A DNA stretch of 47,474 nucleotides from an uncultured Clostridia bacterium (GTDB lineage: Bacteria; Bacillota; Clostridia; Oscillospirales; JAAYOS01), in the NCBI GenBank assembly GCA_944387575.1, contig CALXFK010000035.1, positions 1 through 47,474 on the forward strand, written 5' to 3'. The notes beneath the pieces were generated by a model. That model was not told the origin of the DNA and did not search any database. It saw only the letters and a program-made list of their open reading frames with translations. Of this stretch, positions 1 through 47,474 are shown piece after piece (within the stretch, counting starts at the first letter, position 1; each line of letters starts with the position of its first letter). Made by a program: the position numbers and the translations under genes.

Positions 1-976
1 TGTCCGGCGCAAACGCGATGCACACCGCCGTGCACACCGCCGCCGCGAGCGGTATCCCGCCGAACATCACCGAGCGGACGTTCCAGCCCTTTCCGTCAGT
101 CCTTGCGCACCGCAAAAGCCTTGCCGCACAGTAGAGCGCAGCCGCCGCGAGCGCCGCAACATTGGCACGGTTCGAGTAACCGTACATCAGGTCGCGCATC
201 GTGCGCGGCATGTTTCCGATTATCAGCGCAAGCCCGCCCTGCTCGGTTCCCGCGACGTCCGCACGATGTGTGAGCCCCGGCGACAGCACCACCGTCAGAA
301 ACCCAACAAACGCAAGCCCAAGCGAGACCAGATGCGCCGCCCGCACCCGCTTTTTCGCTATAAACCTCGCCCAGAGTATAAACATCAGCGTGAGTCCGAA
401 GCTCATCAGCCCGCCCTGCTCGTTTGTCGCCGCCGCAAGGAATGCGAGCGGGCACAGCGACCAGAACGCCCTGTCCTCCCCCTCAAACGACCGCTCGAGC
501 ACACGCCAGTATATCAGCAGCATCAGGCAGGGGTAGACATAGTTGAGCGACCCTGTCAGCCAGTATATGCTCTGCCGCGTGACCTGCGTGCTCGTCATCA
601 GCATCACCGCACCCGCAAACGCGAGTTTTGCCACCGACGCCTCTCTCTCCCCCACGGCGTCAGCACCGCGCCGGGGCGACGCCGCAAGCAGCACACACGC
701 CGAGAGCGCAAGCGAGTTCAGCACCCGCCACACCCAGATGTCCAGCCCGAGCAGCGCGGTCGCGAGCAGGTGAACTATCACCCTGCCGTTCGCGAGCTGG
801 TAGTGCTCAACATGCCGCTTCACATAGTACGAAAAGCCGTGCTGCGTAAACACGCTGTAAAACAGGTCGTCGCCATACAGGAACACATTCGCGCACACCG
901 CCGCAAACGCCGCAAGCACCGCCGCAAACACAGCGACCCTGACATATTTCCAGACATCTACCGTCCTACTCGGCAT
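1..976 (-). CDS. Polytopic membrane protein, DUF6056/GT-C-like (partial)
   Basis: The frame starts at an ATG at 976 and stays open for 325 codons to the left edge, so the C-terminus is missing. A GAGGAG Shine-Dalgarno sequence lies 8 nt upstream. The protein has a short basic N-terminus, a first membrane helix at about residues 12-30, then GDD at about 35 and several more hydrophobic helices separated by Arg-rich loops. The pattern NGR followed by VHLL, and later YWLTGSLNYVYPC, resembles the DUF6056-type membrane proteins that sit beside GtrB-like glycosyltransferases; that family is suspected to act on polyprenyl-linked sugars, but no activity is shown here. The start overlaps the stop of the upstream glycosyltransferase by 11 nt, so the two are probably translationally coupled. 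The family name is my inference from overall pattern. Confidence 0.72.
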   Translation of the reverse strand, partial: MPSRTVDVWKYVRVAVFAAVLAAFAAVCANVFLYGDDLFYSVFTQHGFSYYVKRHVEHYQLANGRVIVHLLATALLGLDIWVWRVLNSLALSACVLLAASPRRGADAVGEREASVAKLAFAGAVMLMTSTQVTRQSIYWLTGSLNYVYPCLMLLIYWRVLERSFEGEDRAFWSLCPLAFLAAATNEQGGLMSFGLTLMFILWARFIAKKRVRAAHLVSLGLAFVGFLTVVLSPGLTHRADVAGTEQGGLALIIGNMPRTMRDLMYGYSNRANVAALAAAALYCAARLLRCARTDGKGWNVRSVMFGGIPLAAAVCTAVCIAFAPD

Positions 977-1889
977 CGGTAACACTCCTCTCAAGGATGT
1001 AGCGCGGACGCCCGCGCACTTCACTGTACATCCGCGCGATATACGCTCCCAGAACCCCGAGCACGAACAGTATCGCCCCGCCGGTGAACGCAATTAACGC
1101 ATACAAAAACAGCCCGAAGCACAAAAACAACAGCGCGCCAAGAAGGAACAGCGCCCCAGCCACAAACGCGAAGTAGAGCGGCTTTACCGAAAATGAGAGC
1201 GCCGCCGAGCACGCAAACCGGATGAGCCTCCCCGTGCTGAACCGGCTCGTGTCGCCGGTGCGGTCGGCAACGTCGAACTCATACTCGACGTGCCGCAGCC
1301 CCATCCACTCGCATATTCCACGGAAAAACATGTCACGCTCTTTGAACGATGTAAGCGTGAGCGCAGCGCGGCGGCTGAGCAGCTTGAAGTCGGACGAGCG
1401 CCCAAGGTCCGCCCCCGCAAACCACTTGAACCCACTGTAAAACAGCGACGCGCACGCATGGTACAGCCCCTTCTCGCTGCCCCGGCTCCGCTTCACCCCG
1501 TCCACGACGTCCGCCCCGCTCTCACGCGCGAGCGCAAGCATCTCCGGAATGCACTGCGGCGGGTGCTGAAGGTCGCTGTCAAGCACCGCGAACCACTCCG
1601 CGCCGCCGAGTCGCAGCGCCTCCGCCACCCCCGCGAACACCGCCGCCTCCTTGCCGAAGTTGCGCGAAAATCGCACCCCGTTGAAGCGCGCGTCCGCCCG
1701 GCGCAGCTCGCATATCACCGACCAGGTCGCATCCCTCGACCCATCGTCCACCAGCACTGCCGTGAACTCCTGTCCCGCGGCGTCAAGAATGGCCGCAAGC
1801 GTCTCCATGTTCCGCTTGAGCGTCCGCTCCTCGTTATACGCTGGTATTATCAGTCTCACCATATTGCTGTCTATCTGCTCGGACATCAT
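966..1889 (-). CDS. GtrB/DPM1-like family 2 glycosyltransferase
   Basis: This 307-residue protein has an N-terminal GT-A domain (VRLIIPAYNEE near the start, then VDDGSRD) and the metal-binding DxD within LDSDLQHPP at about residue 100. Two C-terminal membrane helices (about 235-300) are followed by the short basic tail typical of GtrB and dolichol-phosphate-mannose synthase relatives. These enzymes move a sugar from a nucleotide donor onto a polyprenyl phosphate on the cytoplasmic face of the membrane. I chose the ATG at 1889 because AAAGG lies 5 nt before it; an in-frame GTG at 1895 and an ATG at 1886 are alternatives. The neighbouring membrane protein overlaps its stop and is the likely partner that uses the lipid-linked sugar. 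The exact sugar cannot be read from sequence. Confidence 0.88.
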   Translation of the reverse strand: MMSEQIDSNMVRLIIPAYNEERTLKRNMETLAAILDAAGQEFTAVLVDDGSRDATWSVICELRRADARFNGVRFSRNFGKEAAVFAGVAEALRLGGAEWFAVLDSDLQHPPQCIPEMLALARESGADVVDGVKRSRGSEKGLYHACASLFYSGFKWFAGADLGRSSDFKLLSRRAALTLTSFKERDMFFRGICEWMGLRHVEYEFDVADRTGDTSRFSTGRLIRFACSAALSFSVKPLYFAFVAGALFLLGALLFLCFGLFLYALIAFTGGAILFVLGVLGAYIARMYSEVRGRPRYILERSVTDAE

Positions 1890-1913
1890 TGTCACCTTTT
1901 CTTTCCATATGAG

Positions 1914-1942
1914 TTGACATTACCTGTGCGGCATGGTATATT
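1914..1942 (+). promoter_or_regulatory. Sigma-A promoter of bioY
   Basis: A perfect -35 TTGACA (1914-1919), a 17-bp spacer and a near-perfect -10 TATATT (1937-1942) lie 36 bp upstream of the bioY start. The -10 overlaps the left arm of the proposed BirA operator. Confidence 0.85.
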
Positions 1943-1974
1943 GTCACCAACATTTATTTTTCAGGGAGACAATA
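1939..1974 (+). promoter_or_regulatory. BirA operator upstream of bioY
   Basis: An inverted repeat reads TATTGTCACC, a 16-base AT-rich spacer, then GGAGACAATA. Written as 9-mer half sites (TTGTCACCA, N14, GGGAGACAA) it fits the spacing and outer bases of the known BirA operator (TTGTnAACC-N14 to 16-GGTTnACAA), though inner bases differ. It covers the -10, the transcription start and the bioY Shine-Dalgarno sequence, so BirA binding would block transcription. birA lies next to bioY, which supports the assignment. Confidence 0.72.
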
Positions 1975-1978
1975 TGCC

Positions 1979-2542
1979 ATGAAGCACAGAATCACCGTTC
2001 GGGAAATGGTGTACGCGGCGGCGTTTACCGCGGTACTCGCCGTATGTTCCTGGGTCTCGATACCGGGACCGGTGCCGTTCACGCTGCAAACCTTTGCGAT
2101 AGCGGCGGCGATCACGATGCTCGGTGCGCGGCTCGGCGGGCTTGCAGTGACCACGTGGATACTGCTCGGTGCGGTCGGCGTACCAGTATTCTCAAATTTC
2201 AACGGCGGGGCAGGCGCCCTGTTCGGGGTCACCGGCGGGTACATACTCGGGTTCCTACTCGCCGCGCCGCTGTACGGACTGGTGCTCCGTCTGCCGGGAA
2301 AGAAGATCGTATGGCAGGCGGCGGGGCTCCTCACGGGGCTCATTGCGATGTATGCGTTCGGAACCGCGTGGTACGTGGTCGCATACGCGCGGGGCGGCGG
2401 AGAAATTGGGGTCATGGCGGCACTCGCGAAATGCGTCATTCCATTCGTCCTGCCCGACCTTGCAAAGCTTACTCTCGCGCTGATCGTCGGACGGATACTG
2501 CGCCCACACCTCCGCCTTCAGGCTCAGACCTCGCGGTCGTGA
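1979..2542 (+). CDS. bioY: BioY biotin transporter, ECF S component
   Basis: This 187-residue membrane protein is the substrate-binding (S) component of an energy-coupling-factor biotin importer. Family landmarks are PVPFTLQTF at residues 31-39 and GGAGALFGVTGGYILG at 76-91, set in about six hydrophobic helices. No EcfA/EcfT genes are nearby, so it probably uses a shared ECF module encoded elsewhere or works alone, as some BioY proteins do. The ATG at 1979 is chosen over the ATG at 1974 because the latter hits a stop at once; AGGGAG lies 10 nt upstream. A strong promoter overlapped by a BirA-type operator precedes it. It converges on birA with a 19-nt overlap of the 3' ends. Confidence 0.95.
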   Translation: MKHRITVREMVYAAAFTAVLAVCSWVSIPGPVPFTLQTFAIAAAITMLGARLGGLAVTTWILLGAVGVPVFSNFNGGAGALFGVTGGYILGFLLAAPLYGLVLRLPGKKIVWQAAGLLTGLIAMYAFGTAWYVVAYARGGGEIGVMAALAKCVIPFVLPDLAKLTLALIVGRILRPHLRLQAQTSRS

Positions 2543-3522
2543 CCGTCCCCGGCGGTTTGCGGAGCCAGCCGCACGGTTATTTCACCGCTGCGAAGTGTCT
2601 CATGCTCCCCATTCGGGAGCAGCACCTCAAGACCTCCGCTCTCGTCGATACCAACCGCGCGTGCGCTGCGCGTCTCGCCCGAGACCGTGTAGGTTATCTC
2701 CCGCCCGATAACGAGCGAACGGCGGCGGTACTCCTCAATATAGCCCCGGTCGGTGAGATCCTGCGAAAAGCGTATCAGCCGGGCGGTTATCTCAGCGGCA
2801 AGCGCGCTGCGTGTCAGCTCCACATCGAGCGACGCGGCGCGCGTTTTCAGTTCTTCGGGGAAATTTTCGGTGGATATGTTCACGCCGATACCAATTATGA
2901 CGTTGGTGGCGGTATTGCTCTCAAAATCTCCCACCGCCTCGGTGAGTATGCCGCAGACCTTCCTGTCCCCGACATACACGTCGTTTACCCACTTTATCTG
3001 CGGGCGGAGTGGCGTGAGGCTCTCTACGGCACACGCCACCGCGACCGACGCCATCGTTGTCAGCGACACCGCGTCCGCGAAGCTCGCATCGGTGCGCACC
3101 ACAAGCGACATGTACAGCCCGGTATTCGCCGGCGAGAAAAACGAACGCCCCTGTCTGCCGCGCCCAGCGGTCTGCTCGTCCGCCACCACGAGCGCAGCTC
3201 CGTCTATCTCTCCGGATGCGAGCAGCCGTTTCGCCTCGTTATTGGTCGAGTCGACCGAGCCGCGCGCGAATATTTTCAGCGAACGCATCTCCTCCGGGAG
3301 CCTCGCCGCTATCCCCTCCGCCGTGAGCACATCGCTCGCCGCGCGCAGGCAGTACCCGCGGCGCGGCGCGGAATCGATATCGTGACCGTCCCTGCGCAGC
3401 GCCTCCACCGCCTTCCAGACCGCATTCCGCGACATCCCGAGCGAGTGCGCGAGCTCCTCGCCGGACAGGTATCTGCCCCGCTGCCGCTCAAGTATTTCCA
3501 GAACTTTACTCTTCAAAGACAT
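2524..3522 (-). CDS. birA: Biotin ligase / biotin operon repressor BirA
   Basis: This 332-residue bifunctional BirA attaches biotin to carboxylase or decarboxylase subunits and represses biotin genes when loaded with biotinyl-AMP. The N-terminus (about 1-60) is a winged helix-turn-helix with SRNAVWKAVEALRR and the wing RRGYCL. The catalytic domain has GRGRQGR at 120-126, which binds biotinyl-AMP, and KWVND at 177-181 (usually KWPND), with the small C-terminal SH3-like domain after about 270. The ATG at 3522 is preceded by GGAGAG. It is last in a long minus-strand series after the nucleoside salvage genes and converges with bioY, its probable target. Full length with no sign of damage. Confidence 0.95.
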   Translation of the reverse strand: MSLKSKVLEILERQRGRYLSGEELAHSLGMSRNAVWKAVEALRRDGHDIDSAPRRGYCLRAASDVLTAEGIAARLPEEMRSLKIFARGSVDSTNNEAKRLLASGEIDGAALVVADEQTAGRGRQGRSFFSPANTGLYMSLVVRTDASFADAVSLTTMASVAVACAVESLTPLRPQIKWVNDVYVGDRKVCGILTEAVGDFESNTATNVIIGIGVNISTENFPEELKTRAASLDVELTRSALAAEITARLIRFSQDLTDRGYIEEYRRRSLVIGREITYTVSGETRSARAVGIDESGGLEVLLPNGEHETLRSGEITVRLAPQTAGDGHDREV

Positions 3523-3553
3523 CTCTTGCTCTCCAATTCAGGAAATCAGGCGC

Positions 3554-4864
3554 TCACGCCTGCACTATCCCGTAAATAAGGCGCTGTTCGGGGGCGGGTT
3601 CATCCGAAATAACGAATGCCGCCGCCGCAGTCTCCGCCGCGCCGGAGAAGTCCTCCACGGTCGAGCTGAGAAGCTCGCAGAGCGGTGCTCCCGCCTCGAC
3701 CCTCTCGCCGTTCTTCACGCAGAGCAGGACTCCCGCCGAAAAGTCGATACCGTCCTCCTTGCGCTCGCGACCCGCGCCGAGCAGCATTGCGGCTTTTCCG
3801 ATACCCGCGGCGTCCACCGAATGCACCCATCCCGCGCGCGGAGCGGTGACCGTCTCCCGCCGCGAAGCCGGACACAGGGTCTCGGGGCGGTCGATAAACC
3901 CGCAGTCCCCGCCCTGGGCGGATATCCACTCGCGGAACTTCGCAAGCGCCGCACCGCTCTCGAGCGCACGCCGGGCGCGGTTAGTCGCCTCAGTGTGGTC
4001 GATACCGAGTGCGAGCGCCGCCATCTGACCGGCGAGCGCCACGCATATCTCGCGGAGCGCCGCGTCACTGTTCGTCTCTCCGCGCAGCATCTCCACCGCC
4101 TCGCGCACCTCGAGCGCATTTCCAACCGCCCGTCCGAGCGGCAGGTCCATATTAGTCAGCAGTGCGGACACCTTCCGCGAACACCGCGCACCTATCTCCA
4201 CCATCGTGCGTGCGAGCTTCTCCGCCTCCTGCGGCGTGTGCATGAACGCACCCGAGCCGACCTTCACGTCGAGCACTATCGACCCCGCGCCCGCGGCGAG
4301 CTTTTTCGACATTATGCTCGACGCGATGAGCGGGATGCTGGATACGGTCGCCGTCACATCGCGCAGCGCGTACAACTTCTTATCCGCCGGAACGAGGTTC
4401 CCGCTCTGACCTATCACCGCGACGCCTATCCGCTCCACCTGAGCCATGAACTCGTCCGCCGGAAGCGCCGTGCGGTAACCGGGGATGCTCTCGAGCTTGT
4501 CCACCGTCCCTCCGGTGTGCCCGAGTCCGCGACCGCTCATCTTCGCCACCTTGAGCCCGAGTGCGGCGGCGAGCGGAGCCACGATGAGCGTCGTCTTGTC
4601 GCCCACGCCGCCTGTCGAGTGCTTGTCCACCGCGAGCGCACCGAATCGGGAGAGGTCGAGCGTGTCCCCCGAGCGGCACATCGCGTCGGTGAGCACCGCC
4701 GTCTCCGCGTCGGTCATCCCGCGAAGATAGATAGCCATGAGCAGCGCCGAAGCCTGATAGTCTGGCGCGCGACCGGATGTATATTCGTCGACGAACCAGC
4801 GTATTTCGCTCTCGGTGAGCTCTCCGCCGTCCCTCTTCTTTTCGATTATGTCGTAAAATCTCAT
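3554..4864 (-). CDS. pdp: Pyrimidine-nucleoside phosphorylase
   Basis: This 436-residue enzyme cleaves thymidine, deoxyuridine or uridine with phosphate to the base and (deoxy)ribose-1-phosphate. It shows the family signature SGRGLGHTGGTVDKLE at 110-125, the phosphate-binding KHSTGGVGDK at 81-90 and the usual three-part layout: helical N-domain, alpha/beta domain and a C-terminal barrel-sandwich domain from about 340. Length matches Bacillus Pdp and E. coli DeoA. It lies 9 nt downstream of cdd, so uridine or deoxyuridine made by Cdd can be passed directly to it. I prefer Pdp (broad pyrimidine specificity, common in Firmicutes) to strict thymidine phosphorylase, but sequence reading alone does not settle it. 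Confidence 0.95.
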   Translation of the reverse strand: MRFYDIIEKKRDGGELTESEIRWFVDEYTSGRAPDYQASALLMAIYLRGMTDAETAVLTDAMCRSGDTLDLSRFGALAVDKHSTGGVGDKTTLIVAPLAAALGLKVAKMSGRGLGHTGGTVDKLESIPGYRTALPADEFMAQVERIGVAVIGQSGNLVPADKKLYALRDVTATVSSIPLIASSIMSKKLAAGAGSIVLDVKVGSGAFMHTPQEAEKLARTMVEIGARCSRKVSALLTNMDLPLGRAVGNALEVREAVEMLRGETNSDAALREICVALAGQMAALALGIDHTEATNRARRALESGAALAKFREWISAQGGDCGFIDRPETLCPASRRETVTAPRAGWVHSVDAAGIGKAAMLLGAGRERKEDGIDFSAGVLLCVKNGERVEAGAPLCELLSSTVEDFSGAAETAAAAFVISDEPAPEQRLIYGIVQA

Positions 4865-4873
4865 GTTAGTTCC

Positions 4874-5275
4874 TCAAAGGTGTTCCGGACCAAACGAACA
4901 CGGGAGCAGCTCGTCAAGCGTGAACGTCTCAAACCCGCCCTCTCCATCGCTGAAGAACACCGCAAAACCCGGCTTACAGAACTCCCGCATCACCTGCCTG
5001 CATACGCCGCAGGGCGGGCAGCTCTGCTCGTTCGCACCGGTACCGCCGCTCACCGCAATTGCGCGGAACTCCCGTTTCCCATCCGCTATCGCACGGAAAA
5101 ACGCGGTACGCTCGGCGCAGTTTGTCGCGGGATAGGACGCATTTTCTATGTTTGCACCGAGGTAGACGCTTCCGTCCGCACATTCGAGCGCCGCACCCAC
5201 CGCAAAGTGCGAGTACGGCGAATAGGACAGGCGGCGCGCTTCCCGCGCCGCCTCCATCAGCTCCGCCGCAGTCAC
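4874..5275 (-). CDS. cdd: Cytidine deaminase
   Basis: This 133-residue homotetrameric-type cytidine deaminase converts cytidine or deoxycytidine to uridine or deoxyuridine. The zinc site is the Firmicute three-cysteine type: CAE at 53-55 (the Glu is the proton shuttle) and PCGVC with Cys89 and Cys92. The substrate-binding FAVGAAL and NIENASYP are at 24-30 and 42-49. The ATG overlaps the deoD stop by 4 nt (ATGA), so translation is probably coupled. It sits between deoD and pdp in the salvage operon. Confidence 0.96.
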   Translation of the reverse strand: MTAAELMEAAREARRLSYSPYSHFAVGAALECADGSVYLGANIENASYPATNCAERTAFFRAIADGKREFRAIAVSGGTGANEQSCPPCGVCRQVMREFCKPGFAVFFSDGEGGFETFTLDELLPCSFGPEHL

Positions 5276-5991
5276 AGCCGGAGCGCCGTCTCAAGCGCAA
5301 GTTCTATCATCCCGGTAAACGAGGTCTGGCGCTCCTCGGCGCTGGTCGCCTCCCCGGTGATCAGGTGGTCGCTTATGGTACACACCGCAAGTGCGTTCCC
5401 GCCGGCGCGCGCCGCGTTGATATACAGACCGGCAGCCTCCATCTCGACGGCGAGCACGCCGAGCTTCGCATACTCGAGGCTCGCGCCGCCGTCGTAGAAC
5501 ACGTCGCTTGAATAGACGCTCCCGACGTGGAACGGAATACCGGTCTCCCGGGCGGCAGCCACGCACTGCTCGACCATCTTATAGCTCGCCACCGGCGCGA
5601 AGTTCCCCTTCAGCCCGAACTGCTCCGCGAACGCCGAATTCGTGCATGCGCCGAGCGCGATGACTATGTCGCGCAGCCGCACCTCCTCGCGTATCGCTCC
5701 CGCCGAGCCGACGCGGATTATATTCTTCACTCCGAAATAGTTGTAGAGCTCATAGCTGTATATCCCGATGGACGGGATGCCCATGCCGCTCGCCATCACC
5801 GAGACCCGCCTGCCGCGGTACTCTCCGGTGTACCCCTGCACACCACGCACGTCGTTGACGAGCTTCGCGCCCGAAAGGAAGTTTTCCGCGATGAATTTCG
5901 ACCGGAGCGGGTCGCCCGGCATGAGCACGGTCTCCGCGAAGTCCTCCGGATATGCGTTTATGTGTGGAGTCGGACAGGGATTCGTTGACAT
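5272..5991 (-). CDS. deoD: Purine-nucleoside phosphorylase DeoD
   Basis: This 239-residue protein is the hexameric, low-molecular-weight purine-nucleoside phosphorylase that splits (deoxy)inosine, guanosine and adenosine with phosphate. Landmarks are the phosphate-binding VLMPGDPLRSKF near residues 22-33, ASGMGIPSIGIYSYEL in the middle, RVGSAGAI, the ribose-binding EMEAAGLY at about 178-185 and the catalytic Asp region ISDH near 203. I chose the ATG at 5991 because GGAGAG lies 8 nt upstream; an upstream GTG at 6000 has no room for a ribosome site. The Shine-Dalgarno sequence lies in the last codons of deoC, 5 nt away. The 3' end overlaps cdd by 4 nt. Confidence 0.96.
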   Translation of the reverse strand: MSTNPCPTPHINAYPEDFAETVLMPGDPLRSKFIAENFLSGAKLVNDVRGVQGYTGEYRGRRVSVMASGMGIPSIGIYSYELYNYFGVKNIIRVGSAGAIREEVRLRDIVIALGACTNSAFAEQFGLKGNFAPVASYKMVEQCVAAARETGIPFHVGSVYSSDVFYDGGASLEYAKLGVLAVEMEAAGLYINAARAGGNALAVCTISDHLITGEATSAEERQTSFTGMIELALETALRL

Positions 5992-5996
5992 GTGGT

Positions 5997-6686
5997 TCAC
6001 TCTCCTTTTCCCGCGGTCTCCGCCGCGCTATCAAGTTTACCGATTTTCTTTACAACCGCGACGACCCGGCTCGTACCCAGCCGGGCAGCCCCGAGTTTCA
6101 AATAGTTTTCCGCATCCTCGAGGCTCGCTATTCCACCCGCCGCCTTGACGAGCGTGCCACCCGATACGTTCCGGCAGAGCAGCTCGACGTCGTGCGGAGT
6201 CGCCCCTCCGCCCGCAAACCCGGTGGACGTCTTTATGAACGCCGCCTTCGAGCGGGACACCACCCCGCACATCGCGACCTTCTCCTCGTCGCTCAGAAGG
6301 CAGGTCTCGATTATGACCTTCACCGGGCGCGCGCACGCCTCGCAGACCGCGTCTATCTCGCGCAGCACTTCATCGTACCTTCCCTCGCGCACGAGACCGA
6401 GGTTTGCGACCATGTCTATCTCGTCTGCACCCTGCCGCGCAGCCTCCGCCGCCTCGAAGCACTTTGCCGCCGCAGTCGAGTTCCCGTTCGGAAAACCGAC
6501 CACGGTGCACACCTTCACACGTCCGGACAGATACTCCGCCGCGCGCGCGACGTAGCACGGCGCAATGCAGACCGAGGCGCAGCCGTACTCCACCGCGTCG
6601 TCGCAGAGCGCCTGTATCTCCGCCCAGGTCGCGGTCTGACCGAGCAGCGTGTGGTCCACCGCCCGAAGGATATCCCGAGTTTCCAT
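5997..6686 (-). CDS. deoC: Deoxyribose-phosphate aldolase
   Basis: This 229-residue class I aldolase splits deoxyribose-5-phosphate into acetaldehyde and glyceraldehyde-3-phosphate. The Schiff-base lysine is Lys152 in FIKTSTGF, Lys181 in LVKAAGG is the second active-site lysine, and Asp91 is in DEIDMVANLG. The frame is open upstream, but the start at 6686 is clear: AGGAGGA lies 7 nt before it and the alignment begins METRDILRAVDHTLL. It follows the cysteine desulfurase remnant by 20 nt and precedes deoD by 5 nt. No phosphopentomutase gene (deoB) is in this cluster, so conversion of deoxyribose-1- to -5-phosphate must be encoded elsewhere. Confidence 0.96.
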   Translation of the reverse strand: METRDILRAVDHTLLGQTATWAEIQALCDDAVEYGCASVCIAPCYVARAAEYLSGRVKVCTVVGFPNGNSTAAAKCFEAAEAARQGADEIDMVANLGLVREGRYDEVLREIDAVCEACARPVKVIIETCLLSDEEKVAMCGVVSRSKAAFIKTSTGFAGGGATPHDVELLCRNVSGGTLVKAAGGIASLEDAENYLKLGAARLGTSRVVAVVKKIGKLDSAAETAGKGE

Positions 6687-6706
6687 ATTTTCCTCCTCGT
6701 ACGCTC

Positions 6707-7819
6707 TCACAGACTGCCCGCCGCCGAGAGCAGTGCTTCCACATCCTCCACGGTATTCTTCCAGGAAATGCTCGCGCGTATCGCGCTCCTGACGAGCCGC
6801 CGCTCGACCCCCATAGCCTCGAGCACGTGACTTGCGCGCCCACGCGCGCAAGCCGAGCCGCCGCTCACGAACACGCCGGTCTGCTCAAGCATGCGTATAG
6901 TGACCTCCGAGGGGTAGCGCGGGACCGCAAAATTGACTATTGCGCCGTTTGCCGCGATGATCTCGACGCCCGGTATCCGCTCAAGCCCGCTGCGGAGCCG
7001 CTCCGCGAGCATGCCGACCCTCTCAATGTTCCGGTCGATCTCCGCCGCCGCCTCCCGCACCGCAGCCGCGAATCCCGCGACCACCGGCGTCGCCTCTGTC
7101 CCGGAGCGCAGACCGTGCTCCTGACCCCCGCCGAGTATCAGCGGCTTGAGTCTGACTCCCCGGCGCAGGTATAGCGCGCCCGCGCCCTTCGGACCGTGTA
7201 TCTTGTGCGAACTTACCGACAACATGTCCACCCCGAGCGAGCGGACGGTGAACCGGTGCTTCATGAGCGCCTGCACCGCGTCGGTGTGAAAGAGCGCCTG
7301 CGGCGCCGCGCGCCGTGTCACGCGGACAAGCTCGTCTATTTGGCTCGGCGCACCGGTCTCATTATTTACGAGCATCAGCGACACGAGCGCGGTGTCCGGT
7401 CGAAGCACCGCCTCCAGCGCCTCCGGCGAGACCGAACCGTCACTGTCCGGGCGCAGCCAGCTCACCTCAAATCACCGGCTTTCGAGGTATTTCACGCTGT
7501 TTATCACCGCGTCGTGCTCCGCAAGCGAGGTCACCACATGACCGTGACCGCCCCGCTTTGCCGCGAGCTCCGCGCCGCGTATTATCGCCATGTTGTCCGA
7601 CTCGGTGCCGCCAGACGTGAATATCAGCTCGCCCGGCAAACATCCGAGCGCCGCCGCAATATCTGAGCGCGCGCCCTCGTTCATCCGCTCCGCCTCCACC
7701 CCGAGCGAGTGGATCGAGGAGGGATTTCCAAACCGGACGGTCATCGCGTCGAGCACAGCCGCAGCCGCCACGTCGCTCACCCTCGTAGTGGCGGCATTAT
7801 CAAGATAGTGTGTTTCCAT
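6707..7819 (-). pseudogene. Cysteine desulfurase (NifS/IscS-like) with one in-frame UGA
   Basis: The reading frame encodes a complete 370-residue PLP-dependent cysteine desulfurase, the sulfur donor for Fe-S clusters and thiolation, except that codon 116 is TGA (7472-7474). The local order is Arg-stop-Phe-Glu-Val-Ser-Trp-Leu, where relatives have Gly (Arg-Gly-Phe-Glu-Val), so one GGA-to-TGA change explains it. Before the stop are LDNAATT and FGNPSSIHS; after it come the PLP lysine (about 206, in SSHKIHGPKG) and the active-site Cys (about 324, in SGGSACARG). The frame is not shifted and the rest looks intact, so the change is recent, a read-through site or a base-call error. The start at 7819 has no good Shine-Dalgarno sequence. 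UGA is a normal stop elsewhere in the window, for example in bioY, deoC and addB. Confidence 0.85.
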
Positions 7820-7836
7820 ATGTCAATTGTCAGTCT

Positions 7837-9231
7837 CTACGCAAGCTCGCGCGTAACGTTACGCAGCCACTTTCCGCTTCTGAACCGCATCATACCCAAC
7901 GCGAACTTTATCGGCTCCTCGCTCATCACCGCGAGGTAGACCCAGAGGATGTCCGCGCCGAGCACCAGTGCCACCACCGACGCGACCGGGATGACCCAGA
8001 GGTACATCGCGCCGACGTCGACGCAGAGCCCGAAGCGCACGTCTCCGCCGCCGCGCAGAATGCCGATGACGAGCGTCGAATTGAACGCGCGGGCGATGCA
8101 GACCACGCTCATGATGGTGAGCATTATCTTCGAGGCGCGTTTCGCACCCTCGGTCAGGTCGAACAGGTTGAAAACATACGGGTCGACGATCGTGAACAGC
8201 GCAAGCAGCAGTATAAGACCGTTGGCAAGTCCGACAAGCAGGCTCACCGCCATCAGCACCCTGCCCAGACTGTACACCTGCTCGCGCGGCGCGCCCGAGC
8301 CTATCTCCTTGCCCACAATGACCGCGGCCGCATTTGCTATCGCGAACATCGCGACGTTTATTATCCTCTCGACGTTGCCCGCGACCGACACCGCCGCAAC
8401 CACGTCGGCGCTGTCCGCCATATGTCCGTATATCACGGTGTAGACCGAGGTGCCGAGACCCCAGAGCGTCTCGTTGAGCATGACCGGCGCCGCATAGCGC
8501 ACAAAATCTCCGAGTATCTCTTTGCCGGGACGGAAGAGGTATTTCGCCATGAAGGTTATAACCCGATCCTTCTTGGCAAACACCATGTGCCCCACCGCGC
8601 ACGCAAGCTCGACTATACGCGCCGCAAGCGTACCGAGCGCCGCGCCCTCGACCCCCATCTCCGGGAAACCGAGCTTTCCGAATATGAATATGTAATTGAA
8701 AATGACATTCGACACCATACCGGCGGCGGTGACCCACGCGCCCACGCGCGGACGCTCGCAGCAGCGCATCGCGCCCACGTACACCGACACGAATGCGTTG
8801 AGCACGTACGAATACGCGACTATCCTTCCGTACCTTACCGCAACGTCGACGAGTTCCGGGTTATTGGTGGTGAGTCCCATTACCCACTCAGGGAATACGA
8901 ATATCACCGTGGCAAACAGCATGGACACTCCGACCGCGAACGCCCAGCTCAGACCCATGACCCTGTTTATCGTCTTTATGTCCCGTTTTCCCCAGTACTG
9001 ACTTATCAGCACCGCGCCTCCGCTCTGGAGACCGAACACGAACAGCATCGCCACCATGAACGGCGTGTTTGCAAGCGAAAGACCGGCAAGCTCATTCTGA
9101 CCGAGTACGCCGACCATCACCGTGTCCACCATTCCCATTGACGATGTGATGAGGTTCTGGAGCATTATTGGCAGCGCGAGAGAACACAGGTTGCGATAGA
9201 ATCCCTTCTCGCGCTGAAAAACTTTAAACAT
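7837..9231 (-). CDS. MATE family efflux transporter
   Basis: This 464-residue protein has about twelve membrane helices arranged as two similar halves, the layout of the MATE family of Na+ or H+ coupled exporters. Typical N-terminal features are the segment LALPIMLQNLITSSMGMVDT, with the conserved Pro, and the later GLQSGGAVLISQYWGKRD. Substrates cannot be predicted; relatives export cationic drugs or metabolites. The ATG at 9231 is preceded by GGGAAGGG. The stop lies 17 nt before the cysteine desulfurase start, and the gene follows an unknown membrane protein on the same strand, separated by a GC-rich hairpin. Confidence 0.93.
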   Translation of the reverse strand: MFKVFQREKGFYRNLCSLALPIMLQNLITSSMGMVDTVMVGVLGQNELAGLSLANTPFMVAMLFVFGLQSGGAVLISQYWGKRDIKTINRVMGLSWAFAVGVSMLFATVIFVFPEWVMGLTTNNPELVDVAVRYGRIVAYSYVLNAFVSVYVGAMRCCERPRVGAWVTAAGMVSNVIFNYIFIFGKLGFPEMGVEGAALGTLAARIVELACAVGHMVFAKKDRVITFMAKYLFRPGKEILGDFVRYAAPVMLNETLWGLGTSVYTVIYGHMADSADVVAAVSVAGNVERIINVAMFAIANAAAVIVGKEIGSGAPREQVYSLGRVLMAVSLLVGLANGLILLLALFTIVDPYVFNLFDLTEGAKRASKIMLTIMSVVCIARAFNSTLVIGILRGGGDVRFGLCVDVGAMYLWVIPVASVVALVLGADILWVYLAVMSEEPIKFALGMMRFRSGKWLRNVTRELA

Positions 9232-9246
9232 TTTATTTCCCTTCCC

Positions 9247-9268
9247 GGGCGGGGAGCGCCCCCCGCCC
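9247..9268 (-). terminator. GC-rich hairpin between MATE gene and upstream membrane protein
   Basis: GGGCGGGG (9247-9254) pairs perfectly with CCCCGCCC (9261-9268) around a 6-nt loop. It lies just after the stop of the gene ending at 9290 and before the MATE start. On the minus strand no T-run follows, so it may be a weak terminator, a processing site or an mRNA-stabilising hairpin. Confidence 0.4.
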
Positions 9269-9289
9269 TTTCGTGTTATATTCTTGTTT

Positions 9290-10198
9290 TTAATTTCGGT
9301 ATGTGTGGTTCTTCATGACTCGGGTGGTATACAGAGTCTCGCGCAGAATGTACCTCTTCGTGTACACCTGTTTCCGTTCCTTATACACTCCATCCTCGGC
9401 GAGCTCCGCGTCTATCTGGCGGCAGACCGCGTCGAGGTCCTCAGCGAAGTGCGCAAGTACGACATAGTTTATGTGCAGGCGCGGATTTATCACACATGCG
9501 AGCGTATATACAAAGAACGCCGGGAAGAGAAGCGTAAATATTATAATAAGAGCAAAATCTCCACCCTCGTCGTCCACAGCGATACCACGCAGGTCGAGAC
9601 ACCAGTTCGAAAGCGTCCCGCCCGCCTCGGCTGTGAGCCCGAGGTCGTGACCAATATACATCGGCAGCTCTATGAACACCGCCTTCTGCACCGGTATACC
9701 CGCCTCTGGGTCGATGTAGGTCGGCACTATCGCGGCATACTCGTTTTCGCCAATAGTGACCACCATTATCCGGTTCTCTACGCTCTCCGGATAGCTCCCG
9801 TCCGCGTTCTGCTCGACAAGAAGCCGCGAACCGTCCGTCGCCGCCGTGTACCCTATCCCGGTCTCACGCACAGCGTCCGGTATGAACTTGAACCGGTAAT
9901 ACATCCCGCTGCGGTAAACCTCGTCGAGCCGCAGCATCGGCGGGGTGGTCACCCCGTATGCAGCGCAGTCGAACGGCTCGCTCTGTGGCTCTATCTCAAG
10001 CGCATGAGTATCCGCCGCAAAGGTCTGTTCCACCAGTGCATGACCGGATGACACCGCATTCGGAAAGTATATCGCGGCACCTCTCATGTACATCACGTAG
10101 AGCACTATGAGTGCGGTCGCCCAAAACAGGGTCGCAATCGCGTTCATGCGCGTCCTTCGATACAGGTACCCCTTATATTTCACTTTCAGTTTACCCAT
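9290..10198 (-). CDS. Unknown two-helix membrane protein
   Basis: I do not recognise this 302-residue protein. A basic N-terminus (KVKYKGYLYRRTR) precedes a membrane helix at about 20-42. A large, presumably extracytoplasmic, region of about 170 residues follows; it contains few cysteines and shows beta-rich patches such as YYRFKF and NRIMVVTIGENEYAAIVP. A second helix sits at about 215-240, and a cytoplasmic tail of about 60 residues is rich in Tyr, Lys and Arg. The ATG is preceded by AAGGAGAG and lies 34 nt after yifB, so it is probably co-transcribed with yifB. There is no signal peptidase site, so it should be anchored at both helices. No function is proposed. Confidence 0.8.
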   Translation of the reverse strand: MGKLKVKYKGYLYRRTRMNAIATLFWATALIVLYVMYMRGAAIYFPNAVSSGHALVEQTFAADTHALEIEPQSEPFDCAAYGVTTPPMLRLDEVYRSGMYYRFKFIPDAVRETGIGYTAATDGSRLLVEQNADGSYPESVENRIMVVTIGENEYAAIVPTYIDPEAGIPVQKAVFIELPMYIGHDLGLTAEAGGTLSNWCLDLRGIAVDDEGGDFALIIIFTLLFPAFFVYTLACVINPRLHINYVVLAHFAEDLDAVCRQIDAELAEDGVYKERKQVYTKRYILRETLYTTRVMKNHTYRN

Positions 10199-10232
10199 GA
10201 AGTCTCTCCTTTTCCTGCTCGTCCACCGGCGG

Positions 10233-11759
10233 TCACCGCCCGGATTCTCTGTACTGCAACGCCTCGGCTATGTGTACGGCGGTTATCTGCTCCGACCCAT
10301 CGAGATCTGCTATCGTCCTGGCTACCCGGAGGATCCTGTCATATGAGCGCGCAGTGAGACCTAGCCGGTCGAACGCCGACTTCACAAGTTTCCCGCCCGC
10401 CTCGTCCGGAACGCAGGTCTCTGCGATCACGCTCGACGGCACGTCCGCATTGCAGGTCACTCCGTAGCTACGCCACCGCTCCTCGGCTATCCCCCGCGCT
10501 CTTTTGACGCGAGCACGTATCTCCTCCGATGACTCGCCTTCGCCCCGTCTCGTAAGCTCCTCATACTCGAGCGCGGGCACCTCTATATGTATGTCTATGC
10601 GATCGAGCAGCGGACCGCTTATCCGGCTCCGATAGCTCTCTCGCTGTGCCTCGGTACAGGTGCACTCGTGCTTCGGGTGCCCGTACCACCCGCAACGGCA
10701 CGGGTTCATAGCGCAAACAAGCATGAAGCGCGCCGGGTAGGAGACGCTTCCCGATACCCTGGTTATCGTAATCTCCCCATTTTCGAGCGGCTGACGCAGG
10801 CACTCAAGCGTCACACGGTTGAACTCAGGCAGCTCGTCGAGGAAAAGTACCCCGCCGTGCGCCATCGCAAGCTCGCCCGGACGCGGCGGCCACCGGCTGC
10901 CTCCGCCTGCAAGACCAGCCGTCGAGATGGTGTGGTGCGGCGAACGGAACGGGCGCTCGGTCACAAGACCGCCCCGGTGCATCCCCGCCGCCGAGTGTAT
11001 CTTCGTGACCTCTATCGCCTCAGCACGGCTCATCTCGGGAAGAATGGTCGGTATGCGCTTTGCAAGCATACTCTTACCCGAACCAGGAGGACCACACATC
11101 AGTATGTTATGTCCGCCCGCGGCTGCTATCTCGATGGCACGCTTTGCGGGTGCCTGCCCCTTCACGTCCGAAAAGTCGACCCCGGAAAACACCGATCGCT
11201 CGGGCGGCTCTGACCGGGTGACCGGCTCGAGCATACGCCTGCCGGAGAGATGCTCCGCTATCTCGTCGGCGCGACTCGCGGCATACACGACTATCCCGTC
11301 CGCCTCCGCCGCCTCAGCGGCGTTCTCATATGGCACGAATATCTGCTTCAGACCCGCCTCCGCCGCAGCTATCGCCATCGACAGCACCCCGCTTACCGGG
11401 CGCAGTTCACCTCCGAGCGCAAGCTCCCCGATGAACGCAGCGTCGTCCGGCGCCACGAAATCGTCGGTAAACGCGCTCAGGATACCGAGAAATATTGGCA
11501 GGTCATAAGTAGGTCCCTCCTTGCGGAGGTCTGCCGGGGCGAGGTTCACGGTTATCCTGCTCACCGGGAACCCGTACCCACAACTCCGCATCGCCGCCCG
11601 CACCCGCTCGCGACTCTCTCTGACCGCCGCGTCCGGAAGCCCAACAATGTCAAACGCCGGAAGTCCCTGTCCTAGATAGGTCTCCACCGTGACCACATAC
11701 CCGCTTATGCCGAATATGCCCAAAGACTTTATTCTGCTCAGCAGTGGACACTCCCCCAT
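10233..11759 (-). CDS. yifB: YifB/ComM-family Mg-chelatase-like AAA+ ATPase
   Basis: This 508-residue protein has an N-terminal domain with the Lon-protease-like fold (about 10-170, containing FDIVGLPDAAVRESRERVRAA). A Mg-chelatase-type AAA+ domain follows, with Walker A GPPGSGKS at about 223-230, Walker B in GGVLFLDELPEF and arginine finger-type SGPLLDRIDI. Four cysteines in the stretch MNPCRCGWYG and ECTC match the family zinc-like site. ComM homologues are branch-migration helicases that extend integration of incoming DNA during transformation, and comEC lies elsewhere in this window. I chose the ATG at 11759 (AAGG 5 nt upstream) over a GTG at 11765. A TTGCGC-N17-TATAAT promoter precedes it. 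Confidence 0.93.
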   Translation of the reverse strand: MGECPLLSRIKSLGIFGISGYVVTVETYLGQGLPAFDIVGLPDAAVRESRERVRAAMRSCGYGFPVSRITVNLAPADLRKEGPTYDLPIFLGILSAFTDDFVAPDDAAFIGELALGGELRPVSGVLSMAIAAAEAGLKQIFVPYENAAEAAEADGIVVYAASRADEIAEHLSGRRMLEPVTRSEPPERSVFSGVDFSDVKGQAPAKRAIEIAAAGGHNILMCGPPGSGKSMLAKRIPTILPEMSRAEAIEVTKIHSAAGMHRGGLVTERPFRSPHHTISTAGLAGGGSRWPPRPGELAMAHGGVLFLDELPEFNRVTLECLRQPLENGEITITRVSGSVSYPARFMLVCAMNPCRCGWYGHPKHECTCTEAQRESYRSRISGPLLDRIDIHIEVPALEYEELTRRGEGESSEEIRARVKRARGIAEERWRSYGVTCNADVPSSVIAETCVPDEAGGKLVKSAFDRLGLTARSYDRILRVARTIADLDGSEQITAVHIAEALQYRESGR

Positions 11760-11788
11760 TCTCACCTTACCTTGATCATCATGCCGTT

Positions 11789-11817
11789 ATTATACATTAG
11801 TTTGGCTCATTGCGCAA
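11789..11817 (-). promoter_or_regulatory. Sigma-A promoter of yifB
   Basis: Read on the minus strand, -35 TTGCGC (11812-11817), a 17-bp spacer and a perfect -10 TATAAT (11789-11794) precede the yifB start by 29 bp. It is divergent from the nifJ promoter. Confidence 0.78.
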
Positions 11818-11885
11818 GCCGCAAACGGCTCTAGAAATGCGGTATGGATATTTCCGCTAAAAATATTTTATTCAGATTTTTTCTG

Positions 11886-11914
11886 TTTACATATTGCGAA
11901 AAGAGTGATAAAAT
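11886..11914 (+). promoter_or_regulatory. Sigma-A promoter of nifJ
   Basis: TTTACA (11886-11891), a 17-bp spacer and TAAAAT (11909-11914). Transcription would start near 11921 and give a leader of about 93 nt. Confidence 0.75.
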
Positions 11915-11968
11915 CAGTCTGAACGGTTATGTCCGCAAAGCGCGGGCACTCCGCACCTATCACATACG

Positions 11969-11991
11969 AGGGGGACCGGTCAGGACCCCTT
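11969..11991 (+). other. Imperfect hairpin in the nifJ leader
   Basis: GGGG (11971-11974) pairs with CCCC (11986-11989), then an A-A mismatch, then CC with GG around a GGTCA loop. It ends just before the AAGGAGG ribosome site. It could affect translation or mRNA stability; it has too few Ts after it to be a good terminator. Confidence 0.4.
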
Positions 11992-12013
11992 TAAAATGCA
12001 AGGAGGATAACCA

Positions 12014-15000
12014 ATGGCACGTAAGAAGAAAACCATGGACGGCAACAACGCTGCGGCGCACGTATCATATGCGTTCACCGAGGTAGCGGGCATCTACCCG
12101 ATAACTCCGTCCAGCCCGATGGCCGACTATGTCGACCAGTGGGCAGCCGCCGGACAGAAGAACATATTCGGCACCACCGTTAAGGTGGCTGAGATGCAGT
12201 CCGAGGCTGGTGCTGCAGGTACCGTCCACGGCTCGCTTGCCGCGGGCGCGCTGACTACCACCTACACCGCTTCCCAGGGTCTGCTCCTGATGATACCGAA
12301 CATGTACAAGATCGCGGGCGAGCTGCTCCCCGCCGTGTTCCACGTGTCCGCAAGAACGGTCGCCTCCCACGCCCTGAACATTTTCGGCGACCACTCCGAC
12401 GTCATGGCGTGCCGCCAGACCGGTTTTGCCATGCTCGCAGAGACCAACACTCAGGAGGTCATGGACCTCGGCGCGGTCGCTCACCTCGCCGCTATCAAGG
12501 GTCGCGTTCCCTTCCTGAACTTCTTCGACGGATTCCGTACATCCCACGAGCTCCAGAAGATAGAGGTCTGGGACTATGACGACCTGCGCGACATGGTCGA
12601 TATGGATGCCGTCGCGGCTTTCCGCGCCCGCGCTCTCAACCCGGATCACCCGGTCATGCGCGGCTCGCACGAGAACGGCGACATCTTCTTCCAGCACCGT
12701 GAGGCGTGCAACAAGTACTACGACGCGGTGCCCGGCATCGTCGAGGAGTATATGGACAAGGTCAATGCCAAGCTCGGCACCGACTACAAGCTCTTCAACT
12801 ACTACGGCGCTCCGGATGCCGACCGCGTCATAATCGCGATGGGCTCGATATGCGACGTGGCTGAGGAGGTCATCGACTACCTCTGCGCCAAGGGTGAGAA
12901 GGTCGGTCTTGTCAAGGTCCGTCTGTACCGTCCGTTTGCTGCCGACCGTCTGCTCGCCGCCATCCCGGCGACCGCAAAGAAGATAGCGGTCCTCGACCGT
13001 ACCAAGGAACCGGGCGCTCTGGGCGAGCCGCTCTACATGGACGTCGCGGCAGCTCTCGCCGCCGCCGGCAACAAGGCTATACTCGTTGGCGGACGTTACG
13101 GTCTCGGTTCGAAGGACACCCCGCCGTCCAGCGTCTTTGCAGTATACAAGGAGCTTGCCAAGGACGCTCCGCGTCACGGCTTCACGCTCGGCATCGTTGA
13201 CGACGTCACCGGGCTTTCGCTTCCGGAAGAGGAGTCGCCGAACACCGCCGCTCCCGGCACCATCGAGTGCAAGTTCTGGGGTCTCGGCGGAGACGGCACC
13301 GTCGGCGCCAACAAGAACTCGATAAAGATCATCGGCGACTACACCGATAAGTACGTCCAGGCTTACTTCCAGTACGACTCGAAGAAGACCGGCGGTGTCA
13401 CCATTTCGCACCTGCGCTTTGGCGACAACCCGATCAAGAGCCCCTACTATATAAACAAAGCCGACTTCGTCGCCTGCCACAACCCGTCCTACGTCACCAA
13501 GGGCTTCAAGATGGTCAACGACGTCAAGCCGGGCGGCGTGTTCCTCATCAACTGCCAGTGGAACTTCGAGGAGCTTGAGCATCACCTCAACGCCGAGGCG
13601 AAGCGCTACATCGCGAGGAACAACATCCAGCTCTACACCATCAACGCCATCGATCTCGCCATCGAGATAGGCATGGGCAAGCGCACCAACACCATTCTCC
13701 AGTCCGCATTCTTCACCCTCGCTGCGATCATGCCCCAGGAAGAGGCTATCCAGCACATGAAGGACGCCGCGACCAAGAGCTACCTGCGCAAGGGTCAGGA
13801 CATCGTCGACATGAACCACAAGGCAATCGACGCCGGCGCCACCGCATTTGTCAAGGTGGACGTGCCCGCCTCCTGGGCTGACGCCGTGGATAGCACCGAG
13901 GACGTCACTCTCGTCGGCGCTCCCAAGCTCGTCAAGATGGTCAAGGAGATCCTCAACCCGGTCGACAAGATGGACGGCGACAGACTCCCGGTCTCCGCGT
14001 TCGTCGACCATGTGGACGGCACCTTCGAGCAGGGCGCTTCCGCCTACGAGAAGCGCGGCGTTGCGGTCACCGTTCCGAAGTGGAACGCTGAGAAGTGCGC
14101 ACAGTGCAACATGTGCTCCTACGTCTGCCCGCACGCCACCATCCGTCCGTTCGCTCTGAATGCCGACGATATGGCAGCCGCACCCGCCACCCTCGAGCAC
14201 GTTCCGTTCAAGGCTGGCAAGGGCAAGGGTCTGTACGACTACGCCATCGTCGTCTCGCCGCTCGACTGCATGGGCTGCGGCGTCTGCGTGGGCGCATGCC
14301 CGACCGGCGCTATCACTATGGTCCCGCAGGAAGAGGTCGCCGCTTCCCAGGAGGCGTTCGACTTTGCGGTCGCCAACATCAGCGAGAAGCCCGAGACTAT
14401 CGACAACACCGTCAAGGGCAGCCAGTTCCGCAAGCCGCTGCTTGAGTTCTCCGGCTCCTGCGCAGGCTGCGCCGAGACCGCGTATGCCCGCCTGATAACC
14501 CAGCTCTTCGGCGACAGAATGTTCATCTCCAACGCGACCGGATGCTCCTCCATCTGGGGCGGTCCTGCCGCTACTTCCCCGTACACCGTCGACAAGGACG
14601 GTCACGGACCCGCATGGGCAAACTCGCTCTTCGAGGACAACGCCGAGCACGGCTACGGCATGCTCCTCGCCACCGAGCACCGCCGCGACGCTCTCGCAAA
14701 GACGGTTTCGGAGCTCGTTCTGTGCGACGACTGCGCTCCCGAACTCAGGGATGCAGGCAAGAAGTGGCTTGACGCCATGAACGACGGCGAAGCCTCCAAG
14801 GCTGCCGGCGCCGAGCTCGTTGTTGCCTGCGAAGCCAACATCATGGACGGCTGCCCCTGCAAAGCCTGCTATCTCGCAAACGAGATACTCGCCGAGAAGG
14901 ACATGCTCACCAAGAAGTCGGTCTGGATATTCGGCGGCGACGGCTGGGCTTACGACATCGGATTCGGCGGTCTTGACCACGTGCTTGCAAGCGGCAAGGA

Positions 15001-15571
15001 CGTCAACGTCATGGTCTTCGACACCGAGGTCTACTCGAACACCGGCGGACAGGCTTCCAAGGCTTCACAGATCGGTCAGGTCGCTCAGTTCGCGGCTGCC
15101 GGTAAGGCGGTTGCAAAGAAGAGCCTTGCCGAGATAGCTATGTCCTACGGCTATGTCTACGTCGCTCAGGTCGCTATGGGCGCCAACCCGGCTCAGACCC
15201 TCAAGGCTATTGCCGAGGCTGAGGCTTATCCGGGACCGTCGCTCGTCATCGGCTACGCCCCCTGCGAGATGCACAGCATCAAGGGCGGCATGGTCAACTG
15301 CCAGAAGGAAATGAAGAAGGCAGTCGATTGCGGCTACTGGAACATGTTCCGCTTCAACCCGGCGCTCAAGGAAGAGGGCAAGAATCCGTTCACCCTCGAC
15401 AGCAAGGCTCCGGCTGGCGGTTACCGCGAGTTCCTGATGAACGAGGCGCGCTACTCCGCGCTCACCCGTTCCTTCCCCGAGAACGCAGAGAAGCTCTTCT
15501 CCCAGTCGGAGGAGAATGCAAAGGCTCGTTACGAGCACCTGCAGAAGCTCTCCGCTCTCTACGGCGAATAA
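12014..15571 (+). CDS. nifJ: Pyruvate:ferredoxin (flavodoxin) oxidoreductase
   Basis: This 1185-residue single-chain PFOR oxidises pyruvate with CoA to acetyl-CoA and CO2, passing electrons to ferredoxin; it is a central enzyme of anaerobic fermentation. All domains are in one chain: the N-terminal pyruvate-binding domain with YPITPSSPM (about 27-35), the CoA domain, the gamma domain, an inserted 2[4Fe-4S] ferredoxin domain with CAQCNMCSYVCP (about 695) and CMGCGVCVGACP (about 752), and the C-terminal thiamine-diphosphate domain with CAGCAE (about 816), GDGWAYDIG (about 975) and the NTGGQ motif. AAGGAGG lies 7 nt before the ATG. It is monocistronic, with its own promoter and a strong hairpin after it. 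Codons are mostly C- or G-ending, as in a highly expressed gene. Confidence 0.98.
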   Translation: MARKKKTMDGNNAAAHVSYAFTEVAGIYPITPSSPMADYVDQWAAAGQKNIFGTTVKVAEMQSEAGAAGTVHGSLAAGALTTTYTASQGLLLMIPNMYKIAGELLPAVFHVSARTVASHALNIFGDHSDVMACRQTGFAMLAETNTQEVMDLGAVAHLAAIKGRVPFLNFFDGFRTSHELQKIEVWDYDDLRDMVDMDAVAAFRARALNPDHPVMRGSHENGDIFFQHREACNKYYDAVPGIVEEYMDKVNAKLGTDYKLFNYYGAPDADRVIIAMGSICDVAEEVIDYLCAKGEKVGLVKVRLYRPFAADRLLAAIPATAKKIAVLDRTKEPGALGEPLYMDVAAALAAAGNKAILVGGRYGLGSKDTPPSSVFAVYKELAKDAPRHGFTLGIVDDVTGLSLPEEESPNTAAPGTIECKFWGLGGDGTVGANKNSIKIIGDYTDKYVQAYFQYDSKKTGGVTISHLRFGDNPIKSPYYINKADFVACHNPSYVTKGFKMVNDVKPGGVFLINCQWNFEELEHHLNAEAKRYIARNNIQLYTINAIDLAIEIGMGKRTNTILQSAFFTLAAIMPQEEAIQHMKDAATKSYLRKGQDIVDMNHKAIDAGATAFVKVDVPASWADAVDSTEDVTLVGAPKLVKMVKEILNPVDKMDGDRLPVSAFVDHVDGTFEQGASAYEKRGVAVTVPKWNAEKCAQCNMCSYVCPHATIRPFALNADDMAAAPATLEHVPFKAGKGKGLYDYAIVVSPLDCMGCGVCVGACPTGAITMVPQEEVAASQEAFDFAVANISEKPETIDNTVKGSQFRKPLLEFSGSCAGCAETAYARLITQLFGDRMFISNATGCSSIWGGPAATSPYTVDKDGHGPAWANSLFEDNAEHGYGMLLATEHRRDALAKTVSELVLCDDCAPELRDAGKKWLDAMNDGEASKAAGAELVVACEANIMDGCPCKACYLANEILAEKDMLTKKSVWIFGGDGWAYDIGFGGLDHVLASGKDVNVMVFDTEVYSNTGGQASKASQIGQVAQFAAAGKAVAKKSLAEIAMSYGYVYVAQVAMGANPAQTLKAIAEAEAYPGPSLVIGYAPCEMHSIKGGMVNCQKEMKKAVDCGYWNMFRFNPALKEEGKNPFTLDSKAPAGGYREFLMNEARYSALTRSFPENAEKLFSQSEENAKARYEHLQKLSALYGE

Positions 15572-15588
15572 TTCCATCACACGTACTG

Positions 15589-15634
15589 CGAGGAGACCGG
15601 CGGCGCCGGTCTCCTCGGGCTGTAAGAGCCTTTT
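15589..15634 (+). terminator. Terminator after nifJ
   Basis: A perfect 13-bp stem (15589-15601 with 15605-15617, loop GGC) is followed by a second small stem (GGCT/AGCC) and TTTT ending at 15634. The T-run follows the second stem, so termination may use the tandem structure. Confidence 0.75.
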
Positions 15635-15701
15635 CCATCCCCCGCCGCACCTGCCCCATGCGCACACCCCCTCCCCCGCATGTCAATCTGCCTAAGCGGC
15701 A

Positions 15702-15719
15702 ACCGTATAATTATTCATA
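15702..15719 (+). promoter_or_regulatory. Weak upstream ARG box (ArgR operator)
   Basis: The sequence CGTAT-AATT-ATTCA (15704-15717) matches the ARG box TGAAT-WWWW-ATTCA at 3 of 5 left-arm bases, all four central A/T positions and all five right-arm bases. It lies about 20 bp upstream of the argG -35. ArgR operators commonly occur in pairs. Confidence 0.5.
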
Positions 15720-15736
15720 TTTTTGCATATTTCCTC

Positions 15737-15764
15737 TTGCATTTGGCGGAACGGATGGTATAAT
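15737..15764 (+). promoter_or_regulatory. Sigma-A promoter of argG
   Basis: TTGCAT (15737-15742), a 16-bp spacer and a perfect TATAAT (15759-15764), 45 bp before the argG start. Confidence 0.82.
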
Positions 15765-15775
15765 ACAGAGCATAA

Positions 15776-15793
15776 AATGAATATTGATTCAGT
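15776..15793 (+). promoter_or_regulatory. Strong ARG box (ArgR operator) of argG
   Basis: The 14-bp core TGAATATTGATTCA (15778-15791) is a perfect inverted repeat of the arms TGAAT and ATTCA with a 4-bp centre. It fits the ArgR/AhrC consensus WNTGAATWWWWATTCANW at 17 of 18 positions, with one G in the centre. It lies just downstream of the -10, where a bound arginine-ArgR hexamer would block transcription. Confidence 0.8.
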
Positions 15794-15808
15794 GAGGAGC
15801 GTTGATTC

Positions 15809-17032
15809 ATGGATAAGAGCAAAATAAAGAAGGTCGTCCTTGCCTACTCCGGCGGACTTGACACCTCGATAATCATTCCGTGGCTGAAGGAGAACTACAA
15901 CAACTGCGAGGTCATCGCGGTGAGCGGCAACGTCGGTCAGGCGGACGAGCTGGAGGGGCTGGAGGAGAAGGCTATAAAGACCGGCGCTTCCAAGATATAC
16001 ATAGAGGATCTCACCGAAGAGTATGTAAACGACTTCATAATCCCGACGATGAAGGCGGGCGCAATGTATGAGGAGTACCTGCTCGGCACATCTCATGCGC
16101 GTCCTGTCATCGCAAAGAGGCTTGTCGAGATAGCGAAGGCGGAGGGCGCGGATGCCATCTGCCACGGCTGCACCGGAAAGGGCAACGACCAGGTGCGTTT
16201 TGAGCTGACGATAAAGCACTTTGCGCCGGATATGCCGATAATCGCGCCGTGGCGCGAGTGGTCGCTGAAGTCGCGTGAGGAGGAGATCGAGTACGCCGAG
16301 GCGCACAACATCCCGCTCAAGATAAACCGCGAGACCAACTACTCCAAGGACAAGAACCTCTGGCATCTCAGCCACGAGGGTCTCGACCTCGAGGACACCG
16401 GCAACGAGCCGCAGTACGAGAAAAAGGGCTTCCTCGAGATGGGCGTCTCCCCGATCGACGCCCCCGACAAGCCGACCTACGTCACCATCGGGTTCGACAA
16501 GGGCGTCCCGGTCTCGCTGGACGACAAGCCGATGAGCGCAAAGGAGATAATCCTCGAGCTGAACAAGCTGGGCGGCGCGAACGGCATTGGGCTTCTCGAC
16601 ATCGTTGAGAACCGCCTTGTCGGCATGAAGTGCCGCGGCGTGTACGAGACTCCCGGCGGCGCGATACTCTACAAGGCGCACAGCGTCCTTGAGAGCATCT
16701 GCCTTGACAAGTACACCATGCACAAGAAGCAGGAACTTGCCATCACCTTCGGCGAGCTTGTGTACAACGGTCAGTGGTTCACCCCGCTGCGCGAGGCGCT
16801 CAGCGCGTTTGTTGACAAGACGCAGGAGACGGTCACCGGAAAGGTTCGCCTCAAACTGTACAAGGGCAACATGATAAACGCCGGCGTCTGGAGCGACTAT
16901 TCACTGTACAGCGAGGAGATCGCCACCTTTGGCGAAAGCGACTACGACCAGTGCGACTCCGCCGGCTTCATCAACCTCTACGGGCTGCCGATAAAGGTCC
17001 AGGCGCTCGTCGATGCAAAGAACAAGAAATAA
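15809..17032 (+). CDS. argG: Argininosuccinate synthase
   Basis: This 407-residue enzyme joins citrulline and aspartate, using ATP, to give argininosuccinate, the penultimate step of arginine biosynthesis. The ATP pyrophosphatase loop SGGLDTS is at 14-20, and the later [13 protein letters not shown] and [13 protein letters not shown] segments are typical of the type found in Bacillus and Clostridia. GAGGAG lies 9 nt before the ATG. Unusually, argH does not follow: the gene is alone between its own promoter with ARG boxes and a strong terminator. The remaining arginine genes must be elsewhere. Confidence 0.98.
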
Positions 17033-17047
17033 TTCGTTTCCCCCCAT

Positions 17048-17080
17048 GGGCGCCGCTCCGCGGCGCCCGTTTTCTTTTTT
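17048..17080 (+). terminator. Rho-independent terminator of argG
   Basis: A perfect 9-bp stem GGGCGCCGC/GCGGCGCCC (17048-17056 with 17060-17068, loop TCC) is followed by a T-rich run (17070-17080). Confidence 0.92.
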
Positions 17081-17158
17081 CCGTCCGGGAAAACGGTGAG
17101 ACGGCGTGAGCGGCTCTACTCTTAGGGGGAGCCGGGAGCCAATCTTTGCACATTCCTC

Positions 17159-17187
17159 TCGACATTCGCGCGACTGTGTGATAATAT
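17159..17187 (+). promoter_or_regulatory. Promoter of the Lrp-type regulator and aminotransferase
   Basis: TCGACA (17159-17164; one mismatch to TTGACA), a 17-bp spacer and TAATAT (17182-17187), about 72 bp before the regulator start. The long leader could hold a site for autoregulation, but I see no clear repeat. Confidence 0.6.
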
Positions 17188-17259
17188 TATGTTGTTACGT
17201 CCCAACGCCTGCGGCAGAGGGGCGGTAATACTTATTCTAAAGAAAGGCTGGCACTATTT

Positions 17260-17739
17260 ATGCAGAGCATTCTGAAGCTTCTCAAAAATGATGGCCGACT
17301 CGACGCGCGGCGACTTGCAGTTATCCTCGGCACGACCGAGGACGATGTGGCAGCTAAAATAAAGCAGTTGGAAAAGGATCATATAATCATCGGATATACC
17401 GCTCTCATCGACTGGGAAAAGACTTCGGAGGAGATGGTCACCGCACTCATAGAGGTGCAGGTCACCCCCCAGCGCGGCGAAGGCTTTGAGGGCATCGCGG
17501 AGCGGATATACCAGTTTGACGAGGTGGAGAGCCTCTACCTTATGAGCGGCGGTTACGACTTTGCGGTCACAATAGTCGGAAAGTCGATGAAGGACGTCGC
17601 GCAGTTCGTCGCCACCAAGCTCTCGACGGTGGACGGCGTGCGCGGCACCGCCACCCACTTCATACTCAAAAAATACAAGGAGAGCGGCGTACTTTTCGAC
17701 GTTCAGGAGCTGAAGCAGGAGCCGTCATACCAGCTCTGA
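17260..17739 (+). CDS. Lrp/AsnC-family transcriptional regulator
   Basis: This 159-residue protein has an N-terminal AsnC-type helix-turn-helix (about 12-55) and a C-terminal RAM ligand-binding domain (about 65-145) with the family pattern VESLYLMSGGYDFAVTIVG. Such proteins bind amino acids and form octamers that regulate amino-acid metabolism genes. The aminotransferase begins 19 nt downstream, so the regulator is likely to control its own operon in response to that enzyme's substrate or product. AAAGG lies upstream of the ATG. The ligand is unknown. Confidence 0.92.
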   Translation: MQSILKLLKNDGRLDARRLAVILGTTEDDVAAKIKQLEKDHIIIGYTALIDWEKTSEEMVTALIEVQVTPQRGEGFEGIAERIYQFDEVESLYLMSGGYDFAVTIVGKSMKDVAQFVATKLSTVDGVRGTATHFILKKYKESGVLFDVQELKQEPSYQL

Positions 17740-17758
17740 GCGTGCCGCATTTGCCGAT

Positions 17759-18925
17759 ATGAACTACGACAACATAATTTCAAGGGTCGCGCGAGACATT
17801 CCCCCCTCCGGCATACGCAAGTTTTTTGACATACTCAGCGACATGGACGACGCAATCTCGCTCGGCGTCGGCGAGCCGGACTACCAGACGCCGTGGCACA
17901 TCCGTGAGACCGGCATCTGGTCGCTTACGAAGGGTTTCACCAAGTACACATCAAACTCCGGGCTCATGGAGCTCCGCCGTGAAATCTGCCGCTACCAGCG
18001 GCGTCGGTTCGGACTTGACTACGACTGGGAGCATGAAACGCTTGTCACCGTCGGCGGCAGCGAGGCAATCGACCTCACGATACGCACACTGTGCAATCCG
18101 GGCGATGAAGTGATAATCCACGAGCCGTCCTTCGTCTGCTACAAACCGATTGCCCAGCTCGCAGGCGCAGTCCCGGTGGTAATCGACACCAAGGCGGAGA
18201 ACAACTTCCGCATAACCGCGGACGAACTGCGCGCCGCCATCACCCCGCGCACCAAGCTTCTGGTGCTCTCCTACCCCAACAACCCCACCGGCGCAATAAT
18301 GGAGCGCGCCGACCTCGAGGCGCTCGCGGAGGTTCTCCGCGGCACCGACATCTGCGTAGTCAGCGACGAGATCTACGCCGAGCTCACCTACAACGGAAAG
18401 ACTCATGTCTCCATCGCATCGGTCGACGGCATGCGTGAGCGTACCGTCGTGGTCGGCGGCTTCTCGAAAGCATACTCAATGACCGGATGGCGCATGGGCT
18501 ACGCGCTCGCCCCGGCAGAGATAATTTCGCAGATGACCAAGATACACCAGTACGCGATAATGTGCGCCCCCACCACCAGCCAGTACGCCGGAATAGAGGC
18601 GCTGCGCGAGGGAGATATTGACATCGAGCGGATGCGCGACGACTACGAGGGTCGCCGCCGCGTGATAATCAGCGGTTTCCGAGAGCTGGGTCTCGAATGC
18701 TTTGAGGCGGAGGGAGCGTTCTACTGCTTCCCCTGCATTAAGTCCACCGGTCTGAGCTCGGAGGAGTTCGCGGAGCGACTGCTGCTCAGCGAGAAGGTCG
18801 CGGCAGTCCCGGGCGGCGCATTCGGAAAGAGCGGCGAGGGCTTCCTGCGCTGCTGCTACGCAGCCTCAATGCAGGACATCGAGGAGGCTCTCGAGCGCAT
18901 AGGGCGCTTCCTCAAGACGCTCTAA
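17759..18925 (+). CDS. PLP-dependent class I/II aminotransferase
   Basis: This 388-residue fold-type I aminotransferase resembles PatA/AspC-like enzymes of Firmicutes. Visible landmarks are LGVGEPDYQTP (35-45), GGSEAI for phosphate binding (99-104), SYPNNPTG (171-178), SDEIY (202-206) with the PLP-pyridine Asp, and the PLP lysine Lys237 in GGFSKAYSMTGWRMGY. The Arg that binds the substrate carboxylate is in GFLRCCYA near the C-terminus. It shares a transcript with the upstream Lrp-type regulator. The amino donor and product cannot be fixed from sequence; aspartate, aromatic or branched-chain substrates are possible. Confidence 0.93.
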   Translation: MNYDNIISRVARDIPPSGIRKFFDILSDMDDAISLGVGEPDYQTPWHIRETGIWSLTKGFTKYTSNSGLMELRREICRYQRRRFGLDYDWEHETLVTVGGSEAIDLTIRTLCNPGDEVIIHEPSFVCYKPIAQLAGAVPVVIDTKAENNFRITADELRAAITPRTKLLVLSYPNNPTGAIMERADLEALAEVLRGTDICVVSDEIYAELTYNGKTHVSIASVDGMRERTVVVGGFSKAYSMTGWRMGYALAPAEIISQMTKIHQYAIMCAPTTSQYAGIEALREGDIDIERMRDDYEGRRRVIISGFRELGLECFEAEGAFYCFPCIKSTGLSSEEFAERLLLSEKVAAVPGGAFGKSGEGFLRCCYAASMQDIEEALERIGRFLKTL

Positions 18926-18978
18926 ACCACACAACTTTACACACTCCACACAATTACAAATGAACGGCAGGTCGAAAG

Positions 18979-20139
18979 ATGGATAGACGTGTTTATCTCG
19001 CAGAGTGTCGGGACTATTCGGCTGCCAGTGTCAAAGAAGCCGTCGGCCAAGTGCTCGACGGCTTCGGCGGTACCGGCGGGATTTTTCGCGACCTCACCCA
19101 CAAAAAGGTATTTATAAAGGTCAACCTGCTCTCCGCCGTCCCTCCCGAGCGCGCGGTGACCACCCACCCCGCAGTGGTGGAGGCGCTCGCGCAGATTCTC
19201 ATCGACGCGGGGGCGGAGGTGACCATCGGGGACAGCGGCACGACCTCCGCCGGTGAGCAGGCGCTCCGCCGCCTGTACCGTGTGACCGGAATGGAGGAGG
19301 TCGCGCAGCGAACCGGCGCACAGCTTGCGCTCTCGGTCTCTCCCCGACGCGCGGAGTATCCGGCGGGCAAGGTCTGCCGCTCGTTCAATATTATCTCCCC
19401 GGTTCTCGACGCCGACTTCGTCATCAGCGCCGCAAAGCTGAAAACGCACGGGCTTGCTTACTATACAGGGGCGGTGAAGAACCTCTTCGGGTGCATCCCC
19501 GGTCTCGAAAAGGCTGGCACTCACGCCTCCCACCCGGACAAGCGCCGCTTCAACCGGTTGCTCTGCGACCTGTGCGGTCTTGTCGCGACCGCCTTTTCGA
19601 TTGTAGACGGGGTGGTCGGCATGGAGGGCGCGGGTCCGCTGAACGGAAACCCTAAAGAGGTCGGGGTTATCGGCGGCGCGGTCAATCCGTACGCGCTCGA
19701 CCTTGCGATGTGCGAGTGCGTGAGCTTTTCGCCCCGCTCGATACCAGTGCTCAGTTTCGCCGCTGATGACCGGCTGATCCCGCGCTCGGCGCAGGAACTC
19801 GACCTTCTTGGCGGGTGCGAGACCAGCCGGTTCAAGACCGAGTTTGTCCCCGCCACCGGAGGAAAATCGGTCGGGCTTGCCGCGCTCGCACTCGGAAAAC
19901 TTGCACCCCGCCGTCTGCGCGAGGCGATACGAGAGCGCCGCTCGCCCTGGCCGCTGTTCGGGGACGGCTGCGTCGGCTGCGGTCACTGCGCCGAGATATG
20001 CCCGCGCCGGACCATCTCGCTTTCCGGCGGAAAGGCGCACCCCGACTACACCGCATGCATCCGCTGCTACTGCTGCCAGGAGATCTGCCCCGCCGGCGCT
20101 ATAACGCTTGTAAGGAGGCGTCCCGGTGAAAACGTATAG
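18979..20139 (+). CDS. DUF362 protein with C-terminal 2[4Fe-4S] ferredoxin domain
   Basis: This 386-residue protein has a DUF362 domain (about 1-310) with KVFIKVNLL, TTHPAVVEAL, GDSG and the conserved KLKTHGLAYYTGAVKNLFG, followed by two ferredoxin motifs, CVGCGHCAEICP (about 331) and CIRCYCCQEICP (about 360). The second motif has an extra Cys inside the usual CxxCxxC pattern. DUF362 proteins are common in anaerobes and are thought to be redox proteins, but their reaction is not established. There is no signal peptide, so it should be cytoplasmic. The 3' end overlaps ispE by 14 nt, and the ispE ribosome site lies inside this gene, which suggests coupled translation. Confidence 0.9.
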   Translation: MDRRVYLAECRDYSAASVKEAVGQVLDGFGGTGGIFRDLTHKKVFIKVNLLSAVPPERAVTTHPAVVEALAQILIDAGAEVTIGDSGTTSAGEQALRRLYRVTGMEEVAQRTGAQLALSVSPRRAEYPAGKVCRSFNIISPVLDADFVISAAKLKTHGLAYYTGAVKNLFGCIPGLEKAGTHASHPDKRRFNRLLCDLCGLVATAFSIVDGVVGMEGAGPLNGNPKEVGVIGGAVNPYALDLAMCECVSFSPRSIPVLSFAADDRLIPRSAQELDLLGGCETSRFKTEFVPATGGKSVGLAALALGKLAPRRLREAIRERRSPWPLFGDGCVGCGHCAEICPRRTISLSGGKAHPDYTACIRCYCCQEICPAGAITLVRRRPGENV

Positions 20140-21013
20140 GCTGACCGCCCCCGCGAAAATAAACCTCGCACTCGACGTTGTCGGTCGCCGCGAGGACGGA
20201 TACCACGAACTGCGCACCATAATGCACACCCTCCCACTCGCGGACGAGCTCACCGTCGAGCACGCCGGCGACCGCTTCCTGTTCACCACAAACCGGCGGT
20301 ACATCGTCCCCGAGACCGACATCTCGCTGAAAGCCGCGCGCGCGTTCTATGCCGAGACCGGTATTGAGCCGGGCGGGCTGCGGGTCCACACCACTAAGCG
20401 GATACCGGTGGGCGCGGGTCTCGGAGGCGGGTCGTCGGACGGGGCTGCATTGCTGCTGCACCTGAACCGGTACCACGGCGAGCCGCTTGACGTGGAGAGG
20501 CTGCGTCTGCTCGCAGCGTCGGTCGGCGCCGACCTGCCGTTTTTCGTGATGGCGGGGCTATCTGGGCGCGCGCAGTACGCGGCGCTCTGCGAGGGCATCG
20601 GAGAGGAGATCTCCCCGCTCGACTGCCTGCCGCACTGCCACATCCTGCTCGCAAAACCGCGCGCGTCGCTCTCGACCGCCGCGATGTTCCGGTTCCTTGA
20701 CTCGGAGCGTGCGGGTGAGCACCCGGACGTCGACCGGCTTGCGGACGCGCTGCGCAGAAGCGATCTGCGTCAGGCTGCCCGCTGCTGCTTCAATTCAATG
20801 GAGCGCGCCGCCGCAGTGAAGTGCCGCGACATCCCGCAGATATGCGGCATGATGCGCACCCACGGCGCTATCGGCGCGTGCATGAGTGGCAGCGGTTCGG
20901 CGGTTTTCGGGGTATTTGAGGGGCGGCGTGCAGCGGGAAGATGCGCATCCGCGATAATGTCCGCGCTTCCGCGTACCCAAATTTTCCGCACCGAAATTCT
21001 CCCGGCTGAATAA
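20126..21013 (+). CDS. ispE: 4-diphosphocytidyl-2-C-methyl-D-erythritol kinase
   Basis: This 295-residue GHMP-family kinase phosphorylates CDP-methylerythritol, the fourth step of the MEP isoprenoid pathway. APAKINLALDV at 8-18 holds the catalytic Lys, PVGAGLGGGSSDGAA at 94-108 is the ATP loop, GADLPFF at about 134-140 holds the catalytic Asp, and MSGSGSAVFG near 252-261 is the third GHMP motif. The start is GTG at 20126, supported by AAGGAGG 7 nt upstream and by the family-typical beginning. It overlaps the DUF362 gene by 14 nt and is followed 55 nt later by spoIIR. Confidence 0.97.
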   Translation: MKTYRLTAPAKINLALDVVGRREDGYHELRTIMHTLPLADELTVEHAGDRFLFTTNRRYIVPETDISLKAARAFYAETGIEPGGLRVHTTKRIPVGAGLGGGSSDGAALLLHLNRYHGEPLDVERLRLLAASVGADLPFFVMAGLSGRAQYAALCEGIGEEISPLDCLPHCHILLAKPRASLSTAAMFRFLDSERAGEHPDVDRLADALRRSDLRQAARCCFNSMERAAAVKCRDIPQICGMMRTHGAIGACMSGSGSAVFGVFEGRRAAGRCASAIMSALPRTQIFRTEILPAE

Positions 21014-21068
21014 AAACCGCGCGCGGCGGCTATCATCCGTAGGAAAACATACTGCGGAGGTCAGCAAA

Positions 21069-21641
21069 ATGCGCCGGTTTATTCTGGTTTTTCTTGTACT
21101 TATACTTGCAGCCTGCCTCGCGGCGGGCGTAGAGGAGAACGCTCTTGCGGCAAAGCTCGTGCGGCTGCACGTCATAGCAAACTCCGACTCAGACGCGGAC
21201 CAGCAGCTCAAGCTTGAGCTGCGCGACGCGCTGCTCGCCGCCTCTCCCGAGATATTTGAGCGGGCGAAGAACTCAGAGGAGCTCGTGCACGAGCTTGAGA
21301 ATTGCGCGAGACGCGAGCTTGAACGGCTCGGCTCGGACAGCACAGTGCGGGTCGAGCTCGGTCAGGAGAACTACGACACACGCGACTACGCGACCTTCTC
21401 GCTTCCCGCAGGCGAGTACTGCTCGCTCCGTGTGACCCTCGGCGAGGGCGCAGGTCAAAACTGGTGGTGCGTTCTCTTCCCGCCGCTCTGCTTTACCACC
21501 GGACAGGAGTTCCGCGACGCCGCCGACCAAGCCGGGCTGAGCGAGGACGAAATGTCTCTAATTACCGGAGAGGATGGCGGTTTTGAGATACGTTTCAGAA
21601 TTATCGAGCTTCTTGAAAAGCTCGCAGGACTGCTTAAATAG
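21069..21641 (+). CDS. spoIIR: Stage II sporulation protein R
   Basis: This 190-residue protein begins with a secretion signal or anchor helix (about 3-20), followed by the SpoIIR hallmark RLHVIANSDS (32-41) and later NWWCVLFPPLCF (about 136-147). In Bacillus and Clostridium, SpoIIR is made in the forespore under sigma-F, is exported, and triggers SpoIIGA-dependent processing of pro-sigma-E in the mother cell. GGAGG lies upstream of the ATG. Its presence indicates that the organism, or its recent ancestor, forms endospores. I could not identify a convincing sigma-F promoter. Confidence 0.95.
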   Translation: MRRFILVFLVLILAACLAAGVEENALAAKLVRLHVIANSDSDADQQLKLELRDALLAASPEIFERAKNSEELVHELENCARRELERLGSDSTVRVELGQENYDTRDYATFSLPAGEYCSLRVTLGEGAGQNWWCVLFPPLCFTTGQEFRDAADQAGLSEDEMSLITGEDGGFEIRFRIIELLEKLAGLLK

Positions 21642-21665
21642 CGTGAAAGAGAGGTACATAGCAAA

Positions 21666-24600
21666 ATGCTGCGGCTGCTTTACGGACGCGCGGGCAGCGG
21701 ACTCGTCCAGAACGCGCTTGCGCGGATAGCGGAGCGCCCCTCGCAAGACGCGGGGCTCATGCACCTTGTGATAGTGCCGCGCCACTTCTCGCATGAGTGC
21801 GAGCGTCTGCTCGCGCGCGAACTCGGCGACCGCGCGTCACTGATGGCGGAGGTTCTCACAATGCAGCGGCTGAGCGACCGCGTATTCGAGGAGTACGGCG
21901 GCGCGTGTGATCAGTACCTCGACGAGGGCGGGCGGCTGCTCGTTATGTCGATCGCCGCGCGGAAGATAGCACCGCTGCTCCACACGCTCGGCGGTCTCGT
22001 CGCGCGTCCGGATTTCCTCCAGGGTGTAATTGAACTTGTCGACGAGCTGAAGCGGAACCGCATATCCCCCGAATCGCTGGACGCCGATACCGACGACCGC
22101 GAGCTCGCCGACCGGCTGCACGACCTGTCGCTGCTCGCCTCCGCATACGAAGCGGAGCTCGGCCGGCTGCGCGACCCCCGCGACCTCTACGAGCGGCTGC
22201 GCGACCTGCTCGATGAGAGCGGCTACGCCGCTGGTCGCCGCGTGACGGTGCTCGGTTTTACCGAATTTACCGAGCAGGAGTACGCCATACTGTCCGTCCT
22301 GCTGCGCGACACAGAGCAGCTCACCGTGGCGCTCGAGTGCGGTCGGGATGACGGCGAGGACCCCGAGCTGTTCTTCGGTCAGGAGAGCAGCTCGGAACGG
22401 CTCCGCCGCATATGCTCCGCCGAATGCATCCCGTTTTCGGAGGAGACCCTCCCGCGCACGCTGTCCGCCACCCGCCCGGCGTCTCTTGCGGCGCTGGAGA
22501 GCGGTCTTTTTGCCGACGGAGAGGTGCGTGTGTTTCCGCAGCCCGCCCCCGAGATCCGTGTATGCCGTGAGAGCACGGTGTGGAGCGAGTGCGAGCGGGC
22601 GGCGGATGAGATTATTTCCCTCTGCCGCGAGCGCGGATTCCGGCTCGGCGAGATTGCGGTCGCGGCGCCGCAGGACGGCGACTACCGCGGCGCGCTCGCC
22701 GCTATTTTCGACGCGCGTGGGATTGCCTGCTACCTCGACAGCACCGACGACATAACGCACAAGCCGATAATCTCGGCGCTCATCTCGGCGGTGGACATGG
22801 TTCTGAACGGATTTGCGGCGGCGGATGTCCAGCGGTTTCTCGGTACCGGGCTCTCCCCTCTCGGCTTTGAGGAGAGCTGCGCGCTCAAAAACTACATAAG
22901 CATGTGGTCGATACACGGCAGCGCATGGAGCTCGGGCAGGGCATGGACGATGAATCCCGGTGGCTTCTCTGCGGAGGACACCGAGGCGTCCGCCGCCGCG
23001 CTCGCAGCGATCAACCGAAGCCGGGAGAAGGTGTGCGCACCCTTTCTCCGGCTCATTTCGCATATCCGCCGCACCGCCGAATACCCCGCGCGCGAACTGA
23101 CGTCCGCATTCTACGAGTTCTTCACCGAACTCGGGCTTGAGGAGCGGATCGCGGAAAAGCAGGAGGAGTTCGAGCGCGCGGGCGAGCTCCAGGCAGCGGA
23201 CGAGTATGCGCAGCTCTGGCGGCTCGTGTGCGATGTGCTCGACCAGTTCTGGAACATACTCGGCGACGCCACCCTCGACCTCACCGCATATGCGACCCTG
23301 TTCAAGATAGTGCTCGGCAGCATTTCGGTCGGCACCATCCCGCCCTCGCTCGACTGCGTCGCGGTCGGAGACGCCGGTCGTCTGCGCCACCGCTCTCCGC
23401 GTGCGCTGCTGCTGCTCGGGGCATCGGCAGGTCAGTTCCCGCCGGCAGCCGTCAACAACACGCTGCTCAGCGACCGCGTGCGAGACGAGCTCGCGGGGCT
23501 CGGCGTGAAGCTCGAACCGGCAGCCGCGCGTTTAAACTACCGCTCGCTCGACGTGGCGTACGCCGCGCTCACCCTGCCAGGCGAATACCTCTACATATCC
23601 TGGTGCGGAGGCGCGGACGGTTCTCCGCGCGCGCCCGCGTTCTACGTGTCGCGGCTCATTTCGATGTTCTCGCTTGAGACGGCGGAGCCGTCCGGCGAAG
23701 AGCGCCTGCTCTCCTCCCGCCGTCCCGCATTTGAACTCGCGCTCGGCGCGCTCGGCGGCGGGGACGGTAAGGCAGCGGCGGCGGCACTCGAATATTTCAG
23801 GGCGCGCGAGGACTACGCGCCGCTCCTCGACCGCGCTCTCCGCGCCGCCGCCCGTGTGCGCGAGCCGCTCTCGCACGAGGCGGTCGTGCGTCTGTACGGC
23901 GCTCGCCCCACCCTCACCGCGAGCCGGGTCGACCGGTTCCAGAGCTGCCGCTACGCATGCTTCTGCCAGTACGGACTGAAGGCAAAACCGATGCGCAGCG
24001 CCACCCTCGACGCGCCGGAGAGCGGTACGCTGCTCCACTACGTGCTCGAACACACGGTGCGCGACATAGTTTCAGGCGAGGGTTTCGAGAACATAACAAA
24101 CGAGCGCGCCCGCGAGATAGCGGCAGTCCACCTTGCGGAGTACGCCGCCGACGTGCTCGGAGGATTGGAAAACAAGAGCGCCCGCGTCCGGTTCCTGTTT
24201 CGCCGCCTCGGCTCGACGGTAATGCGGCTTGTGGACGATATCGTCGAGGAGATGCGGGTCTCACAGTTCCGACCGCTCGACTTCGAACTGTCCTTCTCGC
24301 CGGACGGCGACCTCCCGCCCGTCCCCATCGAGCTTGAGGACGGGAATCTCGCGTCGCTTATTGGGGTGGTCGACCGGGTGGACGGCTGGGTGCGCGGGGA
24401 CAAGCTCTACCTTCGCGTCGTGGACTACAAGAGCGGCGCCAAGAAGTTCGACCTCAGCGACATCTGGAACGGGCTCGGCTTGCAGATGCTGATTTACCTG
24501 TTCGCGCTGCGCTCGGAGGGTCGCCTGCGCTACAACGCCGAGACGGTGGGGGCGGGGGTGCTCTACCTGCCGGTGCGCGACGTCACAGTATCCGCAAAGC

Positions 24601-25031
24601 GCGGGGACAGCGACGAGCGGATAGCCGCCGAAGCCGGAAAGAAGCTCGCGCGCAGCGGTCTGCTGCTCGCGGAGGCGGAGGTGGTCGCGGCGATGGACGG
24701 CTCGACCGAAAAGCGGTACGTGCCCGCTGGGTTCACCGTAGGCGGGGCGTTCACCCGCCGCTCGTCGGTCGCAACGCTCGAGCAGTTCGGGAAGCTCGAG
24801 CGGTACGTCGCGCAGACGCTTGCCGGTATCGCCCGCGAACTGATGCGCGGTGAGCTTTCCGCCGAGCCCTGTGTTCTCCACGGGAGGCTCGTGTGCGAGT
24901 ACTGCGACTACGCTGACATCTGCCAGTTCGACCGCTCGAACGGCGCGGACAGGGTGCGCTATCTGCGGCGGGTGACGTCGGACGAATTCTGGAACGGTAT
25001 AGACGCCGAAAACGACGGGGAGGCAAACTGA
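21666..25031 (+). CDS. addB: Helicase-exonuclease AddAB, AddB subunit
   Basis: This 1121-residue AddB works with AddA to process double-strand breaks and degrade foreign linear DNA. An inactive-looking helicase half (about 1-700) leads to a RecB-family nuclease with VDYKSG (Asp920, Lys922) and QMLIYL. Four cysteines of the AddB iron-sulfur staple are present: Cys761 in FQSCRY and Cys1077, Cys1080 and Cys1086 in CEYCDYADIC. The N-terminal loop reads GRAGSGL: the P-loop Lys found in Bacillus AddB is Leu13 here, so this subunit may not bind ATP. The stop shares one base with the addA start (TGATG). The preceding spoIIR is 24 nt away. Confidence 0.96.
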   Translation: MLRLLYGRAGSGLVQNALARIAERPSQDAGLMHLVIVPRHFSHECERLLARELGDRASLMAEVLTMQRLSDRVFEEYGGACDQYLDEGGRLLVMSIAARKIAPLLHTLGGLVARPDFLQGVIELVDELKRNRISPESLDADTDDRELADRLHDLSLLASAYEAELGRLRDPRDLYERLRDLLDESGYAAGRRVTVLGFTEFTEQEYAILSVLLRDTEQLTVALECGRDDGEDPELFFGQESSSERLRRICSAECIPFSEETLPRTLSATRPASLAALESGLFADGEVRVFPQPAPEIRVCRESTVWSECERAADEIISLCRERGFRLGEIAVAAPQDGDYRGALAAIFDARGIACYLDSTDDITHKPIISALISAVDMVLNGFAAADVQRFLGTGLSPLGFEESCALKNYISMWSIHGSAWSSGRAWTMNPGGFSAEDTEASAAALAAINRSREKVCAPFLRLISHIRRTAEYPARELTSAFYEFFTELGLEERIAEKQEEFERAGELQAADEYAQLWRLVCDVLDQFWNILGDATLDLTAYATLFKIVLGSISVGTIPPSLDCVAVGDAGRLRHRSPRALLLLGASAGQFPPAAVNNTLLSDRVRDELAGLGVKLEPAAARLNYRSLDVAYAALTLPGEYLYISWCGGADGSPRAPAFYVSRLISMFSLETAEPSGEERLLSSRRPAFELALGALGGGDGKAAAAALEYFRAREDYAPLLDRALRAAARVREPLSHEAVVRLYGARPTLTASRVDRFQSCRYACFCQYGLKAKPMRSATLDAPESGTLLHYVLEHTVRDIVSGEGFENITNERAREIAAVHLAEYAADVLGGLENKSARVRFLFRRLGSTVMRLVDDIVEEMRVSQFRPLDFELSFSPDGDLPPVPIELEDGNLASLIGVVDRVDGWVRGDKLYLRVVDYKSGAKKFDLSDIWNGLGLQMLIYLFALRSEGRLRYNAETVGAGVLYLPVRDVTVSAKRGDSDERIAAEAGKKLARSGLLLAEAEVVAAMDGSTEKRYVPAGFTVGGAFTRRSSVATLEQFGKLERYVAQTLAGIARELMRGELSAEPCVLHGRLVCEYCDYADICQFDRSNGADRVRYLRRVTSDEFWNGIDAENDGEAN

Positions 25032-28000
25032 TGCAATACACGAATGAACAGCTTCTCGCCGTCGAGACGCGAGGTCGGAACCTGCTCGTGTCGGCAGCGG
25101 CGGGGTCGGGCAAGACCCGCGTGCTCGTGGGGCGGGTGCTCGACCGGGTTCTGCGCGAGCAGCTACCGCTCAGCGAATTCCTGATAATCACATTTACCCG
25201 CGCCGCCGCGTCCGAGCTCCGCGACCGGCTCGCCTCCGGCATCTCCGAGCTCGCCGCCCAGTACCCTCAGAACCGCCACCTGCGCCGCCAGCTCTCGCTA
25301 TGTGGCAGCGCGAACATAATGACAATAGACTCGTTTTGCAGCTCGCTTGTGCGCGAGTTCTCACACCTATGCAAGCTCCCCCCCTCCTTCCGCATCGCGG
25401 AGGGCGCAGAGCTCGAGCTGATACGCGAAGAGGCGCTCGCCGCCGCGCTCGAGCGGATATACGGTGAGCAGGACGGGGACGGTGAACTTGCGGCGTTCAC
25501 CGCGTCGCTCTCGTTTGGGCGATTCGACACCAGTATAGTGGGTGCGCTCACCGCCCTGCACCGTGCGGTATACGCCCACCCGTTCCCCGAGGAGTGGATG
25601 GCGCGCTGCTCCGCCGCATACGACGCCCCAAGCTTTGCCGAGACCGGATTTTGTGCGGTGCTCGCGGGCGCTGCGCGCTCAGCCGCGCTCTCCGCGCGGG
25701 ATATGGTCGCCGCCGCGCTACATCTCCTCTACGGTGAACCGGTTCTCGCCGCAAAATACATGCCCGCGTTCAGTTCCGACCTCGAGCTCTGCGACCGGCT
25801 TATCTCTGCGCTCGACGAGGGGTGGGACGAAGCGCGGCGTGCGCTCGACAATGACCCGGTGCGGCTCTCAGCCGCGCCGCGCGGTTACCCCGACCCCGCC
25901 TTCCGTGACAACCTCAAAGCGATGCGCGAGAGCTTCAAGAAGATGTGGACATCGCTTCGTGACAGCTTCTCCGCATCTGCGGAGGAGCTCACCGCAGAAA
26001 TGTGGGCGCAGCGTCCCGCCATCCGCGGCGCGCTGAAGGCGGCGCAGATATTCCACGAGGAGTTCAGCGAGCTCAAGCGCTCGCGTTCGATAGCCGACTT
26101 CGGAGACCTGTCCCGCGCGACCGCCGCCCTTCTGACCCAGCCCGGAGAAAACGGAGAGCACCTTCCCTCAGCCATTGCAGCGGAGGTCGGTGCGCGGTAT
26201 GCCGAAATACTCATCGACGAGTTCCAAGACACGAACAGCGTCCAGACCCTCATTGCCGAGACGCTCACTGCGGACCGGCACTCCCTCTTTATGGTCGGGG
26301 ACGTAAAGCAGTCGATATACCGGTTCCGTCTCGCAGAACCCGAACTGTTCCTCGAGCGTTACCGCCGGTTCAGCCACCTCGACGGCGCGGCGGACGGCGA
26401 AGCCGCAAAGATAATACTCTCAAAAAACTTCCGCTCGTCCGAATGCGTGGTCGGCGCGGTAAACTGGATATTTTCATCGCTCATGCGCGGCGGCGTCGCA
26501 CAGATCTCATACGGCGAGGACGAGCGGCTGTACTGCGGGCGGGAGGACACGCCGTCCCCCGAAATGGTCTGCGAGTTCCACCTGCTCGAACGCTCCGCCT
26601 CCGCCAACGCCTCCGCCACAGGCACGGGTACTGGTACAGGTGCGGATGCAGACACAGGCGACGCGCCAGACTCGCCCGACGCCCTTGAGCTTGAGGCGCA
26701 GTACGTGGCTGGGCGAATCTCGGAGATGCTCGGAACGCTCGAGATACCGGACGAGAGCGGGGACGGCAAGCGTCCGCTGCGCGCGGGCGACGTCGCAATA
26801 CTTCTGCGTAGCACTGCGCGAAGTGCATCCGCATACGAGCAGGCACTTGCCGCGCACGGTATACCCGCATACAGCGGCACAGGAGTGTCGCTCACCGCCG
26901 AGCTCCGCGTTATGGCGTCGCTTCTCGAGGTCATCGAGAACCCGTACCGCGACGTCCCGCTCATAGCGGCACTCCGCTCTCCGGTTTTCGGGTTCAGCTC
27001 GGACGAACTCGCCGAGGTGAGGTGTGCGCGGAAGGACGCCGGTTTCTACGAGGCGCTGCTCGCAGCATCCGAAACGATGCCGCGCGCAAGGGAGTTTCTC
27101 GACACGGTGGCGGCGTTCCGCACCGCCGCCGGACAGATGCCGGTCGACCGCTTGATAATGCGGATATATTCCGAGACCGGGCTGCCCGGAATATACAGCG
27201 CGATGCAGGACGGCGCGCGGCGGCGGGACAACCTGAACCGCCTCTACCAGTGCGCGCGCAGTTACGAGAGCGCAAGCCCGTTCGGGCTCTCCGGCTTTCT
27301 CGACTATCTGCGCCGGTCATTTGGGGACGGTTCTTTCTTCTCGGACACCCCCTCCTCAAGCGACTGCGTCCGCATAATGACCATACACCGCTCGAAAGGG
27401 CTCGAGTTCCCGGTCGTGTTCGTGTGCGGGCTTGCGGGCAAGTTCAATTTTGACGACACACGCGGCGCGCTGCTCACCCATCCGTCGCTCGGCGTCGGAA
27501 TGAAGTACCCCGACCTCGAGCGGGGCTGCATATATTCCTCCGCCCCTTGGCTCGCGCTCTCCTCCGCCCTTCGGGACGAGACGGTCGCGGAGGAGCTCCG
27601 GGTGCTCTACGTCGCGTTCACCCGCGCAAAGGAGAAGCTGGTGCTCACCGGGATGCTTCCCTCAACCACTCAACGCATACCATCGCTCATCACCCCCGAA
27701 CCGGGCGACGAGCTGCTCCGCCGCGCCACCGATCCTCTCCGGCTACTGCTTCCGGTCCTCGCGCGCCATCCGGACGGGCGTCCGCTGCGCGAATTTGCGG
27801 CGGTGAACTTCGACCCGGACGCCTGCGGGAGATTCGAGGTACATATTGCGCAGGTCAGCGCCGAACCCGAGGCGGCACAGGAGGCAGCCGCGCAGGACCG
27901 CCAGCCGATCAGCGAGGAATATCTCCGCGATGTCGCACGTCTGCTCGACTACGAGTATCCGCACACGGCACTCGGGCGGATACCGTCAAAACTCACCGCA

Positions 28001-28648
28001 ACCGAGCTGAAGGGGCACTTTCTCGACAGTGAGGCGGAGGACGATGCTGTTCCCTCCCCCGCCGTATCGCGGTCGCGGTACGCAAACGCGGCGGCGCGCC
28101 AGCTCAGGCGACCTGCATTTGCCGCGGGAGACAGTCTCACCGCCGCCGAACGCGGTACTGCGCTCCACCTCGCAATGCAGCATGTCCACCTCGAAAGCTG
28201 CACCGATGAACGGTGCGTCTCCGCTGAACTAGAGTCACTCCGTGCTCGTGGGATACTGGACGCGAGGCAAGCTGAGGCTGCCGACCCCGTAAAGATAGTG
28301 GAGTTTGCGCGCTCAGGACTCTGCCGGAGGGCTATTGCGAGCGGCACGCTGCGCCGCGAGTTCAAATTCTCGCTTCTCTGCGAGGCGTCAGAATACTACC
28401 CGGAGCTTCCGCGTGGTGAACAGATACTGCTCCAGGGTGTCTGTGACTTCTTCTTCGTGGAAAACGGCGGCATCACCCTTGTGGATTTCAAAACCGACCG
28501 AATCCAGTCCGGCATGGAGGCGGAGCGAGCAGAAGTATACCGCGCACAGCTCGAGTGTTACGCCACTGCGCTCGAGCGGATATTCGATAAGAAAGTACGC
28601 GAGCGCATCATCTGGTTTTTTGAGACCGGCGGTGCGGCATTGCTCTGA
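25031..28648 (+). CDS. addA: Helicase-exonuclease AddAB, AddA subunit
   Basis: This 1205-residue UvrD-type helicase and nuclease is the motor of AddAB. Motifs in order are Walker A AAGSGKT (23-29), the Q-motif region near the start, DEFQDTNS (about 396), GDVKQSIYRFR (about 420), MTIHRSKGLEFPVVF (about 783), VAFTRAKEKL (about 862) and the C-terminal nuclease with GVCDFFF and VDFKTDR (about 1137-1155). The start overlaps the addB stop by one base, so the two subunits are made in step. A Ser/Ala then Thr-Gly repeat linker lies near residues 522-547, just after the ERS segment where relatives carry a variable acidic linker. It is otherwise complete. Confidence 0.97.
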   Translation: MQYTNEQLLAVETRGRNLLVSAAAGSGKTRVLVGRVLDRVLREQLPLSEFLIITFTRAAASELRDRLASGISELAAQYPQNRHLRRQLSLCGSANIMTIDSFCSSLVREFSHLCKLPPSFRIAEGAELELIREEALAAALERIYGEQDGDGELAAFTASLSFGRFDTSIVGALTALHRAVYAHPFPEEWMARCSAAYDAPSFAETGFCAVLAGAARSAALSARDMVAAALHLLYGEPVLAAKYMPAFSSDLELCDRLISALDEGWDEARRALDNDPVRLSAAPRGYPDPAFRDNLKAMRESFKKMWTSLRDSFSASAEELTAEMWAQRPAIRGALKAAQIFHEEFSELKRSRSIADFGDLSRATAALLTQPGENGEHLPSAIAAEVGARYAEILIDEFQDTNSVQTLIAETLTADRHSLFMVGDVKQSIYRFRLAEPELFLERYRRFSHLDGAADGEAAKIILSKNFRSSECVVGAVNWIFSSLMRGGVAQISYGEDERLYCGREDTPSPEMVCEFHLLERSASANASATGTGTGTGADADTGDAPDSPDALELEAQYVAGRISEMLGTLEIPDESGDGKRPLRAGDVAILLRSTARSASAYEQALAAHGIPAYSGTGVSLTAELRVMASLLEVIENPYRDVPLIAALRSPVFGFSSDELAEVRCARKDAGFYEALLAASETMPRAREFLDTVAAFRTAAGQMPVDRLIMRIYSETGLPGIYSAMQDGARRRDNLNRLYQCARSYESASPFGLSGFLDYLRRSFGDGSFFSDTPSSSDCVRIMTIHRSKGLEFPVVFVCGLAGKFNFDDTRGALLTHPSLGVGMKYPDLERGCIYSSAPWLALSSALRDETVAEELRVLYVAFTRAKEKLVLTGMLPSTTQRIPSLITPEPGDELLRRATDPLRLLLPVLARHPDGRPLREFAAVNFDPDACGRFEVHIAQVSAEPEAAQEAAAQDRQPISEEYLRDVARLLDYEYPHTALGRIPSKLTATELKGHFLDSEAEDDAVPSPAVSRSRYANAAARQLRRPAFAAGDSLTAAERGTALHLAMQHVHLESCTDERCVSAELESLRARGILDARQAEAADPVKIVEFARSGLCRRAIASGTLRREFKFSLLCEASEYYPELPRGEQILLQGVCDFFFVENGGITLVDFKTDRIQSGMEAERAEVYRAQLECYATALERIFDKKVRERIIWFFETGGAALL

Positions 28649-28674
28649 TTTTTATAAAAAGATGAAATAAGGGC

Positions 28675-28703
28675 TTGCTTTTTCGCGAAATACGTGGTAG
28701 AAT
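28675..28703 (+). promoter_or_regulatory. Sigma-A promoter of rpmE
   Basis: TTGCTT (28675-28680), a 17-bp spacer and TAGAAT (28698-28703), 63 bp before the rpmE start. Confidence 0.72.
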
Positions 28704-28765
28704 ATTATCCGGCTCTAAGCAAAGTAATTGTGTAAATTCTCATCCATCGAAAGGAATGATAGCAT

Positions 28766-28984
28766 ATGAAAGAGGGAATCCACCCCAACTATCAGCAGAC
28801 GACCATAAAGTGCGCCTGCGGTGCAGTTATCGCTACCGGCTCGACCAAGCAGGACATCAAGGTTGAAATTTGCTCGAACTGCCACCCGTTCTACACCGGG
28901 CGTCAGAAGCTCGTCGACACCGGCGGACGTGTTGACCGCTTCAACAAGAAGTTTGGCTTCGACCAGAACGGTCAGAAAAAGTAA
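28766..28984 (+). CDS. rpmE: 50S ribosomal protein L31, zinc type
   Basis: This 72-residue protein matches L31 along its whole length: MKEGIHPNY at the start, Cys16 and Cys18 in KCACG, Cys36 and Cys39 in [10 protein letters not shown], and the C-terminal [10 protein letters not shown]. The four cysteines mark the zinc-containing (C+) form, which is usually replaced by a cysteine-free paralogue under zinc shortage in many bacteria; no such copy is in the window. It has its own promoter and a strong terminator, so it is monocistronic. AAAGGA lies about 10 nt before the ATG. Confidence 0.98.
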
Positions 28985-28996
28985 GTACACATTGCG

Positions 28997-29030
28997 AAAC
29001 GGCAGGGTTTTCACCCTGCCGTTTTATTTT
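28997..29030 (+). terminator. Rho-independent terminator of rpmE
   Basis: ACGGCAGGGT and ACCCTGCCGT form a 10-bp stem (28999-29008 with 29013-29022) with a TTTC loop, followed by a T-rich run. It lies between convergent rpmE and tspO and may also act weakly on the tspO side. Confidence 0.93.
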
Positions 29031-29051
29031 TCGCGAGTATTGTTTTGCCGC

Positions 29052-29537
29052 TCAACCATTTAAAATATAGGTCGCAAGATTCAGGTATCCGGCAAACAGC
29101 AGCCAAAGTATATACGGTATCAGCATATCCCCCGCCGGCTGCGAGATTGCCCGAAAACGCCGCCGTGTAACCAGTACGAGCACCACGAGCAGCAACAGCC
29201 AGAAGAACGAAAGCAGCCGCAGCTCAAGCCTGAAGAATAGCACAGGCCATATGATGTTGACCACGAGCTGCGCCACGTACACCCGCAGAGCCTTCCGCAC
29301 CTGCTCCTCCGGCGCCGCACCGTCCCGCCCGGCTACCCATACGAGCGCTGCCGCTATTCCCATCAGCACGTACAATATCGTCCACACCACCGGGAAAACC
29401 CAGCCGGGTGGCGAGAGTGGCGGCTTTATAAGCTCACCGTATTCTTTTCCGATATTTCCGGATAGAAGCGCCGACAGACCCCCTGCCGCAAGCGCCGCAA
29501 GCACCGATATTACATATGGCTTTACCCTGTTCCACAA
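29052..29537 (-). CDS. TspO/MBR family protein
   Basis: This membrane protein of about 161 residues has five hydrophobic helices and the TspO landmark KPPLSPPGWVFPVVWTILY after the first helix, with the Trp-rich VNIIWPVLFF and the C-terminal LWLLFAGYLNLATYILN. TspO proteins bind porphyrins and sterol-like ligands; in bacteria they are tied to stress and tetrapyrrole regulation, but the biochemical role is uncertain. The start is ambiguous: a GTG at 29546 has no room for a ribosome site, so I chose the TTG at 29537, which has a G-rich stretch about 8 nt upstream. It is transcribed alone, towards rpmE. Confidence 0.9.
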   Translation of the reverse strand: MWNRVKPYVISVLAALAAGGLSALLSGNIGKEYGELIKPPLSPPGWVFPVVWTILYVLMGIAAALVWVAGRDGAAPEEQVRKALRVYVAQLVVNIIWPVLFFRLELRLLSFFWLLLLVVLVLVTRRRFRAISQPAGDMLIPYILWLLFAGYLNLATYILNG

Positions 29538-29778
29538 AATGCACACCCCCCAGTCACAATCTACGCATAACCTGAACCGAATATAACGGAATTATACGCA
29601 GAAGTTTCTCCAATTTCGGCACAGCCGCGCGCAGACGATTTACAACGCAGAAAATTCGTTACAGCCCGCACTCGCTATGTGACTGTTTCGAAAACCTCTG
29701 TGAGCTGCGTGATAGCACGGTAACGGAGTGACTCGTGCAGCGACATTGTGCGGTTTGGCAAACGGTGGTGCAACACTC

Positions 29779-29818
29779 AAAAAAACAGAACGAAGGCGAG
29801 GCATTCTGCCTCGCCTTC
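29779..29818 (-). terminator. Rho-independent terminator of the permease operon
   Basis: GAAGGCGAGGCA and TGCCTCGCCTTC form a perfect 12-bp stem (29792-29803 with 29807-29818) with a 3-nt loop. On the minus strand it is followed by a T-run (29779-29785). It lies 16 bp after the second permease gene. Confidence 0.9.
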
Positions 29819-29834
29819 AAAATACTCGATCGTT

Positions 29835-30728
29835 TTAGCCCTTCAGCGAGCCTATCATGACGCCGGTCACGAAGTACTTCTGCACGAAAGGATATATGCA
29901 GAGTATCGGAGCGGTGGCGACGATGGTGGTGCAGTACTGAACGAGCGGCTTGTAGAGGTCCATCTGGTTGACAGCCTCAGTACCGGAGGTGATCTGCGAA
30001 ACGTCATTCTGTATCAGGATCTCGCGCAGTATCAGCTGCAGCGGGTAGAAACGACGGGTCTTGATGTAGATCATCGCGTTGAACCAGCTATTCCACTGGG
30101 CAACCGCCATGAAGAGTATCAGAACCGCCATGGTCGCCTTAGCGAGCGGCAGGATTATCTTGAACAGAATGGTCATGTTTCCGGCGCCGTCCAGCTTGGC
30201 GGATTCCTCCAGGCTGTCCGGTATCGCCTGTATCGACGTTCTCATAATGACTATGTTGAACACCGACATGCAGCCCGGGACGATAAGAGCAACACGATGG
30301 TCGATCCAGCCAAGGTCACGGATGACCATGTAGGTCGGGATAAGACCGCCGTTGAACATCATCGTGAAGGTCACGAAGAAGACAAGGAAGCTCTTGAAAA
30401 CGAAATACTTACGCGAAAGGATGTAACCGGCAATAGCGGTGGTGACGATACCAAGAAGGGTATTGCAGGTCACGTAAATGAGGGTGTTGCCGTAACCGGT
30501 GGCGATGTTCGGGTTCTTGAACACCAGCGAGTAACCCTTGAGGGTAGCCTCGCCAAGCGGCCAGAATATAACGCCTTCGTTACGAGCAAGATGGGTCGGG
30601 TCGGAGAGGGAGGCCATCAGGACGTGCCAAAGCGGAAGCACGCAGATAAAAGCAATCCCCGCCATGATAATGTAGTTAATTATGTCGAATATTACTTTTC
30701 CGACAGTAGTCTTCTGAACCATTGCCAT
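29835..30728 (-). CDS. Carbohydrate ABC transporter permease, LplC/YtcP type
   Basis: This 297-residue inner permease has six helices and the EAA loop EESAKLDGAGNMTILFKIILP (about 185-205) that docks with the ATPase. The sequence from MVQKTTVGKVIFDIINYIIM onward is typical of the MalG-like YtcP/LplC subfamily, which imports oligosaccharides or polysaccharide fragments. AAGGAGG lies 9 nt before the ATG. It is second in a two-gene operon with the YteP/LplB-type permease. A terminator follows at once; the substrate-binding protein that normally follows this pair is absent, as is an ATPase gene. Confidence 0.94.
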   Translation of the reverse strand: MAMVQKTTVGKVIFDIINYIIMAGIAFICVLPLWHVLMASLSDPTHLARNEGVIFWPLGEATLKGYSLVFKNPNIATGYGNTLIYVTCNTLLGIVTTAIAGYILSRKYFVFKSFLVFFVTFTMMFNGGLIPTYMVIRDLGWIDHRVALIVPGCMSVFNIVIMRTSIQAIPDSLEESAKLDGAGNMTILFKIILPLAKATMAVLILFMAVAQWNSWFNAMIYIKTRRFYPLQLILREILIQNDVSQITSGTEAVNQMDLYKPLVQYCTTIVATAPILCIYPFVQKYFVTGVMIGSLKG

Positions 30729-30746
30729 AACTCTGCACCTCCTTCT

Positions 30747-31712
30747 TTAGAACAAGCTGGTCTCGGAGAAGCGGCGAGCGATCCAGTTGGTCACCAGCAG
30801 CAGCGAGAAGTTGATAACCGAGTTGAACAGTCCGACCGCTGTCGAGTACCCGTAGTTAGCCTCGATAAGACCCTTGCGGTAGGTAAAGCTCGAAATGACG
30901 TCCGCAGTCTCGTAGGTCATCGGGTTGTAGAGAAGTATTATCTTCTCGAAACCGACGCTGAACAGAGAGCCCATCCGCATGATAAGCATGATGATGATGG
31001 TGGGAGTGATGCCCGGGAGGGTTATATGCCAGGTCTGCTTCCAACGACCGGCACCATCTATGACCGCCGCCTCGTAGAGTTCCTGGTCAACTCCGGACAG
31101 CGACGCAAGATAGATTATCGAACCAAATCCTATGCCCGCCCATATATCGGAACTTATGTATATCGTGCGGAACAGATCCGGGTCGCTCAGAAGATTTCGT
31201 TTCTCTCCACCGAGAGCAACGACGATGTTGGTGATGAGTCCGTCCGTGTCGCAGAAGTCGGTTATAAGACCGCAGATAACGACCATCGAGACAAAGTGCG
31301 GAAGGTAGCTCATCGTCTGAACGACTTTCTTGAAGTACTTTGCCCTGACCTCATTGAGCAGCAGCGCGAATATGACCGGTGCCGGGAATGAGAAGATTAT
31401 GGACAGAGCGCTTATAAGGAACGTGTTGCGGATAAGACGCCAGAAATAGTAGCTTCCGAAGAAGTCACGGAAATTCTGGAATCCGACCCACGGGCTTGCA
31501 AAGTAGCCCTTCTTCGGGTTGAAGCTCTGGAACGCCATTATTATTCCGGCCATCGGTATGTAGTTGAATATAACAAAATACACGATTATCGGAATAGCAA
31601 AGACGTAGATCTGCCAGTTCATCCTGAAGTCATGCTTGATGTTCTTAGCCGTAAAAACTTTAGGCTTCGTGGGCTTGACCTGTACCGGCTTCCCCTGTGG
31701 TTTTTCAGCCAT
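30747..31712 (-). CDS. ABC transporter permease, LplB/YteP type
   Basis: This 321-residue permease pairs with the next gene to form the membrane channel of a sugar ABC importer. A basic, Pro/Lys-rich N-terminus (about 1-30) precedes six helices. NYIPMAGIIMAFQSF, FRDFFGSYYFWRLIRNTF and the EAA loop ELYEAAVIDGAGRWKQ are typical of YteP/LplB proteins. The frame is open 13 codons further upstream, but AAGGAGG lies 6 nt before the ATG at 31712, which I take as the start. Its gap to the next permease is 18 nt. A TTGCAA-N17-TATATT promoter with a leader of about 95 nt precedes it. Confidence 0.94.
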   Translation of the reverse strand: MAEKPQGKPVQVKPTKPKVFTAKNIKHDFRMNWQIYVFAIPIIVYFVIFNYIPMAGIIMAFQSFNPKKGYFASPWVGFQNFRDFFGSYYFWRLIRNTFLISALSIIFSFPAPVIFALLLNEVRAKYFKKVVQTMSYLPHFVSMVVICGLITDFCDTDGLITNIVVALGGEKRNLLSDPDLFRTIYISSDIWAGIGFGSIIYLASLSGVDQELYEAAVIDGAGRWKQTWHITLPGITPTIIIMLIMRMGSLFSVGFEKIILLYNPMTYETADVISSFTYRKGLIEANYGYSTAVGLFNSVINFSLLLVTNWIARRFSETSLF

Positions 31713-31814
31713 AACTTGCCTCCTTACATGTTGTGCCAGCGCTTCCGCCACATTCCCGGGGTTGGAAGCATCCTCCAGGACTGTCGCTTGGCCGCACGGC
31801 TATCTTCCATGAAT

Positions 31815-31843
31815 AATATACTATGTCTTTGTGCAAATTGCAA
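31815..31843 (-). promoter_or_regulatory. Sigma-A promoter of the permease operon
   Basis: On the minus strand, TTGCAA (31838-31843), a 17-bp spacer and TATATT (31815-31820), about 100 bp before the first permease start. Confidence 0.7.
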
Positions 31844-32216
31844 TACCTTTTGAGGAACTTTCACAAATTTATTCTCCTTGTAACATTTGCCAATCCCCTT
31901 TTGACCCCATAAAAGGCACATTTTCGACATTTTCCCGCATTTCTCTTTTACTTCTTTTACTCCGTTTTTCGCTTTAAAGCGCCGTACAAATTTCTTTATT
32001 TCCAATAGTGCCGCCTTTTTATGGAATATTTTTTGTCACTTTTTATAGCGCACATTTCTGTGTAAATAATTTGCGGCTTCGAAAATGATTTTTGTTGAAA
32101 GCGCCCACTCGCCGGAAAGCGTTCGTGCGTTTGGTGAATATTACAACAACAACGCTCATTTTTCCGAAAAACAGAGGCATGGACCGCTTTTTTTGTCGCT
32201 GAATACGGTATCAATA

Positions 32217-32243
32217 TTGACACGCACGGACAAAAAGTATAAT
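32217..32243 (+). promoter_or_regulatory. Promoter of alaS
   Basis: A perfect TTGACA (32217-32222) and a perfect TATAAT (32238-32243) are separated by a short 15-bp spacer, 45 bp before the alaS start. Confidence 0.68.
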
Positions 32244-32288
32244 ATGTATAAGATATTTCCACGCAGAATTTATGAGGTGTGTTTTAAT

Positions 32289-34925
32289 ATGGAGTACATG
32301 GGTCTCAACGAGATACGGGAAAAATTTCTTTCCTTTTTCGAGAGCAAGGGGCACCTGCGGCTGCCCAGCTTTTCGCTCATACCGCAGAACGACGCGAGCC
32401 TGCTTCTCATAAACTCCGGCATGGCGCCGATGAAGACCTACTTCACCGGCGAGCAGGAGCCCCCGCGCAGGCGGGTGTGCACCTGCCAGAAGTGCGTGCG
32501 CACCGGCGACATTGAGAACATCGGCAAGACTGCGCGCCACGGCACATACTTCGAGATGCTCGGCAACTTCAGCTTCGGCGACTATTTCAAGCACGAGGCT
32601 ATTGCATGGTGCTGGGAGTTCCTCACCGAAGTGATGAAGCTCGACCCCCAGCGTCTCTATCCCTCCATATATGAGGATGACGACGAGGCGTTCGAGATCT
32701 GGAACAAGGAGATAGGTATCCCCGCTGAGCGCATCTTCCGCTTCGGCAAGGAGGACAATTTCTGGGAGCACGGTTCCGGTCCGTGCGGTCCCTGCTCCGA
32801 GGTGTACTACGACCGCGGCGAGAAATACGGCTGCGGAAAGCCGGACTGCACCGTCGGCTGCGACTGCGACCGGTACATGGAGATCTGGAACAACGTCTTT
32901 TCCCAGTTCAACAATGACGGCGAGGGTCACTACACCGAGCTCGTCCAGAAGAACATCGACACCGGCATGGGTCTTGAGCGGCTTGCGTGCGTCATGCAGG
33001 ATGTGGACAGTCTTTTCGATGTCGACACCGTCATGAACATAACCAACCACGTAAGCGAGATCACCGGCGCGCGCTATGGTCAGAGCCACTCCTCCGACGT
33101 GTCGCTCCGCGTCATAACCGACCACATCCGCAGCGCCACTATGATGATATGCGACGGTGTGCTCCCGTCTAATGAGGGGCGCGGTTACGTTCTGCGCCGT
33201 CTGCTCCGCCGTGCGGCGCGGCACGGACGGCTGCTCGGAGTTGACCGTCCGTTCCTCTACGAGGTCTGCGCCACCGTAATTAAGGAGAACGTCGGCGCGT
33301 ATCCCGACCTTGGGGAGAAGCAGAGCTATATTACCCGGGTAATAAAGACCGAGGAGGAGAGCTTTGCAAAGACGATAGACGGCGGAATGCGCATATTCTC
33401 CGAACTTCTCGCCACCCACAAACAGCGCGGCGAGACCACCTTCTCCGGCGCTGACGCATTCAAGCTTTACGACACTTACGGTTTCCCGGTCGACCTCACC
33501 GTCGAGATGCTCTCGGAGGAGGGCATGGAGCTCGACCGTGCCGAGTTCGACCAGCTCATGAGCGAGCAGCGTGAACGCGCGCGCACCGCTCGCGCCGCGC
33601 TCGGCGACCTCGCCTGGGCGGGCATAGACCTCGGGCTGGACACCACCCCCACCGCATTTACCGGGTACGACACGCTCACCTCGCAGGCTAAAGTTCTCGC
33701 GCTCGTGGCAGAGGGCGAGGTCTGCTCCACCCTGCGCGCGGGCGAGGATGGGATAGTGGTGTTGGACAGCACCCCGTTCTACGCCGAGATGGGCGGTCAG
33801 GTTGCCGACCACGGCGTAATACGCAGCGCATCCGGCGCGGAATTTGTCGTGACCGACGTTCAGAAGTCGAAAGCCGGCAAGTACCTGCACTACGGCAAGC
33901 TCGGCTCTGGCAGTCTGTCGGTCGACGACACGGTGGACTGCGAAGTGGACCGCGCCCGGCGCGCCTCGATAATGCGCGCGCACAGCGCGACCCATCTGCT
34001 CCAGAAGGCGCTTCGTGAAGTACTCGGCGAGCACGTCCAGCAGGCGGGTTCGCTTGTCGAGCCGGACAGGCTGCGCTTCGACTTCACCCACTTCTCCGCG
34101 ATGACCGAAGAGGAAATTGCGAAAGTTGAGCACCGCATAAACGAACAGATACTCGCGGGACTCAACGTTGACACAAAGGAGATGCCGATAGCCGAGGCGA
34201 AGGCGCTCGGCGCGATGGCTCTCTTTGGAGAAAAATATGGAGACGTGGTACGGGTCGTGCGCATGGGCGACTATTCGGTCGAGCTCTGCGGCGGCACCCA
34301 TCTCGACAACACCGCAAAGGCTGGCTGCCTGAAAATACTGAGCGAGGCGTCGGTGGCGTCCGGCGTTCGGCGCATAGAGGCGGTCACCGGTGCGGGCGTA
34401 CTGGCTGAATACGCGCGTCTGGACACGATACTGCACGAGGCTGCCGGGCTTGCAAAGACGAGCGTGACCGAGCTTCCCGCAAGGCTCAAACAGAATTCCG
34501 AAGAGATAAAGAACCTCCGCCGCGAGCTCGAGAAGCTCAAGGCGAAAGAGGCGAGCGGCGGCGTTGTGTCGATGCTCGCATCCGCGCCGGTCATTGGCTC
34601 GGTCAAGGCGGTTACCGCGAAGGTCGAGGCGGAGGACGCCGCGTCGCTGCGTATGCTTGGCGACTCGCTTCGCGACCGTGACGCCGCGGTGGCTGCGGTC
34701 CTTGCTTCGGTAAACGGCGAGAAGGTCACATTCCTCGCGGTCTGCGGCACTGACGCAATCGCCGCCGGCATAAAGGCGGGCGACCTTGTACGCGAGGCGT
34801 GCCGCGCAGCGGGAGGAAACGGCGGCGGTAAGCCGGACTCCGCAATGGGCGGCGGACGCGACGCCGCGCGGATAGACGACGCGCTGAATGCCGCTCTTGA
34901 ATATATCCGTTCGAAGCTCGGCTGA
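32289..34925 (+). CDS. alaS: Alanyl-tRNA synthetase
   Basis: This 878-residue class II synthetase charges tRNA-Ala and edits mischarged Ser and Gly. The catalytic core starts with LNEIREKFLSFFESKGH and contains SLIPQNDASLLLINSGM and RHGTYFEMLGNFSFGDYF. The editing-domain zinc residues are in HSATHLLQ (about 565) and CGGTH (about 667-671), and the C-terminal C-Ala domain ends with a Gly-rich stretch. A long open frame lies upstream, but the alignment and GAGGTG 9 nt before the ATG at 32289 fix the start. The N-terminal 68 codons of the longer frame are AT-rich and non-coding in character. It is followed 31 nt later by a HIT-family gene. Confidence 0.97.
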   Translation: MEYMGLNEIREKFLSFFESKGHLRLPSFSLIPQNDASLLLINSGMAPMKTYFTGEQEPPRRRVCTCQKCVRTGDIENIGKTARHGTYFEMLGNFSFGDYFKHEAIAWCWEFLTEVMKLDPQRLYPSIYEDDDEAFEIWNKEIGIPAERIFRFGKEDNFWEHGSGPCGPCSEVYYDRGEKYGCGKPDCTVGCDCDRYMEIWNNVFSQFNNDGEGHYTELVQKNIDTGMGLERLACVMQDVDSLFDVDTVMNITNHVSEITGARYGQSHSSDVSLRVITDHIRSATMMICDGVLPSNEGRGYVLRRLLRRAARHGRLLGVDRPFLYEVCATVIKENVGAYPDLGEKQSYITRVIKTEEESFAKTIDGGMRIFSELLATHKQRGETTFSGADAFKLYDTYGFPVDLTVEMLSEEGMELDRAEFDQLMSEQRERARTARAALGDLAWAGIDLGLDTTPTAFTGYDTLTSQAKVLALVAEGEVCSTLRAGEDGIVVLDSTPFYAEMGGQVADHGVIRSASGAEFVVTDVQKSKAGKYLHYGKLGSGSLSVDDTVDCEVDRARRASIMRAHSATHLLQKALREVLGEHVQQAGSLVEPDRLRFDFTHFSAMTEEEIAKVEHRINEQILAGLNVDTKEMPIAEAKALGAMALFGEKYGDVVRVVRMGDYSVELCGGTHLDNTAKAGCLKILSEASVASGVRRIEAVTGAGVLAEYARLDTILHEAAGLAKTSVTELPARLKQNSEEIKNLRRELEKLKAKEASGGVVSMLASAPVIGSVKAVTAKVEAEDAASLRMLGDSLRDRDAAVAAVLASVNGEKVTFLAVCGTDAIAAGIKAGDLVREACRAAGGNGGGKPDSAMGGGRDAARIDDALNAALEYIRSKLG

Positions 34926-34956
34926 AATAGAAAAAATCGAAACAGGAGGGATCAAA

Positions 34957-35301
34957 ATGCAGGATTGCCTTTTCTGCAAGATAGTGGCGGGCGAGATCCC
35001 GTCCACAAAGGTGTATGAGGACGACAGCGTCCTCGCGTTCCGTGACATCGACCCGCAGGCGCCTGAGCACATCCTCGTCATTCCGAAGGCGCACATCCAG
35101 TCCGCCGCATGCGTTACCGCAGAGAATTCGGCGGTGGTTGCGCACATTTTCGAGGTTATATCTGAGCTCTCCTGCAAACTGGGGTTTGCTGAGGAGGGTT
35201 TCCGCGTCGTGTCCAATGTGGGCGCACGCGCAGGTCAGACCGTTCCGCACCTGCATTTTCACGTCCTTGCCGGGCGGGACATGACATGGCCTCCCGGCTG
35301 A
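34957..35301 (+). CDS. HIT family protein (HINT-like)
   Basis: This 114-residue histidine-triad protein hydrolyses nucleoside phosphoramidates or adenylated compounds. The triad HLHFH is at 98-102, and CLFCKIVAGEIPS at the start has the CxxC zinc-binding pair (Cys4, Cys7) common in HINT proteins. CAGGAGGG lies upstream of the ATG at 34957. It follows alaS by 31 nt. HINT proteins can cleave aminoacyl-adenylates formed by synthetases, so co-expression with alaS is plausible, but that is inference. Confidence 0.95.
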   Translation: MQDCLFCKIVAGEIPSTKVYEDDSVLAFRDIDPQAPEHILVIPKAHIQSAACVTAENSAVVAHIFEVISELSCKLGFAEEGFRVVSNVGARAGQTVPHLHFHVLAGRDMTWPPG

Positions 35302-35306
35302 TTTAG

Positions 35307-35335
35307 CAGCACGGTTCGGGGATCCCGGGGTGCTG
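35307..35335 (+). terminator. Possible weak terminator or hairpin after the HIT gene
   Basis: CAGCAC and GTGCTG pair around an inner CGGG/CCCG stem, followed by TCTCT rather than a T-run. Termination would be partial, and comEC starts 14 nt downstream. Confidence 0.35.
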
Positions 35336-35348
35336 TCTCTGTGACGGT

Positions 35349-37727
35349 ATGAGAAAAACGGCTTTTGCCGCGCTCTGCTTTGCTTTTGGAGTGGCGGCGG
35401 TGGAATATTCGCGCGAGGGGCGGAGTTCAATCTCGGCTCCAGGGTGGTCAATGCTTGCACTTGCCCTTGCGCTGATCTCCGCCGCCGTCATTTTATTCCT
35501 GCTCCGCCGGCGCGGCGCCGAACGGATAAGCGCATACCTCTGCCTGTTCCTGCTCTTCTTCGGTGTGGGCGTGCTGCGGATGACCGCTGCCGACTACATA
35601 AGTCTTGAGCCCGCGGTCTCGCTTGCGTCCAGGCAACTCGAAGCCACCGGGACCGTTCTCGATTATCCGGAGGTATACGATTACAGTTCCCGAGTCGAGC
35701 TAAAACTTAGTGAGCCGGTCCGCGGCGCGAGGGTTCTCGTGTGGCTGGACGGCAGTCCTGACCTCAAACCCGGTGACACGCTCAGTTTTACCGCTGACTT
35801 CACCCTACCCGAGTCGGACGGCGACTTTAACTATCTCGCATTCTACCGCTCAAAGCGAATATTCCTCAATGCAAGCCCGGCTGACGGCACCGACGTCTAT
35901 ATCGAACGTGGTGACGGCTCCGGGATCGGCACGATCTCCGCCGACATCCGTCACGCGGTGTCCGAAAATCTCCGCGCTATCTTCGACGAAGGTGACGTGC
36001 GCGGACTTGCGCTCGCGCTGGTCTGCGGAGACCGCAGTGATATAGACGTTACTCTGCGCAGCTCGCTCTCGATCGCAGGACTTTCACACCTCGTCGCGGT
36101 GAGCGGTCTTCACGTCTCCACCGTGACCGGTCTCTCGCTTGCACTGTTCCGCACCCGCCGGGCGCGCCGAAAAATGCTGCTGCCCGCGCTTTTCCTCGCA
36201 GTCGGGTATGCGCTGATCACCGGGTTTTCGCCGAGCGCAGCGAGAGCTTGCATAATGTGCGCCGCCGCGCTCCTCGCGGAGTTCTTCGGCAGGGACTCCG
36301 ACCCGCTCACATCCCTCTCCGCTGCGCTCGCGGGGATCCTGCTCGTAAACCCTTACGGCATAGGCGATGTAGGACTTCAGCTCAGCTTCCTATCCGCGCT
36401 CTCTCTTGTACTGCTCGCCGACCGGTGTGCCACTGCGCTGCTCCGCCTGATGCGTGCCGACCCGAACGCACGCCCGAAGGGCAGGCTGCGTACCGCCGCG
36501 GTGCGTCTCCGTCTGGGCGCGGTGAGGACGATCTCTGCAACGCTCTGCGCGACCGTCGCCACCCTCCCACTCACTTCATCGCTCTTCGGCGTCGTTCCCA
36601 CCCTTTCGATATTCACAAACCTGCTGGTCATACCACTGCTTGCACCGCTACTTGCACTCGGTCTTGGCTGCGCGGCGCTATCATTCCTGCCCTTCCAGCT
36701 TCCGGTATCGCTGCTTGCCGCTCCCCTGCGCATTGGACTCGACCTTGTGGCGGGTACGGCACGGTTCACCGCGCGGCTCCCATTCTCAGCACTCGACCCG
36801 GGCGACGCTCCGGTCACACTGCTGCTCATATTCGTATATGCGGTGCTCGCACTGAAATTCGTATTCACCCGGTTCGACATACGCGGCATCCAAATATCGG
36901 CGGGGTTTATTGCCGCCGCCACCGCCATCGCACTCCCGGTGTGCCTGCTCGCGCTCACCCTTTCCCGCCTCTGCACCCCACTTGACATACGAATCCTTGA
37001 CGTTGGACAGGGTCAGTGCATCCTCGTCAGTTCACAGGGCAGTACCGTTCTGATAGACTGTGGCGGGAACTGTTACGGAGGCGCGGGTACCACCGCCGCG
37101 CAGGCGTTGAAATGTGCAGGCATCCGCTCGGTCGATCTGCTCATCCTCACCCACGCTCACGAGGATCATGTCGGCGGTCTTGCCGACCTTCTGCGCATGA
37201 CCGACGTGAAGAGGGCTATCCTCCCACCTTCCGAAGGCAGCCGAGACGTCATCGATCTCCTGTGGGAATACGGCGCAGACACCAAGGTCCTCGGCCGTGG
37301 GCTCCAGTTGACTCTCGGCGAGTTGACAGTCTCACTGTTTCTACCCAATACATCCGAGGACGAAAATGAGAGCGGTCTCTGCGCGACACTCTCCACCGAG
37401 GGGTTTCAGACGGTTATCACCGGCGACCTGCCCGCATACTACGAGTGCGTCTACGCTCGCGACACCGCGCTTAGTGCGGTCGATCTGCTGGTGGTCGGAC
37501 ATCACGGTTCCGCCGAGTCCACCAACAGCGTCTTTCTCGACTACACAAAACCGACCTACGCCGCGATATCGGTCGGCGCAGGAAACAACTACGGTCACCC
37601 AGCCGCCGAAACGCTCGAACGTCTCGAGCGCTTCGACTGCAAAATCCTTCGCACCGACCTGACCGGCGAACTGCGTTTCAGGATAAACTGGCTCGGTCGT
37701 CTCACCGTCTCGGGTGAGCGATACTGA
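35349..37727 (+). CDS. comEC: DNA internalisation protein ComEC/Rec2
   Basis: This 792-residue channel protein carries single-stranded DNA into the cell during natural transformation. The N-terminal soluble region with DUF4131-like features (about 25-190) is followed by the Competence domain (about 210-470), with GLSHLVAVSGLHVS and about ten membrane helices, then a metallo-beta-lactamase-like domain (about 545-780) with LTHAHEDHVGG near 600 and VVGHHGS near 715. Both metal-binding sites look intact. comEA is not adjacent. The classic Firmicute order comEC-holA is preserved; holA starts 20 nt later. No other competence genes are in the window except yifB, if it acts like ComM. Confidence 0.95.
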   Translation: MRKTAFAALCFAFGVAAVEYSREGRSSISAPGWSMLALALALISAAVILFLLRRRGAERISAYLCLFLLFFGVGVLRMTAADYISLEPAVSLASRQLEATGTVLDYPEVYDYSSRVELKLSEPVRGARVLVWLDGSPDLKPGDTLSFTADFTLPESDGDFNYLAFYRSKRIFLNASPADGTDVYIERGDGSGIGTISADIRHAVSENLRAIFDEGDVRGLALALVCGDRSDIDVTLRSSLSIAGLSHLVAVSGLHVSTVTGLSLALFRTRRARRKMLLPALFLAVGYALITGFSPSAARACIMCAAALLAEFFGRDSDPLTSLSAALAGILLVNPYGIGDVGLQLSFLSALSLVLLADRCATALLRLMRADPNARPKGRLRTAAVRLRLGAVRTISATLCATVATLPLTSSLFGVVPTLSIFTNLLVIPLLAPLLALGLGCAALSFLPFQLPVSLLAAPLRIGLDLVAGTARFTARLPFSALDPGDAPVTLLLIFVYAVLALKFVFTRFDIRGIQISAGFIAAATAIALPVCLLALTLSRLCTPLDIRILDVGQGQCILVSSQGSTVLIDCGGNCYGGAGTTAAQALKCAGIRSVDLLILTHAHEDHVGGLADLLRMTDVKRAILPPSEGSRDVIDLLWEYGADTKVLGRGLQLTLGELTVSLFLPNTSEDENESGLCATLSTEGFQTVITGDLPAYYECVYARDTALSAVDLLVVGHHGSAESTNSVFLDYTKPTYAAISVGAGNNYGHPAAETLERLERFDCKILRTDLTGELRFRINWLGRLTVSGERY

Positions 37728-37747
37728 AATCCGGAAAGAGGAATAAT

Positions 37748-38779
37748 ATGGCATCTGCATCTGCATCTACACGCATGAAAAAAGAGATCGCCTCAGGTGA
37801 ACCGGGGCGAATATATATAATGTATGGAGAGGAACGGTATCTTCTCGAATATCAGCTCGGACAGCTCATAAAGGCAACCGTTCCGGACGATTTTGCCGAC
37901 TTCAACCTATTCCGGTTCGACGGAGGGAAATTGACCCCTCACGAGCTCTCCGACGCACTCGAATCGCTTCCCGCATTCAGCGAGCGGAAGCTCATCATCG
38001 TCACCGACTTAGACCTGTTTCGTCTGTCCGCCGATTTGCGAGAGCAGTATTTGAAAGTGTTCAGCGACATCCCGGACTACGCGACCCTCGCCATAGTGTA
38101 TGACGCGCTCGAGTACAACCCGGACAAGCGCCAGAACATGTACAAATATCTCGAAGAGAACGCTCTTACGGTAGAATTTGAGTTTCAGGATGCGAAAAAG
38201 CTCGTTGGATGGCTCCGCCGCCGCGCCGATGCTCTGTCAAAGCAGCTCGACCCAAGCACAGCAGAGCACATGCTCTTCATATGCGGTAGCTCGATGACAG
38301 CTTTGATACAGGAGATAGAAAAAGCTGCGGCATACGCCTCCGGTCCGGCGATACTCGTCTCGGACATAGATGCGGTCTGCCAGCCCACCGTCGAGGCAAA
38401 CGTCTTTGCGCTCGCGGATGCGATAGCCGACCTGGACTCCGCACGCTCACTACACCTGCTCCGTGCGGTCATGTCGCTTGAAAGCGATCCGGTGCCGCTG
38501 TTCGGCGCGATAGGCAGCCACATGCGCCGCTTGCTTGCTGCCCGTCTTGCGATAGACGCAAACAGAAGTGCTTCTTTCGTCACCTCGGTGACCGGCACTC
38601 CACCATTTGCGGTAAACAGGTTACTCTCCACCGCGCGGAAGTTGCCACTCGAGTGGTGCCTGCGGGCAGTCAAAGCCTGCGCCGACTGCGACCACGCCTT
38701 CAAGAGCACTTCTGCCGACCCTTCCAACATGCTCGAGTCACTCGTGATGTCGCTCTGTTCTAAGGAGACACGGGTATGA
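37748..38779 (+). CDS. holA: DNA polymerase III delta subunit
   Basis: This 343-residue clamp-loader subunit opens the sliding clamp for loading. It has the HolA N-terminal AAA+-like domain with the degenerate loop YGEERYLLEYQL (about 26-37) and the conserved ESLPAFSERKLIIV, then the helical C-domain with GSSMTALIQEIEKAAAY and LFGAIGSHMRRLLAARLA. AGAGGA lies before the ATG; the first residues come from three GCATCT repeats, so a downstream start at residue 10 is possible. The stop overlaps the next gene by 4 nt. It follows comEC, the usual arrangement in Firmicutes. Confidence 0.94.
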   Translation: MASASASTRMKKEIASGEPGRIYIMYGEERYLLEYQLGQLIKATVPDDFADFNLFRFDGGKLTPHELSDALESLPAFSERKLIIVTDLDLFRLSADLREQYLKVFSDIPDYATLAIVYDALEYNPDKRQNMYKYLEENALTVEFEFQDAKKLVGWLRRRADALSKQLDPSTAEHMLFICGSSMTALIQEIEKAAAYASGPAILVSDIDAVCQPTVEANVFALADAIADLDSARSLHLLRAVMSLESDPVPLFGAIGSHMRRLLAARLAIDANRSASFVTSVTGTPPFAVNRLLSTARKLPLEWCLRAVKACADCDHAFKSTSADPSNMLESLVMSLCSKETRV

Positions 38780-39405
38780 GCGGTGCAAAGCCACGCATCC
38801 GCGAGGCGATAATAGTGGAGGGGCGATACGACAAGAACACGGTCATGCAGGCGGTGGACGCGCTCGTGGTTGAGACCGGCGGATTTTCCGCGCTCGGCGA
38901 CCGAGACCGCATCGCGTTCTTTCGGCTGCTCGCGGAACAGCGCGGGGTGGTCATCCTTACCGATGGGGACGGCGCGGGGTTCGTGATACGCGGTCGGCTC
39001 AAAGGCGCGCTCCCAAACGACCATAACAAGGTCAAACACGCCTACATTCCGGATATTTTTGGTAAGGAGCGCCGCAAGTCCGCGCCCTCCGCCGAGGGGA
39101 AGCTCGGCGTGGAGGGGATGCGGCGAGAGGTCATTGTCGAGGCGCTTCGCCGTGCGGGATGCACCTTCGAGGACGGCGAAGAACAAACAGAGCCACGGCT
39201 GACACGCTCGGGATTCATCGCTCTCGGGCTTTCCGGCGGCAAAAACAGCGCCGCCCTGAGGGCGGCGCTGCAGCGCAGTCTAGGTTTTCCTGAACAGATG
39301 AGCGGAAAGGCACTCTACGAGGCGCTCTCGCTCATGTACAGCGAGCGGGAACTCGCCGAACTCATTTCACGGATCTCTCACGTTCCCGGCGACCAAAGCC
39401 GATAA
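38776..39405 (+). CDS. rnmV: RNase M5-like toprim protein (DUF4093)
   Basis: This 209-residue protein has an N-terminal toprim domain with the catalytic Glu15 in IIVEGRYDK and the metal-binding Asp63 and Asp65 in LTDGDGAG, followed by a DUF4093-type C-terminal half with GFIALGLSGGKNSAALR. RNase M5 matures the 5S rRNA ends in Firmicutes. AAGGAG lies 8 nt before the ATG, which overlaps the holA stop by 4 nt. Its last 44 nt overlap the convergent O-antigen-ligase-like gene. I am confident of the family; the exact substrate is inferred from it. Confidence 0.85.
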   Translation: MSGAKPRIREAIIVEGRYDKNTVMQAVDALVVETGGFSALGDRDRIAFFRLLAEQRGVVILTDGDGAGFVIRGRLKGALPNDHNKVKHAYIPDIFGKERRKSAPSAEGKLGVEGMRREVIVEALRRAGCTFEDGEEQTEPRLTRSGFIALGLSGGKNSAALRAALQRSLGFPEQMSGKALYEALSLMYSERELAELISRISHVPGDQSR

Positions 39406-40933
39406 ATATCAGCACCGCCGCCATCCCCCAGAAGAGGGCATTCATATACGGGACCTCAAATATATTCTCGGTATAACAGTGGACTAGCACTCCGACCATC
39501 GCGGAGAGCAACGCCACCGCGACCGGATGCAGCGAACTTCCCTTTGCACGCCAGACCGAGCGGAGACCACAGAGCAGGGTGGACAAAAGCAGAAGGATAT
39601 ACGCCGCAAATCCCACATACCCCATTTCGACGAGCGTTTTGAGGTAGTAGTTGTCCATATAGAAGTAGCTTATCGCCTTGTTTGTCTGGTTCTGCATCGC
39701 AACCGCACCACCGAACCGACCAAGTCCATATCCAAACAGGGTATCACCGCTGTTGAACAGCGCCATCCCGTCGCGCCAGCGCCCGGCACGACCGCCGTAC
39801 TCGCTTGCGTGCCTGAACTCGTCGGTGAACAGGAAGGTAATACGGTTTGCGACCTGCGGGATGAACACCGCGACGCCGGCGGCAAGGAATATCGCCGCAA
39901 GCAGTCGCTTGTCCCGCAGCCACGCGAACACCGCGACCATCACCGCAAATCCGAGCCACGCTCCGCGCGAGAATGTCACAAGGCAGCTCACGCCCATCAG
40001 CCCGACCGCGCACCACGCGAGCACACGCCCCCAGCTGCTCCTGACGCGGTAGGCATACGAGGCAGCAAGCGGTGCCATCATTATCATATACGCGCCGCAA
40101 ATGTTCGGGCTTCCAAATATCGAATACACCCGCGTGCGGACCCCCTGCTCGGTCTGCGTAACCCAGTTCGAGGGTATCGGCGCCGCGACGATATACTGAT
40201 AAATGCAGTGAAGCGCGACAAGTGACGCCGTCGCCACAAGGACCCCGACAAATGCGTTCACGTCCCCCTCGTCCCGCATCACGCGGGTGAGCACGAAGAA
40301 CCAGAGCATATACTGCACCACCGCGCGCAGACCGTCTACCGCGATACCGAGTATCGGCGACACGACGCAGAGGCAGAGGAATCCGACGCCGAGGAAGAAT
40401 ATCAGCACCGTGTCGAGCGGAGTGGCGCAGTTAGGCTTCTCGTTTCCGGGGAACATCCTCTCGCAGACCAGGTACACAAACCCGAACGCGAGGAACGCCT
40501 CGTCCCAGCCGCCGGAGAGCGCCGCTACCGGCGAAAACTCGCGCAGCACCCAGTCTATCGGGATATACAGCGCGAACACCACCGTGATAAAGCGGTGCAT
40601 CCCCGCACCGAACAGCGCGCGGTACACGAGACTGTTGCGCATAGCGGCGGACCTGAACAGACGCACCACAGCGCTCGCCTCCACATACGACCAGCATCCG
40701 CGACCGAACCGCGCAAGCGCCGAATTGAACCGGGTGAGCATCGCCGCAAACGCGGATACGCGGTACCCCTCCCCACCGCCGAGCACCCGCTCGGTCACGC
40801 GACGGGTAGCCGAATTCGCATACGAACGCCTCATCGCACCGCCCATTGCTGCAATGAGGCTGAATATATACCACCCGTGCAGACGCTCTAACGCACGCAT
40901 GAGCAGTGAATTTTCAAACGCAGCCTTCAACAT
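39362..40933 (-). CDS. O-antigen ligase / Wzy-like polysaccharide polymerase
   Basis: This 523-residue membrane protein has a soluble, Arg-rich N-terminal stretch (about 1-100), then about eleven helices. The Wzy_C-type region contains VTFSRGAWLGFAV, typical of O-antigen ligases and polymerases, a long extracytoplasmic loop with EYGGRAGRWRDG, and GYGLGRFGG. Such enzymes join polyprenyl-linked glycans outside the membrane. I chose the ATG at 40933, 4 nt after the DUF4330 stop, over an in-frame ATG at 40966 that would overlap it. It is the last gene of a two-gene operon diverging from the GT4-CsaB fusion. In a single-membrane cell it cannot be an LPS ligase; capsule or wall polymer synthesis is likely. 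Confidence 0.88.
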   Translation of the reverse strand: MLKAAFENSLLMRALERLHGWYIFSLIAAMGGAMRRSYANSATRRVTERVLGGGEGYRVSAFAAMLTRFNSALARFGRGCWSYVEASAVVRLFRSAAMRNSLVYRALFGAGMHRFITVVFALYIPIDWVLREFSPVAALSGGWDEAFLAFGFVYLVCERMFPGNEKPNCATPLDTVLIFFLGVGFLCLCVVSPILGIAVDGLRAVVQYMLWFFVLTRVMRDEGDVNAFVGVLVATASLVALHCIYQYIVAAPIPSNWVTQTEQGVRTRVYSIFGSPNICGAYMIMMAPLAASYAYRVRSSWGRVLAWCAVGLMGVSCLVTFSRGAWLGFAVMVAVFAWLRDKRLLAAIFLAAGVAVFIPQVANRITFLFTDEFRHASEYGGRAGRWRDGMALFNSGDTLFGYGLGRFGGAVAMQNQTNKAISYFYMDNYYLKTLVEMGYVGFAAYILLLLSTLLCGLRSVWRAKGSSLHPVAVALLSAMVGVLVHCYTENIFEVPYMNALFWGMAAVLIFIGFGRRERERSVK

Positions 40934-40937
40934 TTCC

Positions 40938-41468
40938 TCAGCCCTGGGTAAACGCGCTCCGGTCAAACTCGACCGACTCTATCGTCCCATTGAATTCGAT
41001 GAACTGGCTCTTGACCGTGTGCGCCTTGCCCACGCGGACCTCCTGCGACCCGACCGTTATGAAGTCGCCCTTCGGGACCCTTGCCTCAATGGTAAATATG
41101 AGGTCGTTTCGGTCGTACTCCACCATCTGAGCAAACTCGCCGTCGGTGGAGAGCGCGGTGGACGGCTCGACATCCACAGAAACGATGTACGACGCATCCA
41201 CAAGACCCTCGTTGATACCGAGCTGCTGCGGGAACTCCATTGCGAGGATGTCGTCCCTAACGTTGTCCCGCACACCGCTTACACGCACGGTATAGGTGAC
41301 GTCGGTCCCGTTTTTGGCTGTGGACGCCTCGAGCGCCGCATTCGAAATACCGGCGCCAAATATCTTCCACACCACGCCGCCGACGACCGCGAGGATGAAC
41401 AGTACCACGAGAAGGTCGACAATGTTTATTATCCCGAACAGCTTTCCTTTTTCATTTACTATTTTCAT
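40938..41468 (-). CDS. DUF4330 membrane-anchored protein
   Basis: This 176-residue protein has a membrane helix near residues 11-33 (IINIVDLLVVLFILAVVGG) and a predicted extracytoplasmic domain of about 140 residues with beta-strand patterns such as VTYTVRVSGVRDNV and DFITVGSQEVRVGK. The pattern fits DUF4330, a family of unknown function that occurs beside polysaccharide genes. AGGAG lies 6 nt before the ATG at 41468; the frame is open 19 codons further upstream without support. The start of the ligase-like gene is 4 nt after its stop, so they are probably coupled. It could be an accessory factor of the polymerase. Confidence 0.85.
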   Translation of the reverse strand: MKIVNEKGKLFGIINIVDLLVVLFILAVVGGVVWKIFGAGISNAALEASTAKNGTDVTYTVRVSGVRDNVRDDILAMEFPQQLGINEGLVDASYIVSVDVEPSTALSTDGEFAQMVEYDRNDLIFTIEARVPKGDFITVGSQEVRVGKAHTVKSQFIEFNGTIESVEFDRSAFTQG

Positions 41469-41533
41469 TTGCAACTCCTGATGCTTGACCGCTGGCTTCG
41501 CGGTCTGTATAATGTGCCTGTACACACTTTTTG

Positions 41534-41562
41534 ATTGTACCTCATTTTACCTCGCAGCACAA
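41534..41562 (-). promoter_or_regulatory. Promoter of the DUF4330 / O-antigen-ligase operon
   Basis: On the minus strand, TTGTGC (41557-41562), a 17-bp spacer and TACAAT (41534-41539), about 66 bp before the DUF4330 start. The divergent GT4-CsaB gene starts 51 bp away on the other side; its own promoter is unclear. Confidence 0.65.
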
Positions 41563-41612
41563 CACTTTTTTGGTACAGATATTTCAGATATTTGAGAAAC
41601 GGAGACGAGCCA

Positions 41613-43844
41613 ATGAAAGTGCTTCACCTCATAGGCGGCGGAGATGTCGGCGGTGCAAAGACGCATGTTCTCTCGCTGCTGAGCGGGCTTGGTCACCACA
41701 TAACAGCCGAGCTTGTGAGCTTCCGTGCGGGCGGCTTTGCGCAGGAGGCGATCGCGCTCGGCATACCCACCCACGTAATATCAAACGGCAATGTCATGCG
41801 TGACATTGCAGAGCTTCGCACCCTCTACCGTGAGGGCGGTTACGACATAGTACACTGCCACGGCGCAAAAGGTAACATGATGGGCGCTCTTCTCCGTCTA
41901 CGCGAGCACGCCACCGTCGTTACCACCGTCCACTCGGACTACCGACTCGACTACATGGGTCGTCCGCTCGGCGCGCTGACATACGGCAACATAAACCGAG
42001 TTGCGCTCCGTCTTATCCCGAACCACATCGGGGTGAGCGACCCGGTAAGCGACATGCTTGTTTCGCGCGGCTTTGCACCATACGGCATATTTTCAATATA
42101 CAACGGTCTCGACTTTTCTGAGGAGGTCGGCACGCAACCGGAGGGATTCGACCGGTGGGAATACCTCCGCTCCATCGGTGCGGACTGCTCGCCGGGCGAC
42201 GTGGTGTGCTGCATTGCGGCGCGGCTCGACCCGGTCAAGGACATCGCGACTCTTATCCGCGCATTTGCCGGGACCCCCGAATATATGAAGCTGGTCATCG
42301 CCGGTGAGGGCGATGAGCGCGAGCGACTCACCGCGCTTGCCTCCGCTTCGGGAGCGGGCAAGCGCATATTTTTAGTGGGATGGCTGGACAGCGCCGACCC
42401 CCTCTACCGCGCCTGCGACATCAATCTCCTGACCTCGCTTTCAGAGACATTTCCATACGCCGTCACCGAGGGGGCGAGGCGCCGTCTCGCGACCATCTCC
42501 TCACGCGTTGGCGGGATCCCGCTGCTCATAGAAAACGGGGAGAACGGGTTCCTGTTTACCCCCGGCGACGCCGACGAGCTCAGAGACCTCCTCTGCATTC
42601 TCGGTGAGGATGGTGAGCTAAGGCGCGCTTTCGGCGAGCGGATATACGAAAAGGCGGCGCGCGAATTCTCCATTGACGCGACCATCAACCGCCAGCTCGA
42701 GATATACCGCACCATTCTCGCCCGCCGCGAGCTCCCGCGCCGCCAGGGCATCACTATCTGCGGCGCATACGGAAAGGGGAATACCGGCGACGACGCTATC
42801 CTCCAGTCGGTTATCGCCGGGCTCCGCTCGGTGCAGCCGCTCCGCCGGATATACGTCCTCTCCCGAAAGCCGGACGAGATACGCCTGCGATACCGGGTGG
42901 ATTCATCCTACACATTTAATATATTCGCAATGCTGCGCGCACTCCGGCACAGCACGCTGTATATCAACGGCGGCGGCAACCTTATCCAGGATATCACCTC
43001 GACCCGCTCGCTGATGTTTTACCTGTTCACCCTTTTTGCGGGCAAGCGCTGCGGGTGCAAAGTGCTGATGTACGGCTGCGGCATCGGTCCGGTGGGTCGT
43101 CCGCTCAACCGCCGTCTCACCTCCCGGACGCTTGATCGGTACGTCGACGAGATAACGCTGCGCGAGGATGAGAGCCGCGACGAGCTCCGCGACCTCGGGG
43201 TGCAGTCGCCGAGGGTCACCCTTGCCGCCGACCCCGCCCTCTCGCTCTCACCTGCCTCTCACGCCGCGGTGGACGAGGTCATGCACAAAAACGACCTTGA
43301 CCCGCAGGGCGCGTATATCTGCTTTTCTCTGCGCCCGTGGGAGGGATTCAACGAAAAACTGGAGGCGTTCGCCGCATGCGCCGCGCACGCATGGGACAAG
43401 TACCATCTCGAGGCGGTGCTGCTGCCGGTCGAACCCACTCGCGACCTCGCGGCGGCGCGCCGGGTCGCTGCACTCATAAGAACGCCCTGCCGCATAGTTG
43501 AAACGCCGCTCTCCCCCGAGCTCGCTCTCGGGGTCATATCAAGAATGCGCGCCGCCGTCTCCATGCGTTTGCACGGGCTGATATTCGCCGCTGGGGCGGG
43601 GGTGCCGCTCGTCGGAGTGGCATACGACAAGAAGGTCTCGAGCTTCCTGCACTACATGCACCAGGAGCTCTGCATACCGCTCGACGAGGTGGACGCGGAC
43701 AGCCTGTGCCGGCTTACCGACCTCGCACTCAGCAAGAACAGTGACGAGCTTGCACAGTCGGTCGAGCGGCTGCGCGCCGCAGAAAAGAACAACACTCAAG
43801 CCGTGCTCCGGCTGCTCGGCGGCAGCGCAGAGGCGTCCAGATAG
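41613..43844 (+). CDS. GT4 glycosyltransferase fused to CsaB-type pyruvyl transferase
   Basis: This 743-residue protein joins two enzymes. The N-terminal half (about 1-380) is a GT-B family 4 glycosyltransferase with GGGDVGGAKTHVLSLL at the start and the donor-binding E-x7-E motif within SETFPYAVTEG. The C-terminal half (about 382-735) is a polysaccharide pyruvyl transferase of the CsaB group with GAYGKGNTGDDAILQ, INGGGNLIQD, YGCGIGPVG and MRLHGLIFA. CsaB adds pyruvate ketals to wall polysaccharide, the ligand for SLH-domain proteins in Bacillus. Both halves look complete. I chose the ATG at 41613, with GGAG upstream. A second glycosyltransferase follows 18 nt later. Confidence 0.92.
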   Translation: MKVLHLIGGGDVGGAKTHVLSLLSGLGHHITAELVSFRAGGFAQEAIALGIPTHVISNGNVMRDIAELRTLYREGGYDIVHCHGAKGNMMGALLRLREHATVVTTVHSDYRLDYMGRPLGALTYGNINRVALRLIPNHIGVSDPVSDMLVSRGFAPYGIFSIYNGLDFSEEVGTQPEGFDRWEYLRSIGADCSPGDVVCCIAARLDPVKDIATLIRAFAGTPEYMKLVIAGEGDERERLTALASASGAGKRIFLVGWLDSADPLYRACDINLLTSLSETFPYAVTEGARRRLATISSRVGGIPLLIENGENGFLFTPGDADELRDLLCILGEDGELRRAFGERIYEKAAREFSIDATINRQLEIYRTILARRELPRRQGITICGAYGKGNTGDDAILQSVIAGLRSVQPLRRIYVLSRKPDEIRLRYRVDSSYTFNIFAMLRALRHSTLYINGGGNLIQDITSTRSLMFYLFTLFAGKRCGCKVLMYGCGIGPVGRPLNRRLTSRTLDRYVDEITLREDESRDELRDLGVQSPRVTLAADPALSLSPASHAAVDEVMHKNDLDPQGAYICFSLRPWEGFNEKLEAFAACAAHAWDKYHLEAVLLPVEPTRDLAAARRVAALIRTPCRIVETPLSPELALGVISRMRAAVSMRLHGLIFAAGAGVPLVGVAYDKKVSSFLHYMHQELCIPLDEVDADSLCRLTDLALSKNSDELAQSVERLRAAEKNNTQAVLRLLGGSAEASR

Positions 43845-43862
43845 GAAAGCGAGGTTTTTAAA

Positions 43863-45026
43863 ATGCACCACATCGTCTGCCTGTCCACCACCGCGTGGCA
43901 CGCGCACCCGACCCGCAAGCAGCAGGTCATGAGCCGCATACCGGATGCTGAGATTCTCTATTTCGACCCTCCTGTCACCTATCTCGCCCCGCTGCGTGAC
44001 CGTTCTGCCCGTCCCCTTCTCTCCGAATACAAGAAGCCGGGAGAGGCGGTGCTGCCGAACGTCACCCGGTACTCGCTTCCCCCCATTCTCCCGTTTTACA
44101 ACAAAAAGCGGTTCATCAACAGAATGAACCGCAGCCGCATAGCCGAGACGGTGGAAAACGCAATGCGCGAGCATGGGTTCGGCGGGGAGACAGTGCTGTG
44201 GGTATACCATCCCTCGTACGTGGACGCAGTGCGGCTGATACCCCACTCGGCGCTGGTATATGACTGCGTAGACCGGCACTCCGCCTACCCCGGACTGATC
44301 GACCGGGAGACGGTAGACGGCATGGAACGCGAACTTGCGGGCGACTGCAACATGGTGTTCGCAACCGCACAGGGGCTCTACGACACGCTGAGCGGGTACA
44401 ACCCAAACACGATGCTCCTCCCGAACGGCGCCGCGTACGAGCTCTTCTCGCGCGCCGCCGACCCGGCGCTCCCCACCGACCCGCGTATCGCGGCACTCAA
44501 GTCTCCGGTGCTCGGCTTTGTTGGCGCTATCCAGCCGTGCATCGATGTGCCGCTGATGGCGTTTGCCGCCGCGTCCCGACCCGACTGGAACTTCGTTTTC
44601 ATCGGAGACCCGCTGCCAGGTGTGGACATAAGCTCGCTTCGCGCGCTGCCCAACGTCCATCTGCTCGGCAGGCTCCCGCAGGGTGAACTGCCCGCCTGCA
44701 TACGTGGCTTCGACGTGTGTCTGAGCCTGTTCCGCGACAACTCGCTTTCCCGCGACGTCAGCCCGCTGAAGTTCTACGAATACCTCGCTACCGGAAAGCC
44801 GATAGTTGCAAGCCGTGAACCGTCGCAGGTGCTGCGCTACGCAGACTCGGTGTACATCACATCCGGAGAGAACGACATGCTCGAATGCTGCGAGCGCGCC
44901 CTCTCCGAAAGCGGCAGCGACGCTGCCGCCCGCCGTATGGAATACGCCTCACACTGCTCGTGGGATGCGCGGGTCGCCGAAATGCGCGCTGCACTAGCCG
45001 CGCGCGGAATACTTAAAAACCTGTAA
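43863..45026 (+). CDS. Glycosyltransferase, GT1/TuaH-like
   Basis: This 387-residue GT-B protein resembles the glycosyltransferases of teichuronic-acid and capsule clusters (TuaH-like). It begins HHIVCLSTTAWHAHPTRKQQ and shows ETVLWVYHPSYV, ALVYDCVDRHSAYPG, the second Rossmann domain GFVGAIQPCIDVPLMA, and the donor-site region SPLKFYEYLATGKPIV (about 300-316). No membrane helix is seen, so it should be peripheral and cytoplasmic. It is probably co-transcribed with the GT4-CsaB fusion. The sugars it uses are unknown. Confidence 0.9.
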   Translation: MHHIVCLSTTAWHAHPTRKQQVMSRIPDAEILYFDPPVTYLAPLRDRSARPLLSEYKKPGEAVLPNVTRYSLPPILPFYNKKRFINRMNRSRIAETVENAMREHGFGGETVLWVYHPSYVDAVRLIPHSALVYDCVDRHSAYPGLIDRETVDGMERELAGDCNMVFATAQGLYDTLSGYNPNTMLLPNGAAYELFSRAADPALPTDPRIAALKSPVLGFVGAIQPCIDVPLMAFAAASRPDWNFVFIGDPLPGVDISSLRALPNVHLLGRLPQGELPACIRGFDVCLSLFRDNSLSRDVSPLKFYEYLATGKPIVASREPSQVLRYADSVYITSGENDMLECCERALSESGSDAAARRMEYASHCSWDARVAEMRAALAARGILKNL

Positions 45027-45045
45027 AACGGAACTTCCGCGGATA

Positions 45046-45074
45046 TTGTATTTTCGCGCTACATGCTATATAAT
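45046..45074 (+). promoter_or_regulatory. Sigma-A promoter of the YhfC-like gene
   Basis: TTGTAT (45046-45051), a 17-bp spacer and a perfect TATAAT (45069-45074), 36 bp before the start. Confidence 0.78.
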
Positions 45075-45109
45075 CGGAGAAGCGACATTTTCATACGACG
45101 GAGGTTTGA

Positions 45110-45916
45110 ATGATTTCGACTTCACTTATTGTGACAATGTGGATAGTGGCGGGCGTGCTCACACTCATCACGCTGGCGCTCCCGTTTATCATTGACGGTC
45201 ACGTTGAATTCACGCTCAGCGCCATTTTCCTCGGCATAATTATGTACGCCGGTTTCGACGCAATACTGCTCGACGTTTTCGACACGATAGTTCTCGGGCA
45301 CATGTCCACCGACCTGTATAACTACATATATTCAAACAACACTCTCTACGTCATATACTACACGTTTATCCACGCCCTGTTCTACACCGCCGGGTTCTAC
45401 ACCGTGGCACGTATGGGCTTCCGCGTAGACCGTAACGGCACCGGCATTGCTATCGGCATCGGAGCCGGTGGCGCGCGCGCTGTCATGAGCGGCGCATGGC
45501 CGCTTGTCACCCGCGCTGTCTCCGCGGCGCAGGTCAACAAGATGGGCATAGACGCCTACCTCTCCGGCGCGACCGAGGAGGAGGTGGACAACCTCCGCGG
45601 CGCGATAGAGTCTCTCCAGAATTCCACCCCTGGCGACGTGGTCTGGAGCGGTGTGGAGACCCTGCTCATGTTCGCGGTGCTCGTTGCAATAGCGGTCATT
45701 ATCCACATTGCCGCCACCCACCGCGGTCCGATATGGCTCATAGGCGTTGGGAGCCTGCTGCTCCTTGCGATGTTCGCACCCGCCGCGATGTACACCGTTG
45801 GTATGATAACGAGCGTACCGCTGCTCGAAGCGTGCATCTTTGCTGTCGCGGCGGCGTCGGTCGCTGTCGCAGTGCCTGTAGCACGCAGGTACATGGATAA
45901 CCCGCTAAAATTTTAA
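45110..45916 (+). CDS. Polytopic membrane protein, YhfC-like with degenerate motifs
   Basis: This 268-residue protein has about seven hydrophobic helices. The layout and the segment AGFYTVARMGFRVDRNG followed by GIAIGIGAGGARAVMSG recall the YhfC family of putative membrane peptidases, whose members have an E-E-x-x-R motif and GIGHGGxEA at these two places. Here the Glu pair, the His and the second Glu are replaced, so any protease activity is doubtful. The middle of the protein carries an acidic loop (SGATEEEVDNLRGAIESLQ). GGAGG lies 7 nt before the ATG. It has its own promoter and terminator, so it is a separate unit after the glycosyltransferases. The family link is my inference from pattern, not a search. 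Confidence 0.7.
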   Translation: MISTSLIVTMWIVAGVLTLITLALPFIIDGHVEFTLSAIFLGIIMYAGFDAILLDVFDTIVLGHMSTDLYNYIYSNNTLYVIYYTFIHALFYTAGFYTVARMGFRVDRNGTGIAIGIGAGGARAVMSGAWPLVTRAVSAAQVNKMGIDAYLSGATEEEVDNLRGAIESLQNSTPGDVVWSGVETLLMFAVLVAIAVIIHIAATHRGPIWLIGVGSLLLLAMFAPAAMYTVGMITSVPLLEACIFAVAAASVAVAVPVARRYMDNPLKF

Positions 45917-45925
45917 ACACCGAAT

Positions 45926-45957
45926 AAAACGGCTCGGGCGGATGCCCGAGCCGTTTT
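45926..45957. terminator. Bidirectional terminator between YhfC-like and DUF1653 genes
   Basis: A 14-bp stem AAAACGGCTCGGGC/GCCCGAGCCGTTTT (45926-45939 with 45944-45957, loop GGAT) is flanked by A-tract and T-tract, so it can stop transcription from both convergent sides. Confidence 0.9.
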
Positions 45958-45972
45958 GCCGTCTTACTGTAT

Positions 45973-46200
45973 TCAGCCGTTCACTCGCGTGAACCGGGTG
46001 ACCTCTCCCTGTGCCGTCTGTACCGTTTCGTTCCACATCCGCGCCGGGCGCACCCAGGTCTCCCCGCCCTCATAGAGTGCGCGGTAGACCACCATCAACT
46101 CCCCGGTCTCACTGTGACGCGCAGTGAAAAGCAGTTCGTACTCGCCGCCCTTGTAATGGCGGTACACCCCCGCTTCAAACACTTTCTCTTCCACGCTCAA
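45973..46200 (-). CDS. DUF1653 domain protein
   Basis: This 75-residue protein is almost entirely a DUF1653 domain: GVYRHYKGGEYELLFTARHS near residues 11-30, then VVYRALYE and WVRPARMW. The family is small, beta-rich, cytoplasmic and of unknown function. The likely start is TTG at 46200, with GGAGGG 6 nt upstream and a 4-nt overlap with the stop of the glycoside hydrolase; a GTG at 46194 is an alternative. It is probably co-translated with that enzyme, though no functional link is known. Confidence 0.88.
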   Translation of the reverse strand: MSVEEKVFEAGVYRHYKGGEYELLFTARHSETGELMVVYRALYEGGETWVRPARMWNETVQTAQGEVTRFTRVNG

Positions 46201-47474
46201 AGGTCGCCCTCCCCGCCTGTACGGGAGAGCTTAAGCGTGCGCCGGTCGTAGGTCATGATGCCGTTGCACTCCTCCTCCACGTCGCTGAGCTGCGTGTATA
46301 TCGCCGCGCACAGACCGCGCCTCTTCGCATCCTCCAATTCGCCCCCGTACAGCGCGCCGAAGGCTTCGCGCAAGCTCTTGATGCTGTCAAAACTGCGGTA
46401 ACTGCCGCCCATACCGCTCCACGGGCGCGACCCCTGCGCGCCGAGCAGATACCCGCCGAATGCGCTGAGCACCGTCGGACGCGACGTATCGGGGTGGAAG
46501 TTCAGCTTGCGCGAGTAGATATGCAGGCTGCGAAGCTCGCCGCCCTGGTCGTACCACCCAGAGGCGTGGTCTATGAGGCGGGTGCGGTCGAGTTCGTGGA
46601 TCCTGTCCTCCGCCTCGAGCGCGTCGAACTGACCCCACCCCTCGTTGAACGCCGTCCAGAGCACGACAGACGGAGAGTTGTACAGCAGGTTTACCGTCGC
46701 CTCAAGCTCGCGTATGTACTCCTCTCGCCCGCGGTCATCCGAGCGTGCAAACTTCTGGTAGTCGTTGTCCCGCAGCTTCATCCCGGTCACCGGCAGAAGC
46801 GACGTGACCGCCTTCGAATACTTTCCGCCGCCGCACACGAGATCCTGCCAGACCAGCACCCCGCGCCGGTCACAGTGGTAGTACCACCGGAGCGGCTCTA
46901 TCTTCATGTGCTTGCGCAAGGTGTTGAACCCCTCACGCTTCGCGGTGTCTATGTCAAACACGAGCGCCTCATCCGCCGGGGCGGTATACAGACCATCGGG
47001 CCAGTACCCCTCGTCTAGCAGCCCATCGCAGAAGTATTCGCTGTTGTTGAGGTATATCCGCTTGTAGCCGTCCTCACCGGCACAAACCTCTATCTTGCGC
47101 ATACCGAAGTAGCTCAGCACCCTGTCGTCGCCCGCGGTGACTATGAGGTCGTACAGGAACGGATGCTCCGGGCTCCAACTCTCAAACTGACCGAGCTCGA
47201 GCACGAGCGTCTCGCTGCTGCTCCCCTCGGCGGTCGCCACGAGTTTTTTGCCTACGCTCGCTATCGCCATCACCGGAATATCCGCGTACCCGGTGTCCAC
47301 CTCGACTATCACCGCGCCGCCGTCGTAATCCGGCGTTATACGGAGCGACCGGATATAGTTCTCCGGCAGATTTTCAAGCCACACCGTCTGCCATATACCG
47401 CTCTGCGCGGTGTGCCAGATACCCCCGCTCTGCAGGCGCTGCCTTCCTCGGGAATGGTACGACGCATCGCTCTC
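46197..47474 (-). CDS. Glycoside hydrolase family 2 enzyme (5' end missing)
   Basis: The last 425 residues of a family 2 glycoside hydrolase are present; the frame is open to the right edge, so the N-terminal sugar-binding domain is cut. The visible part starts within that domain with LQSGGIWHTAQSGIWQTVWLE, continues through the immunoglobulin-like domain (YLNNSEYF), and enters the catalytic barrel with LRKHMKIEPLRWYYHCDRRG. The acid/base Glu is in WTAFNEGWGQ (46641-46643). At the usual nucleophile position the sequence is VLSAFGGY, where relatives have Glu-Phe/Tyr-Gly-Gly, so an Ala replaces the expected Glu. Relatives are beta-galactosidases, beta-glucuronidases or similar; the substrate is unknown. 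Confidence 0.92.
   Translation of the reverse strand, partial: ESDASYHSRGRQRLQSGGIWHTAQSGIWQTVWLENLPENYIRSLRITPDYDGGAVIVEVDTGYADIPVMAIASVGKKLVATAEGSSSETLVLELGQFESWSPEHPFLYDLIVTAGDDRVLSYFGMRKIEVCAGEDGYKRIYLNNSEYFCDGLLDEGYWPDGLYTAPADEALVFDIDTAKREGFNTLRKHMKIEPLRWYYHCDRRGVLVWQDLVCGGGKYSKAVTSLLPVTGMKLRDNDYQKFARSDDRGREEYIRELEATVNLLYNSPSVVLWTAFNEGWGQFDALEAEDRIHELDRTRLIDHASGWYDQGGELRSLHIYSRKLNFHPDTSRPTVLSAFGGYLLGAQGSRPWSGMGGSYRSFDSIKSLREAFGALYGGELEDAKRRGLCAAIYTQLSDVEEECNGIMTYDRRTLKLSRTGGEGDL

Follow-up and report, generated by a model that had tools for sequence, protein, structure and literature searches.

SLH-domain proteins are a main means by which Clostridia display enzymes and S-layers. The anchoring of such proteins through a pyruvylated secondary cell wall polymer (SCWP) is a described route (PMC6030368, PMC6801904). 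In Paenibacillus alvei, the SCWP locus is given as csaB-tagA-tagO, with mnaA being found elsewhere (PMC6030368). For this species, there are assays of TagA and, with lipid-PP-GlcNAc-ManNAc and PEP, of CsaB. The later steps there are presented in a review as unresolved, with neither a Wzx/Wzy- nor an ABC-type route being favoured (PMC6801904). According to the same source, the S-layer gene cluster of Bacillus anthracis includes CsaB and a Wzy-like protein, with Wzx/Wzy-type assembly having been proposed.

Examination of the window, that is, the whole stretch of 47,474 nucleotides from an uncultured Clostridia bacterium that was analysed, revealed a region in which CsaB and a Wzy-like protein are likewise encoded together. 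Its features, with start codons as read (DUF4330, ATG at 41468; Wzy, ATG at 40933; GT4-CsaB, ATG at 41613), are as follows:

39362 to 40933, minus strand: Wzy_C/O-antigen-ligase-superfamily membrane protein (PF04932; 523 aa from the ATG at 40933)
40938 to 41468, minus strand: DUF4330 protein (PF14221; 176 aa from the ATG at 41468)
41485 to 41513, plus strand: sigma-70-type promoter TTGACC-17-TATAAT, directed towards GT4-CsaB (11/12 consensus bases)
41534 to 41562, minus strand: weaker promoter-like match TTGTGC-17-TACAAT, directed towards DUF4330-Wzy (an intergenic pattern match, by consensus only)
41613 to 43844, plus strand: GT4 glycosyltransferase fused to a CsaB-type polysaccharide pyruvyltransferase (PF00534/PF13439 and PF04230; TIGR03609)
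43863 to 45026, plus strand: GT-B type glycosyltransferase, TuaH-like (PF13692)
45110 to 45916, plus strand: YhfC-like membrane protein, a neighbour judged to lie outside the unit (PF10086)

The five ORFs, with the domains that the initial annotation had assigned to them, were all confirmed by domain-profile scores, namely, PF04932 at 63.3 bits (cut-off 31.7), PF14221 at 105 bits (cut-off 27.6), PF04230 (PS_pyruv_trans), together with GT4 domains, at 143.9 bits (cut-off 25.3), PF13692 at 34.4 bits (cut-off 27.0) and PF10086 at 53.3 bits (cut-off 24.2). The fused protein also scored 231 bits against the NCBIfam CsaB model TIGR03609, above the cut-off of 213.1; the second glycosyltransferase scored 104.1 bits against the TuaH model, below the cut-off of 550. 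The PEP-site spacing R-x-H-x19-K was found in all 57 fused proteins considered, the window counted; in P. alvei CsaB, the PEP-site residues are given as R306, H308 and K328, the three that this spacing covers, and also R148 (PMC10435577).

Extent of the conserved gene unit

The conserved unit comprises four genes, with Wzy and DUF4330 on the minus strand facing GT4-CsaB and the second glycosyltransferase on the plus strand. DUF4330 and Wzy adjoin on the same strand in 63 of the 78 genomes of the order that contain DUF4330, and, in 76 of 80 named loci, the gene directly downstream of DUF4330 is Wzy; in the window, the Wzy ATG is found 4 bp past the DUF4330 stop codon. Culturable carriers of the pair exist in Agathobaculum or Ruminiclostridium. 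CsaB is encoded no more than 6.5 kb from DUF4330 in 44 of the 80 named loci, in 37 of which a TuaH-like glycosyltransferase gene adjoins GT4-CsaB. Within 5 kb, CsaB was seen in just 24 of the 78 DUF4330 order genomes, a count taken from short contigs. The pyruvylating and glycosylating pair that had been remarked upon beside Wzy_C and DUF4330 thus belongs to a unit conserved in Clostridia, and the neighbourhood comparison that the initial annotation had proposed gave neither rare adjacency nor a failure to co-occur for these four genes.

The divergent region between the two gene pairs, earlier put at 144 bp, does span that length (41469-41612) from the start codons as read. Of 24 divergent loci, the window counted, 20 have the TTGACC-17-TATAAT element ahead of GT4-CsaB, as compared to one of nine loci lacking a nearby DUF4330 gene and none of 25 codirectional loci.

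The Wzy_C and DUF4330 proteins

By Pfam family, the window Wzy is a Wzy_C rather than a FTSW_RODA_SPOVE protein. Its structure model (pLDDT 84.7) matched WaaL (7tpg_B) with a Z score of 26.4 over 358 residues, and FtsW and RodA with Z scores of 12.3-14.7; a Wzy profile returned no match among PDB sequences at E values up to 1. The best NCBIfam match of the window protein was TIGR00947 at 110.4 bits, with two linked Wzy proteins of relatives scoring 104 and 168 bits; because all of these scores are far below the cut-off of 366.4, the Wzy proteins are not members of the IctB family.

We take the catalytic His of O-antigen ligases to sit in an H-[NSQ]-x9-G-x-x-[GTY] motif. The window Wzy does not present this ligase-type His but rather Asp427 at the motif place (X-N-x9-G-x-x-G), a residue that is invariant in its clade (37/37 aligned); unlinked Wzy homologues mostly have His where this clade has Asp. 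Among 108 DUF4330-linked Wzy proteins, a count in which overlapping loci can repeat a gene, 91 contain Asp and 13 contain His, such that Asp was rejected as a hallmark of every linked Wzy. Neither residue was read in the linked Wzy of loci L056, L094, L095 and L153, and the linked Wzy of L174, containing Asp, also gave a second motif match. In RodA, Asp262 is used and is said to act like WaaL His338 (PMC10449877). A MurJ-family gene lies directly beside Wzy in seven of 37 relative loci holding both Wzy and DUF4330; the window unit itself has no adjoining flippase gene. We propose that Wzy acts as the outer-face polymerase (or ligase) of a wall polymer, polymerase being the role that we infer.

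DUF4330 is predicted to comprise one N-terminal membrane helix followed by an extracytoplasmic beta domain (model pLDDT 86.7). PF14221 was the sole Pfam match, a 75-member profile gave nothing below an E value of 0.2 against the PDB, and Foldseek returned 455 matches at E values up to 10, none of these at E values up to 0.001. A second structure comparison yielded a best Z score of 5.0, to an elongation-factor chain. As such, these searches do not support DUF4330 being Wzz or assuming a known solved fold; no new fold is claimed, since the helix part was barely covered by the fold comparison. A literature search on DUF4330 found no paper.

In 15 of the 81 CsaB genomes of the order, DUF4330 is absent, and in 12 of the 78 DUF4330 genomes there is no strong CsaB. 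DUF4330 is therefore neither required for nor limited to pyruvylation, and the latter count disfavours the idea that it acts in that reaction. In a phylum sample of 219 genomes, CsaB exceeded the cut-off in 162 and DUF4330 in 48; the cyanobacterium Synechococcus elongatus was the sole DUF4330 carrier among 14 control genomes. At the f19 loci L091-L093, no Wzy_C was called beside DUF4330; the proteins encoded upstream in L091 and L092 gave no Pfam match at an E value of 0.5, and a local Wzy profile gave no more than a weak match in L091. DUF4330 is a near-constant partner of the WaaL-fold enzyme, an association (76/80 loci) that is new here, but it is not universal, being missing from the 15 CsaB genomes above. 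We propose that it is anchored in the membrane as a partner of the polymerase at the outer face, presumably acting with Wzy.

A bolder version, which taken as a whole we consider doubtful, is that a WaaL-fold polymerase has DUF4330 as its own dedicated single-pass subunit and that, in one large clade of this polymerase, the ligase-type His gave way to a RodA/FtsW-like Asp. DUF4330 might then serve as does a PBP for RodA or Wzz for Wzy, setting chain length or passing the polymer on. There might be two subtypes, a single DUF4330 with an Asp-type Wzy and a tandem DUF4330 mostly with a His-type Wzy, and in cyanobacteria, wall glycans to which SLH proteins bind may likewise be built by this pairing, there with IctB-like proteins.

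Pathway components in the genome and across the order

The initial annotation had reported that neither a flippase nor a phosphoglycosyltransferase nor an SLH protein was in view. While this holds for the genes examined here, it does not hold for the genome, which contains 45 SLH matches above cut-off; these fall in 21 open frames, all of them on contigs other than that of the window. Also found were one TagA-type ManNAc transferase (PF03808, 203.5 bits, at G000:C61:252-749), six MurJ-family matches, five of which exceeded the cut-off, with the MurJ/Wzx-type genes lying outside the unit, and one LCP protein (PF03816, 135.3 bits), a candidate for acting on the wall polymer. Of two PF00953 genes, one adjoins an FtsW-type gene and the other is closest to WecA (140 bits, below the cut-off of 326).

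The order-wide comparison involved 147 genomes, with those containing at least seven SLH matches being considered SLH-positive. Co-occurrence with SLH proteins, which the initial annotation had suggested examining, was seen: 77 of 81 CsaB genomes were SLH-positive, as opposed to five of 66 without CsaB, and 77 and 18 genomes of these two groups, respectively, contained TagA, although these genomes are related and so do not offer a set of independent events. Moreover, in 13 of 29 codirectional loci, the gene directly preceding GT4-CsaB encodes an SLH protein (12 recognised by motif and L174 by Pfam), with Pfam confirming SLH in all six of these that were scanned.

The components in the same genome, the tracking of SLH proteins with CsaB, the SLH gene preceding CsaB and MurJ beside Wzy-DUF4330 together point to the known CsaB/SLH pathway in a clostridial layout. 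Given the gene presence, kept neighbourhood, co-occurrence, predicted folds, conserved residues and conserved promoter observed, it is likely that the locus is part of the clostridial machinery for a pyruvylated SCWP bound by SLH-domain proteins, with Wzy assembling the polymer and DUF4330 as its apparent helper. We infer the individual catalytic steps and sugar identities as follows. A WecA/TagO-like enzyme, encoded elsewhere in the genome, would start the lipid-linked repeat, to which TagA, also encoded elsewhere, would add ManNAc. Completion of the repeat would fall to the TuaH-like glycosyltransferase and the GT4 domain, and the fused CsaB domain would attach a pyruvate ketal. A MurJ/Wzx-type flippase would then move the repeat outward, where the WaaL-fold Wzy would polymerise it, with DUF4330 alongside at the outer face. 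Finally, the LCP protein would join the polymer to peptidoglycan and SLH proteins would dock on the pyruvylated sugar.

Other readings and comparison with known systems

Wzy_C and DUF4330 could instead constitute a ligase, which would either replace the single LCP protein or act besides it. The completed pyruvylated glycan would then leave its lipid carrier and be joined to an acceptor, in the wall or on a protein, that DUF4330 presents. Such activity would fit with WaaL, rather than the SEDS polymerases, being the closest solved fold, with only one LCP gene having been found, and with the His kept in 13 of the 108 linked proteins. Nonetheless, the Asp invariant in the clade of the window and the LCP gene that is present speak against a ligase, the seven MurJ-Wzy neighbourhoods also fit a polymerase, and we hold this reading to be unlikely. 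Less probable still is that the unit generates a pyruvylated exopolysaccharide, a teichuronic-like polymer or a protein glycan unrelated to SLH proteins. The similarity of the second glycosyltransferase to TuaH of teichuronic acid synthesis and the 12 DUF4330-Wzy genomes without a strong CsaB are in line with such a product, one at odds with the co-occurrence of CsaB and SLH across the order and with SLH genes directly 5' of GT4-CsaB.

The initial annotation had taken all five genes, YhfC included, as a possible undescribed means of constructing or attaching a wall glycan. In the window, YhfC does lie 83 bp past the glycosyltransferase gene on the same strand, but the window is alone in this adjacency among eight mapped loci containing YhfC, and in the kin loci L035 and L038 purine genes separate the two, such that YhfC is best seen as a chance neighbour and was rejected as a fifth member. 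Since the genome also contains SLH, TagA, WecA-like, LCP and flippase-type genes, and since CsaB co-occurs with TagA and SLH across the order, an undescribed five-gene route is highly improbable.

The conserved unit of CsaB, glycosyltransferase, WaaL-fold enzyme and DUF4330, together with the MurJ flippase gene that some relatives have in the same gene run, speaks in favour of a route of the Wzx/Wzy type in Clostridia. DUF4330, an unstudied small membrane protein family, thereby gains a testable role.

As in P. alvei, CsaB, TagA and a putative TagO/WecA-like enzyme are encoded in the genome together with SLH clients. Unlike in P. alvei, CsaB is here fused to GT4 and accompanied by a second glycosyltransferase, Wzy_C and DUF4330, with the TagA and WecA-like genes lying on other contigs; the P. 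alvei locus description names no Wzy or DUF4330 gene (PMC6030368). The pairing of CsaB with a Wzy-like protein and SLH clients is shared with B. anthracis, whose cluster, as described, also has O-acetylation genes (PMC6801904). The window Wzy shares its fold and Wzy_C family with WaaL (PDB 7tpg), yet its clade differs in having Asp where the motif His is expected, the position being matched by motif. SEDS RodA/FtsW proteins show weaker fold likeness and belong to a different Pfam family, and IctB, the 'putative bicarbonate transporter' of TIGR00947, is the best NCBIfam match, below the membership cut-off. SLH anchoring via a pyruvylated secondary wall polymer is already described; the novelty lies in DUF4330 and in the clostridial layout.

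Layout and conservation of the four-gene unit

The five ORFs listed in the initial annotation, together with their guessed domains, were all found, and the region from which they diverge indeed measured 144 bp. The genome is a draft whose 109 contigs total 1.85 Mb (completeness 88%); the window corresponds to contig C35, with 47,474 bases. Start codons of the four genes retained below were assigned by reading.

39362-40933, minus strand: Wzy, a membrane protein of the Wzy_C/O-antigen-ligase superfamily
40938-41468, minus strand: DUF4330 protein
41613-43844, plus strand: GT4-CsaB, a glycosyltransferase fused to a CsaB pyruvyltransferase
43863-45026, plus strand: TuaH-like glycosyltransferase

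Wzy and DUF4330 are spaced by 4 bp, and GT4-CsaB and the TuaH-like glycosyltransferase by 18 bp. A Toprim/DUF4093 (RNase M5-like) gene (38776-39405) overlaps Wzy tail to tail by 44 bp. At the other side lie a GH2-family glycosidase fragment (46197-47474), truncated by the contig end, and, following it, a DUF1653 gene (45973-46200).

The proposed five-gene set proved to be conserved beyond chance as far as these four genes are concerned, YhfC not being a member. Among 147 Oscillospirales genomes, DUF4330 was present in 78, with a same-strand Wzy_C match no more than 3 kb away in at least 63 and CsaB within 5 kb in 24 (21 divergent, three codirectional). Genomes of named species, some of them shared with the order sample, were also scanned, and 80 of 157 DUF4330 relatives were kept. 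Of these 80 loci, 76 had a same-strand Wzy no more than 3 kb downstream of DUF4330, and 44 had CsaB within 6.5 kb. Of the latter, 29 were codirectional (25 with the GT4 fusion, 24 with a second glycosyltransferase), most frequently in the order GT4-CsaB, glycosyltransferase, DUF4330, Wzy, and 15 were divergent (15 and 13, respectively). The divergent layout of the window thus seems to be a single variant within a broader theme. Across the phylum, 48 of 219 sampled genomes had DUF4330, 23 of these with CsaB within 5 kb. Four Ruminiclostridium loci (L136, L145, L164 and L175) form a separate type, with an unfused pyruvyltransferase upstream of DUF4330-Wzy and a glycosyltransferase that, by reading, looks like family 2; L136 also encodes Wzx-type and FrhB-type proteins (Pfam).

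YhfC (window 45110-45916) was ruled out as a member since purine-synthesis genes, seven of them confirmed by Pfam (PurD, PurN, PurM, PurC and PurE types), separate it from the glycosyltransferase in the same-family relatives L035 (YhfC at 2197-3006) and L038 (1942-2751). No purine genes stand between the two in the window, such that YhfC comes to adjoin the glycosyltransferase, as it does nowhere else among eight mapped loci with YhfC (including two same-genome pairs, L031/L102 and L034/L099).

Upstream of GT4-CsaB, the window carries the promoter match TTGACC-17-TATAAT. Of 24 divergent loci, 20, spanning families including f1, f2 and f3, have the exact sequence no more than 320 bp before the fusion gene, as compared to none of 25 codirectional loci and one of nine loci where DUF4330 was not seen (L050, on a short contig). 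All loci together, overlapping ones included, total 2.31 Mb and contain it 37 times. Eight f3 loci (L039, L041-L047) hold an opposite-strand TTGnnn-17-TATAAT match within the same gap.

CsaB, Wzy and DUF4330

The motif R-x-H-x19-K was present in all 57 uncut GT4-CsaB proteins, with the same spacing as R306, H308 and K328 of Paenibacillus alvei CsaB (PMC10435577); a pattern search of the fused proteins gave no match for the equivalent of R148.

The modeled window Wzy (pLDDT 84.7) matched WaaL (7tpg) with a Z score of 26.4 across 358 residues; the scores for FtsW/RodA were 12.3-14.7. In its clade, the first residue of the motif X-N-x9-G-x-x-G is Asp in 37 of 37 aligned proteins. This position held Asp in 91, His in 13 and neither in four of 108 DUF4330-linked Wzy proteins, as compared to 17 His, one Asp and two unresolved among 20 unlinked Wzy_C proteins of the order (including two near-identical pairs). 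Of the 13 linked His-type proteins, 11 belong to loci in which DUF4330 genes or domains occur in tandem (L054, L055, L057, L059, L070, L084, L086, L087, L090, L096 and L097), the others being L065 and L089; in tandem loci L094 and L095, neither residue was read. Single DUF4330 mostly accompanies Asp-type Wzy. Given that Asp262 of RodA is described as the functional counterpart of His338 in WaaL (PMC10449877), we lean, by analogy, toward the window Wzy being a putative polymerase. The closest NCBIfam model of three Wzy proteins (window 39362-40933; L057:6960-8555; L133:9516-11162), under cut-off, is IctB, a "putative bicarbonate transporter", yet the window protein is WaaL-like in its modeled fold. 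Proteins of some 600 residues preceding DUF4330 in family f19 (L091:1804-3564; L092:7040-8851), with no Pfam match, are possibly very divergent Wzy.

The DUF4330 model (pLDDT 86.7) comprises a conserved NEKGKLFG-type N-terminus, one long helix and a beta domain, with no clear likeness to any solved structure in profile and structure comparisons. In the order sample, 12 of 78 DUF4330 genomes lacked a strong CsaB and 15 of 81 CsaB genomes lacked DUF4330. As DUF4330 tracks Wzy more closely than CsaB, it is placed with the Wzy enzyme rather than with pyruvylation, as a putative accessory absent from many SLH bacteria.

The remainder of the probable pathway

No flippase, phosphoglycosyltransferase or SLH protein had been noted in view; genes of these kinds do, however, exist elsewhere in the same genome. 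These include 45 SLH matches in 21 open frames, one TagA-type PF03808, one LCP and two PF00953 phosphoglycosyltransferases, one presumably MraY, since it adjoins an FtsW-type gene, and the other closest to WecA, with a score under the WecA cut-off. Five of six MurJ-family matches exceeded the cut-off, the best being SpoVB-like but under the SpoVB cut-off. CsaB co-occurred with SLH proteins across the 147 order genomes, at least seven SLH matches being present in 77 of 81 CsaB-positive versus five of 66 CsaB-negative genomes; for TagA, the figures were 77 of 81 and 18 of 66. The Fisher values (3e-30 and 1e-18, respectively) overstate the associations, as the genomes are related.

The gene directly upstream of GT4-CsaB encodes SLH in 13 of 29 codirectional loci (12 by motif, L174 by Pfam), with gaps of -6 to 104 bp in 15 loci, three without the SLH motif. 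All six SLH cases scanned by Pfam combine SLH with a NAGPA phosphodiester-glycosidase domain:

L128:2363-5515
L133:2538-5528
L144:2561-5605
L155:2627-5638
L169:2267-5284
L174:3270-5561

The L132 protein has NAGPA without SLH (Pfam), and those of L160 and L173 resemble it by look, L132 alone of the three having been scanned. The six NAGPA-SLH proteins, encoded immediately before GT4-CsaB, are secreted, bear the SLH repeats at their C-termini and are possible wall-polymer editing enzymes. A MurJ-family gene directly adjoins Wzy on the same strand in seven of 37 relative loci with Wzy and DUF4330 (L054, L055, L057, L059, L070, L086 and L096). In L054, a single strand carries MurJ, Wzy, GT4, two DUF4330 genes and CsaB-GT4, and the L057 flippase exceeds the MurJ cut-off (315.8 versus 235.6 bits).

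Comparison with known systems

The unit had been proposed as an undescribed way of building a wall glycan; instead, the CsaB/SLH pathway is already described (PMC6030368, PMC7831098, PMC6801904). The GT4-CsaB fusion has probably been seen before, given that CAZy places putative pyruvyltransferases of two clostridia in GT4 (PMC6801904). A Wzy-like protein is reported in the Bacillus anthracis S-layer cluster, and the later steps in P. alvei are termed elusive (PMC6801904). No mention of DUF4330 was found among 5.39 million open-access papers, nor any description of the four-gene unit in the titles and abstract openings searched, which were mainly of open-access literature. Overall, the unit belongs to an already recognized type of pathway, in a form conserved among clostridia, and one conserved component, DUF4330, is unstudied.
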